From assembly GCF_009727055.1 (NCBI RefSeq), contig NC_052354.1, positions 47,378,263 to 47,442,262 on the forward strand: DNA of 64,000 nucleotides, written 5' to 3'. How positions within the stretch are numbered: position 1 is the first letter of the stretch; each line of letters begins with the position of its first letter. Under the pieces are notes generated by a model. The model did not search any database, was not told the DNA's origin, and worked only from the letters and a program-made list of their open reading frames with translations. Shown here piece after piece: positions 1 through 64,000 of the stretch. This DNA is from Benincasa hispida. Taxonomy: Eukaryota > Streptophyta > Magnoliopsida > Cucurbitales > Cucurbitaceae. The position numbers were made by a program, and so were the translations under genes.

Positions 1-1134
1 TCTATAGATCCACAAGGTCCACTTGTTACCTCAATAAGGACTAGTGAGAATCAAATTAATTTTAGTTTAATTTAAATTGTTCAAATTAATTAAAGAGAAT
101 TAGTTGTATAAGATACAATTAAATAATGTATATAGATGCATTATAAAACATAATGTATGTTGATACATTATATAATTTTATGAGAGAAATAAACATTTGA
201 ATATGATTCAAATATTAATTTTATGAATATGATTCATATAAAAACTATATGTTATAATTTAATGTGAATATGATTCATATTAAATTTATATATAGTTTTA
301 TGAGAGAAATAAATATTTGAATATGATTGAAATATTAATTATGTGAATGTGATTCATATAGAAACTATCTGTTAAAATTAATATGAATATGATTCATATT
401 AAATTTATATAGTTTGATGAGAGGAATTATTATTTAAATGTGATTCAATTATTTATATGAATGTGATTCATATAAAAACTATATGTTAAAACTGATATGA
501 ATATGATTCATATTAATACCTTAGGTTATTTGAGAGAATAATAAACTATAATTTATGTTATATGTGATAGAATATTAACTATAGGTTATATGTTATATGT
601 GATATAACATATAGTTTAAATATATATATTAAAGTGATTAATATATATACATATAGATATTAAATTCTCTTTCTTTCACGTAACAAAATGGGTGGAGAAA
701 GAAAGTGCTCTCTCTGGTTCTCCTTATCTCTGTTTTTTTTTTGTAGAAGAGTTTGGTCAGAAGATTTCTCTTAATCATCTCCTTCCCTCTTCCCAAAATT
801 GAGTGCAAGCCCACACCTCTGCGGATTCTCATCCCTAAGAATAATGAGGAAGATCTCATGGTGGTGTCTCTTCATCATTACTGCATTACATTTGTGGGTG
901 TCGGGTTCGTGAGATTGGGAGGAACAGTTTGTATTCATGCTTTGGGGAGGAAACAAGAAGATATAAATCTTCGATGGGTATGTGGTTTCGTAATCACTTC
1001 CTCTCCAATTGCACAATAGATAGCATGTTTAAGTGAAATTATTTATCGTTTTCCATCACTCTGAATTCTGTACATTATATGAAACGAAATCTATAGTCCA
1101 ATGCGTCCAATTGCTTCCACTGCAGGGAATTCCA
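1..1134 (+). mobile_element. T-family Copia LTR, 3' part (element A, 5' LTR)
   Basis: This is the downstream part of a long LTR whose start lies left of the window. It aligns with 3,684-4,869 over its whole length, including the dense AATATGATTCATAT-type repeats, the TTCTTCTCT-rich stretch near 700-780 and the end GGAATTCCA. The aligned pair diverges right after that end, as LTR pairs do. A degenerate primer-binding site (TGGAGAGG instead of TGGTATCAG) follows. Small reading frames inside are repeated in both copies and are not genes. Confidence 0.8.
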
Positions 1135-3230
1135 ATGGAGAGGAAATCTTGATTATATATTTTAATTCCCTTTTAATAGGATTAAACTAGAGTAAATAAA
1201 AGATCGAATTTGTAACTAATGTATCTATAAGGTACCTTTGTCTTAGGATGATTCTATCTAGGCTGGGGTATTTAAGCTGACGGAAACGGAACACCCCTAC
1301 CTGGGAACTAACCTGGAAGGTCAATTAGATAAACTTGTCACAAGCATGTAATGAGTGATTAATATTAAAATGTTTAATGAACATAAATCAACGTAAACTA
1401 TTCAATATAATTGTTATATTCGGCCAAGTTAACAATTCACTTAGATAAATTTATTAGCCTAATTTACCTAAGTAATGAATCGTCTTTTGTAAAATACTCA
1501 GTGGGAGGAAACTGTTGTACATGATACTTCAATTTCCTTTTCACGTTTCTCCCTAAATAGTTCATATTGTGAGATCTATGCTCGGCCTCGAGACACCTTT
1601 ACTTGTGTCCCCCTACAGATGGTGTTTCCATAGGTCAATACCAAGGTGAATAAAGAGAGTATTTATAGTAAGTGGGCGAGGGAAGTGTGTCAACACATCT
1701 CACGGTCTCCTACAATAAACTTTCATGCTTGGCCTTGAGACACATTTGCTTGTGTCCCCTTATAGATGGTGTTTGCATGAAATTTTACTCAAACTCTAGA
1801 AATAGATAGGATTGCTTTAGTTTTTGTCCCAATCGATTTTTTCCTATAATTGGTTCATTGGGGCGGAACTCTAGAATCTAAAATGAAGGGTTACACTTAC
1901 AAGAAAATTATTAAGTAAATGGTTTCTTGACTAAAATATGGTAACTAGATATTTTTGGAATAAAGAGTTATTCTAGTGTAACGTTTGGTTGAGAATGTCC
2001 CAATCTAGTGAAGGAATGATTGACTGCCTGATGGTGGCTTTTATTCTGACTCACTGGAGTATCATAGCAATAGAAATTTTACATTTATATGAATGGGATT
2101 CATATTCAAATTCATGAGTTCATCTTTAAATTTCTTTACTGAATTAGAATGGATAATAGATTGCATATTGTCTATTAACATTTTTTATATAATTCAAAGT
2201 TGTGTCTTTTTCTTTAAAAGTTTTAATTACCGATATGATTCAAAGATTTTGAAAAATATATTACATTGAAAATTTCATCAACGCATACTAGCAGTATAAT
2301 TTTGTCTTTTAATTTGGGAAACGTTTTCAAAAAAATTGTTGCCATTTCTTGAAGTGTTCATGAATAAACTTTGCAGCGATAGCTTATTGTAATTGTGTAC
2401 ATAACATATGACGTGTCTAGATAAAAACGTGACAAAACATATTGTATGTTGGAGTCATGGGAAGTCAAATGACCTATAAAGTTAAGTATCATCGGGGTTC
2501 CAAAAAAATTATAATGACTAGAGTTAATGAGGGAAAAGTTTCCTAATTAGTTTGAGATGTCAGTTGTTGAGGGATATTGAAAATGTCTCAAAAAGAAGAA
2601 AAATGATAACAAATAAATCTAATTTACTAAGTTCATGGTGGAGAATATAGATTCATGTCTTAATAGTTGAATAATGGTTCACTATCGGACTTTTTCTTCA
2701 TTACAATTAGATAGTAAATCTTGGCGAATACTTATTTAAGTGGAATAGTTCTACTAATTGGCAACATGATGCTCATCTCAGTTAAAGCAGTGAGATGCAA
2801 ATGTTATTTAATTTTATTGAATATGGTGCTTTTACCACCATATGAGAAATTCCATTTCTCCAAGCTTTATTTAAATATTTCATTGTGTATGAATAGTTAG
2901 TGAAGACATGTTTTTTCAAAAGTTGTTTTTGAAAATATGTTCAACTTTAATTAAATGAATTTTTGTGCATTAAAATGTAATGATGTTTATTTATGTTGAG
3001 TATGGTGCTTTTATCACTATGAGATATATTCAATTTCTACTAAAATATTTAATAACGTATGAATAATTTTGGTAATTAGACATGTTTTCAAAAGTCATTT
3101 TGAAAATGTGTTCAGCGTTAAATATATACATTTTTGTGTGTTAAAGGTTAACACATTTTTTACTCAATTGTGAGAGTTTAAGGATTAATGAATCAGGAAA
3201 TAAAGACAAATTCTATTCTCCTAAAGGATA
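1135..3230 (+). mobile_element. Leader/internal remnant of element A
   Basis: Non-coding interior between the two LTRs of element A. Positions 1,230-2,090 resemble the leader of Copia element L at 48,300-49,200: shared blocks include CCCCTACCTGGGAAC, CACGTTTCTCCCTAAA and the GTGTCCCCCTA repeats. That makes this a Copia leader from which gag and pol have been lost. From about 2,100 it is AT-rich with no recognisable protein. The element is therefore non-autonomous or internally deleted. Confidence 0.65.
2818..3145 (+). repeat. Imperfect tandem duplication, about 180-bp period
   Basis: Two adjacent copies, about 2,818-2,976 and 2,998-3,145. Each starts with a GAATATGGTGCTTTTA-like block, continues with an ACATGTTTTCAAAAG-like block, and ends in TTTTTGTG and a TTAAA tract. 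Divergence is substantial, so the duplication is old. It lies in the non-coding interior of element A. Confidence 0.6.
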
Positions 3231-4869
3231 CATGACTTTGGTTTGTCTGAATGGGGAGCTGGAAACACAGTTACACAAGAAGAAATTCACTCCGATAAGG
3301 GTAAAAAGATAAATTTCTCTCTTATAGGATGATCCTGGGGCTTGAACAATGAGGCGCCTTACCCTCTCCTGGCTCGAGAGGAGTTCGGTCATAGTTAGAC
3401 TATGATTAATTGTTCATTAGAGGGATCAGTGATACTTAAAGAGTTAGAGTTAACTGCATGGGTAAACGATGATTTGACCCAGTTGTACTTATGAGCAATT
3501 TGTGAATGGTCAATAGTCAATGCACTGTTGATTGGTTATATCCAATGGACGTAGAAATATATCTATAGTGCAAAGAATTCAACTATCGGTCTTTAGTAGA
3601 GTGACTAACAGTTAATGAAATTAATTTGATTAAAAGAGTTTAATCAATTAATGTCGTATCATTGGAGCTTCAATTTATTGGTCCATAAGATCTCCCGTTA
3701 GTTAAATAAGGATTAATGATAATCAAATTAATTTTGGTTTAAGAATTGTTCATATTAATTAAGAGGACTAATTGTACAAGATACAATTAAATAATGTATA
3801 TAGATACATTATAAAACGTAATGTATGTTGATACATTATATAATTTTATGAGATAAATAAACATTTGAATATGATTCAAATATTAATTTTATGAATATGA
3901 TTCATATAAAAACTATAAGTTATAATTTAATGTGAATATGATTCATATTAAATTTATATATAGTTTTACAAGAGAGTAAATATTTGAATACGATTCAAAT
4001 TTTAATTATGTGAATGTGATTCATATAGAAACTATATGTTAAAATTAATATGAATATGATTCATATTAAATTTATATAGTTTGATGAGGGGAATTATTAT
4101 TCGAATGGGATTCAATTATTTATATGAATGTGATTCATATAAAAATTATAGGTTAAAACTAATATGAATATGATTCATATTAATACCTTAGGTTATTTGA
4201 GAGAATAATAAACTATAATTTATGTTATATTTAATATAATATTAACTATAGGTTATATGTGATATGTGATATAACATATAATTTAAATATATATTAAAGT
4301 GATTAATATATATTAAATTCAAATTTAGAATTTGAATTTAATTATTTCAAATTTAATTAAATAAAAGGGGGGAGTTATAACTCTATCATCGCTGAATCTC
4401 TCTTTCTCTCATGTAACAAAAAGGGTGGAAAGAGAAAGTGCTCTCTCTGGTTCTTCTTCTCTCTACATTTTTTCACAAAAGAGTTTGGACAGAAGATTTC
4501 TCTCAAACGTCTCCTTTTCTCTTCCCAAAATTGAGTGCAAGCTCACACCTCTGCAAGATTCTTGTCCCTGAGAATAATGAGGAAGATCTCATGCTGGTGT
4601 CTTCTTCATCATTACAGTGTTGTGTTCGTAGGAGCTGGGTTCGTGAGATCGGGAGGAGAAATTTGTGTTTGTGCTGTTGAGAGGAAACAAGAAGATATAG
4701 ATCTTGAACGGGTATGCGATTTCTTAATCCGTTCCTCTTTAATTGCACAGTAGATAGCATGTTTAAGTGAAAATTGTTTATTGTTTTCCGTCACGCTGAA
4801 TTCTGTACATTATGTAAAATGAAATCTAGAGACTGATGTATTCAATTGCTTTTGCTATGGGGAATTCCA
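3231..4869 (+). mobile_element. T-family Copia LTR (element A, 3' LTR)
   Basis: Second LTR copy of element A. It lacks the first few hundred bases of a full T-family LTR (compare 5,298-5,830). It begins near the block AATGGGGAGCTGGAAACACAG, which matches 5,822-5,850, and ends at GGAATTCCA. Right after it the reading frame of a Copia integrase (element B) begins, so element A sits inside element B. The 5' truncation could be a deletion or a diverged boundary. Confidence 0.75.
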
Positions 4870-4870
4870 A

Positions 4871-5297
4871 TCCCTTCACATGATCCCACTTATTTGCATC
4901 TCAGAGTATTTGATAGCAAGGTATACATACATGTGCCTAAAGAATAGAGGTCAAAGGTTGATTCAAAGATCAATCCATGTGTTTTTGTTGGATATGGGAA
5001 TGAAGAGTATGGTTATAGGTTCTATGATCCAAAAAAGAAAAAGGTAGTAAGAAGTAGAGATGTAGTATTTTCATAGCATGAGAAGGGCGCAGATCTTCTT
5101 CACTTCTACTTCAGAATTGTATTTTTATATTACTAGTGATTCTATTTCTACTCCTTTTACTGTTCACCGAAAAATGAGAATTTTGATGATGTACATGATG
5201 ATGTTAGTGAGATACAACCTAATGGTAATGTACCAAGTCATGTTGATGATGATGATCTTGATGAGTCTTCATCTAATGAAGAAATTCATGAGAGATA
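4871..5297 (+). pseudogene. Copia element B: integrase C-terminus and linker (fragment)
   Basis: The plus strand translates to a Copia integrase C-terminal region: HLRVF near 4,895, VYIHVPKE, a stop, RSKVD, then VFVGYGNEEYGYRFYDPKKKKVVRSRDVVF. A stop interrupts it at the end of that block, and an acidic linker rich in D and S (DDDDLDESSSNEEIHE) follows. This segment normally adjusts and anchors the integrase on DNA. The upstream gag, protease and integrase core must lie left of element A, outside the window. The frame is cut at 5,297 by the next LTR and resumes at about 7,899 as EEVIHGEVHEQGEQP. Dead by stops and insertions. Confidence 0.88.
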
Positions 5298-6180
5298 TGT
5301 TGGGGTTGATGCCCTAAACTCTTATGATGTAATAATATGAGATATTTTCTTCACTATTGTCTATGAAATATGAGATATTTTATTTGCATTTACCACAAAC
5401 CAATAAACTAAGATCTCTGGTTGTCGTTGTAACTTAAGCATGTATATGGAGACATACAAGTGGATCGTGCCTTAAGTGATAATCTAAATGGTTTGTAGTA
5501 TATGGATATAGGAGGGAAATCTTATCCTGGTAACACTACGGATACGACCCACTTTGTAGATAATTTGTGATGTGCTATAGATGGTCAGATCCTGATCATT
5601 CATGTGGAGACATGCGAGCGGGGGTGTCTTATACAAAGGGGTATGTATAAGACCAGACCACGTTCATGACAGAGACTTTCATTTCACTAGAATGACCATA
5701 GATAGTATGACCTTAATCTTGAGCAAGTTGGGAACTCCTGCCTTTGAGGGCAGTCCTTTTATTTGCATGGGTACAAGTGGCCAGATTGCCAACTCAGATC
5801 TACCAGTTTGGGGATTTTTCTGATTGGAGAGTTGGGAACTCAGCTACACAAGATGGAATTCACTCCTTCCCCAAAGCAGAGGTAAGTAGATAGATTGCTC
5901 CCTTAAGGACTGATTCCGGGGCTTGAACGATGTGTCGCCACACACCTTCTCAAGGCCCGAGGGATGTCCACTCATAGTAGGACTATGATGTATTGTTCAT
6001 TAAAGAGATTAGTGGTACTTAAGAAGTTAGTTGTAACTATAGGGGTAAAACGGTAAATTGGTCCAACTGTACTTACGAGCGATCTGTGAAGGGTTATCGT
6101 ACTATTGACTGGTTATATTCGATGGACACAGAAATATATTTGTGATGAGAATAGTGCAGCTGTCGGTCATTAGTGGAGTG

Positions 6181-6361
6181 CTCGGCAGTTAACAGATGGT
6201 AGATCTCGTGACTAAAGAGTCTAGTCAGCTATTCACGTACCGTTGGTGCTTCAAGCTACAGGTCTATAAGNCTCGGCAGTTAACAGATGGTAGATCTCGT
6301 GACTAAAGAGTCTAGTCAGCTATTCACGTACCGTTGGTGCTTCAAGCTACAGGTCTATAAG
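6181..6361. other. Assembly artefact: identical 90-bp blocks either side of one N
   Basis: Positions 6,181-6,270 and 6,272-6,361 are identical over 90 bp and are separated by a single N at 6,271. This is what a scaffolder leaves when two overlapping contigs are placed end to end without merging. The real sequence most likely has one copy. Confidence 0.95.
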
Positions 6362-6566
6362 CTCCCCTTGGTAGCTCAATGGATTCAAGCTGAGAATCAG
6401 TTTTTGGGTCAGTTTGAAGTGTTCAAATTAACTAGAGGGAGTTTGATTATATATGATATGATTAAACTGGTTCAGTTATACATGATATAATTGATATGAT
6501 GTATGAGATACATTAATTAGAGGATTTTGATATAAATATCATTTATATCAAGTAAAAGAGAAATGA

Positions 6567-7477
6567 ACTATGGTTTAAATGTTACATATGATGTGTACTA
6601 AAATTATAGGTTATAAATATAATATGATAAGTTAATTAATATATTTATTTATAATTAAAAGAATTATATGATAATTGTTGGTAGTTTCTCCTTTAGCGGT
6701 GCGTGAAAGTGGGAGGTTATATTCAGTTTTCATAACTAAAGGATAAAATGAAAAATATTTTCAATTTGTAAAGTATTGCTTCATTAAGTGCAAGAGCAAT
6801 CGTTTAGCTAACTATAGACTGTACGAAAACCTTCTAAGCGAGAGACTGGACGATCGTGTAGGCACCTTTGACTAAACGATCATGTAAAGTTTTACTAAAC
6901 GATCGCATGCCTTAGCGAGATTCTCTAAACGATCGTGTAAACGATCACGCCTGTTTTCCTAAACGATAGTGTACTTGTTGAGTTTTACTAAACGATCAAG
7001 CACACAAGTCTATACGATAGAAAGTTCATTAAATTGGTATCAAAACCACTATGGTTTAAATGTTACATATGATGTGATATTAAAACTATAAGTTATAAAT
7101 ATAATATGATAAGTTAGTTATAATATTTATTTATAATTAAAACAATTATATGATCATTGTTGGTAGTTTCTTCTTTAGCTGTGCGTGAAAGTTGGAGGTT
7201 ATATTTAGTTTTTATAACTGAATCGCTTCATTAAGTGCATGAGCAATCGTTTAGCTAACTAGCGGCTGTACGACAACCTTCTAAGCGAGAGACTAAACGA
7301 CCGTGTAGGCGCCTTTGACTAAGCGATTGTGTAAAGTTTTACTAAACAATCGCATCCCTTAGCGAGATTCTCTAAACGATTGTGTAAACGATCACGCCTG
7401 TTTTCCTAAACGATTATGTACCTGTTGAGTTTTATTAAACGATCAAGCACACAAGCCTATACGATAGACAGTTCATT
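6567..7477 (+). repeat. Large tandem duplication with AAACGATCG motifs
   Basis: Copy 1 is about 6,567-7,030 and copy 2 about 7,048-7,477. Both run from ACTATGGTTTAAATGTTACAT to a CTATACGATAGA..GTTCATT end. Copy 2 lacks about 34 bp near GGATAAAATG. Each contains a cluster of TAAACGATCG-like decamers. The block between the copies reads TTAAATTGGTATCAAAACC, with a primer-binding-site-like core. Confidence 0.85.
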
Positions 7478-7898
7478 CTCCCACTTGTTTGGTCATATAG
7501 TTCGATCGTAGTTTCCTCCAACCCTCTACCAAATTCATAATAGAGCCCATACCTCTTGGATTCTCACTCTAAGAATACCAAGGTTACTGAATGGTAGTGT
7601 CCAGAGGTTACTTGTTGTGGAGAAGATTGTTCGTGATTGACTAGACGATTGGCTTAACGATCGTAGAGACAGCGAGATGTTGCTGGTCCAAGTCTCCACG
7701 ATAGCGAGAGATCTGTAGAAGAAAAATTTTTCAAAGGTATGTCCCTCGTCCCTTTTGTTATTAGTTACTAAAGCATGTCGTAATTTGATAGAAAATGCAT
7801 AACTAGTTTGTATGTTTGTGAATGCTTGTAATTCTATCACAATGAATTTGGATCGATTGTGCTTCCACTCATGGATTCTCTTTGATAAGAGTTCCTTC

Positions 7899-9560
7899 AT
7901 AAGATGCATATGAGGAAGTGATTCATGGAGAAGTTCATGAGCAGGGGGAGCAACCTATTTCCCACGTGACCAGTGTGTAAACCTTCGACAAAGTATCCAA
8001 GCTCAGAGTTCATTCTAGTTAGTGAAGATGGAAAGCTAGAGAACTATTAAGAGAGGTCTTGTTTCATGATGAAAAAGAGCAGTGGCTCGATGCAAAGAAG
8101 GGGGAAATACATTTCATAGAAAAGAATGGAACCCATGAGTTAGTGAAGCCTCCAAAGGGCAAGAAAGTATTGAAAAGCAAATGAGTTTTCAAGTACAAGA
8201 AGGATGGTGAGAAGATAGTGAGGTACAAAGCCAGATTAGTGATTAAGTGATACAACCAAAAAAAGGGCATTGACTTTGATGAGATCTTCTCCCTAGTGGT
8301 CAAAATGACATCTATCAAAATAGTGTTGGGATTAGCAGCAAGTCTTAATCTTGAGATAGAGCAACTTTATGTAAAAACCATTTTATAACATAGTGACTTG
8401 CATGAAGAGATCTACATGGAGCAACCTGAATGATTTGAAGAAAGAGATAAAGATAAACTTAGTTGCAAGTTGAAGAAGAGTCTTTATGGGCTTAAATAGG
8501 AACCAAGGCAATGGTACAAGAAATTTGATTCGTTTATGATAAGCAATGATTATAAACGAACTACTACAGATTCTTGTGTGTATTAGAAAGTTCCCTACAG
8601 GCAACTTTATCATTCTTCTTTTAAACGTAGATGATATGTTGATAATTGGACAAGATATAGATATGATTCAAAATTTGAAGAAATATTTGTCCAAGTCATT
8701 TGATATGAAATATTTGGGTCCTACAAAGCAAATCTTTGGTATGAAGATTGGTCGTGACAGGAAAAGTTGGGAAATTCTGGTTTTCTCAGGAAAAGTGTAT
8801 TGAATGAGTGCTGGAAAGGTTTAATATGAAGCATGCTAAGCCTGTTAGTAGACCACTGGCAACTCACTTTAAGCTAAGTAAGAGACCTTTCCTTACAATA
8901 GAGAAAGAGAAAGAAGTTATGTCATCCATTTCTTACTCTTCTACTGTTGGTTCTTTGATGTATCCTATGGTGTGTACTAAACCTGATATACACATGTAAT
9001 CAATCTAGTGAGTTGTTTTCTATCCAATCCAGGTAAGACTCACTAGAAAGCAGTGAAGTAGATCTTCAAGAGTTTGTGTTATGAAGGTAGCAAACCTATG
9101 CTTGAAGGTTATACTGATGAAGACATGGTAGGTGATCTTGATAACAGAAAATCTACCTCAAATTATGTGTTTACATTTTCAGCGGAAGCCATCTCATGGC
9201 AATCTAAGCTACAAAAATGCATTGTCCACAACTGAGACAGAGTATATTACAGCAGTGGAAGCAAACAAGGAGATGTTATGGCTTAAAAGGTTCCTTCAAG
9301 AGTTAGGTTTTAAGCAAGGTGAGTATGTAGTATTTTGTGATAGTTTGAGTGTTATCGATTTGAGCAAGAATCCAATGTATCATGCTCGTAGTAAACAAAT
9401 TGGCATTAGATATTATTGGCTACAAGATGTAATTGAAGAGAAGAGATTGAATCTGAAGAAAGTTCACACCGATAAGAACAATGCAGATATGTTAACTAAG
9501 ATAATTTCCAGAAGCAAGATTGAAATTCGTAGTAAGCTTGTCGGGATGAGGTTCAAGTGA
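7899..9560 (+). pseudogene. Copia element B: reverse transcriptase and RNase H (broken)
   Basis: Continuation of the Copia polyprotein interrupted at 5,297. Reverse transcriptase landmarks in order: QWLDAKKGE and FIEKNGTHELV (about 8,080-8,150), VFKYKKDGE, VRYKARLV (about 8,220), the SLYGLK core (about 8,485) with a stop just after it, QWYKKFDSFM, and LLNVDDMLIIGQ (about 8,620), where the usual YVDD active site reads NVDD. RNase H follows in an open stretch at 9,132-9,560: STTETEYI, the CDSLSVIDLSKNP block and the terminal ADMLTK. The enzyme would copy element RNA into cDNA in cytoplasmic particles. Multiple in-frame stops (about 8,180, 8,250, 8,390, 8,500, 9,000) and frameshifts kill it. Confidence 0.92.
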
Positions 9561-9607
9561 TCATGGATGTAATTGAGTCTTCTCCATGTTGGGCTAGAGG
9601 GGAAGAT

Positions 9608-10340
9608 TGTTGTGGGTGTCCAGCCCATTTATTGCACAAGCAAGATTTTATTTTAAACTTGTATTTTGTGAGCTCAAATGGGCTCAATTTTTAAATTGGC
9701 CCATCTTGTAAGCCCTAGGTTTTCTTTTATGTGATATAGGGATGACCTAAGAAAAAAGAGAGTGGAAAAGAAGCAGAAATTAAGAGGGAAAGATAATAGT
9801 TCTATTTTTTAGCGATAACTGTCAATTGTCGAAGTTTGGACCGTTGGATCGTGTTGAAATTTAGTCAGCCGTTTAGGATACATAGGGTCTCGTTTTGAAT
9901 GGTTAGATCATCTTTTGGAGCTCTAATTTATCCGTAATCATTGCGAACAAAATCTGGAAAACTGGGTGATTTTCAATTTTTTTATTCTCTCTAGTGTTCA
10001 TTTTTTATGTATGAAAGTATTGGTGGGTAACGAACCTTTGTATGACTGCTTTGGGTTCTTCTCCCCTCAATTCTATCATAATAAGAGAAGTGGACAAGGG
10101 TGGATTCCTCACAAGTCCCCTGGCTTTTACTCTTCACATCGAACGGAGTTTCTACTTATAATTCGTGTATGCTCTTTGCTTTTAGTCTTCCAGAATTTTG
10201 TGATTTATTGTTATCTATTATTGGTTGATTGCTTGATGATTTATATGTTGTGTTTTGGAGTATAATTATTTGGTTGATTTTTTTGGAGGAGATCTTAGTA
10301 GGTTGTTGTTATATTATTTTGGTCGTATCAATTTTAACAA
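9608..10340 (+). mobile_element. Element B 3' LTR with preceding polypurine tract
   Basis: About 50 bases after the RNase H stop comes a purine run, AGAGGGGAAGA (9,597-9,607), the polypurine tract that primes plus-strand synthesis. The LTR begins directly after it with TGTTGTGGGTGTCCAGCCCA. The right end is placed near a TTTTAACA at about 10,339 because LTRs end in CA. No 5' LTR is in the window to confirm this, so the right boundary is uncertain by tens of bases or more. Confidence 0.7.
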
Positions 10341-11137
10341 AGATTCATTTTGAAGGGAACATTTACAATAAAGTTTTTTAAAAATGGTTTTCGAGTGTTT
10401 AATTGTAAATCGTACCAAAATTTTCATAATATATTAAAATTTCCAAAATACCCCAGACAATCCAAATAATTGGGAAAAAATCTAGTCCTATAGTGGTATG
10501 GAAGGAGTCCATACCTATCCCTCTCCGTGTGTGACATGTGTTACCATCATTTTTTATATTAAATTTTTACAAGGTCCCAATTTTAAACAACCTTTGCTCT
10601 TTTTTTTTCCAACTAACAACTTTTTCTCTCCATCTTTAATTTATATTATTTTTTATATGTCTAATTTTAATTTATTCTATTTTATCTTTCTTATATTTGA
10701 TTTCTAATCCTTCACATTCCCTTTTTTTCCTTTTTTCACTACTCATTCCCTTATTTTTAACTTTTATTTTCGAAGTAATTTCACTTCCCATCTCTATTCC
10801 TAGTTTTATTTGTTTTTTATTATTCTTTTAATTTATTTTGTATACTTTAAAAATAAAACAAGCAAGAATAATGATTTATTTCAATTTAATTATTATATTT
10901 ATGTTATATTTATATCTACAGTTATCCATTATGATATATTTTAGTTGTAACTTTATATTTGAATATTTAAATAATTTTTTTTTTTTACAAACTAATTCAG
11001 CAATTCATTAAAAAAATACTTTAATGTGTGAAAAATAAATTCATATCAAGAGAAGACAATAAGCAAAATCAAAATCATTGTTGAAATTCTACTCCCACAT
11101 CATATCTCCACACAATAAAATCATTTATTTTAACCAT
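10341..11137. other. AT-rich spacer
   Basis: Non-coding. Contains T-rich and pyrimidine-rich stretches (10,595-10,860) and a poly-T at about 10,976-10,985. I see no protein homology, RNA gene or terminal repeats. Confidence 0.6.
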
Positions 11138-11425
11138 CACTACTAGAAAACTGGGCTTTAATGTCGATTTAAAACAAACATTATAGGGGTACAATGTCAG
11201 TTGAACATCGACATCGAAGATTGTATTATAAAAGGTCTTTAATGTCGATTTTAAACTGACATTATAGATGACTAAGATTTCAATGCTAGTTATCTTCAAT
11301 GTCAGTTTTCAACCGACATTGAATACTGTTTTCAATGTAGGTTTTCAATCAACATTGAACATTATCTTCAATATCGGTTTTTCACCTATTTTTTGTCAGT
11401 AATTGTCCGATATTAAATGTCTGCC
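11138..11425 (+). mobile_element. CACTA (En/Spm-type) transposon end
   Basis: Starts with the CACTA-type terminus CACTACTAGAAAACTGGGC at 11,138. Subterminal repeats of the form AATGTC.GTTTT.AAC.GACATT follow, in both orientations. One is a clean hairpin, TTCAATGTC (11,295-11,303) against GACATTGAA (11,315-11,323). CACTA transposases bind such subterminal arrays. The 3-bp flank before the end is CAT. I found no matching opposite end, so this is a truncated end or a small deletion derivative. Confidence 0.8.
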
Positions 11426-11744
11426 ATCGTTTTGTCATTAAAATAATATATATATATATATATATACTTTTTTTTTTAAGCACGTGAAAATCAATAATAT
11501 TTCTTTTTTACCTGTACATGCACAAAATAAAATCTTAATTACTTTCACAAATCCCTAATAATAAGTCACAAAAGAGAAATTGGATGATAGTTTAACTCTA
11601 AAACCAAGGTAATCAACAAATTACCAAAATTCATAAGGGTTACACAACAAAATTAAAATTTTGTTAGATACAAACAACTTTTCTTGGTGAATCAAAAAAG
11701 AGTAAGAACTTACTTTTAAGATATAGAATACAAACTAAAACTTT
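11426..11744. other. AT-rich spacer with (TA)n microsatellite
   Basis: Contains a TA dinucleotide run at about 11,446-11,466 followed by poly-T. No coding signal or terminal repeat was seen. It may be decayed interior of the CACTA element. Confidence 0.5.
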
Positions 11745-12885
11745 CTAAATATATTATAATGTATCGCATACATTATATTAATTATATCTTATATAATTAA
11801 TACTCTTCAATTAATTTGAACAATTAAATTTAATCCAAAATTAATTTCGATTCTCTTTAATCCCAATTGAGCTAACAAGGAAACTTTATGGACGTATAGA
11901 TTGAAGCTCCAACGGTACTTGATTAATTATATAAACTCTTTAATATCAACTTCTATTAATTGTCGATCACTCCACTAAAGACCAACAATTGCACTCTTTG
12001 CACTATAGATATATTTTTGTGTCCATTGGACATAACCAATCAACAATGTGTTGACCTTCACAAATTTGCTCGTAAGTACAACTAGACCAAAATTACCATT
12101 TTGCTCTTATAGTTACATCTAACTCCTTAAGTACTACTGATCCATCTAATGAACAATTAGTTATAGTCCAAGTACAACCAAACCCCTTTCAAGCTAGGAA
12201 AGGGTATGGTGCCACATTGTTCAAGCCTTGGACTCAACCCTTAAGGAGCGATTTTTCTACTTACTCTAACACTAGGAAAAGAGTGAATTTCTTCTTGTGT
12301 AGTTGTGTTCCCAGTTCCTCAATTATATGAATCTCCAAAATGGTAGGCATATTGAGTTGACGAAACTGCCACTCTCACCCATGCAGATCAAAGGATTGTC
12401 TTCCTAGGCAGGAGTTCACAACTCACTCAAGATTCAAGTCAAGTCACCTATGGTCATCTTGGTGAAATGTAAGTCTCTTCTAGCAATGGTGATATATAGA
12501 GAGACTATTCATTTCTTAGTCCGGTCTTATACGAACTCTTTGTATATTATACCCCCGCTCACATGTCGCCACATGAATTATCAGCATCATATTATTTGTA
12601 GCACTTTACAATAATTGTTACAATTACATAGTGGATTGTATTCATAGTGTCACTACGATAAAGTATCCAACCTTATCCAGATTATCACTTAAACATGATT
12701 CACGTATGTCTCCACATATATTTTTAAGTTACTGTAGATAACCTTTGATTTTTGTTTATTGGTTTTTGGGTTAATGTAACTAAATGTCAGATAAGATACC
12801 TCTTATTTTATTAGATAAATAAATTGTTTGTACAAATACAATTACAAACTACAAGACCACGAGATTTAGGGCATCATCTCCAACA
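11745..12885 (-). mobile_element. T-family LTR, 5' two thirds, minus strand
   Basis: Read on the minus strand it starts at 12,885 with TGTTGGAGATGATGCCCTAAA, then follows the T-family LTR closely: the CATGTGAGCGGGGGT block, GACCGGACTA, ACTCCTGCCTA, CACAACTACACAAGAAGAAATTC and GTACTTACGAGCAAATTTG, through to ACATTATA. It stops before the AATATGATTCATAT part, so its 3' third is missing. It abuts a plus-strand LTR piece at 12,886. Confidence 0.82.
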
Positions 12886-13568
12886 AATTTAAGATAACGT
12901 ATATAGATACATTATAATATATAGTTTATTTAAATTATATTCAAATTTAAAACTATATAACAAAAGAAATAATATTTGAGATTCAAATATTAAATAATAT
13001 GAATTTCTCCATATTAAACCTATATAGTAAATTTAATGTGAATGAGATTCATATTAAACTATAGGTTATGAGAGAGAAATATATTTTAATATGATTCAAA
13101 TATTATATTAATTAAATATTTGATATTCAATTAAGAATTAAATAAATGTTGGTTTGATTAATTACTATTTAATTGTGTACTTAATTTATTTAAATTGAAT
13201 TAGATTTAATTTAAATTTCAAATTAAATAAATTAATTGGTCATTTCTCTACATTGCACGGAAATGGTTAGCAGAATGAGGGGATTTAACACCCCTCACGT
13301 ATTATCTGTGAAGCACTAACAAATAATATAGATATCTCTCCCGTCTCACCAAAAAAAAAACAAAAAAAAATCAAAAAAAAAAAGGAAAAAAGAAGAAGAA
13401 GAAGAGAAAAGAAGACAAATACAGAGAAAAGTTCTGTGGAATTTTTGCTTTCCGCTTCACCAAGAACCAAAAGCTTCCACAAGCTTCTTGTTCCCTAGAG
13501 GATAGTAGAGAAGATCAGTAGTCGTGTCTTGCTCGTTTTTCGATCATGCTGTCAATAATAGCGGATTG
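12886..13568 (+). mobile_element. T-family LTR, 3' part, plus strand
   Basis: Starts mid-LTR at an AAGATAACGTATATAGATACATTAT block, continues through AATATGATTCAAATATT repeats, a poly-A-rich stretch (13,347-13,385) and AGAAGAAGAAG, to a GATAGTAGAGAAGATCAG block. These match the order seen in element A. Head-to-head with the minus-strand LTR at its left. Confidence 0.7.
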
Positions 13569-14628
13569 GGAGAAGATTGTTCCCAAGTGCTGACTCAGGA
13601 CTTAAGCAATGAAGTCTCACTCTCTCACTGGCCCAAGAAGAATTTTGTTTATGGTTGGACCATAAACAGAATTATTCATTAGAGGGTTAGTGGTACTTAA
13701 AGGGCAAGTGGTAGTTACAGGGGTGAAACGATAATTTGATTGAGCTGTAATTACGAACAACATGTGAAGAATTGACTTACATAATATGGTTAAATCAATG
13801 GACACATAAATATATTGCAATTCATAAGAGTGCAGGTCTTTCGTTGATTGCCCATAGTTAATGAATTGTGAATTAAAGAGTTTAATTATTAATCATGTAT
13901 CATTAGAGCTTATAACTTTATGTCCATTAGGTTCCTCTGCTAGCTCACAAACAGATTAAAACAAGGATTTCAAAGTAGAAGAAGTTTGAAGGGTTTAAAT
14001 TATTTTAAAGGAATTAATTGTATATAATACAATTAATAATGTATATAGATACAGTATAATATAAAGTTAAGTTTGAATAAGATTCAAATTGAACTATATA
14101 ATATGCAAGAATTAATCTTTGAATAAGATTCAAATATTATCTTAATATGAATTGGATTTATATTTAAACTATAATTTAAAATTAATATGAATTAGGATCT
14201 ATATTAATAGTGTAGGTTATGAGAGATATGTATATTAGAATATGATTCAAATATACATGCTATTAAATATAAGATATTTAACAAATATATTAATTAATTA
14301 ATGTACCAATTTTTTTTAATTAAGTTGGTTAATAAAATCAATTAATTAATTAACTCCATTGCAAGAATTCTCCTCACATATTAAAGTTGCATAATAGTCT
14401 GCAATTAAAGAATGGTGGTTTTTCTTGAAAAAACTGACCAATCTCTCTCACTCTCTTGCATTTAGAGTGAAATAGTTCTCTAACCAAAAAAAAAAAAAAA
14501 AGTTTTCTCTTCTCTAAACTACCAATTGGATCCCACCATCCTCCTTGTTCTAAAGAGAATAGCATAGAAGACCGGTGGTTATGTCTTGTTTGGAGCTTCA
14601 AGAACATAGTTTGTTTGATCGTGCTGAT
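13569..14628 (+). mobile_element. T-family LTR, plus strand, split by a minus-strand copy
   Basis: Begins at a GGACTTAAGCAATG block equivalent to about 3,340 in element A, then runs through TTCATTAGAGGGTTAGTGGTACTTAA, the AT-rich repeats and CATAGAAGACCGGTGG. It is interrupted at 14,629 and picks up again at 16,338 with TTCAAAGGTTTGTTACTC, the expected next part of a T-family LTR. Confidence 0.75.
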
Positions 14629-16337
14629 TGAAGGAATCGTAAATATCCGTAGTGGAAGCAGGGATCAGCCCAATTTTCAATTTTTTCACAAAATACAAAT
14701 TTTACAGAACCTAAACGAAAAATTATGCATTAATTAAAAATTTACAACATACATTTAAAGAGGAAAAGAGGGAGAAGATTACATACCTTTGAAGACAAAA
14801 AAATTCTTTACGAATCATCTTCTCCAGTCATGATCCAACAAGTAGTAAATCCATGGAGCACCACCACAAGTGAGATCTCCGTATTCTCTTTTGGGATGAA
14901 AATTTCTCAGGAGTTTGTGGGTTCTTTCCCTCCCTTTAGTTTCAAAAAATAAGTTTAAAATTAAAATTAAAATTAATTAATTTTAATTGAACTAAATATC
15001 TGTCTCTTATACACATCTAGATGTGTATAAGAGACAGGTTTAATATTGTATCAAATACAATATAACCTATAGTTTTAATTTTCTCATTAATTTGTGGTAC
15101 TTAATATAAATCACATTTATACTAAATTTAATTATATGAATCATAATTAATATTTGAATCATATTCAAATATTATTTTCTCTCAAATAAATTTTATATTA
15201 TAATGTATCAAATACATCATATTAATTATATCACATATATAATTAATTTAATTATATCACATATAATTGATTCCCTCGATTAAATTGAACAATTCAAATT
15301 AATACAAAACTAATTATCAATAATTTTTGTTGAGCTACAAATGAGACCTTATAGACCTGTAGATTGAAATTTCAATGATACTTAAATAATTAATTAAACT
15401 CTTTAGTTAAACTACCCAACATCCATTAACTGCCGCTCACTCCACTAAAAACCGACAATTGCACTCTTCGCACTACAGATATATTTCTGTGTCTATTGGA
15501 TATAACCAATCAATGGTACAATGACCCTTCACAAATTACTCGTAAACACAATTAGGCCAAAATTACCGTTTTTCCCCTATAGTTACATCTAACTTTTAAG
15601 CACCACCGATCCCTCTAATGAATAATGAGTCATAGTACAACTATGATCAAACCCCACATTGTTCAAGTCCTGTAATCAGTCCTTAAATGAGCAATTTATC
15701 TAACTAGGGAATGAATAAATTTCGTCTTATGTAGTTGTATTCTCAACTCCCTAATCAGACAAATTCCCAACATGGTAAGCTTATTAAGTCAGCGATCTGG
15801 CCAATCTCACCCATACAAATCAAGGGACCGCCTTCATAAGCAGGAGTTCAGTACTCACTTAGGATTCAGGTCATTTCTCCTATGGTCATTCTTGTGAAAT
15901 GTAAGTCTCTATTATGAACGACAATATATAATGAGACTAGTCATTTCGTAGTCCGGTCTTATACAAACTCCTTTGTATAAAATACCCCTACCCACATGTC
16001 TTTACATGAATTATAAGGACCAAATCATTTGTAGCACTTTAAAACAATTGTAACATCTACAAAGAAGACCATATTCGTAGTGTCATAAGGATAAGGTACC
16101 AATTTTTTCCATCTACTACAGACCATTTAGGTTATCACTTAAACATTATCCACATGTATGTCTCTACATACATGTTTAAGCTACAAAAGATAACCTTGAA
16201 TGTTAGTTTATTGGTTTGTGGGTTAATGCTACTAAATGTCGAATAAAACATCTCATAATTTATTAAATAAATAAAATATTTTTATATTAAAATTAAAAAC
16301 TTCAGGACCCACGAGATTTACGGCATCAACATCAACA
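14629..16337 (-). mobile_element. T-family solo-like LTR inserted in another T-family LTR
   Basis: On the minus strand it starts at 16,337 with TGTTGATGTTGATGCCGTAAA and ends at 14,629 with GATTCCTTCA, the T-family end. That gives 1,709 bp including a 38-bp artefact at 15,000-15,037. No Copia interior accompanies it. Flanks CTGAT and CTATT are only partly alike, so the target duplication is decayed or unrecognised. Same-family, opposite-orientation nesting makes this region prone to misassembly. Confidence 0.8.
15000..15037. other. Nextera mate-pair junction adapter (synthetic sequence in assembly)
   Basis: The 38 bases are the 19-bp Tn5 mosaic end CTGTCTCTTATACACATCT followed at once by its reverse complement. 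That is the circularisation junction of Nextera mate-pair libraries. This is laboratory sequence, not genome. Sequence on the two sides may come from different places. Confidence 0.97.
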
Positions 16338-16495
16338 CTATTTTTATTTAAGATTGGGATAAGATTTGAAGAAGAGTTTCTTCAAAGGTTTGTTACTCTT
16401 CTCCCTTAACAATCCTGTAAAAGCATGCTTAACTTCATAATTGTTATATATTCTCTAAAATTTTCCTGTAATAAAATTGGACAAAAAGTGATTAA
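16338..16495 (+). mobile_element. Tail of the split plus-strand T-family LTR
   Basis: Contains GAAGAGTTTCTTCAAAGGTTTGTTACTC and AAAGCATGCTTAACTTC, the 3' signature of T-family LTRs (compare 7,735-7,790 and 46,540-46,600). The last part of the LTR is missing where the minus-strand Copia remnant starts. Confidence 0.65.
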
Positions 16496-17253
16496 ATGCT
16501 CATGTTAAGGGATTCAATCCCTTCATCATACCCACAATCTTTCTCATGTGCAGATCTTGAACCTGACAACCATGAGGGGAAAAAAAAAAGACTGTTAGGC
16601 TAAGTTCACACAATTGGCCAACAGAAACAAGATTAAAGTTCAACTTAGAGACATGGTAAGTATTTGGCAAAGTTAAGGTGGATGTTGTCACAGAACCAGT
16701 ATGAAAAGTAGACATGCAATTTCCATTAGCAACATGAATGGATGGAAGTGATCAAGCAAGAGTTGAGGAATACATGAGTAAAAATTCAGAGGTCATGTGA
16801 TTGTAATAAATTGAGTCAATAAGCCAAGAATTACCTGATATAACTATAAAAACAAGAGAATTGGAGGAGATTACTTGTTTTAGTAACTCTGAAGGATAAT
16901 GAGCGAGGAGTCATACTTATAAGGAGAAGGGTCATCCAAAGAGAAGGAAACAGAAGCAATAAATGAAGAGCCAACTTTAGATAAGCTCCTTAGTTGTGTG
17001 GATTTACCTAGAGGGTATGGTGGTCGAATTGGGCAGTTATCCAAAATATGGTCCCGTTTATGGCAATACCTGCACTTAACTGTAGAACAATTACAAATTT
17101 ATGACATTGCATATTAAAATTCTTGCACAGGATAGAATCATAAAGTTTGCCCAAAATAAATGGTCAAAGAAGTAACTAAACCAAACCAAGTCAAACCGAA
17201 CCAACAATCTCGGCTCAATAATTTGAACAAAATCGGTTTGGACCAAACAAGTT
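16496..17253 (-). pseudogene. Copia remnant (element C2): gag zinc knuckle to pre-integrase
   Basis: On the minus strand, 17,095-17,000 encodes a zinc-knuckle-like CRYCHKRDHILDNCPI followed by RPPYPLG. An open stretch at 16,715-16,500 encodes STFHTGSVTTSTLTLPNTYHVSKLNFNLVSVGQLCE and CQVQDLHMRKIVG, the typical Copia segment between protease and integrase. The zinc knuckle packages element RNA. Stops break it between these points. The rest of the pol region is missing on its 3' side (below 16,496), and the hAT transposon interrupts it upstream. Confidence 0.8.
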
Positions 17254-17453
17254 AAATGGATTAGGGGTGATCATCGGCCGATCGGGGTCGATTTTTCGAC
17301 CAGACCGACACCGAACCAACTAGAATCAGTTTTAAATCTGACAAAACCAACTTCGATAGTTGACTGGGCAGAAATTCGACTGGCCGATCGATTTGGTCGG
17401 GGTTTTTTTTATAATAATATTTATTTATTAAAATTCTTAGAAAAATTGCTATA

Positions 17454-18463
17454 TTTAATAGTTAGTACTATTTTCTATTAGGTAAAAGTTATATTTAGTT
17501 ATAAATCATTATCATTATAAATAGAAATTTTTTAATACAAATAAAAAATTAACTATTTGTTAACTTTCTTTATCTTCCTTATTAATCATGTTTAGTTTTC
17601 TCTCTTAATTTGTGATTATGATTCAGAATTCAAGATACTATTTCACATTTTAATACTTATAGAATAGAGGTATTAAAAGTAAAATATTGATATGATTTGA
17701 TTTGACAACCCTTAATATTTAACAATTAACATGTCCATTGTTGGGGATTGTGTTCGCTTCGCTTAATTGCTTAAAGAAGCACATAATACATATTACATAT
17801 ATATTTGAAAATAAAACTAATATGAGAGTCGAGAGTGTACGTCACAGATAGAAATGTCACATGACACATACAATCAAATTAGAAATTACAACATAAAGTC
17901 AAATACAAGCAAATTACAATAAAACACAAATAGTAATACGTCACAAATAGTCAAATATAATCAAAATCAAATGATAAATGCTTAATCGATAACTGACAAC
18001 TTTGTAAAATCTGAAAGGTCTTGAATCTCTTTTTCATTGTCCATAACCACTCTGAGTTCTATATAATTAAAATTAAGAAGAGAAAGACGACCTCATTAAG
18101 ATTTTAAACTAACAAGTTAAAACTACAAAATACTAATGAATAAAGTTTATAGTTAAACAAATGAATAAATATCTTATTCAAATAATGAAGTTTCTTCCAT
18201 GTCATGCTGAACTTCAAGATCTATTGGACCAGAATTTAGCTAATTTTGGTACAAATGAGAGCCTTCACTATTTTTGGAGCCAACGAACAACATGATGAAT
18301 CAACAACACGTCCTCCTGTACTAAAAGCTGACTCAGACGCTACAATAGATACTGAAATTGCCAAAATATCTCTAGTCATACGACTACAAACCTTAAACCG
18401 ATGATTGTTCATCTTCTACTAAATATAACTTTTACCTAATAGAAAATAGTACTAACTATTAAA
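17454..18463. repeat. Perfect 46-bp inverted copies inside the hAT element
   Basis: Positions 17,454-17,499 and 18,418-18,463 are exact reverse complements over 46 bp (one arm starts ACTAAATATAACTTTTACCT). They are separated by about 0.9 kb and are not at the element ends. Such perfect copies in an otherwise decayed element suggest a late templated insertion, for example during break repair. Confidence 0.9.
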
Positions 18464-20193
18464 GAGACGTAATATGAGACAATTGGTGTATTAGTAGTAG
18501 GAGTACTCCCACTCTCACTCCTACTCTGAGTAGTACTTACTCATGAAAGAGACGTCTACAACATTGCTCTACTACATTTTCCATAGATTTGGCAACCTCT
18601 GCTAAAAAAAATTAACGCAAAACTATACAAATCTTAAACTTTTATTCGAGGATTTAGCACAATGGCAACATACAACAATAGATTATTTTTTTCATTGCTC
18701 CCCCAATACCTCTCAAATTTAGCCTTCATGCTATTGACCATTCCAACTAGCATTCATTTGCACTACCAACATTCAAACATATACAATTTTAAACCACTGT
18801 AATCTGATGAAAAACCATATTGGAAGTGGTGTACAAAGAGCCTGAAATTTTCAACAACACATCATAAAAGACCTTTAAAAACCTAATAAACATCTTATCA
18901 TTTGTCCAATCTTCCTTATTTGGTAACAAATCATGTCTATCAGAAGTATCTTCATCTTTTAATCTATCAAAAGGCTTTTCAAACTTCACAGTTGCCTCAA
19001 GCATCAAATATGTAGAATTCCATCTATTGGGAACATCAAGTCACACATAACTCTTACAAGAAATTTTTTCAATTTCAATACATTTTTTAAATTTCAAAAA
19101 ACGTACAGGAGAAGATCTTATAAATATATCAAATTCTTTCAATGCAATCATTATGTTCCTTAAAAGCATCACATACTATGAGATTTAATATATGAGCACA
19201 ACAACGAACATACATAAATTCTTCACCAAACAATAATCCCTTATTGAATCTTTTTAGAAGATAAGCAATGGCAATGTCATTCGAACTTGCATTAACAACT
19301 GTCAAAGTCATTACCCTTTCAATGTCCCAATCTTTCAAATTCTTTTCAATGGTTTTACCAATAGTATCACCTTTATGATTCTCAATTGGACAAAAACTAA
19401 GTATCCTTATATGTAATCTCCAATAAAAATCTATGAAATGGGCAATTAGTACCATGTAATTTATATTTTGTCCCGATGTCCAACAATCCATAGTGAGAGA
19501 AACTCTATACTTCTTGTTCACAAACATGTCTTTCAAATGCTTTTCCTCATTAACATACAACTTAAACACATCTCTAGCCACAGTAAACCGAGACGGAACA
19601 ATCAATCTAGGTTGATTTGCACATGTTAATCTATCGACAAATTTCTTAATTCATTTACCCTCCACAAACTTGAATGGCAATTCGTCAACAATTACCATTT
19701 CAACTAACGCTTCCCAACAACTCTCTAAACTATATGACTCACATACAAGTTGTGATGTATTATCCCCAACATTGTCTTTGTCTTTAGTTTTGAAAGCTAA
19801 TGTCATTTGGATTGATCTCTCTTTTTCCGGTAAGGGTATTTTTTATAATTTTTCAAATGATTCTTCATAGTCCTAGTACCATTACGTTTAGAATGACATG
19901 TATAGACAACTCCATGGTACATACATTGAGCATGAGGGTCTTTAGGATCACCTTTTAGCCTCTCAAAATGATCCCAAACCATGGATTTTTTTCACAACCT
20001 TCCTTCTTTTTGGTGGATTTGGAACATCTGATGTCTCATTTGCTGAATCAACATCAACGATATTTGTATTGACATCCGTTTCTACATCTCGTTTATTTTT
20101 TGAAGTATCAGTTGCAGTTCCATCAAACTTCATATCTATTGAATCCATATAGCTGAACCACACCATGTCAGACGTCAATATCAGACAATTCAC
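18190..20193 (-). pseudogene. hAT transposase (RICESLEEPER/DAYSLEEPER type), degraded
   Basis: Reads from 20,193 down. An acidic N-terminus has a basic NPPKRRKVVKK stretch. A BED zinc finger (about 19,975-19,860) reads WDHFERLKGDPKDPHAQCMYHG then CHSKRNGTRTMKNHLK. The RNase-H-like catalytic core (19,605-19,129) has SLTMDCWTS with the first acidic residue, then LTVVNASSNDIA where related transposases usually have VDNAS, so the second catalytic Asp appears lost, then RCCAHILNLIV. Further C-terminal sequence is at 19,007-18,789. The hAT dimerisation signature ILAISVSIVASESAFSTGGRVVDSS is at about 18,390-18,300. It would cut and paste the element in the nucleus. Frameshifts and gaps between blocks, plus a 46-bp inverted insertion, show it is dead. 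Confidence 0.9.
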
Positions 20194-20732
20194 AAAAACT
20201 CAAAGTATTTCAGCCTTACAAAAACTCAAGTCTCAAAGTATTTATAAAAACTCAGATACCCATACCCTTATCGCCTTATGCATGAAACATGAGCAAATAA
20301 GAAATCCGTGCCAAAATACACAATACCTCTAAGTCTATACAAATAGTCTAAGCTCGAATAACTAGCTTAAACATAAAGAGCAACTAATGAATGCAGCTTA
20401 CTAAGCTTAGAACACAGAAATTGCAAACCAAGGATGTATATAAAACTAAATTTTGTTTTCAATGATTAATAAAATAAAAGAATGACATTCAAACGATGTA
20501 TATAAAACTATGATTCAATTGTAGATTGAATAGGACGACGGGAACCACTTTATAACAAGCAAATAATTTTATGATATGGATGAGCCCCTTTTGTCTTCAC
20601 ATTCACCCTTCCATGATCTTATATGTGCTATTTATCTTCTTTTTTTTTCCTTTTTTTTTTATTTGATTTTACATCCTCTATTGTCATTAGATTTTTCAGT
20701 CCATCCTATTTTATCCTCACATTCTCTCATAT

Positions 20733-20764
<32 letters not shown>

Positions 20765-21565
20765 ATGGGATATAATTATTTACGAATTAACATATCTAAT
20801 TTTCAATTAATGAGTGATGACTTAAGAGTAGAATCAGCGACTCGAGTATTTTCAATCATTTTAAGTTCAGATATCTACTTGAATAATGGGGAAGCATTGA
20901 AGAATTCTTATAGAAAAATAGGCAGAGAAACAGTAACAGGATATTATCATAACACACATTCGCATAGGTAAAATTTTACACATTCAATAATGGGGAAGCA
21001 TTTGACAATATTTGTTGAGTATTTAGTTTTCTCCAACACCAACAGAAATAAAATTTTACATAAATAACTCTATTTTCTTAATTTGAATGTAAAAATCAAA
21101 TGTGCAGTATAAGAATGAAGAAGAACAAAGAGATCGACTGAAACGGACCTGCAGGCTACAACTATAACGATCGACTGGCACTGAAATGGAAGAACGAAGA
21201 AGAACAAAGAAGATCGACTGGAACTAAGAAAAAGAACGAAGAAGAATGAAGAAAGTTGTAACTGGAAGCATGAAGATCGGCTGACGCTGCCTCGCTGGAA
21301 TGGAAGAACGAAGAAGAACAAAAACAAACCCTAACCATTTTTAAATGCCATTTTATACACTCGTAATAAATTATTTTTTTTAAATAATAAATCCATCGGG
21401 TCAGGTTGAGACCCGACCGATAACTTGTCTCGACTGCCATTCAAATTGGTTTTAAAAAACATAAACCGACACCAACTGATTTCGTTTGATTTTCGACCAT
21501 CCGACTCCATTTCGGCCGGTTTGGGTCGGCCATGTCGGTTTTTTGGTCTAACATGCTCACCTCTA

Positions 21566-22168
21566 AAATGGACCCGAGGTTGGGTCAACAAATCTGGACA
21601 ATGTTGTGATTCCCATGGGCAAATGAGGTATGGGTCTGAGGCGAACGAGAATCTGAGGAGGCAGGATATGAGGATGAGTAGCAGATTTGCGGCATATCTG
21701 GGCAGAGGAGAACTTGCAAAACAACGTTGTTACTAGACACAAACAAATCTGAGTGAATCTGAAAAATTAAACATAGATGAACCATTGACCACAGATGAGT
21801 AGATCCGTACGAAACCACAGATGAAGCACATACAACACAATCCACTAATGACGGTCGCAAACCACAAACGGCGATTGGGAGCCACAAATGATGCTGACAA
21901 ACACCCACGACAGACTATGAAACAAACAGAAATAGACACCCATCAGTCCGAACCATGAGCAACGATCGCCCATTGGGTATGTACGGCTGGAAAAACCCAT
22001 GAACGAAATCGAAGGTTGAAACACGATGGAAAACAGAGGTTCCACGAGTTTCAGGCTTAAACCATAGCGAAAGAAAACCTTCAAATGTCAATGATAATGT
22101 CAACGAATCTAAGCGGTAGTCAGACAGCGACTTTAGGAGGAAGATAAGATACAAAACCCTAGATGTAT
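21566..22168 (-). pseudogene. Copia element C2: leader and 5' coding part
   Basis: Lies between the primer-binding site at 22,169 and the hAT insertion. On the minus strand it is fairly GC-balanced with long open stretches (for example 21,908-21,585 and 22,084-21,845). I cannot align these to a known Copia gag motif. They are best read as leader and a decayed start of gag. Its 3' continuation is across the hAT at 17,253. Confidence 0.5.
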
Positions 22169-22181
22169 GGCTTTGATACCA
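22169..22181 (-). other. Primer-binding site of Copia element C2
   Basis: Minus strand TGGTATCAAAGCC, one base different from the plant Copia initiator-Met tRNA site TGGTATCAGAGC. It follows directly on an LTR end TTATCA. It sets the element orientation as minus. Confidence 0.85.
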
Positions 22182-22554
22182 TGATAACTTTGTATAATAT
22201 TGAATAATCAAATATTGTAGAATGAAGAATACATAGGTAAATATACACAAAATATAGAATGATTAAGAAAAGTCTAAGTCTATCCTCAAAAGTAGCCTAC
22301 TAAGAATAGATTAAAACTCATAATATTCATAAATTGTAATACCTTTGAATTACAAAATCATCCAATACACATAAAACTTCTCCCGGCCGTCTCTCTCTGA
22401 TCTCTTTCTTCTTCTATGTCTCGTTCTCCCTCTTCTCTCATTCCCACTTTTTTCTTTCCAACTTATGTTCACAACATTCTTGTTTTTCTTCTCTTAATAT
22501 CTTCCTGATTCTACTTCCCTCTCTCCTTTCTCTCATCATGGTTCGAGTACCACA
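22182..22554 (-). mobile_element. Copia element C2 5' LTR (upstream edge approximate)
   Basis: Ends (minus strand) in ACAAAGTTATCA just before the primer-binding site. The upstream edge is placed at a TGTGGTACTCG on the minus strand (about 22,554). A run of CT-rich sequence lies inside (22,380-22,540). The matching 3' LTR is not present, so the upstream edge is a guess. Confidence 0.55.
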
Positions 22555-23010
22555 ACTCAAAATCTTAAAGAAAAACTTTGTGTAATCTAAATTGAAGTCT
22601 AAGAGAGAATTTTCTGATAAAGATCAAATAAATGATTGTGTTTCAATATGTTGATCTCGAAAATTTAGACAAATAAATCAATTTTTGTTCAATTTTGGTA
22701 ACCTAAACTAAAATTGATGGTCTTTCTAAGTTTAAACTTATACCATTTCGTCTTTCGAGAACACTAAAAGTCAAAATGCTTTAAATTTTTGTTTAGTTTA
22801 TAAATATGATTCGAGAAAACACAAATAAGTGTATGAAAATATGTGGACATTTGTGTAAAACAAACTTGTATCAAGGGAGATATAACTAAAATACGATCTT
22901 AGTGCACAATAATTGCACTATACAATTCCAAACTGTACAATGCAATCCAAGATCACAAAATATGAAAACACTAGAAGTTCAAACTTTCTATTGAGAAATT
23001 ATTTAACTAT
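22555..23010. other. AT-rich intergenic sequence
   Basis: No open frame, RNA gene or repeat structure recognised. Confidence 0.5.
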
Positions 23011-23013
23011 TAA

Positions 23014-23310
23014 GATCCCGTTTAGTAACCATTTGATTTTTTTTTTTTTTAATTAAGACTATTTCATCAACATTTTTTTTATCATCATTTGTATTTTTCT
23101 TAATTATAATAGTTGAATTCTTAACAAATTCTAAGAACAAAAACAATTTTTGAAAATTACTTTTTTTAGTTCTAAAAAATTAGTTTGATTTTTTTGAATC
23201 ATTGATGAAAAATAGATAATAATGGAAGAAACTTGGAGGTAGAAAGAGTATCTATAGATTTAATTTTTCAAAACAAAAATGAAAAAATAAAATAATTACC
23301 AAATAGAGCC
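23014..23310. mobile_element. Tourist-like (PIF/Harbinger) MITE
   Basis: A 297-bp element with imperfect terminal inverted repeats: GATCCCGTTTAGTAACCA on the left, and GGCTCTATTTGGTAATTA read inward from the right. It is flanked on both sides by TAA (23,011-23,013 and 23,311-23,313), the 3-bp target typical of this superfamily. Non-coding and AT-rich. Confidence 0.78.
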
Positions 23311-23313
23311 TAA

Positions 23314-24060
23314 GCATTTTTAATTCAATTTTTAAACGGACAAATTCCAACTTTTAACTTTATGATCACATGTTTGTTTTAACTGGTATGCTTTGACAAG
23401 AGGACTTGACAAATAATTTTTTTTTGTGAATAATACCTCGTTTAGTTGAATGCAATGAAATTAATATTTAGCATTAACAACATAATACCATTAGAAAAGA
23501 ATAAACTTTGAACATCGTTTCATCATCTTATAACTTAATAGACAAAAGTTAATACCGTAAACGATAAAAATCAAACTCTACCGATATTGAAACAAATAAA
23601 TTGAAAAGAATGGAAGAATATAATATTTAGGCGACATTCCCTCAGAAAAAAAAATGTGAATAAAATTGGTGTGACCCATTATATTCTCATCTAAGGTGTT
23701 TATCTAGTGAAGATGAAAATAAAATGTGAAATTCATCCCAAATCTAAGAATGCCATTTCGAATTCCATCGAAACATGTGATGAATCTTATTCTCTAAAAG
23801 CCCTTAGAAGAGGACTAATTTAAACGTCACGAGCATTTTAGCAACAAAAATAGAAAATTTGTATTTTAGTACTTTTTCATTTACTAAAATAACCTAATTA
23901 GAGGTTGGATCCCACCCCATATATTATTTTTAAAAAAAAATCAATTCCTTTCCAATTTGTTTTCATTCTAATCCATGTCCATCCTTTTTGGATTGGGCTC
24001 TTAATAAAGTCTTTTGTGCTTGGTCTAAGAGATAGTTAAAAGTAGTCAATAAGAACGTAG
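23314..24060. other. AT-rich intergenic sequence
   Basis: No gene seen. A 15-bp tandem duplication of AGTCAATAAGAACGT lies at about 24,045-24,074, just before a SINE-like sequence. Confidence 0.5.
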
Positions 24061-24168
24061 TCAATAAGAACGTAGCTCAACTGACATAACGTTGATATTA
24101 TTAACCTCATGGTCTGAACTTCAGTCCCACCCCACACTTTATTTACAACATATTTTCAAAAAAAAATG
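24061..24168 (+). mobile_element. tRNA-derived SINE-like sequence
   Basis: Has a box A match TAGCTCAACTG (24,073-24,083) and, 34 bases later, a weak box B ACTTCAGTCCC (24,118-24,128), then a poly-A-like end (about 24,159-24,167). Polymerase III would transcribe such units. The tandem AGTCAATAAGAACGT before it could be part of the element or a duplicated target. Confidence 0.5.
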
Positions 24169-24990
24169 TTAAAAGTAAATGGGTCACCTCATTTAACACA
24201 TTAATTGTAGCAACTAACCCAAATTATCACCCATATTCAATATAATTTATCAACTTAGTTAATAGGAAGTTGTACTCTTTAAAAAAGAGAAAAAGAAAAA
24301 GAAAGATACATCCAACGCCTCAAAATGAAAATGTGATAAAATTATGCATTACCTAAGTTTTTTCTCTCCTTTTATTTCTTTTTTAGAGAGATTATATAAA
24401 GTTTAGCCAAATAAAAACAAAACGAAAATTCGCTACTACCTGTAACAACATCATTTTGCATTTCAATACATATATAAATAATATATTATATTATGTTAAT
24501 TCTTTTTGTTTTCCCTTAATACAATCATAAGAGTTACACAACTCCACAAAATACAGTAAACGATTGCAGTATGTGAATTGCTAAAATCCTATACAAAAAA
24601 AGATACCCATTGCCCTTTTTCTTTTTCTTCATTTTCTTTTATATTATATATATATATATTTTATGAACTACCTCTTCTTCTTTTGATATGTTCATCTGGA
24701 AAATTCCCCCCAAAAACAGAACAGATTTGATTCACCAATCTCTTTAATCCATTTCCACACCCACCCCTAAATTTAATATTTACAGAGAATCTTGGGAAAA
24801 AAAAACCTTGCATGTTCTTCCAAATTGAAAGATTCCAACTCTTCCCTATCTGATTCTGATACTGTTATAATAATAATCATGAAAAAAGCAGAAGAAATCT
24901 TGGTTGTAATGGCGCCAAAATGGAATCAGAGACGAACCTTTTGTTTTTCTTTGTTCCTTTCAAAGAAATTGCCACCGCCAATGGTTTGAT
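24169..24990 (-). other. 3' flank of the zinc finger gene
   Basis: Downstream of the TZF stop on the minus strand, so the 3' UTR lies at its right edge. No canonical AATAAA was found on the minus strand close to the stop. A (TA)n run is at about 24,645-24,660. No other gene seen. Confidence 0.45.
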
Positions 24991-26169
24991 TTACTTGAGG
25001 AGCTCCGAGATCCAACCGACATCCAGACCTCCGCCGCCGCTGTAATTGTCCTGATCACCGCAGCCGACGCCGACGGAGTTCTCCTTCCTCAATTTCTCTA
25101 ACATTTTTGCACGAAGATCTCTTCCAGATTCCACTCGCTCCATCGCCGGTTCCTCTCCGCAACCTAGGTCCCAGAAATCGAGATATCGGATACTTGGACG
25201 AGTCGGAGTATCTGGAAGGCTAGATAAACCGGATCGAGTGGATTCCTTTGGAGATCCGAAGACAGGAGATCCGACTTGAACATTCCATGAGGAAGAAGGA
25301 GATTGTACCTTACAGAATTCCTTATTGAGCTGTAAACTTCGCAGTGATGCAACCATTTCGTTGATCGAACTTGTTGCGTGAGGTCGATTTAGTGATTTAA
25401 TCATCGGTGATTGAGGTGGAGACTCGATTCGAGGAGATACTGGCGGCGATGTTCCTGGAGAAGACAAATAGGGCATTTGCTTTGCACAGGCCTCAATTGC
25501 TTGTCGGAGAGGCGATCCGTCGTATGAAGGGATGGAATTCGTACTCCGAGGGCTTTGTTGAGGCAAAACCCTAAGTTGCTCCGGCGTATGAGCGAAGAAA
25601 CAAACTCTTCTCCGGCAACTCGTCCCATCCTTGCATGGCTGAGTCCGATAACGAGCCGGATGAAGCCAGCACTCGAAAACTCCATGAGCAAACTCACACG
25701 CATCTCCTTTCATACAGCTCCCTTTCCGAAAATCCGCACACGCCGTACCTGAATAGTAATACCTCCTCGGATCTCTCCGGCGAGCCTTCTCGCCGGGATG
25801 AGCAAACGGACACTCAGTCCAGTCGTGCGATCTTCCTCTCGTACACTTCTTAATCTTGAACTCATACATTCGAAACTGATCGGAGGAGTACGCATCCACC
25901 AGAGAATCCAACTCCCGACCTGAAACATCAAAATCCGAGTCCATCTCCGCCTCATTAGACGGAAGATACCGCTTCAGCATCGCTAATGCTTCCTGCAGAT
26001 AATAAGGAGAGTATCCGCCGCTGGAACATCCGTCGCACTTGACGGAACCGCTGCTGCCACCGCTCCCCGGCGAATGACTGTACACATCCATCGCCGAATC
26101 CTCCAGAAACGTCCATGGTGGAATCTGAACCGTTGGATTCGGGCGTTTGGGCTGCTCGCCGACGATCAT
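24991..26169 (-). CDS. TZF1-like: RR-TZF CCCH tandem zinc finger protein (AtTZF1-like)
   Basis: Single-exon gene for 392 residues, intronless as is usual for this family. The N-terminus has the conserved [11 protein letters not shown] block (9-19) and [15 protein letters not shown] (59-73). The plant-specific arginine-rich segment has C109-x5-H115-x4-C120-x3-H124, then [18 protein letters not shown]. The two fingers are C144-x7-C152-x5-C158-x3-H162 and C179-x5-C185-x4-C190-x3-H194, with 16 residues between them, the standard plant RR-TZF layout. All ligands are present. The C-terminal half is Ser/Pro-rich, with [10 protein letters not shown] (274-283), the conserved [24 protein letters not shown] (341-364) and a final VGWISELLK. 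Family members bind AU-rich mRNA, shuttle between nucleus and cytoplasmic P-bodies or stress granules, and act in ABA, GA and stress responses; that role is inferred for this gene. The start is the first Met, directly at the family N-terminus. Confidence 0.96.
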
Positions 26170-26245
26170 TTTTGCCTTTTTGGCTTGCTTTGTTTTTTTC
26201 TTCTTTAGCTTCTGTTCCTCCTTGGGGGAGAAGAAGGAGATTGTT
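26170..26245 (-). other. Predicted 5' UTR of the TZF gene
   Basis: About 75 bases between the predicted transcription start and the ATG. The minus strand is CT-rich at first (CTCCTTCTTCTCCCCC) and purine-rich near the ATG (AAGAAGAAAAAAACAAAGC). No upstream ATG was seen in this stretch. The start site is inferred from the TATA position only. Confidence 0.5.
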
Positions 26246-26271
26246 GGCTAATCCACCGGCACGGTCGCTTC

Positions 26272-26278
26272 ATTTATA
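26272..26278 (-). promoter_or_regulatory. TATA box of the TZF gene
   Basis: Minus strand TATAAAT about 100 bases upstream of the ATG, followed by GAAGCGACCG. Spacing fits a transcription start near 26,245. Confidence 0.65.
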
Positions 26279-26325
26279 ATAAATAAATAAATAATTTAAA
26301 AAAAAAAAAAAAACACATGAACTAA

Positions 26326-26365
26326 GAAACTAACCGTAGTTAGTTTCTGCCTAACCTTGGTTAGG
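26326..26365. promoter_or_regulatory. Two adjacent palindromes with MYB-type cores in the TZF promoter
   Basis: GAAACTAAC-CGTA-GTTAGTTTC (26,326-26,347) is a perfect 9-bp inverted repeat. CCTAACC-TT-GGTTAGG (26,350-26,365) is a perfect 7-bp inverted repeat two bases away. Both contain CTAAC/GTTAG cores like plant MYB sites. They lie about 50-90 bases upstream of the TATA box. Dimeric factor binding is inferred. Confidence 0.55.
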
Positions 26366-26500
26366 TTTAAACTTACCTATATACTGAGATAGAACATATC
26401 TCTTTTATGTTGTTTTTTTTCACCGCGGTTAAACCGTACAGGAGGAAACGCCTTAACGACATCGTTTTCTTTGAAGTTAAGACAACGGCTTATAGTATCT

Positions 26501-26559
26501 CCACGTGTCAAAGGCTAATGATTTTGTTCTGCAAAGGTGGGCCAAGGATATGACGTGGC
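26501..26559. promoter_or_regulatory. Paired ABRE/G-box-like elements upstream of TZF
   Basis: CCACGTGTC at 26,501-26,509 and GACGTGGC at 26,552-26,559. Both contain the ACGTG core bound by plant bZIP ABF factors, and paired ABREs are typical of ABA-responsive promoters. This fits the ABA links of RR-TZF genes. They lie about 330-390 bases upstream of the ATG. Confidence 0.55.
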
Positions 26560-27924
26560 GCGATACAATTCGAACTAAATAACGTATTGTGTATCTTTTT
26601 TTTACCCGCTTGATGGGTAATTGTTGGGGATTCTTTTCAAATTTATAACCATAATCACACGTTAGATAGAGGTTAAGTATTCAATTTAATTATTTTCTTT
26701 TTTAAAATAATTTCATTTTTAATTTGTTTTCAGTTCTTTTAAGTTAGATATAACATTAATAAAACTAAACCACCTCATTAAGAAGTTTAACTATTTGGTT
26801 AATTAATTTATACTATTTGAGATTCTAGTTTCTTATCTATATACAATGATTGTAAAAGTAAGAGATCGAATATTAGATTTTGAGAAAGTGTGTCAATTAC
26901 CGTTGAACTAAGTTTACTTTGATAAATATGATTTTTATATTAATTGTTTTGTTTTGTTTTGTTTTGTGTAAATATATAGTTAAGTTAAATAAAAATATAA
27001 TTATTGAAGAAGATTTGAAAAAATTTTGAAAATAAATTTTAGTATATGATCTAACATTATGGGTCTTTCTTTTGTAGTAATTTTATTTTAGATGGAAATA
27101 ATTAATCATGAGACTCATAGTTTACACTACAAACAATTTTTTTAGCATGTTTAAAATCTTATATGAAGTTGATCAACTAAACTAACCTAAAGTTGGAGTT
27201 AATATGTGTATAGTAAAAATTAAAATATTTATAAATGAAATTTTTTTGTGTTTATAAGTTAAATATTGTCAAGTGATTAATTATGTATTTATGAGAAGAA
27301 TAGACTTTAGTTTTCACTTTACATTCGATCATTAAGATTGATTTGACATAAAAATAATGTAATCAATAAAAATGTAATGAGATACAATAAGTCGTTTGTT
27401 GATTATAATTAAACCAATGAAATAGCTTATTTTACATTAAATTGAAACAAACTTTTCTTTGTACTAAAAATAGGGAATGAGAATAACTCCAATTTCAAAA
27501 CATCTCACTAAATATGTTTCAAAAGCACCATTATACTTGAAAACCCATTCCCATAAAAAGTAATAAATCAAAAAAGTCAAATTAAAAATAACAAAAACTT
27601 TAATAAAGGGCCTTCGACCACAATCTACTTTCAATAAATACATCCCTATATTTCTCTTGGAAATTGTTGCAAAATAGAATCTCCTTCCATACAATATTAA
27701 ATATAAATTAAATTAAATCCATCCTCTTTTTTTTTTTTTACTATTCACCTCTTTACCTTTTTTTTTTTTCAACCGTATCAATATCTATGGATATCTAGTT
27801 TTTGGGATTTTCAAAGAGAGAAACTTTTTGTTTCCCTTTATGCCCCCTTTGAATTTGACCTAAATTCTAAAGCAATTGATGGACAGCCAACAAATCTCTT
27901 TGAAAAACAATTCTAATTCGACGT
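26560..27924. other. AT-rich intergenic sequence
   Basis: No gene seen. Includes a (GTTTT)n run at about 26,947-26,967 and a SINE-like sequence listed separately. The small open frame near 27,464-27,694 has no recognisable content. Confidence 0.5.
26835..26925 (-). mobile_element. tRNA-derived SINE-like sequence
   Basis: On the minus strand a box A TAGTTCAACGG (26,910-26,900) is followed by a box-B-like TATTCGATCTC (26,872-26,862). A different family from the one at 24,061. Ends are not clear. Confidence 0.45.
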
Positions 27925-30235
27925 TTAGTCCCCATAAAAAAAATAATAATAAAAATCACTTTTAATCCTTAATTTTTTTTTTAAATATGAAAGTAACGAT
28001 TTAGTTTCTAATTTTTTATTTATAACGATTTAATCTATTATTTTTAATTTTATAACAATTTAGTTTCTAAACTTTATTATTGTAATGATTTAGTCCCATC
28101 GAAGAAATTAATGTAAAAATTTAATGATATTTCTTATATAAATAAATAATAAACTAATTAGATGTTGGGTTTTATATCCTAAAACTCGTGGTTTGTAAAC
28201 AATAAAGATGTTTTGCTTATTAGAAATCCAATAAACCTAAAAGTCCCTTGACTATTACATGAGTACTTGAATTTTATGTGGAGACATAGAAGTGGATCAG
28301 GTTCGAGTAAATAGTCAAAATAATCTATGGTATATGAATAAGATTTGGTGTCTTATTATGGTAATACTATTGGATGCGACCTACCCTGTAGTTGTTACAA
28401 AGAGTTTTAAAGTGATACAAACAAAATGATCCTAATTTATACATGTTGTGACATGAAGAATGAGGGCTTGTACAAAATCAGACCACGAAATAAGTTACTC
28501 TTACTTTATAACGTTGTTTATTGTTTAAGACTGACCATTTCAGAGCGATGACCTAGGTAACTTTACCTTAATCCTGAGCTAACTATGAACTCCTGTTTAT
28601 TCGAGATTATCCTTAGATTTGTACAGGTGAGAGTTGACTCAACAACATCAGCCCAATAAACTCCCATTTTCAGTGGTAAGATCGGATAGATAGTTGGGGA
28701 CATAGGATGCAAGAAGAAATTCACTCCTATCCGCTGTTAGTGATGGTAGAAAGGTTGTTCTTTTAAGTGTTGATTATAGGTATTGAACAAGGGGCCCCAC
28801 CCTCTCATGGGCCCGAGAGAGACTCGGTTTGTTGATTGGATCACAAATCAATTGTTTATTAGAGGATCAGTGAGACTTAAGTAACAGGAACAAGAGGTAA
28901 TCTCGAGGGTAAAACAAATATTTGATCCAGCCGTTATTACGAACAATCTGTGAAGGGTTAACTTACTAATCATGGTTATATCGAGTGGACATAATATATC
29001 TACAGTGGGGAGAGTTCAACTATGGGCTTTAGTAGAGTGACCCATTAGTTAACGAATAGGATTAATTCGGTCTAATGAGTTTAGCCAATTAATCTCGGAT
29101 TGTTGGAGGCCATGATTGTAGGTCCGCAAGGTCCCCTACTAGCTCGTAAATGGATTAGCTTTAGAGTAGCGTGATAAGTTAATTTAAAACGTTCAAATTA
29201 GAATTAAAGAAATTAGTAATTATATGAGATATAATTACACTTTAATTTTAGAATTAAACGGAATTGGATAATTAATATTTAAATATGAAATAAATATATG
29301 TGTGTGGATTTGTATAAAATTAATTTAATATTTGACATTAAATTAATTAGAATTATTTAAATTATTTAAATAATAATTTATTAATTTTATTATAAATTTT
29401 AATCTTGTAGAATTAATAATATTTTCAATTTTATAAGTAAAAATTGATTTTGGAAATTGATTTTGGAAAAATTGAAAAAAGTTAAAAAACACATAAATGG
29501 AATTTCGTTTTTTCTATTACACCTCCATAGTTGCTCACACAAAACCCATAAACTTTGGCTTCAATTACTCCAAGCATGAGTTGCATCTTATGCAACCATC
29601 TTCTTTGCATAATAGTCTACAATATATTGAGAAGATTTGAGTGAAATTGAAGCAAGGCAATTGATAGTATTTTGCTGGAAATTTACGTTGAAAAAGGAGT
29701 TCTTCAAATGGTTGCTGCTGTGAGTTATTCTCCAAGTTCCCTTAATTCAAGTTTATTTTGAGTCTCACAACTCAATCTAGAGCTCCAAGAGGATAGTGGG
29801 AAGATCTTGAGGTGGTTTACAACGAGATTTTGAGAATTTTGCAGTTGGAAATTGAGCTTTGAAGAATTTATACAAAGGTATGAATTGAAACCCAAGAGCA
29901 TGCTTTAGTTTGTGCCAAAATTAATGAATTGGAGCGCTTATTGATCCTTGTTACTTCCGCTGCTTGCTGATACAATCCAACATTAGTGACTCAATCTTTT
30001 TATAAAATACAAAGTCTACATCATACAATAATAAAATTGACATCAAATTTTGATGAATTTTATCACGTAAGGGACTAAATTGTTACAAAAAATATAAGAA
30101 CTAAATTGTTACATACTAAAGTCCACTGACTAAATTGTTACAAAATTTAAAATATAAAGACTAAATTATTATAAACCAAAGTTCAAGAACTAAAATGTTA
30201 CCTTCAAAGTTTAGGGATCAAAAGTGTGTTTCAAA
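27925..30235. mobile_element. Fold-back (MULE-like) element with internally repeated arms
   Basis: Left arm about 27,925-28,115 and right arm about 30,065-30,235 are inverted copies. Each consists of several units of about 30-40 bp containing GACTAAATTGTTAC-like sequence (complement on the left), and each ends in (G)GGACTAAA or a TTAGTCCC-like terminus. Arms made of sub-repeats are common in fold-back and non-autonomous Mutator-like elements. Superfamily assignment is tentative, since I could not see a clean 8-11-bp target duplication. Its centre is occupied by a solo LTR. Confidence 0.65.
28163..29982 (+). mobile_element. T-family solo LTR, complete
   Basis: Starts TGTTGGGTTTTATATCC and ends ATACAATCCAACA, giving perfect TGTTGG..CCAACA terminal repeats over 1,820 bp. 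The body follows T-family order: GTGGAGACATAGAAG, ACTCCTGTTTATTC, GCAAGAAGAAATTCACTCC, GAACAATCTGTGAAGGG, CGCAAGGTCCCC. Flanks TTAGA (28,158-28,162) and TTAGT (29,983-29,987) are a target duplication with one mismatch. No internal region, so LTR-LTR recombination removed it. Confidence 0.9.
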
Positions 30236-31079
30236 AAAAAAAAAAAATCAACTCGTATCAAACAACCAGAGTTTTCATATTAATTATAAGTTAAATTACA
30301 AGTTTAATTTATGAATTTTGAACTTTTTTATATATACTTAAATTTGATAAATGTATAGGTCAATAACTTTTATTTTGTATCTAATAGGTCTTCAGTATAT
30401 TGAATATTTTAAAAAAATCAAGTTGTTCTATTAATACAAATTTGAATTTTATGTCTATTGAACTTTAAATTTTTTATTTTGTGTCTAGTAGATATGTAAA
30501 TTTTAATAAATATTAAATAGATGAATGACCTATCAATCAGAAATCGAAAAATAATTTGACCGGACAAACGTATACCTTTTCTATATTTTAACTCCTATTC
30601 ATTTTCTTAGCTATTTAACAAATATCATAATATTAATAAATAAAACTGAACTGTGAACAATAATTAAATTAGAAGTTTTTAATGCAGATAAATAAAACGT
30701 GAAAGATAATTCAAAATTGCCATGTTGGTCATAACATTATCTCAATGCTTATATGGGTTGGTCTCTTAATCTTGTGATGGAAAGAATTGTTTTTATTAAT
30801 TGGTAGATCCTTGGGACCCAAGAACTTGTATGTAAAGAGTAAATCTGTTTATTATTTTTAAATTATTAAGGACATGAGACACAAAATAACATTTTTTTAT
30901 AAAAAGATATTATTTATTGTAAAAACTGTAAGGACTTCTTCTTCTTTGTTTGGTTGAAAAATCTTGACAATTTTCAGTCTCAATCCTATCACATTTTGAT
31001 TGAGAACATGTGCTCAGATTATGATATAGTTGTTAGTGTTTGTTTGGTAATTTATTGGTTTTTAATTTTTAAAAACCTA
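30236..31079. other. AT-rich intergenic sequence
   Basis: Poly-A at about 30,232-30,247, otherwise AT-rich with no coding signal or RNA gene. Confidence 0.5.
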
Positions 31080-31172
31080 ACATGGGTTTGGATTGATTTT
31101 TTAAGTATTTAAATAAAAATATTTATAAGTAAAAAAATACTTACAACCACTTAAAAAGTTAATTCAAACAGA
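31080..31172. mobile_element. Small MITE with long inverted repeats
   Basis: GTTTGGATTGATTTTTTAAGT on the left matches, inverted, ACTTAAAAAGTTAATTCAAAC on the right. Only a short AT-rich loop lies between. It would fold into one hairpin. The superfamily cannot be decided from the ends. Confidence 0.6.
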
Positions 31173-31207
31173 CTTTAATCTATTTCCTCCTAATTTTTCA
31201 TGATAGA

Positions 31208-31960
31208 TTACGATTTTCTTTTTTTTTTAGAATATGTAATATTATTATACAACAATAAAGGGATCCCACAGTCCGAGATCAATGCATCAAAGCAACAAAA
31301 CACCAAAGCACAAATAAAGACAATGCAACCAAACCAAAACAAAGCCAACAATATAAGACCAGAACAAAACCAACATAAAAATGCAAACTCGCAATCCACC
31401 ATGGAGAAAACTAGAGAAAAGAACCCAAAACCCTACAAATAAGGGACAACAGCAAAACAAAGAACCACAAAAAGTTAAAAAAGAAAAAACATCCGCAAAC
31501 ATACTAGATAAGACCAAGAAGATCAATCGTGCAGCATGAGCACGAACCGTAGAGACCATAAGGTGAACCAGAGCAGACACCAACATCGGTCGATCTCCAT
31601 GCAGCCGTTGATTACGCTCCTGCCAGATGTAGTATATGGAAGAAACACAAAACAACTTACTACGCACCTCCTTTATCCGACCCCACTCAGCACAACCAAC
31701 TCAACTCTACATCCCAATCCGCCACTCGATGCGATAAACCCAACTGACGCAACACACCAGACCACACCTCTCTTCCAAACACACACTAAAAAAATAAATG
31801 ATCCTGCGACTCCACACCTCTTCACACAGAAGACACCGCTTTGACAATACATCTCAACTCCTCAACTAATCCCGGTTCCCAATCTGTCCTCACAGCTAAC
31901 CACGCACAGAAAAAGTAAGGGGAAATCCAACATTTTCCAGTAGCAAAATCCGATCTAGCC
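31208..31960 (-). pseudogene. LINE (non-LTR retrotransposon) 3' end, 5'-truncated
   Basis: On the minus strand, 31,860-31,740 encodes VSSV.RGVESQDHLFF..VFGREVWSGVLRQLG, and 31,667-31,560 encodes LFCVSSIYYIWQERNQRLHGD. Together they form the reverse-transcriptase zinc-binding (zf-RVT) tail of plant LINEs. A T run on the plus strand at about 31,214-31,228 marks the 3' poly-A tail on the minus strand. Stops and frame changes show it is dead. Upstream reverse transcriptase is absent, typical 5' truncation. Confidence 0.82.
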
Positions 31961-33719
31961 ATTAATAGAATTCACTTCTTTTGATGTAATAATATTTTTC
32001 ATTTTAAGTAATAAATAATCATTTTTTTGTACAAGAAAGGAGAAAAAAATAGTGATGAATGAGAGGGGTAAATATGGCATAAAGTGATTCAAAAAAAATG
32101 AAGGGAATTAGGTACTGTAGTGTACAGATGGCAATTTTTGGGAAATGCCATTTGCCTGTCTGTCCTTCAAAGAAAAATTGGAATTTCTCCACTTCTATTT
32201 TAGCAGCTTTATATTTACCTTTAAAAAAAATAGTAAAATTAAAGAATTATCCTCTTCTTTTTGTTTTTATCCACACATGGAGACAATGCAAGTAAAATAT
32301 AAAACATTTAAAACTATCTTTGGTAATTTTCATATTTCTTTTACTTTTAACCATCCTTAGATTTTAAAATGTTCCTTTTACACAATTATATTTTGAATGT
32401 TTCTTCTTAAGTTTAACTTCTTTTTAATTTCTAAACTACATGTAGAAAAATATGTATAAGTATATCATTATTAAAATTTTAAGCCAAATAGACTAAATAA
32501 TCTACGTTTCTTTAAATGAATAATTTTCAAACTTAATTGTTGATATTTTAAATTTGTTGGATGTATTAAAAAAATTCAATTAAGTAATTAAAATTTTTTT
32601 TTTTGACCATTTATGTATCATACAATTATTATTTTGCATGTCAAGTAGAATAAAATAATTTTATTCATTTGGCAAGCAAATTTTATTAACGTACATATTA
32701 GATGTTAGATTTCGAGTACCACACTAGAATAGTACATTCAAATGTTCATGTACGTTGGAATAACTATATTTTAATGTCGTGTCATTTTTTAAAAAACAAC
32801 TGGCTACATCAATTTTATGGTAACCAAACTTTTTTAAAATTACTAAAATTTTAAATACATAAATATTCAAACTAAAATTACTTAAAAGAATATGAATCAT
32901 TTACATACATGACTAGCCAACTTATTATTATTAACTCGATCTCGTTTGGAAGTTCAACAATGGCTTATTAGGTGTGGCTTCACATATTTGTTGAAGTAAA
33001 ATATATACTCATTGCCCATTGGGCTAAAAAAACAATATTGTCTTTACTGGAAATTTTTTTTTAAAAAAACTCAAATAAAAAGGAAATAAATGCTAGGGAT
33101 TTCAAGGATTGCCACCAAGAAAAAAAATCCTCTTCATTTATACTAATAAAGTGAGAAAAAAAATAAATAATGAAGGTTCTAATCGATGTCACGTGCCATC
33201 TTTGAAGTATGCCTTTTCTCGAGTTTGGAGTTAAAATTTATGAATTGGCAATCTAGATACCATGCGATTTGTAATATAGAATGGTTACTAGAAATAAATT
33301 CGTGTATTTAATGAGAAAATTTTGGTCACGTGGTATGCCTTTAGTTAGTCAAACAAGACTAGCCCCTTTTTATTTATTATTTAGAATGTTGGGACCTTCT
33401 CACACGTAAATGAATAGTTGATGAAGAGTTCACGTCATTATTGAAAATTGGTATTATTAAACTTTAATAACTCATATTCATTTTAATAATTCATTTTAAA
33501 ATTTAATGTGATTTTTTTATATAAAATAATATACTTGATGAAGTGTTATTGAAGGAATTTAGTTTAAGAGACAATTCCACATGATAAAATAGCTCAAACA
33601 CCTCAATTAATAACCAAAGTTATTAGGAATGCTGTGTTGTATTATCTTTTGAGTATCACTTTTTTCTTTTTAATTTAACAATTCATTTTGATATAAGAAA
33701 ACAGTTTTTTCTTTTAGTT
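31961..33719. other. AT-rich intergenic sequence
   Basis: No gene recognised. The open frames around 32,098-32,360 lack any family motif and overlap each other. I see no RNA gene. Confidence 0.5.
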
Positions 33720-34450
33720 GTTTTAAAATTTAAGACAAATATCAATTTATATCCTTAAATTTTAGAAGTTGTATCAATTTAAATCTTAAACTAATAATTG
33801 CATCAATTTAAACATCTAACTTTTGAGATTGTATCAATTTATACCACGAATTAATAATTGTACCAATTTAAATATTAAAATTTAATAAGTATATCAATTT
33901 AAATTCTGAATTTTCTTAAGCATGTCAGCTTAAATTCTGAACTTTCGTAAGTATATCAATTTATACCTTTCTTTAGATTTAATTTGAAAAATATCATGCA
34001 AAACAATATTAATTTTTTCAATGAAACTTATAAAGTGTTATAAATGAATCGATTTAAAACTTTTGTTAGGATTATATTTGAAAAATGCCAATGTATGAAT
34101 TCTTATACATGTGTAGATTTCTACAAACGTTGATTTAATGAGATTGAGATTATAATTTGAATGGATAATTTCAAATAAATTTCAATTGAGAGTCTAAATT
34201 GATTCGATTATGTAAGTTTAAAGATTTAATTGATAAAGTTATAAGTTTCACATGAGGTTTGTCCAACTAGAATATAGTCGACGACTTAAATTGACACGAT
34301 TATAAAAGTTGATAGTTTAAATTAATAAACTTATGAAAGTTCATAATTTAAATTGATATAATGATCCGTTAGAGTTTAAATTAATACAACCTGCAAAGTT
34401 CCAAATTTAAATTGATACGATTATTAATTTATGATTTGATTGATATTCGT
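33720..34450. repeat. Inverted-repeat element with sub-repeated arms
   Basis: The left arm (33,725-33,975) holds repeated (T)ATCAATTTA(A/T)A units about 35-40 bp apart. The right arm (34,195-34,445) holds the complement, TTTAAATTGAT(A/T)-like units at similar spacing. About 220 bp of AT-rich sequence separates them. The design resembles the fold-back element at 27,925-30,235 but with a different unit. No target duplication identified. Confidence 0.6.
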
Positions 34451-36359
34451 CCAAAAACTTAGACCTTGTTTGGAAATCATTTTTTTAAAAAAATCAATAT
34501 TATTTCAAAGTTCAAATTTATTTATTTGTTATCTACTTTTTACTAATGGTTTAAAAAACCAAGCCAAATTTTGAGAACTAAAAAAGATAGCTTTCAAAAA
34601 GTTATTTTTATTTTTGTAGTTTAGATAAGAATTCAATCATTATATATAAAAAAATATGTAGATTGTAAAAAAATGTAGATATTATAGACTTCCTATTTTA
34701 ATTTTTAAAAAAATATATTTTTAATTTTTGAATTAGCTTTATAAGTCGACTGGACTTGGGGTATGTGACCAGCAAAAACTTTGCCCATATCATGTCGACA
34801 GGAGGTGAATCATGAGATAGACAATAATTCTAAAGACAGTGTCATATTCATCCTCGGAATATATATATATATATATTTAAAGAAAAACTTGTAAAATAAT
34901 AATAGTCAAATTACAGCTTTTTTCTGGTCTAAAGCATGCATTGACTGAAGTATGCCATATTTCTAAATTTTTTATTTTATACTTGGTAGGTCATAAAATT
35001 ACAGTTTTGTAATTAGTAGATATTGGATAGTATTCGACACTTTTAAACTAACATATCTAGGAACAAAATAATTGTGTCTTTATAGATTTATAGATACTCG
35101 GAGATTTATTACGCACAAAAATCAGTAGTTCATGGATTTATTATAAATTTTTTAAAATTCATGGACCTATGAAACACAATTTTGATAGTTATTTAAGCTT
35201 TATACTTTATTATAATAATAGAAGATTGACCAAATACAACTTTTTTTCGTCACTGCATTGCTAGCATGTCAAAGAATAAGTTAAATTTTACCGAAATTGA
35301 TTTAATAATAATTATAATTTTCATGAATAAAAAAATATGTGAATGTATATTAACAAATTTATAGTAAAAATGTTAATAGATAACAATTTTTTTTTTTTAA
35401 TGCACAATAAACTAACAGTGAGATTAAATTTAAGATTTATTGAATGTACAGATATTAAAATTTGACAGTTAAAATTAAATAGATTTTAAAATACATGAAC
35501 AAAAATAATATTTTTACCAAAGAGAAATCATTTCATTTGTTCAAAAATTAAAATGGCAAGTTATTATTTAAATAAATAAACAAATAAAAAGGTTAAACAA
35601 CTTTTTGGTTTTTTGTTTAATTTCAGTCCATGTATTTTCAATTATCTAATTTTGGTGCTTGCACTTTAATAAACTAAAAATTTAGTCCACAAAGTCAGTT
35701 TATTGATGATTTTTTTTTTAAAAAAATTGCTATTTGTTAATATTTTATTGTAAGTTAAAATATATTCAAATTTATATTTCTTTGCATGACACTTATTACT
35801 GTTTAACTAATTTTGATAAAAATTAATTGTAAGAGACTAAATTAAAGATTTATTAAAAATAAGAGAATTAAAATTGGAGAGTTGAACGTATAAAGACTAA
35901 TGTTCTGTTTTGTGGCCATTTCGTTTTTTTGTTTTGATTTTTGAAAATTATATCTATGTCCTCTAATTTCTTATAATGATTTGCATATGTAATGATTTGC
36001 ATATGTCTTAAGTACAATGGTTGAATTTTTAGTCAAATTCTAAAAAAAAAAAATTTTTTTAAATTTTAATTTAATTTTTTTTTTTTTTTTAATATTTAAA
36101 AAAAAAAAAAAAAATTTTTTTAAATTTTTTTTTTAGTTTTCAAAATTTAACTTGATTTTTTAAATTATTAGTAAAATAAATAATAAATGAAAAAATTTAA
36201 GGACGGAAGTAATTTCTGTAGCTTAATTTTAAAAAATAAAAATAAAAAAATTAAATAGTTCTCGTAAAGGACCTAAAATTAAATTTAACAATCTTCAAAA
36301 TAAAGGGATAAAAAGGTAATTTAACCGTAGAAATTACTTTGTTTTAAATATATTTCTGA
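34451..36359. other. AT-rich sequence with MITE-like and hairpin tracts
   Basis: No gene seen. 34,465-34,640 and 35,895-36,190 have GTTTGG or GTTTTGTGGCCATTT starts like PIF/Harbinger MITEs, but the right ends are unclear. A (TA)n run is at about 34,860-34,876. A-tract/T-tract blocks at 36,045-36,135 form a long AT-only hairpin. AATGATTTGCATATGT is tandemly doubled at about 35,976-36,006. Confidence 0.45.
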
Positions 36360-36830
36360 AAACATTAGGATTAATAATGATGATATGGTAGATTAGGGAG
36401 TGGGTGGGCACCAGTAACGACAGTACAAAAACGGCGGAGGAGTGTGGGAGAGAGATAGATAGAGGGACACGTGGCGAAATATGAGGGGGTCGATGAATTA
36501 AAGGAGCAAGGGAACATGGCGACAAAAGAAAGGGGAAGTGCAGACCGTACAAGAAATGTTCATACAATTCTATACGGTCACTTTTTTTGTAAGGCCACAA
36601 TTCGTCTGGTTCTTATCCATTAAAATGTGGCCGTACACGTATCATTTTGTCGTCTTCCTTCGCTACACGACCTTATCTTAAAAACTTACCGTACACCTTA
36701 CCTCTTACTATCTGCCACGTGTTTTCCAATCCCTCTTCCTGGAGATTCCCATTTCTATCTCGGATTTTTTTCCACTGATAATTATAAATTTTGAGCACAA
36801 CTGTGAAAACAAAACAAGAAACTTTAAAGC
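36360..36830. promoter_or_regulatory. GC-richer, G-box-containing island without a gene
   Basis: Stands out from AT-rich surroundings. Contains CACGTGGC (36,468-36,475) and GCCACGTG (36,714-36,721), an inverted pair GACCGTA (36,543-36,549) and TACGGTC (36,573-36,579), and further CCGTACA copies near 36,633 and 36,690. It looks like a promoter/5' leader, but no convincing open frame follows on either side. A 5.3-kb Copia element begins only about 125 bp to the right. Confidence 0.4.
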
Positions 36831-36954
36831 TAGGTAATTCTAATTCTTTGATTAAAATAGAGTAAATTCTAAAACATTTGTATGTTTTAGTTGTATCTAT
36901 AATTTTAGATCTGAAGTTTTAAAATGCATAATTATATTAAATAAATATAAAAAT

Positions 36955-37232
36955 AGTTGAAGATGGAAGGTTGCTGGGAATTTTTCGAGTCTTTTGACTT
37001 CCTTTTTCTTTTGTATTTGTATTTAATGAATGAATAAATGCTACAACCCTATTTCCTCTATACAAAGCTTGCCCTAGTTTGTTACAATAGTAATAATACA
37101 AGGAATGAGAATAATACACATGGCATTACTTGATAGGTGAATGGCAAAACCAATTCTTAATTAAATTGTGACTCACCTCCCTCTTCTTCCACCTTTGCTT
37201 TCCCTTTTCCATTTCTAATTTCTTCTCTAACA
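36955..37232 (-). repeat. Element J 3' LTR
   Basis: On the minus strand it begins TGTTAGAGAAGAAATTAG and ends CCATCTTCAACT. A purine tract, GAGGAGGGA (37,241-37,233 minus), lies immediately before it and is the polypurine tract. Confidence 0.93.
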
Positions 37233-37439
37233 TCCCTCCTCAAACTGAAGGGCACTTCAAGTACTCCTAGTTTGGTTCGTAATGTAAGTGTGTGTTGTTG
37301 AATGGCTATGTGAGGCAGCCAGCAAGTTGGTCGGCCGATGATACATAGAGAATATTGATATTTCCTTTTAGAACATGGTCTCTGATGAAGTGAAGATCAA
37401 TTTCGATATGTTTGGTTCGAGAATGAAACACCGGATTTG

Positions 37440-38668
37440 CAGCTAAGGCTCATGCTCCTAGATTGTCACACCATATGGTTGGTTTAGTGTTTGACTGTAA
37501 CCCAATCTCACCTAGTAGTTGTTGAAGCCAGAGGAACTCAGAAGTGGCATGAGCAAGTATCAGCATCCGAGTAGGCAGATATATGTAGATTCGGGCTTGG
37601 TTGAAAGTAGAGTCCATAGTGTTTTGTGCCACTGATATATCAAAGTACCCGTTTTGCTGCCTACCAATGGATATCAGTTAGAGTTTGAAGGAATTGACTT
37701 AGTTGGTTGACAACATACATGATGTTTGGCCGTGTATGCGTTAAGTACTGAAGGGCTTCGATAGTGCTGTGATATATAAACGGTTTAGAGAGAGGCTGTT
37801 CATCAGCCTTGGACAATTTCCTTTCTTGGACTATTGGCGAGAGCACCGGTTTCATATCAAACATATGAAGTTTATGTAGTGAGTCATCTACATATTTCGA
37901 CTGATTTATCAGTAGGCCCGAGTCAAGATAGTGTACTTGAATTCCCAGAAAGTACCGAAGTTGGCCCAAGTCTTTCAGTGCAAAGTGTATGTCAAGTGTC
38001 TGTACGAGTTATTCTGTGAGTTTAGTGTTATTACCTGTGACAATGACATCGTCAACATAGACAAGGAGATATATGACCGAGCCTTCCTTGCAATAAATGA
38101 ACAGAGATGTATCGGATCTTAACTGATAGAATCCCCATTTCGTGAGAACTAAGCTAAGGGTTGTATTCCAGGCTTGTGGTGCTTGTTTCAGACCATAAAT
38201 TGCTTTTTCCAGCTTCCAGACGTGATTTAGGTAATGAATGCTGACATACCCTGGTGGTTGGCTCATATACACTTCTTTAGTTAGTCTTCCATTTAAGAAT
38301 GCATTGTTGAAGTCAAGCTGCCTCAGCGTTCAATCGTGTGACATAGCAGCACTGATGACTACTTGGATCATTGAGGACTTCACCACTGGGCTGAAGGTTT
38401 CAAAGAAGTCAACTCCATGATGCTGATGAAAGCCCTTTTTTACTAGTCGGGCCTTATACCACTACATTGTGCCATCCATGTTCCGCTTGAGTCGAAATAT
38501 CCATTTGTTCCCAACAATATTATGAGATGGAGATGGAGGAACTAGTGTCCAGGTCTTATTTCTCATTAGCGCCGTGTATTCTTTTCCATCGCTTTTTGCC
38601 ATTGAGGGTCGCTAGTGCTGCTGTAATTATGGTGGGATTTGTTTGAGACCAATTTGTGGCTTTGCTCG
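37440..38668 (-). pseudogene. Element J: reverse transcriptase and RNase H (broken)
   Basis: From 38,600 down on the minus strand: TALMRNKTWTLVPPSP, NKWIFRLKRN, YKARLV, a block equivalent to the usual VDFFETFSPV, FNNAFLNG, then an open stretch (38,272-38,009) with VWKLEKAIYGLKQAPQAWN and the intact active site LLVYVDDVIVTGN. The next open stretch (37,969-37,661) has GQLRYFLGIQVHYLDSGLLINQSKYVDDSL and HTRPNIMYVVNQLSQF. RNase H is represented by LILAHATSEFLWLQQLLGEIG and WCDNLGA (37,560-37,450). Domain order and motifs are standard Copia. Stops and frame changes between blocks break the frame. Confidence 0.92.
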
Positions 38669-39560
38669 TTATCTAGGATTTTGATTTAAAAATGCTAGTT
38701 TTGCTTGGGTGATCGTTGGATGAGTCGGAGCAGGTGAGGGGCGAGTGGTGATGGTGGGCTGTGATGGGCTGGGAGAGGTTGAGATAGTAGTAGGATGTGA
38801 TATGTGTGGTAGAGTTGGACTGATATGTCCTTCAGACAAGGTTTGAGGCAAGGTCTCCGATGGGATTTGGTGAGATGCATATCGTGGTGAGGATGTGTGG
38901 TTTGTGGAGTGTAAAGTATGGTCTAGTTGGTAGGCTAGCTTTGCTTGAAGGAGGGACGGTGTCTGAGGCAGGGTATTGAGTATTGATTGAAGGCTCGAGT
39001 TTAGTGACTTATTGAGAGGAGTAGGTATGGGAGGGGTTGTCACCTGGACGATCGTGTTGGACGATGGCATGTCCATGATCAATGGACTCACTGCGATCAT
39101 TTTGTCTTTGTCGCAATCGGTCTACACGATGAGAACTGGGCGATCACTTTGTCTTTTGTCTGTGCGATCGTTCTATACAATGGGTGCTGAACGATCGTAT
39201 TGTCTATCGGCTGGACGATTATTCTAAACGATGTAGATTAAATGATCTTATTATCTGGTCTGAGCGGTCGTTCTGAACGATGGGCGCTGAGCGATCGTAT
39301 CGTCTGGCATCTGGGCGATCGTTCTAAACGATGGGGACTAAACGATCGCATTGTCTGTCTTCTGGGCGATCGTTATCAGTGATCGTGTTGTTTCAGCGAT
39401 TGTGGTGTCTTTTGTATGGTCTGTCGTCTGGGCAATCATGCTAAACGATGGTTGTTTAGTGATCGTTGGACCTGTCTTCTGGGCGATTGTGGTGCACGAC
39501 TGTGTTGCAAACAGAAATCCCCTTTCATTAAACTTAACATGTTTGCTTGTATAAATCCGG
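38669..39560 (-). pseudogene. Element J: integrase-RT linker with Ser/Thr/Pro and repeats
   Basis: The variable region between integrase and reverse transcriptase. The minus strand at 39,100-38,669 encodes a low-complexity stretch rich in S, T and P (for example TISTSPSPSQPTITTRPSP). 39,560-39,340 encodes iterated TIAQ-type units. It probably has no fixed fold. The section 39,043-39,500 is a minisatellite listed separately. Frame is kept in part only. Confidence 0.75.
39043..39500 (-). repeat. 51-bp minisatellite in the element J linker
   Basis: Best units start TCTGGGCGATCGTTCTAAAC and recur from about 39,159 at 51 bp, 49, 51, 51, then 66 and 51 bp. Degenerate units precede them. Because 51 is 17 codons, most units keep frame, giving repeated TIAQ(K/T)TD-like peptides. 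Each unit carries ACGATCG or CTAAACGAT motifs like those in the T-family LTRs. Confidence 0.85.
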
Positions 39561-39578
39561 CCTGATAGACTGAGGCAT

Positions 39579-40900
39579 CTATACCCTCTGTGATACGAGC
39601 TGGGACCAATATATAAACATTTCTTCGAGTGTAATTGGAATTTTTTTACTGTGATATGGCCGTAGGTATGGGTAGCAGGCACACCCGAATGTCTTGAGAT
39701 TAAGAAAATCAAGATTAGAGCCAAATATTATGGTGACGGGTGATTTATCTTGCAATACTGTGGTAGACATGCCACTAATGAGATAGACAGCTGTGGAGAA
39801 CGCCTCCCACCAAAAGGTCAGGGGCATGGATGTCTGTGCAAGAAGCATAAGCCCAGTTTCTATGATATGTCGATGCTTGCACTTGACTCTGCCATTTTGT
39901 GCAGAGGTATGGGGACAAGACTTTCGTACTAAAATGCCTTTGGACTCACAGAGATGGTGTATTTTTCCACACTCTCTCCCATTATCTGATTGTAGTTTCT
40001 TTATTTCGGAATTGAATTGGGTTTGTATTAGTTGTATAAAGTGTTGGAATGCTGCCAATATTTCACTTTTCTGTTTCAGAGGGTATAGCCACACATATCT
40101 GCTATGATCATCCAAGAATGATATGTAATATTTGTAACCATCAGTAGATTCGATAGGAGTAGGTCCCCATACATTAGTATGTATTAATTCAAACTTACTA
40201 GAAGCCTGAGATTGAGAGTTAGGAAATGGTAAGGCACATAACTTTCCCAATTGACATGAATGACAAAATTCATTTCCTTCATTTGATTTAACTAGCAATT
40301 TACATTCTCTAATAACATAATCTAGAGTTTTTACTGATGGATGTCCTAGTCTTCTATGCCAAATAATTATTGATTCAACTACATTGATCCTAACTACTGA
40401 TAGAATTAAGGCAGTCGACTTGTTATTTTTGTACAAAGCAGATCCTCGGCTCTTGGTATTCTTTTGTAGCACATCAGCCCCTTGTAGTCTGTATAACCCT
40501 CTATCAAGCTCCCCTTTCAGTAGTGTTTTGCCTGTATCCTTGTCCTTAATTACATAACAATCGGTGTGAAATTCAACAACCACAACATTATCATGAGCTA
40601 ACTTTGATATACTAATCAGATTCTTTGCTATGTTAGGCACACATAGGACATCATTCAAAATAAATTCATTCCTTCCATCAGATAAGCAAGATTGACCAGT
40701 GTGAGACATGTGTAATTGTTCACCATTACCTACAGTGATCAGTTCATTACCTCCATACTCTGTTGGATTGTTGAGGTTGTCATAGTCTGGAGTGACATGG
40801 TTGGTAGCCCCACTGTCAATATACCAATTCGGATCTGCTAATGTCTCTGGTATGGCTATGAAGTGGTTGAAGGGTTGGGCTGACGTGAATAGGGCAGTAG
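39579..40900 (-). pseudogene. Element J: protease and integrase
   Basis: On the minus strand from 40,830: WYIDSGATNHVTP, an intact aspartic protease motif, then an open stretch 40,709-39,579. This has the LCVPNIAKNLISISKL block, the zinc-binding pre-integrase domain WHRRLGHPSVKTL..CHSCQLGK, and the integrase core. In the core the first catalytic Asp is Asn (IHTNVWGP), the second is present (LQSDNGREC), and the position of the catalytic Glu is Lys (NGRVKCKHRH). Two of three catalytic residues are therefore lost. Integrase would insert the cDNA into chromosomes. After HHIETGLMLL-like sequence the frame continues with WWEAFSTAVYLI, then degrades near 39,600. Confidence 0.93.
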
Positions 40901-40959
40901 TGTTATTATTGGGGCCGACTGACCCATGATTTCCTCTGCCTTGTCCAGTACTCTATGAG

Positions 40960-41966
40960 TATTATTTGTCAAACCGATGATAACATACTAGGCTGAGTGA
41001 CCATACTTCCCACAAACTTGACATGGTCGATTTGAATTGTTGTTTCGACCTCTTCCTCGACCACGACCACCTCCTTGTCCATTAAATGGATTATGATTGG
41101 TGTTACTGCCTTTGAAGTTATTCCCCTACTGTTGATTTCCATTGAATGAAGGATTGAAGTGTGGCTTTCCTCCATTTGTATTCCTATTAAATGCTACATT
41201 GACAGAAGGTTGTTGTGCAAAGGAACTATGTATTTTGATAGAATTTTGGTGCTCCAGTTATTTTTCATAGGATAACAATTTAGATTGCATATCTAACCAA
41301 GAAATAGCTAGTTTACCTTGGATGCCTACGACAACAGGGTTGTATTCTTCATCAAGACCAAGAAGAACTTGTGAGATGAGGGCTCTTGTCGAGACAGGGC
41401 TGCCTGCCTGTGCAAGGTTGTCGAAGTGCATCTTCATCAATTTGAGGTACTCATTCATTTTCTGGCCACCTTTTCTTGTCTGTTGGAATAGCTGTCTTAA
41501 ATAGTCTTTTTCAGCTCGTGATTGAACACCGAATAGTTCCTGAATAGCTTTTCACAGCTCATTGGCATTCTCATATCCCATGAGTTGCACCGCTACATCT
41601 AGTACCATTGAGTTGTAAAGCCATCCCAACAAAAGTTGATCGACTGCAAGCCAAGCTTAATATTGCGGATTGAGTGATCGTTCCATTAATGAACTTACTA
41701 TGTCATCGCTTGCCACTTAAGAGTTAGATGTTGCTTCAGAGGTGGTTGGGATGAACATCGGCGGGCAGGGTATCTGACCTGAAAGTTGTCCTTCGAGCTT
41801 GTAGCTTTGGAGGATCGGCAGTGCAAAAGTCTTCCATAGCATGAAATTCCTGCGTTCGAGTTTCGTGGTGGTGAGTTGATTCAAAAGTTGGTTGAGAGGT
41901 GGTGTGGTGAACTTTACCGGTTCAACGGAGGAGCAGTTTCCAGAGAATGCGGTGTCGGCTATATTG
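40960..41966 (-). pseudogene. Element J: gag (capsid and zinc knuckle)
   Basis: The capsid region (UBN2-type gag) is clearest at 41,458-41,258: EYLKLMKMHFDNLAQAGSP, ALISQVLLGLDEEYNPVV and WLDMQSKLLSYE. A Gly/Arg-rich tract at about 41,075-41,030 is followed by the zinc knuckle RPCQVCGKYGHSA (about 41,030-40,990) with a stop or frameshift just after the His. Gag forms the particle and the knuckle binds RNA. Upstream capsid sequence to 41,966 has stops. Confidence 0.85.
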
Positions 41967-41979
41967 GGCTCTGATACTA
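41967..41979 (-). other. Element J primer-binding site
   Basis: Minus strand TAGTATCAGAGCC directly after the LTR end CAACT. One base differs from the initiator-Met site TGGTATCAGAGCC. Confidence 0.85.
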
Positions 41980-42258
41980 AGTTGAAGATGGAAGGTTGCT
42001 GGGAATTTTTCGAGTCCTTTGGACTTCCTTTTTATTTTGTATTTGTATTCAATGAATGAATAAATGTTACATCCCTATTTCCTTTATACAAAGCTTGCCC
42101 TAGTTTGTTACAATAGTAATAATACACGGAATGAGAATAATACACATGGCACTACTTGATAGGTGAATGGAAAAACCAATTCTTAACTAAATAGTGACTC
42201 ACTTTCCTCTTCTTCCACTTTTGCTTTCCCTTTTCCATTTCTAATTTCTTCTCTAACA
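41980..42258 (-). repeat. Element J 5' LTR
   Basis: Partner of 36,955-37,232, with the same ends. Followed on the plus strand by the AAAAT target duplication. Confidence 0.93.
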
Positions 42259-42310
42259 AAAATATTTATAAATACAATATCTCATGCTCTAAGAACAATT
42301 CATTTTTAAA

Positions 42311-42727
42311 ATTTAAGATGGGTGTTCTATAATGTATTATACATAATATAATATTATAAAATAATAATTTTATATTATAAAAATTAGAAAATAGATGCCT
42401 AAATGCTTAGTATCCTAAAATGGCCAATGTCACTCTTCCATCAAGCCAAGTGTCAAGCTACAATTATCCCATGTGTTTAATGCCAAAGCACCATTAGTGT
42501 CATGAAATGCCACATCCTAATTGCCCATTACCTATACATACTTGTATGGATATTGTAGTGACACATATTTTTGGTGAGAAAAATCAAAGTGGTGGAGAAC
42601 TTCATAATTCTATATTTTCAATTTTTGTTATTTTGTTATTTTATTATATTTGTTTATATTATTATATTATAATTTTTCAATATTCGTGTTTCCGTTGTGC
42701 CTCGTTTTGCTCATCAATTTTACAATA
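42311..42727 (+). mobile_element. Copia element K, probable 5' LTR
   Basis: Lies just upstream of an ACGTTATCAACACGAGC junction (42,728-42,744), a sequence often found right after the LTR in one group of plant Copia elements. The start is placed at a TGTTCTATAATG, which is a guess. No second LTR is present to check it. 42,259-42,310 is AT-rich flank. Confidence 0.45.
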
Positions 42728-44001
42728 CGTTATCAACACGAGCTTATGTCAATTTCCCTGCTAAAGATAGGCCCTAAAGATATGTTGATTTCCTCCTTTT
42801 CGTTATAATTAATAAATTATATATTGTTTTGCATGTTTGGTGTGTGTGTGTGTGTGTATATATATATATTAAATTTCTAATATAAATGCAATGTTTTGTA
42901 ATAGTCTTATCATGACAAATCTTACAAAATTAGAATTTTAGCATTTGATATTAATGGTGATAATTATTTTTCATGAGTACATGATGCCGAAATACACCTA
43001 GATGCCATAAAGATATGGTCATTCGAAAACAATTATTCTTCCTAAAGTTCATTATGAATTGATGTCCTTAATGCTCCAAGATTTTAAATCAGTAAGTGGT
43101 TACAACTTCACATTACTTAAAATCAGCTTTAAATTGCAAAGTTACGAATAAAATATGTTAGAGAAAATATTTTTTGCATTTTGTGTCTCAAATATGCTCT
43201 TGCAGTAGCGCTATCGAGAGAAATATTTTAAAAAATATCATGAAGTCATCTCATGTCTTCTCATGACTGAACAAAATAACGACTTATTGATTAAAAAAAA
43301 ATCATGAATCTCAGGCAACTAAAGCAACAACATTCCCTGAACTAAATGTTGTGAATTTTAATAATCGTGGATGAAAAATCATGAATCTCTATCAATCGGA
43401 ACAATACCATTCTCTGAAGTGAATGTTGTGAATTTTAATAATTGTGATCGAGGTCGTGGTCGTGATCGTGGTCAATCGTGACTGTACCAAATGAAGAAAT
43501 AAACATTCTTTTATGTGGTCGTTATAATCATCCAAATTTCAAGAAAACCACATGAAATGATGATTATAAAGAAAAAGCTCCACAAGATAAGAATTCAAGA
43601 AAAATGAAAAATGTGGAAACAATATTTGCATAGTAAGATAAAGATATATTTAACCCATATAATATGACAAATTTGGATGTGACAGACTTTTTCGAATCTC
43701 CTGAAGAAAAAATTGGCACAATTGATAGAATAATAAATGAATTATCATGTGATGCTTGATCTCTAGGAAAATTAATAATTAGATCATCACCAGCTAAAGT
43801 AGGAACTGAATCACCTACATTTTTCAGAACGAATTCATGGTGATATATGTGAACCCATTAACCCACCAAGTGAATCGTTTAGATATTTTATAGTATTAAT
43901 AGATGCATTCGGTAGATAGTCACACGTATGCTTAGTATCAAGTCGAAACCTTGCATTTGCAAAATTACTAATTTTCTGATTATACAATTAAAACCATTCG
44001 C
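42728..44001 (+). pseudogene. Copia element K: gag to integrase start (broken)
   Basis: Recognisable pieces in order: FDINGDNYFS..VHDAEIHLDA (about 42,950), gag helices with many stops, an Arg/Gly-rich tract (43,440-43,475), RYNHPNFKKTT near 43,525 where a zinc knuckle is expected, NLDVTDFFESPEEKIG (about 43,670-43,720), and then the integrase start with PFRYFMVLIDASTRWSHVC-like sequence (43,880-43,935, with stops) and LAFAKLL. The frame runs to TIR at 43,990-44,001, where a MITE is inserted. Heavily decayed. Confidence 0.78.
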
Positions 44002-44522
44002 TAGGGGCGTACATGGGTTGGGTTGGGGGATTTTTGGGATCAAATCGAAACTTCGGGTTGGTCGAGTTGGCTACCCAAATTGGGTCTCCAACCCAACCCA
44101 ACCCTGGGTTGGGTTGTCGGGTTATTTATTATTTTTTCCTTTTTTAATACATTTTTTTATTAACTTAAATACTTAAATTTATCTACAACATATACTAATA
44201 ACTAAAATTTCATAAAACTCAAATGTTAAATATCAAAATCCAAGATACCTATTACAAACTTCAAGCAAACACCGTAAAAATATGTATGAGTTATAATATT
44301 TATAAGTTATAATGTATATGTATATATATAACAATATTAAAAATTTTGGTTGGATTGGGTCAACTCGAAATTTTAAAAGTGTAACTTGAACCTAACCCGA
44401 CTCGAAAAATATAACAAATTCAACCCAACCCAACCCAAAATTAAACTAAACCGACCCAACCCTTATAATTTGGGTTGGGTAGTTTGGGTTGTTTGGGTTG
44501 TCGGGTCATTTGAACACCCCTA
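44002..44522. mobile_element. Non-autonomous hAT element (521 bp) in element K integrase
   Basis: Ends TAGGGGCGTACATGGG and, inward from the right, TAGGGGTGTTCAAATG. Flanks CCATTCGC (43,994-44,001) and CAATTTGT (44,523-44,530) match at 5 of 8. The host frame T-I-R-L predicts an original CCATTCGT, which both flanks approach, so the 8-bp target duplication is credible. Subterminal GGGTTGGGTT and AACCCAACCC tracts are prominent. No transposase. Confidence 0.87.
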
Positions 44523-45715
44523 CAATTTGTCTTGATAATGCTGGTGAATTTACATCCCAAGCCATTTATAAAATGTTTGCAATTAATTGCTAGACCATTG
44601 CTTATGAAAGCTAAGTTTCCTACATCTATATGGGGTCATGCTATATTGCATGCTGCGTCACTTGTACGCATTAGGCCAGTATCTTATCATAAGTACTCGC
44701 CATTACAATTAGCTTATGGCCATGAGTCAACCATCTGAAAATTTTTGGATGAGCAATATATGTTTCAATTTCTCCACCAGAACGTACCAAGATGGGTCCT
44801 TAAAGGAGGTTAGAAATATATGTCAGATTTGATTCCACAACATTTATTAAATATCTTCAACCCTTGGCGAGTGATGTATTTACTGCACAATTTGTTGGCT
44901 GTTATTTTAATGAGACAAAATTTCCAACATTAGGAGGAAATAAAAAGTTTGAAAAAGAAGTTTCATGGAATGTATCATTATGGTCTCATTTAGATCCTCG
45001 TATAGATCACTGTGAACTTGAAGTTCAGAAAATAATTCATTTACAAAATATAGCAAGTTAATTACCAAATGCATTTATAGATGCTAAGAAAGTAACTAAG
45101 TCATATATACCAATTGCAAATGCTCCACTAAATGCAACAAGTTGTCACTAATGAGTCTGGGATATGCTAGAAGCGCGATAGAATATTCGAGTCCGAAGAT
45201 AAAAATCCTCAAAAAAGAAGTAGTCAACAATCAAAATGACTCAGTTAAGAATTTGGATATTCTAAAAGAAATCCTAAATAGGAGTACTCATAAGGATATG
45301 AAGCATATAAAGATAATAATGAGATCTTGATAAATTATGTCATGACATGAAAAGGATGAAACTATATAAATTGACAATATTTTTGCATACAATGTTACTC
45401 ACGATATTATTTATGAAAGTAAGTATGAAATATGTCGACATTGAAAGGTTGACTTATTGGAAAGAAACAATCCAATAGAAATCAACTCATATATGAAATC
45501 GTGAGGATTAGTAGTCTAGACATGAGAGAATGCCAAACGTGTTATACAAGTGGAGTATTTGTAAGAAAAAAAAAAAAAGAATGAGGCCACATTATATAAC
45601 ATGAGACAAATTCCACAATAGTTCTCGCAAAGAATTGGTATTGATTATGAGGAGGCATAGTCTCTCCTCTGGTGGATACAATACCATTAGAACATACATC
45701 TTATGGATGTAATTG
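44523..45715 (+). pseudogene. Copia element K: integrase end, linker, RT start (broken)
   Basis: Resumes with RLDNAGEFTSQAIYKMF (44,528 on), then an open part with RPLLMKAKFPTSIWGHAILHAASLVRIRP and SPLQLAYGHEST. After a stop come PPERTKMGP, LASDVFTAQFVGCYFNETKFPTLGGNKK and WNVSLWSHLDPRIDHCELEVQKIIHLQNIA. The linker follows, then decayed reverse transcriptase with GIDYEE-like sequence near 45,635. It stops at about 45,715 against an LTR fragment. Confidence 0.87.
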
Positions 45716-46069
45716 ATAGAGTAAACTAACATGCAACGGAAAAATCAGAATCAATAAGCACTCTAATTACACTTAATTTGAGTTTAAAGCATGTATTGAA
45801 ATAAAATTTCAAAGAGAAGGGTTTCAGGAAATATAACCTTTGATGAATCTCTTGTATTCCAACTCTTTCCATGAATTAAGTCTTCAAAACAATAGAGGAC
45901 TATCACAGAGACCTTCTATAGTATTCTCTAACTTGAGTTGAGAGATAGAATCTCTGAATTTGAGTTGGATTTGAGTGAGTTCAAGAGAGGGTTTAAGCTA
46001 GAGAGATTCTTTTTTTTTTTCCCAGATTCTTTAGAAAAATTGAGTTTGCATCCTTATTAATCAGAAAAA
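45716..46069 (-). mobile_element. T-family LTR fragment, minus strand
   Basis: The minus strand reads CAAGAGATTCATCAAAGG..AAAGCATGC-like sequence, the 3' part of a T-family LTR. Truncated at both sides. Joined head-to-head to a plus-strand LTR of the same family. Confidence 0.6.
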
Positions 46070-46708
46070 TTGAACATTTTAATTTTCTTTTTCTCCAATA
46101 ACCGACCTTAGTGGGTGGTTTTAGATGGTTTTATGGCTAACTATGAGATAAAAGAAAACATAGTTTTTCAAATCATTCAACAAAACGTCTCACACAATTC
46201 ACTATCGAGTAAAAGGAGTTTTACTACACGATAGCCTTTGAGAGTCTAAACAATCAATTGTCGAGTCTATACGATAGACTTATATCTTCTATACGATACT
46301 TTTGTTCAATACTCAATCTTTCTTCCTCCTTCACTCCAATCCTTCCCTCTATCCAAAATCATACAGAGTCTACAACTCCTGGAATCTCACACCAAGAATA
46401 CCAAGGTAATCTTGTGGTGGTTTCTAATTCTGTTAGAGGATCAAGGATCGAGGTATACTCGTTGCTGGTGTTCAAGGGAGTTCTAGTTTCTGTTCGTTGT
46501 GTTCAAGTTTGATGGAAGAAAATACGTGAAGAAAGAGTTCTTCAAAGGTATTGTCACTCGATCCCTTGTATTTAATTTCGAAGCATGTTGTAATCTAACA
46601 TTTAATGCATAATCATTCTGTATGATTGTAAATGTTTATGTTATTTCACAATAGAGTTTGGAACGATCCGTTTCTACTCAAAGGTCCTCTTTATTTAGAG
46701 TTCCTTCA
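46070..46708 (+). mobile_element. Copia element L 5' LTR, 3' part (T family)
   Basis: From TTTTTCTCCAATAACCGA to GAGTTCCTTCA. The reverse complement of 51,200-51,960 matches it closely, including AACTATGAGATAAAAG and CTATACGATA motifs. It is followed two bases later by a primer-binding site, which shows the T family is Copia. The first part of the LTR is missing. Confidence 0.82.
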
Positions 46709-46710
46709 AT

Positions 46711-46722
46711 TGGTATCAGAGA
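46711..46722 (+). other. Element L primer-binding site
   Basis: TGGTATCAGAGA, 11 of 12 bases of the initiator-Met tRNA site, two bases after the LTR end TTCA. Confidence 0.9.
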
Positions 46723-49279
46723 AAGATTGTTCTGATTTCCCAATTCCATTGCTGTATTGAATTTCATTTACAATCTTTGTGGGTTTTTAACGATTCTGCA
46801 ATGCGTTTAAGAGTTAAGTGTGGTTGTGGATGTTGTTGATGGATAATTTCTGAATAATTACCTCTGTTTAAGATTTCTTTACATTTACATAAGTTAATTT
46901 GTAAGAGCCCCTATGTTTTTTGTCATAATTAATTTGCTATCGAGTCTGTATTCAAGTTTTTGTTTGTTTGAGTCATTCATGACGAAGCTTCAGATGCAAG
47001 GGGTTGCTGTTCGCTTTGAGGAAGAAGATGAATCATTGGTCGCATCATGTGGCTTAAGCTAAACGATCATTTAGATTTGGCTATAGATCGTGTAGAAAAT
47101 TTCTACTCAATCGTGTAGTATTTGTTAAACGATCGCATAGCTAATGCTATGCGATCGAGTAAAGAGTTTCCTCGATCGTGTTGCGTTGGCTACACGATTG
47201 CATAGATGCTCGGGGTAAACGATCACATAGTATATGATACTCGACGCATGGCGCGCACGCTAAACGATCGTTTAGGCTAGCATGCTCATCGTATAATCAC
47301 TAGCTACATGATTGCTCGATATATGATATTCAACGCTTGCTCCTCAATCGTTTAGACAATCATGCTTATCGCATAGTCGTTGTCTACTTGATCGCATGAC
47401 ATGCATTACTCGATGTGCGCTGCATGATCACGTGGACTTTCGTGCTCATTGCATAGTCCTTAGCCACACGATCAATGCTACACAATCATTTATACTCGAT
47501 AAGCGTTACTCGACGATCTGAAGAAGATGCTACACAATCAAGTGACGAGGCTTCACCCGGGCGATTCAAGACCTGATTCACCTATTTTAACCAGTTGACT
47601 CGTTCCTTTTGTAATAGTTAGCTTTATTTTCCTATTTTGAGGTTAATTATCTCGGTCCATCATTTTTTAAATGAATGTACATGTGATGTTTGTTTACTTA
47701 TATGCCATAATGTATGTCATATAGTTTTACCATAGATTATGCATTTTATTCATGCATCATCATTATATTATAAGTGTTATAATCTAGTAGTTTGTATGAT
47801 TAAATTACATTAAAGCATGCTCATGCATCATATAATATAAACGTGCTAATATATTCATGCATCAAAGCATATCCATGCATCATCTTTATATTATAAGTGT
47901 TATAGTATAAGGGTGTATGTTAGCATGTATGCTTAGTTCGTTACTTTGTTATATAAAGGTTATATATTAGTAATGAATGAACCTTGCATGAAGCACGATA
48001 CATAGGTTTATTTATAAAATTTATAAATGCCTTAAGGTTGTCTAGCTTAGCAATGTGGTTGATTTTAGTTGTTTCAAATTTTATAAGTGTTATAATTAAT
48101 GAACTTAGAATTAAAATCAATAAGAAAGAGTTGCATGCAAACTCAGGCTTTAATCATGTTTTAAAGAGTTTTAAAATTTGATTGAGATAGACCTAAGATC
48201 ATGGTTCTGATGAGATTAGATACCAACATTTAATCTTTTAATTCAGGTTAATAGGATTAAATCGACTAATAAAAGATTAAATATGTATAAAATCTATCTA
48301 TATGGGACCTTTTGTCTAAGGCTGGTTCTGACTAGGCTGGAAAACTTAAGTCGATGGAAACGTCGACCCCTACCTGGGAACCTACCTGGAAAGGTGAATT
48401 AGATAGATTTGCTGCATGCATGCAAATTTGATGAAAGTCTGTTAAAGCGTTTAATAGAACTTGAATGAAACTTGTTTAATCATCAAAAGCAAGTGTTGTT
48501 TTTTAGAAAATTAAACAACCACTTAGTTAAAATCAGTAACCGGATTTACTAAGTTAATGAATCCCTAGGTAGAACATTTAGTGAGAGGTAATTGGGGTAT
48601 ATGATACTTCACTTTACCTTTACACGTTTCTCCCTAAAAAGTTCACATCGTGAGATCTATCCTCGGGCTTAAGGCGCCCTGGGAGTGTCCCCCTATAGGA
48701 TGATATTTGGGTAGGTAAGTACCAAGGTGAATGGAGAGAATGTTCATAGTAAGTGGAAGTAGAACGTGTGACAATATGTCCCACAGTCACTTTCATTAGG
48801 TTGGATAACGTTTTCGTGCATCGCCTCAAGGCACCTTGGGAGTGTCCCCCTAAAGGATGGCTGTATTTGCACAACTCTTTATCTGATCTTCAGAAATGGA
48901 TAGGGTTACTTTAGTCTCTTGTCCGAATCTGCTTTTTCCCTACGGTTGGCGCATTAGGGCAGGACTATAGGGTCTAAAATGAGAGGTTACACTTACACGG
49001 AATTTTTAAGGATGTTAACAAATTTTGTACCGAACGATGGTGACTGTTAGATTCAGTCACAAGGAGTTGTTTTTATCTAATGGTTGAGATAGTCTCATTC
49101 TAATGAAGGGGCACTTAATTACCTCGATGGTGACTTTTATTCTGCCTCATTGGAGCATCATTGCAAAATAGATGTCAATTAGGGTACAATAGAACTATTT
49201 TGCTAAAACTTAATTGGTGTTAAAAGTAGTAATGCATGTAGACTCATTAAGTTTGTTCTTTTCCAGCAACTTTATTATT
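46723..49279 (+). mobile_element. Element L long untranslated leader
   Basis: About 2.55 kb between primer-binding site and gag ATG, long for Copia. Holds a short open frame from ATG 46,979 (28 codons, MTKLQMQGVAVRFEEEDE..), an array of ACGATCG motifs (47,040-47,560), repeated CATGCATCAT-like blocks (47,690-47,920), and the CCCCTACCTGGGAAC to GTGTCCCCCTA region shared with element A. No other protein seen. Confidence 0.7.
47040..47560 (+). repeat. Array of ACGATCG / CTAAACGATCGTTTAG motifs in the leader
   Basis: At least a dozen degenerate copies of (T/C)(A/T)AACGATCG or its complement, alternating with GCATAG and TACTCGA-like words. The sharpest copy is the perfect 16-bp palindrome CTAAACGATCGTTTAG at 47,260-47,275. 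Spacing is irregular, mostly 20-50 bp. Confidence 0.75.
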
Positions 49280-51199
49280 ATGGCAACCACTATTCTTGCT
49301 CTTTTAGCTGCCGATAAACTGATTGGTGAAAACTACGCTAGTTGGAAAAATATGATAAACACAATACTTATCATCAATGACCTTAGGTTTGTCCTTATGG
49401 AGGAGTGTCCTCCTATTCCACCTCCCAATGCCGCTCGAAATTTTCGAAAGGCATACGAGTGCTGGACACATGCGAACAAGAAGGCCCAAGAGTACATCTT
49501 GGCTAGCCTTAACGGCGTTTTGACTAAGAAGCATGAGCCCATGATCATTGCACGCGAGATCATGGAGTCTCTAAGGGGAATGTTCAAACAACCGTCCATG
49601 CATCTTAGGCAAGACACTCTTAAGTTCATCTTTAACTCTTAGATGAAGGAGGGTACATCTATTTGTGAACATATTCTAGACATGATTGTCCACTTAAACG
49701 TGGCGTAGATGAACGGGTCAAGCATCGATGAGGCCAACCAAGTTAGCATAATTCTGGAGTCGTTACCAGAAAGCTTCCTTCGTTTCATATGCAACGCTGT
49801 TTCGAGCAGGGTTAATTACAATCTTACACTCTACTCAATGAGTTGCAGACATTCCAATCCTTGCTGAAAAGCAAGGAGAAGAAGGTTAGTGAGGCAAATG
49901 TTGCTTCATCATCCAAAATGTTCCATAGAGGTTTGACCTCTGGAACTAAGTCTGCACTTTCTTCTTTCTTCACCAACAAGTGGAAGAAGAAGAAGGGCAG
50001 TAGCAGGAAGGGGAAGACGCTTGCTAACCCACAACCTGTCGCTCCACGAGGTAGGTGACTAGTGCAGGTTGGCAAGGAAAAGTGTTTCCACTGCAACTAG
50101 GACGGGCATTGGAAGCGGAACTGCCCTTGTTATTTGGCTGAGAAGAAGAAGGCTAAAAAAGGTAAATACGATTTACTGGTTTTAGAGAATAATTTCCTGG
50201 CGGCACTAACCATGTTTGTTCTTCATTTCAAGGAATTAGTTTCTGGCGGCGGCTTGAGGTTGGTGAGATGACGATGCGAGTTGGAACCGGGCACGTCGTC
50301 TTAGTTATGACTGTGAGAGGTCTTCAGTTGACTTTACAGAATAAGTTTAACATTTTGAATGATGTGTATGTAGTTCTTGATTTAAAGAGGAACTTAATTT
50401 CTGTAAAGTCTTTGCTTGAATGTAAATACATTCTTCACCCTCTGGAAATAACATGTGTCATTGTGAGTTTGCTAGAACTCTATCTAGTCGTTCTTGAATT
50501 TTTCAGTAAACAAAGTGTTTATTTCCAAAAATGGTGTTGATATATGTTCGACTCAATTGGAAAATAATTTGTATGTGTTAAGGCCGTTAGCAACAAATTC
50601 CCTCCATAGCATAGAGATATTTAAAACTACCGTAACTCAAAACAAACGATTTAAAGTTTCTCCTAAAGAAAATGCCCAACTTTGGCACCTACATTTAGGA
50701 CATATTATCTCAATAGGATTGTGAGGTTGGTGAAGAATGGACTTCTAAACGAGTTAGAAGAAAATTATTTACCTGTGTGCGAGTCATGCCTTGAAGGCAA
50801 AATAACTAAAAAACCTTTTACTGGAAAAGGTTATAGGTCCAAAGAGCCTTTAGAGTTGGTGCATTCAGACATTTGTGGTCCGATGAATGTGTAAGCCAGG
50901 GGAGGCTATGAATACTTTATCACTTTTACTGATGATTATTCAAGGTATGGGTACGTTTATTTAAAGCAACGTAAGTTTGAGTCCTTCAAAAAGTTAAAAG
51001 AGTTCAAGGTTGAAGTTGAAAACGCATTAAGTAAAACGATTAAAACGCTTCGATCTGATCGAGGTGAAGAGTTTTTGGATTATGAGTTCCATAACTATTT
51101 GATAGAACATGGAATAGTTTCTCAACTCTCAGCACCTGTTACACCTCAACAAAATGGTGTATCAGAGAGGAGAAATAGAACCTTGTTGGACATGGTTCG
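49280..51199 (+). pseudogene. Copia element L: gag, pre-integrase and integrase (broken)
   Basis: Gag starts at ATG 49,280 with ILALLAADKLIGENYASWKNMINTILIINDLRFVL and runs open to 49,642, then continues past a stop with MKEGTSICEHILDMIVHLNV and ILESLPESFLRF. A basic tail KWKKKKGSSRKGK (about 49,980) and zinc knuckle CFHCN.DGHWKRNC (about 50,085-50,125) follow. The protease Asp-Ser-Gly motif is missing, apparently deleted near 50,230. Later blocks: NDVYVVLDLKRNLISVKSL, the pre-integrase LWHLHLGH (about 50,680) with CESCLEGK, integrase with HSDICGPMNV, a stop, FTDDYSRYGYVYL, LRSDRGEEFLDYEF and PQQNGVSERRNRTLLDMVR. The integrase catalytic Asp, Asp and Glu are all visible. The frame is cut at 51,199 by an LTR, so reverse transcriptase and RNase H are missing. 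Confidence 0.93.
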
Positions 51200-52164
51200 T
51201 GAAGGAAATCAAACAAGAGGATTCCCATGAGCAGCAAAAAGAGATCGTTCAAAATTCCATTCATATGAACATAATCAATTAGTGTCTATAAACGGAAACA
51301 AACAGGTCATGCACAAATAGAAACTACAACATGCTTTAATAGAATCAAGGGATAGGGTATGTGTACCTTTGAAGAACCATTCTTCAAGAATCCCTCGATC
51401 AGTCCTAAGTGTCCAACAATGCACTCGAACGCAACGATCAGTACAGCCAATGAAAACGAACACAACAAACATCCAGATGCTCCTCGAATCCCATCGAGTC
51501 TAAGTTGATTCACGAATAGAGTCAGTACACCACTATAATGGTTCCCTTGGTATTCTCGGTATGAGAATCCAGGAGTTGTGGGTTCTGTATGATCTTGGCT
51601 TGTGGAAGCGAGGAGGTGTACCATTGAGTAGATGATCGAGCAAATGGGAGATAAGAAGTTGGTCTATCGTATAGACGATGTGCTCGATCGTTTAGTAAAC
51701 GGCAGCTTATCGTATAGACATAGCCATTGGATCGTGTAGCAACGATCAACTGAATGACTATCATATAGTCAACTCTACACGATCGTTTAGTCTTTGTTGA
51801 CGCTATCGCTTAGTTAAACTCTTTCAGTTGATAGCTTGTCACTGTGAGACTTTTCGAATTAAGTTACCTTTAAAATTAGGGAAATAATTTTCCTTTTATC
51901 TCATAGTTACCATAAAAATTTCAATAACCTCCCACTCAATCGGTTATTAGAGAAAAAGAATTAATTATCATATAATTAATATATTATAAATAAATATGAT
52001 AACCAAATCATCATATTATATTTACAACCTATAGTTTTAGTATTTCATCTCATGAAACATATAAACCATAGTTCTTTTTCGATTTTATGGTACTTAATGT
52101 AACCATATTTACATTAATTCCTCCAAATAATGTATCTCATACATCATACCAATTAGATCACATA
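51200..52164 (-). mobile_element. T-family LTR, 3' part, minus strand, in element L integrase
   Basis: Ends on the minus strand in TTGATTTCCTTCA exactly where element L integrase stops (DMVR). Contains TTCTTCAAAGGTACACATACC, GAATACCAAGGGAACC and several CGATCGTTTAG motifs (51,680-51,790), all in T-family order. It is cut at 52,164 by the Gypsy-like LTR, so its start is missing. Confidence 0.85.
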
Positions 52165-54180
52165 TGCGTTAATAGTCATGCGTTAGAATGATAATGCATT
52201 AAGGAATGTATGCGGTGACCATGCGTCCTGTCACAAGTTTTCATGCGTTCATACCAAGTATAACGTGAACACAAGTCTTTCGGGTGATCCGAGGTCGAAC
52301 ACGGGGACTTATAGAAAAATGAATGCGGTGATGTGCGTGCAGCGGTTTAAATAAAAGAATGGAAGGGAGGTTGCTAAGTTAACCCTACTCCTACTCCTAT
52401 CTAACAGACAACGCAATGAGAATATGCTTGAGAGGTAGAGACTCAACAACTCTTGACATGAAATAAATGAATGGGAAAGTAGATAAAATGTGGAGATGAT
52501 TGCATTGCAACCCTTAAGAGTGACTGCAAGGGCAACCTCAGTCAACGCTAGCCATGCGATCATGCAACACGCATACAATAGTAAACCACCTCTTAGTATG
52601 AATGCTACAACTTCTAATACTAGAATGCATATGATATATACGATAAGTCTACAGGGCCTACACATAATCCTCTATTCCTATTTATGCGATGACAAAATGA
52701 CATCCACACAAATATGCGACTACATAATATCATACCTGTCTCTAGGGTGCATGCGATGTAGTGTTGACAAACAGAGCTTACCTCTAAGTCCCTATCTCTT
52801 GCTTATGTCGATCTAATCTTGCTCTCTTGAGTCTAGATTCTAACCTAGCTCTCCCGAGTCATTAGGTACTTTCTTTAGACTCTCTCTCAAGTAGCTCTAA
52901 AAGGGTGTTGGGCACAACATAAAACAAGACAAATGCATGAACTTGGTTGACGCAAGATTTTTCCTATCTCTAGTGACCAATGCATACATTGCTTAATGCG
53001 ACCAACCATTTATCCTCCTGGGCAGTTGGTTGTTGCTAACTTTACTCATAGACAAACAATGCATTAGCCTATAGACAGGCATTGCGGAAGCTTCACACTA
53101 AGAAAATAAGGTTACTCACACACTCTCGCAACACACACCACTCGGTGGGTTACTACATGCTTCATATCCCTAATCCACATGACTAAGTATGTGATACCCA
53201 AGAAATCCCACTATTGTTGCAATGAAAGTAAAGATGCTAAGTAAAGAAGATGGAGATGGAGTCGAAGGAAACAGAGAAATATATTGAAAAAAAATTGTAT
53301 TAATTCCTTAATCACAAAATCTCATACAATACAATATAAGAAAAGAAAGGGAAATGAAATGACCGGCTGGAAGCAAAGACTTGCTTCCAGCGGAGGTGCG
53401 TCAAGGCTGCCGATGGTGCCATGGATGGGCGGAGGAGGTGACTCTCTCGAGATCTAGCTCCGGTCGAAGTCTCCGGTCGTCACTTGGAATGGATGAAGGA
53501 GGTGAAGAACTCTCAAGCGTCTTCTCACGCATTTTGTCTGGATCACCGAAAAAATCCCCGGATAACTTGAATTTCTGCTCATCGACTTCTATTTATAGAG
53601 CTTGGGTCGTCGACAACATTAATTGACTACTCTAAGTTTGACATTTGACGCGTTAGTCCTTTCTGAACCTTTGTCACTAACGGCGTGGTAGGTGAAATGT
53701 CAACATCATCTTTTGATCTCTCAAGGCAGATGCGTTGATGCGTTCTTTCCACCAACCTTGCATTGATCCCATTAGTATGTGTTATTGTGTAGCCGCAATC
53801 ATTCAATGACCGCGCTTAATACCACAACTCTACACGATGACCGCAATCACTTAACGAGTGAAACTCTCATGCGATGGATGCATATGGCTGATTACCGCGA
53901 CATCCATGCGTTGATCGATGCGTTCAGCTTTGCGATGGAGTGTTTCTCCGCATGCGGTCGTCTATGCGGTGGTCTGATTTCCACCTTTGCATCCACTTCC
54001 TGTATTAGCTACAAAAATAGAACATTGAATTCATAATAGCGGGTTAGTCGAGATTCATCATGCCGATCGACGCAAACTCATTTTCTCATGAATTCCTAGC
54101 ACAATTGCCGCATATTCATCTCAACAACCTTCATAATTCTAAGTAAAAGGCCTAAAATGACATGCATTTCTGCATGTGAT
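52165..54180 (-). mobile_element. Element M 3' LTR (Gypsy/LARD-like), about 2.0 kb
   Basis: Aligns with 61,002-63,045 from TGCGTTA to GCATTTCT.CATGT.ATC, with similarity ending abruptly at both ends. The minus-strand sequence just beyond the right edge, TTAAGTTTGGGAGTG, is a polypurine tract like those of plant Tat/Athila-type Gypsy elements, so the element reads on the minus strand. Open frames within (52,309-52,665 minus, 53,381-53,626 plus) recur in the partner LTR only because LTRs are duplicates. Confidence 0.85.
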
Positions 54181-55500
54181 CACACTCCCAAACTTAAAAT
54201 CATGCTTGTCCCCAAGCATGCGTTATACTCAAGAAATTCTAACTCACCTTCATGCTTTCCTTTGCGATGACCAGCTTCTCAGAATATAATTTACCCACAC
54301 CTCTGACCATCACCGCAATTCTTTCCTTTACTTTGGCTGCTTCTTCAAAAGATCTTTTCTAAGTTTAAATCCAGCAAGCCTTTGCAAAAAAACTTTTATT
54401 CATTCATCGAAATTTTGCGTTTAGCTTTTGAGAATGCGTTCGTAAAAAATACTTCAAAACCTTGCGATGACTTATTCAAATGCGACGTTGAACCTAGTTA
54501 CACCCTTCGTTTTGGCTTACCCCCACGTGTGTCATGCGAGTATCCAACTTCGGTTGCATTCCATATTCAACTTAACTCTTGTCTCGTTTGATTTGGCTTG
54601 CGTCGGATAGAGGAGTTGCGCTAATGTGTTGAACTTGGCTACTTGCCTTCGTTTTGGCTTGCCCTTACATGTGTCATACGGACATCTAACTTCGAGCAAG
54701 TTCCTTTCACAGCTTAACTCTTATCAACTGGGTTTCCTCATTGCGTTGACAGCGGAGTTATTATTCTTAAAAACTCGTTTTTTTTAAATGATCCCAATGC
54801 AAGAATGCAATTCTCCGAGACCGCTGCCACCACCAAACTTAGAGGTTGGCAGCATTCTCACCGCAAAGCTAAAAACAAAATTACAAGAATGCGGTAATAA
54901 ATGTTTGAACAAAATAAAACTCAAGACTCTCAAAATATGAAGAAGCTAATAAAAGTAAAGAATGTCTTACGTTGATTAGTTAGAAGATGCGGTGAACTAT
55001 ACGTACCATCATAGAAACATCGCAAAACAACGCAATCGGGAAAGAAAGAATTTCAAAAGGTTAAGGCATACAGGATAACAGGAAAAGATCTTAGGCGGAA
55101 CAACACATGCGCTCATGCATTGGAATTCACGTGATTAAAGCCATGCATTGAAGGATGAAAGGAATTCTTCCATTGAACTACGAACCGAGGAGACTTATTG
55201 TTGCATCTACAAGAGCAAACGTACCACAACCAAGGAAGCAACCATATATCTAAAATAACACTGAAAATAAAAATAACCTATACTAAGAAAGAAAAGTAAA
55301 GATAGAGTAGAACACGTCTCTGGAAAAATAAGAGTGTTGTCATCGCAAGGAGTCTTCCATGTAGGAGATAGTTCTCAACTGCTTGGGTCAAGTTGCCTTG
55401 ACCATTGGAACTTCCGGCAATTGTTTGGCTCATGCGGCTGTAACGGGGTGATTTGTATGTATGATATTCAATGCTCATGATGATGCGATACTACTACTAT
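54181..55500 (-). mobile_element. Element M interior next to 3' LTR
   Basis: Non-coding. Includes a repeated block CTTCGTTTTGGCTT.CCC.. ACGTGTGTCAT (about 54,505 and 54,648) also found twice in the related interior at 57,985 and 58,137. TTGTCCCCAAGCATG near 54,210 is a standard 3' UTR word of such elements. No protein motif recognised. Confidence 0.65.
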
Positions 55501-57246
55501 TTATGGATTAAGTAGAGATGCTCAAATAGTATGCCCTGCATTGTCACAAGTTTCCTTACGATGGAACCAAGTGTAATTCCATCACGAGTTTCTCGATGTG
55601 ATCCGAGGTTGAACATAGGGAAGTGGTGTCGGTTATTGCGGTATGTTCGTGGTATATGCGACCGGGTTCTTCAATTCTTTATAAAAGTGTGTACAGTATG
55701 TAAATTACAGTAAAATAAAAGAAAGCAGTAGAATGCGATAAAACATGGAAATACAATAAAACTAAACTAGATGTTACAAGATACAAGCTTTATGTGCAAG
55801 ATACTAGGATTAAGGCTGGTTGTGAAGATTGTGTAAAGACGTAGGATGCGACGACAAGTCTTATGAACAGATTAGAAAGAGAAAGATAAGTATTACAAAC
55901 AACACAAGTTCTTAATTGAATTGAAGGTATAAATACTGTTCCGCTCTTCTCTTGGCGTACACCTCTCAGTGATCGGCCGCGTTTCCCACATGTCTGTGGT
56001 GAAACAGAGTTTAACGTAAGGTTGTTTCCATGTTTGGAAGTACTACTCGCTCTAGGTAATGCACTCTTCTGACCTTCTCTTGATGGATCAGAATGACATC
56101 TTCACTTCTGCTCTCACAGGTGAAGATGCCGTCTAGCATGCTTTAGCTAAACGTATTTTATAACTTTAATACATATTAAGTTCTTGGTGATTCATATTGT
56201 TCATCAAGGGATTAAGAAAACATCATGAAGAACGTGACCAATGGGTGAACGAAAACAGACAGAGAATGGTAAACGAAATCTATCAAAACATTCAATATTT
56301 CTACTAAGTGTTTGATACATGATGTATGAATGAAGAAATAAAAGAAATATGGAATACAATGAAAGAGAGATAGAACAGATACAATCCGGTGCCAATGTCT
56401 TGGCACAGATTCGATGGAGATCTGCTGTTCGGATCGGATGGTTTCAATGGCAGGGAAAGCTTCCCTCTCAGGCTTGCTCCACCGGTAGTAGGGGTCCTAC
56501 ACAGAGCTTCGATCGAGTATACAACTAGTCGGATTTGAGATTTACCTCTCGGCCTTATCTCTTTCTCTTCTCGGATTTCTTCTTTTCAGCACTCAGCTCA
56601 ACCTTTTTCTCTCTAAAATCTTACAGCACTTAGCCTAGTATCAAATAGTATAATTTTCTCTGAATTCGCTAGGGTATTTATAGGAGTAGATCCTTTGACT
56701 CCGGCCTTGTGGTCCCTACTTTTGTTATGGAAATTCCAAAGATGGAGGGATATTATTTCTTCTGTTAAGCAATCGGACCGTCAAATCTGCACAACGGTTA
56801 GTTGTACACGTGTCTTAATCCTCCGCCTTTGCGTTGCTCAGTTGCATCTTTTGATCATAGGTTCACATGCGGTGTTTGTTTTTATTACCTCATGCGGTTG
56901 AAGCACAGCTCTTGGATCGACTATCGCATTACTCCGTCATTGCTGTAATCGTCTCTTCATTGTGGATTGACGGGCGCCATGTGACAGAGATACGTTGATT
57001 AGTCTCTCGTGAGCCTTGAGCGCAAGCGATGACTTGGTCTCCTACAAAACAGAGTAAAGTTCAGCTTGTCTTCCATATTTTTGGTGTTAGTGGTTGTAAT
57101 CGCAAACATTTATAATTATTGCAATACTAGGCTAATTTTCATACAATTGGTGCATAATTACTAACTTTTGGCCACAATATCTAGATAAGGTGGCATAAAT
57201 AACTTGTATTTCTACAAGTTATCACACCCCAAAATTTAGATATATG
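55501..57246 (-). mobile_element. Related LTR (element N), minus strand
   Basis: LTR of a sister family: the block TTGTCACAAGTTTCCTTACG..GTGATCCGAGGTTGAACA matches the layout of the M LTR (52,229-52,300) but is diverged. The minus-strand start TGATAACTTGTAGAAATAC is at about 57,222, preceded by a purine-rich TAAATTTTGGGGTG tract (57,223-57,240). The left edge is uncertain. Runs into an assembly gap. Confidence 0.65.
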
Positions 57247-57272
57247 NNNNNNNNNNNNNNNNNNNNNNNNNN
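57247..57272. other. Assembly gap, 26 N
   Basis: Run of N. Left and right flanks are two diverged copies of the same LTR end, so order and spacing here are unreliable. Confidence 0.99.
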
Positions 57273-57660
57273 CCTCTCGGCCTTATCTCTTTCTCTTCTC
57301 GGATTTGTTTTTATTACCTCATGCGGTCGAAGCATAGCTCTGGACCGACTATCACATTGCGCCGTTACTTCGGTAATCGTCTCTTCATGGTTGATCGACG
57401 AGCGCAATGTGACAGAGATGCGTTGATTAGTTTCTCATGAGCCTTGAGCGCAAGCGGTGATTTGGTCTCCTGCAAAATAGAGTAAAGTTTGGCTTGTGCT
57501 CCATCTTTTTGGCATTAGTGGGTGTAATTGCAAACATTTATAATTATTGTCATACTAGGTTAATTTTCATACAATTGGCGCATAATTACTAACTTTTGGT
57601 TGCAATATCTAGATAAGGTGGCATAAATAACTTGTATTTCTACAAGTTATCAGACCCCCA
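57273..57660 (-). mobile_element. Second, deleted copy of the element N LTR end
   Basis: First 34 bases (57,273-57,306) equal 56,545-56,578. The rest matches 56,876-57,246 at roughly nine in ten positions, so about 300 bp is missing relative to the left copy. Ends with ACTTGTATTTCTACAAGTTATC then the PPT-like CCCCAAATTTA. Could be a real second LTR or a misplaced contig. Confidence 0.7.
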
Positions 57661-58860
57661 AATTTAGATATATGCTTGTCCTCAAGCATATCTTCTACTA
57701 AGGCAATCATGCTCCATTCTTATCCTATATTTTTGTGACGATTGGTTGCTCCGAATGTTACACTTAAGCACATTCCCCAACATTGCACTTTCCTTCTATC
57801 CTTGCTAATTCTTAGCAAGCCTTACTTTATGCTTTTATGTAACAAAATTCTGCTCAAAGAAACTTTTCAAGTTTTCAAAATAGAATGTTTATCCCTTCTT
57901 TATCAAAACAACTTGATGTAACTATATGCTGTGAGCAAAACTGTGCGTCATTTATTCACTTAGAGACATTTGGTCATGGTTACACTCTTCGTTTTGGCTT
58001 GTCCCCACGGGTGTCATGCGAACATCCAATTACAGTAGTGTGTCAATTCTAACTTTAACTCATGATAATCGGAGGAGCTGTCCCTTGCCTTCTTTTTCCC
58101 TTTTTGGCTTATACTACGTTGTTCTTGGAAATCCACCTTCGTTTTGGCTTGCTCCTACGGGTGTCATACGAACATCCAACTACGAGTAGGCTCTTTTCAC
58201 AACTAAACTCTTATCAGGTTGGGAATAGTTTTGAAATTTTCCCCTGCGCTGACATTGGAGTTTTGCATAAAAAATTATTTTTTTGTTTTTTTTGTTTTCT
58301 TTTTTCAAATGAAATTAGACGCATTTTTTGAAATACTGCATACTTCTGAGTTCATCTGCTCAGACCATCCCCACCCTCAAATTTGAAGATGAGCAAGGTC
58401 CTCATTGCATTGTTTGGATAGACTAGACAAACATTTAGAAGAAAATTCCAAAAAGAAGGTTTGACCAGGACTTTGAAAGATAAAAGGTAAAGTACTGCTA
58501 AACTAAGAGTTAACTAAGTGTTAGTTAGAATTTACTAAGTACAGGAAATGTTTCTAAGTGTAACATATAATACGTCATAGCAATGCAATGAAGATCGTAA
58601 AAATACAAGAGTAAAAATATAGCAAAGATTAACAAAGGGAGATAAAGAAAGAGGCACAGGCAAAAAGTAGAGTGAATTATGTACTTTGATTGTATTGACT
58701 ATTAACAAAATATGCGAATATATTACAAATGGTCGCAATACAAAATTTTCTCATGCCTGTACAAGAGTCAAAGAATTTAGTTAACTTACAAAATAATAAG
58801 AGAATTGAATACAATTAAAGAATGGCCGCATTAAAACTTAAAATTGAAGAAAGAATAAAA
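57661..58860 (-). mobile_element. Gypsy/LARD-like interior, 3' non-coding part
   Basis: Homologous to 54,184-54,780: CTTGTCCTCAAGCAT near 57,678 and two CTTCGTTTTGGCTTG.CC.ACGGGTGTCAT blocks (about 57,988 and 58,139). The rest is AT-rich, with no protein motif seen. Confidence 0.6.
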
Positions 58861-60620
58861 ACTAAGGTTAAGAAGTAGGGGGATCTGGTGGATATTGAGG
58901 CGGTGCAATAGAGCCATCGTAAAGAATAAAGGGTTGCCTTAGATGTGGAGGCACCATTATACCATGCAGATAGGCGATGAGAAAGTTGAAGTATTCTTGA
59001 TTGCACTCTGCTATCTGCCGCTAGTATTGGAAGATCCCGTGCATACTGCGCTGGATATTGATGAGTGCTTCCCTTGAAGTTGCAGCACTGTGTTGAATCT
59101 CATCAATGCGCTCCATTGCTACCTCAAATCGATGGTTGAAGAAGAGATGCTGCTAAGAGACAAGTTCTTGCTATTGGGCGAAGAGGCTTCTCATTCAGCT
59201 AGCTCAGCAACCAAGGAGGTGGATGATGGTTGTGCCTCTGTGTTCACCAGCACCATTTTGAGGTTGGGTCAGATGTGCCTTCACCCAAAACATGTGGGTC
59301 ATCAACTGCGGCGGTGGGGTAGTGGGGTGTGGTGAAGAAGTTGTTGGTGAAGGTGGGGCTGCTGGTTGAATAGGAGAGTTGGGGTAATAGAGGAAGATTG
59401 ACAATAGGTTCATGAAGAAGGGAGGAATTTGCGTTAGCGGGCTTTGAGGGTTTGGAGATCTGATGACTAAGAGAAGAGGGTTTAAGGCTCAAGATCATGC
59501 ACTGGTGACTCACGCACCCTCTCTTTTCCCTTATCTTCTCTTCTTTTTTCTTTTGGTCTGGGCTCTTGCAGCGCATTCAAATCAATCGCAAGTCTCTTTG
59601 CTGGCAGTTCCGGGCAATGAGGGGAATCTTTAGGAGACATCCTGTAAATTTTGATGTTGATGAGGCCGTGGACTTCGGGCATGGGCTCCTCATCAATGCA
59701 TACACCCGCACTTAGGCATAAAGTTTGAGACGATCCATGGAAAGAAGTACTGCCCCCATATATGCCCAACTAGTGCTCTGATCTGCCGTGCGATCAACCT
59801 TCCCACATCAATAGGAATGCGCGTACAATACAATATGTGGCCATCACCGATCCCTTAATACCGTTTTGTCATGCGTTGTTGGGATGAGCCGTTTCTTGAC
59901 AAATAAACCCAGAGCCTTTCGTCTGTAGCAAAGACTTAGACTCCAGAGTGCGAATGCCTTTAGGAGATTGTCCATTTTGTACCTGGTTGCTCTAGTACCT
60001 TCAGCGCGTCTCTCATCAGTTCTTCTGTAGGATCATCAATGATATTGTTCCTTGGTGCATTAGAGTTATCCCCTCATCTGATAAAGTTCATTGATGTCCT
60101 TTCGCGCTGAAGTGTACTGTCTCTTCTTTGAATTCACTGCATCCCTATTCCCGTGTAGACGCCCGCATAGAAGTCCCACTATAACCTGAGGCACAATAAT
60201 GGATGGGCACTGACAGAAAGTGTCCCACCCATGCTCCACAATGACACTTGTGATGAGATCAGGTAGTGGGGTCTGCGCAGGGTAGAAACCCACTCTCGAT
60301 CAGCATATCATCATTCTCCTTTCTCTTAATGATCGTTCTTGGCCGAATGCAGCTTGCTGTCTCTACTACGTCTTTGTCTTTTGCTTCCGTAAGGCGGCGG
60401 CTGCTTGCCTTAGTCTCTTTTCCCTGCTCCTTGCGCTGTTCCTTCTTTCTTGCTTCAGTGAGTTCTTTGCCCTACTTATACAAGCGCTTTTTGCTACGAT
60501 CGCGCTCTTCCTCTTCTTCTTCTGCACACAATCTTTCCTCTTCTTCCTTCTTTCTCCTTTCTTCTTCTTCCGCCTCTCTCTCTTCTCTCTCAAACTCTTC
60601 TTCGAACTGCTAAGAGGCCA
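58861..60620 (-). pseudogene. 'Putative plant transposon protein' ORF of LARD/Gypsy element (broken)
   Basis: From 60,620 down: a highly charged Glu/Lys/Arg-rich, probably coiled-coil start (EEERLCAEEEEEERDRSKKR, about 60,560-60,490). Then at 60,293-60,066 GFYPAQTPLPDLITSVIVEHGWDTFCQCPS and YTSARKDINELYQM. Across frameshifts come KKRLIPTTHD (about 59,890), HILYCTRIPIDVGRLIARQIRALVGHIWG (about 59,840-59,760) and FFPW. This order matches the plant-only domain named putative plant transposon protein, found in gag-like ORFs of non-autonomous Tat/Athila-related elements. Its function is unknown to me beyond a presumed particle role. A Pro/Ser/Thr-rich tail lies at 59,410-59,240. Several stops and frame changes. 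Confidence 0.72.
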
Positions 60621-61001
60621 TCAATATGTGCTGACCTCCTCGTGCCCATATCCCTTCCAGTCCGCAAGCTCGTTATTTCTTTCGCATTTTTTCAAATTCT
60701 AATCTTTCTTCTACTATCCCTTCTGCGATGATGAGCTTGCCCGCTCCATCTTTTCTTGCTTCTTTTCTTTTTCTCTCCTCTTTTTCTATGCTACAATAAT
60801 TGTTGAGGATCGAGGTCAGACCTTGTGGCGCATTCTCCCTGTGACGCCGCATTAGGAGGGTTCCATCTATTTCTTCACCTTCGTCTGTCGAACCAATTCC
60901 CCGGCAAGTCCACCGAAGGACACCATGATGACGGGAAATTAGAAGTCAAATTATTCAACTAAAATCCTTTGGACCGGTATCTCATGCATGTTCCTAAGAT
61001 A
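60621..61001 (-). mobile_element. Element M leader and primer-binding region
   Basis: On the minus strand, TGGTGTCCTTCGGTGGACTT (60,925-60,906) followed by GCCGGGGAATTGG resembles an expanded or mutated form of the TGGCGCC..TGCCGGGGA primer site of Athila/Tat-type Gypsy elements. It lies about 75 bp from the LTR edge as I placed it, so either the site has decayed or the LTR edge is nearer to 60,926. Confidence 0.4.
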
Positions 61002-63045
61002 TGCGTTAAATTTTGCGTCGATGGCCATACGTTAGAATGATACTGCGTTAACGTATGTATGCGATGACCATGCATCCTGTCACAAGTTTTCTTGCGTTCA
61101 CACCAAGTATAATGCGAACGTAAGTTTCTCGAGTGATCCGAGGTTGAACACGGGGACTTGTAGCAAAATGAATGAGGTGATGTGCGTACGGCAGTTTAAA
61201 AGAATTGAAGGGAGGTTACTAAGTTAACCCTACTCCTACTCCTATCTAACAGACAACGCAATGAGAATATGCATGAAGATAGAGACCCGACAACTCTTAA
61301 CATGAAATAAATGAATGGGAAAGTAGATAAAGTGTGGAGATGATTTCATTGCAACCCTTAAGAGTGATGCAAGGGCAACCTCAATCAATGCAAGCCATGC
61401 GATCATGTAACACGCATACAATAGTAAACCACCTCTCGGTGCGAATGCTACGGCTTCTAATACTAGAACGCATACGATATATGCGATAAGTCTACAGGGC
61501 CTACACATAAGCCTCTATTCCTATTTATGCGATGACAAAATGACATCCACAAAAATATGCGACCACATAATATCATACCTATCTCTAGGATGCATGCGAT
61601 GCAGTGTTGACAAACAGAGCTTATCTCTAAGTCTCTATCTCTTGCTTATGCCAATCTAATCTTGCTCTCTCGAGTCTAGATTCTAACCTAGCTCTCCCAA
61701 GTCATTAGGTTCTTTCTTTAGACTCTTTCTTGAGTAGCTCTAAAGGGGTGTTGGGCACAATATAAAACAAGACAAACGCATGAACTTGGTTGACGCAAGA
61801 TTTTTCCTATCGTTAGTGACCACTGCATACATTGCTTAATGCGACCAACCACTTACCCTCCTGGGTCGTTGGTTGTTGCTGACTTTACTCATAGAAAGTA
61901 ATGCGTTAGCCTATGACAGGCGTTGCCGCGGCTTCACACTAAGCAAATAAGGCTACACATTCTCGCAACACATACCTCTCGGTGGGTTGCTACATGCTTC
62001 ATATCCCTAATCCACATGATTAAGTATGTGATACCCAAACAATCCCACTAAGTGTTGCAAGAAAGTAAAGATGCTAAGTAAAGAAGATGGAGATGGAGTC
62101 GAAGGAAACAGAGAAATGTATTGGAAAAAAATTGTATTAATTCCTTAATCACAAAATGTCATACAATACAATATAAGAAAAGAAAGGAAAATGAAATGAC
62201 CGGTTGGAAGCAAAGACTTGCTTCTAGTGGATGTGCGTCAAGGGTGCCGGTGGTGCCATAGATGGGCGGAGGAGGTGACTCTCTCGAGATCTAGCTCCGG
62301 TCGAAGGTTCCGGTCGTCACTCGGAATGGATGAAGGAGGTGAAGAACTCTCAAGTGTCTTCTCACGCATTTTGTCTGGATCATGGGGAGAATCCCTGGAT
62401 AACTTGAATTTCTGCTCATCGGCTTCTATTTATAGAGCTTGGGTCACCGACAACATTAATGAACTGCTCTAAGTCTGACATTCGGCGCGTTAGTCCTTTC
62501 TGAACCTCTGCCACTAACGGCATGGTAGGTGAAATGTCAAAATCATCTTTTGATTTTCTCAAGGTAGATGCATTGATGCGTTCATTCTACCAACCTTGCG
62601 TTGATCCCATTAATATGCGTTATCGCGTAGCCACAATCATTCAATAACCGCATTCGTTTAATACCGCAACTCTACACGATGATGCAATCACTTGACGAGT
62701 GCAACACCCATGCGATGGACGCATACATCCATGCGTTGATCAATACGTTCAAATTTGCGATGCGTTGATCAATACATTCAACTTTGCGATGGAGTGTTTC
62801 TCCGCATGCAGTCGTCTATGCGGTGGTCCTGTTTTCGTGTTTGCGTCTACTTTCTGTATTAGCTACAAAAATAGAACATTGAACGCATAATGACGCATAA
62901 TAATGGGTTAGCCGAGATTCATCATGCTGATCGACACAAACTCATTTTCTCATGAATTCCTAGCACAATTGCCGCATAATCTGCTTAACAAACTTCATAA
63001 TTCTAAGTAAAAGGCCTAAAATGACATGCATTTCTACATGTCATC
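61002..63045 (-). mobile_element. Element M 5' LTR (Gypsy/LARD-like), about 2.0 kb
   Basis: Partner of 52,165-54,180 at roughly nine in ten positions, with shared landmarks CCTACTCCTACTCCTATC, GGCGGAGGAGGTGACTCTC and CCTAAAATGACATGCATTTC. It differs by an extra 30-bp tandem copy of TGCGTTGATCAATACGTTCA-type sequence at 62,731-62,790. After it, sequence changes abruptly to a Copia fragment. Confidence 0.85.
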
Positions 63046-63230
63046 GGTGGTCTTCTTCCAAGAAAATTGCATTTGTCGACACAAACACTTTGTTCTTACT
63101 TAAATCATAGAAGTATCTACTCCTCGTTTCTTTAAGATAGCCTACAAAAAGGGAAAATTTCAAACGTGGTTCTATCTTTTTAGGGTTAGTGTTCGTTGCT
63201 ACCGTGATTCGCTTTAGGAGTGTTTTGTAT
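63046..63230 (-). pseudogene. Copia integrase/linker fragment
   Basis: The minus strand encodes GYLKETRSRYFYDLSKNKVFVSTNAIFLEED (63,150-63,050), the standard Copia block after the integrase core. Element M interrupts it on the left and another LTR-like sequence on the right. Its continuation was not found in the window. Confidence 0.8.
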
Positions 63231-64000
63231 AAAATAAATTGGAAGAATAAGTTTTATGTATAAGTGATGCATTTATGCTTTGATGCATTTAAGTAATTGT
63301 AACACGTTAGGGCGTTAAATATATGCAGTAGAACGCACACAACTTCTAATGACGTTCAAGTTTTTCTAAACCAGACCCAAGTATAAATTTAATTTAGGTT
63401 CCTGGTAAATTCAGAGTCGAACTCAGGGATTCAGTTAACCAAACTCAGACCTTGCATTGTATCTTTGTAGGGGTTTTCCTAAATGAATGTGAGAAATAGG
63501 TTATTTACACTAAATTGTTGAGCCTGTGCAAGAGATGCAAAAGAGTTGAGTAGTTAGTGATGGATCATATGAGAATGGAGTTTAATGTAAGTGGATGCAT
63601 CGGTCTAAGATGAATGTACACAAACCAGGATGTGATGTGGATGAGATGGAGTGATTTGCTTATCTTTTGTTTATGCTTTAGATTTCATTCAACATTTCTC
63701 AATGCGAATAACATACAAAACCTATTGCTAAGATGCATGCGTCTAACACAGAATGCAACAAACACCAGTAAGTCTATCTCTAGTTGTACTAGGCATCTTA
63801 CTTGATGCAGCTTAGTTATTCTTTCGAACAATCTAAGTTAAAGATGCTTTTTACAAATTTGTCAAATTGGCTTAAGCGTTGAAATGAAGTTTGCATAAAG
63901 TATTAATGCATTCAAGATAAACAAGAGACAAACAAGGGCAAAGTGTGATGGATCAAATATATAAATTTTATAAAGAAACACAGAGTCTTTACAAATGCAA
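63231..64000. mobile_element. LTR-like sequence related to elements M/N, runs off the window
   Basis: Has the layout of the M and N LTRs: a GTCGAACTCAGGGATTCAG block near 63,415 like GTCGAACACGGGGACT at 52,292, then ATGCGAATAAC and ATGCATGCGTCTAAC words. No second copy in view. Edges are uncertain. Confidence 0.5.

Follow-up and report, generated by a model that had tools for sequence, protein, structure and literature searches.

In library preparation by tagmentation, biotinylated junction adapters are used and are later removed by the program NxTrim, as outlined in a passage of PMC6298255. Ligation can yield the same kind of junction, and an excerpt of PMC7357533 prints, as a biotin ring adapter that circularizes sonicated fragments of ~4 kb, the very 38 letters that are the subject of the present work. 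The 19-mer from which these letters are built is given as the Tn5MErev oligo in PMC4248319, a part of which also describes that the mosaic end took the place of the wild-type ends in vitro. As to plants, PMC5381343 reports that bitter gourd was sequenced using Nextera mate-pair libraries of 2–8 kb in combination with ALLPATHS-LG, and it gives 94,148 ambiguous bases for the 285.5 Mb of that assembly, which corresponds to ~21 per 64 kb. In the literature searched, we found no paper that surveys assemblies for this 38-mer, and one may still exist. Here, we describe an exact copy of it inside a plant assembly, that is, an assembly artefact of a kind that is already known.

A mosaic-end palindrome within an AT-rich region

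The DNA analysed here is a stretch of 64 kb (the window), in which positions 15000–15037 are occupied by a Tn5 mosaic end of 19 bp and, directly after it, the reverse complement of that end, with no mismatch over the 38 bp. The first adapter half (15000–15018, plus strand) and the second (15019–15037, minus strand) each match the mosaic end exactly over 19 bp and are separated by 0 nt, which bears out the description of the 38 bp in the earlier note. When up to three mismatches were tolerated, the two adapter halves remained the only mosaic-end matches of the window. Among 100 dinucleotide shuffles, the mean was 0.03 matches, and none contained two. The adapter is also the longest perfect palindrome without spacer in the window, the runner-up having 24 as compared to 38 nt. 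Nine further technical sequences were absent from the window according to exact searches.

The adapter is to be regarded as synthetic because the identical 38-mer is present in unrelated bacteria, viral stretches and plasmids (see below). Thus, as judged from its letters, the element is a laboratory adapter stranded in the assembly rather than a piece of plant biology. The further proposal that it represents a Nextera mate-pair junction stands in so far as a synthetic circularization junction is concerned. A tagmented Nextera library, in contrast, is not provable from the letters, since the identical ring adapter is ligated to sonicated DNA in the protocol excerpt mentioned above (PMC7357533), so that tagmentation and ligation are indistinguishable at this level.

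The junction site is AT-rich yet not extreme. To the left of the adapter, the GC content is 17.5% in the adjoining 80 bp and 30% in 150 bp, and to the right it amounts to 16% in 150 bp, as compared to 34% for the whole window. The 300 nt around the junction have a GC content of 23%, and 11.7% of the 300-nt windows are lower still. The window includes 27 N in two places and no degenerate letter. A single N at position 6271 is located between two perfect 90-bp copies (6181–6270 and 6272–6361) inside another copy of the long terminal repeat (LTR) treated below, and the segment 6181–6361 represents overlapping contig ends left unmerged. The second place is a 26-N gap (57247–57272) between 300-bp repeats that are 88% alike (56913–57212 and 57341–57640). 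Both places are further scaffolding scars of the window, and the N runs suggest a scaffolded assembly.

LTR sequence on either side of the junction

The window harbours several copies of a long LTR, and the adapter is carried by one of them, copy C, which is 61–72% alike to the other copies of the window. The right flank (15038–16337, minus strand) was identified by alignment as the upstream part of copy C, its end at 16337 being placed by eye from the TG start that is common to copy B. The left flank (14629–14999, minus strand; end at 14629 placed by eye) is probably the downstream part of copy C, as suggested by weak matches to copies F, E2 and Eright. According to the earlier note, both flanks represent LTR sequence read on the minus strand. 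This holds strongly for the right flank, whose inner 600 bp reached a score of 336 against copy A2 (shuffles 29 ± 3.5, maximum 39). It holds weakly for the left flank, where matches of 27–45 nt yielded scores of 45 (F), 40 (E2) and 38 (Eright), each of which was attained by none of 100 shuffles. Out of 100 shuffles each, 4, 5 and 25 scored as high as the left flank did against A1, A2 and Eleft, respectively, and a loose alignment of this flank to copy A gave a score of 64, which is not above the shuffles (52 ± 9, maximum 79). Three control stretches were without significant match to either flank.

To compare the spacing between the flank matches, the window minus the adapter served as reference: the spacing is ~58 bp longer in copy A2 and ~48 bp shorter in copy E2. 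The LTR may therefore be colinear across the plant junction, which is weakly shown, as the left side is built on short weak matches in AT-rich sequence. On these alignments, the LTR may have lost tens of bases at the junction and not kilobases. We also considered that copy C might lie as a whole within the plus-strand copy E, in which case its ends would be neighbours, and dropped this as proof because it fails under strict scoring: the right half of E reached a score of 57 against copy A in a loose comparison (shuffles 38 ± 5, maximum 54) and gave no match when scored strictly. A target duplication for copy C inside E was sought by eye, and none was clear.

The window has additional features of note. 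Just after LTR copy B, two tandem copies of ~465 bp that are 84.5% alike are found at 6567–7477. A Copia-like pol fragment comprising the gag_pre-integrase and integrase core domains is located at 39579–40952 (minus strand). The open reading frame at 24991–26247 (minus strand) encodes a CCCH zinc-finger protein, whose best named hits in a single protein search come from melon and cucumber at 90% identity and which Pfam assigns as an AtC3H23-like zinc finger. The plant is therefore probably a cucurbit, albeit probably not a Cucumis. Bitter gourd came into consideration through its Nextera mate-pair libraries, but no feature of the window links the two.

The same 38-mer in bacterial, viral and plasmid sequences

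When genome contigs of bacteria and archaea were scanned, the exact 38-mer was detected in at least 120 bacterial stretches, and a scan of viral contigs revealed it in seven viral stretches. Together, these 127 stretches contain at least 154 sites, 147 of them bacterial, each being distinct by the 25 bases on either side. The 120 bacterial stretches originate from at least 19 genomes, as counted manually from the listing, and among the matches listed are cyanobacteria, enterococci, Streptomyces, Ideonella, Flavobacteriaceae and one chromosome titled 'Tenericutes'. The 38-mer was also present in five of 72,556 plasmid records, and the 20,395 E. coli records and 50,697 phage records searched were free of it. 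Three bacterial stretches of at most 8 kb each contain four adapter junctions apiece, indicating that some public genomes are heavily affected. Inspection of the sequences around the adapter revealed that at 18 of the 154 sites, among the matches listed, the same 17–158 bp are repeated on either side, which is the pattern expected of overlapping contig ends. A duplication of exactly 9 bp at the adapter sides occurred at one of the 154 listed sites, and N was present within 300 bp of the adapter at 53 of them.

In plasmids, the junctions could be compared with relatives that lack the adapter. The 14 places listed were read as seven sites on both strands, and one site was compared in each of four of the five plasmid records; the three sites left out include one in the Serratia record. 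For each site, 400 bases of either flank were aligned separately to one adapter-free relative. In the relatives, the flanks of p1512-KPC overlap by 24 bp, those of p15WZ-82_res are 45 bp apart, and those of pCTXM-2271 lie within 299 bp of each other. For Cronobacter p505108-MDR, the right flank falls in a copy of an IS903B-like repeat. Thus, going by these alignments, the flanks are local neighbours at three of the four plasmid junctions compared, which is a small sample. In the case of pCTXM-2271 (NZ_MF589339.1, 60889–62926), the 118 bp preceding the adapter and the 80 bp following it are unmatched in the relative, and this record, although titled complete, therefore seems to hold wrong fill. 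Of five other relatives listed for this plasmid, three have a span of 901 bp, as in the relative used, and two have 1419 bp.

Origin of the junction and rival explanations

We consider it probable that a synthetic mate-pair adapter was kept by the assembler and that it most likely closed a small local gap in an AT-rich, old LTR on the minus strand. Mechanistically, long fragments would be circularized through the palindrome, so that each junction read bears the 38-mer beside some genomic end. If left untrimmed, the 38-mer would become a word common to reads from all over the genome, connecting all such ends within the assembly graph (overlap or de Bruijn), and the assembler or gap filler could enter the adapter from one contig end and exit to another. 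As the adapter is palindromic, it would be usable by a gap filler on either strand, and the low GC content beside it makes the place suited to a gap-filler walk. At the plant site, a false overlap may have bridged two neighbouring contig ends in the middle of the minus-strand LTR, and this bridging may have swapped or added perhaps tens of bases. Both the gap-closing walk and the quantity of plant sequence lost are inferred.

The earlier note had cautioned that the flanks may stem from places kilobases apart, and had taken their LTR-like look to fit a repeat-driven collapse of mate-pair reads. In a reading close to this, the adapter would mark a long-distance mate-pair chimera, in which one fragment end fell in an LTR and the other at approximately the same spot of its partner LTR in that element or of a sister copy. 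The circularized junction read would then resemble a single LTR interrupted by 38 bp, and the repeat collapse would have dropped the internal part. The location of the site within a repeated LTR speaks for this possibility, as does the one plasmid junction whose right flank is inside the IS903B-like repeat. Moreover, a join from LTR to LTR would preserve colinearity, order and orientation. As colinearity would equally survive if both LTRs of a single element were collapsed, the repeat-collapse idea is possible. However, it requires two ends at almost the same LTR position, and the limited similarity of copy C to the other copies makes a collapse with these copies unlikely. Since the LTR seems to be colinear to within −48/+58 bp, albeit with weak matches on the left, and since most of the plasmid junctions compared are local, an origin of the flanks from kilobases apart is not favoured, and we regard the chimera as rather unlikely.

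Two further explanations invoke a genuine element instead of a stray adapter. A duplication of 9 bp at the target is the hallmark of Tn5 transposition, and as the sequence equals the recognition end of the transposase, a pair of mosaic ends could have been inserted into the plant genome from a synthetic transposon. However, a cargo is absent, there being 0 nt between the ends, and the site is without a 9-bp target duplication: the flanking nonamers agree at six of nine positions, as is the case for 4.6% of random local pairs. In addition, the recurrence of this 38-mer in unrelated genomes (≥154 sites), together with the near absence of exact 9-bp duplications there, makes a real insertion highly improbable. 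The same shared 9 bp would be expected if two adjacent tagmented fragments had been joined, and as they are missing here and so rare among the listed sites, this candidate was rejected as well. Even less credible is a natural palindrome or hairpin belonging to the LTR family. When single-stranded, the adapter does fold well (z = −9.46), but such a value is expected of any perfect palindrome. A second copy with at most three mismatches is absent despite the several LTR copies in the window, positions 14000–17000 are without Rfam match, and the letters are identical to those of a laboratory oligo, all of which argues against a natural origin.

Returning to the closure of a local gap by a retained adapter, a broader hypothesis may be put forward tentatively, namely that untrimmed mate-pair adapters serve as a hub word, by which local gaps are falsely closed in public plant and bacterial assemblies alike. 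We regard this generalization as somewhat less likely to be true than false. If it were true, small duplications, losses and wrong fill would be the consequence, and most scars would be local and correctable instead of being long-range chimeras. As to the plant site, the assembly is not to be trusted at the adapter, where annotation could call a false palindrome. Whether or not the flanks are neighbours determines whether masking is enough or the scaffold has to be broken, and the evidence leans to masking the 38 bp with the gap marked. Given the number of sites detected in stretches from bacterial genomes and in viral contigs, adapter screening is worth running widely.

How does this locus compare with the systems known so far? 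Unlike the Tn5/IS50 transposon, from whose ends the mosaic end was derived according to a passage of PMC4248319, the plant site is without transposase, cargo and 9-bp duplication. With the adapter scars in bacteria and plasmids it shares the same 38-mer and, with most of them, the lack of a 9-bp duplication, whereas the four plasmid sites, in contrast to the plant site, could be set against relatives. The closest counterpart is the junction adapter of Nextera mate-pair kits, which is also the ligated ring adapter printed in the excerpt of PMC7357533. While that adapter is met in reads, the copy described here sits in an assembly, and the two are identical at 38 of 38 bases.
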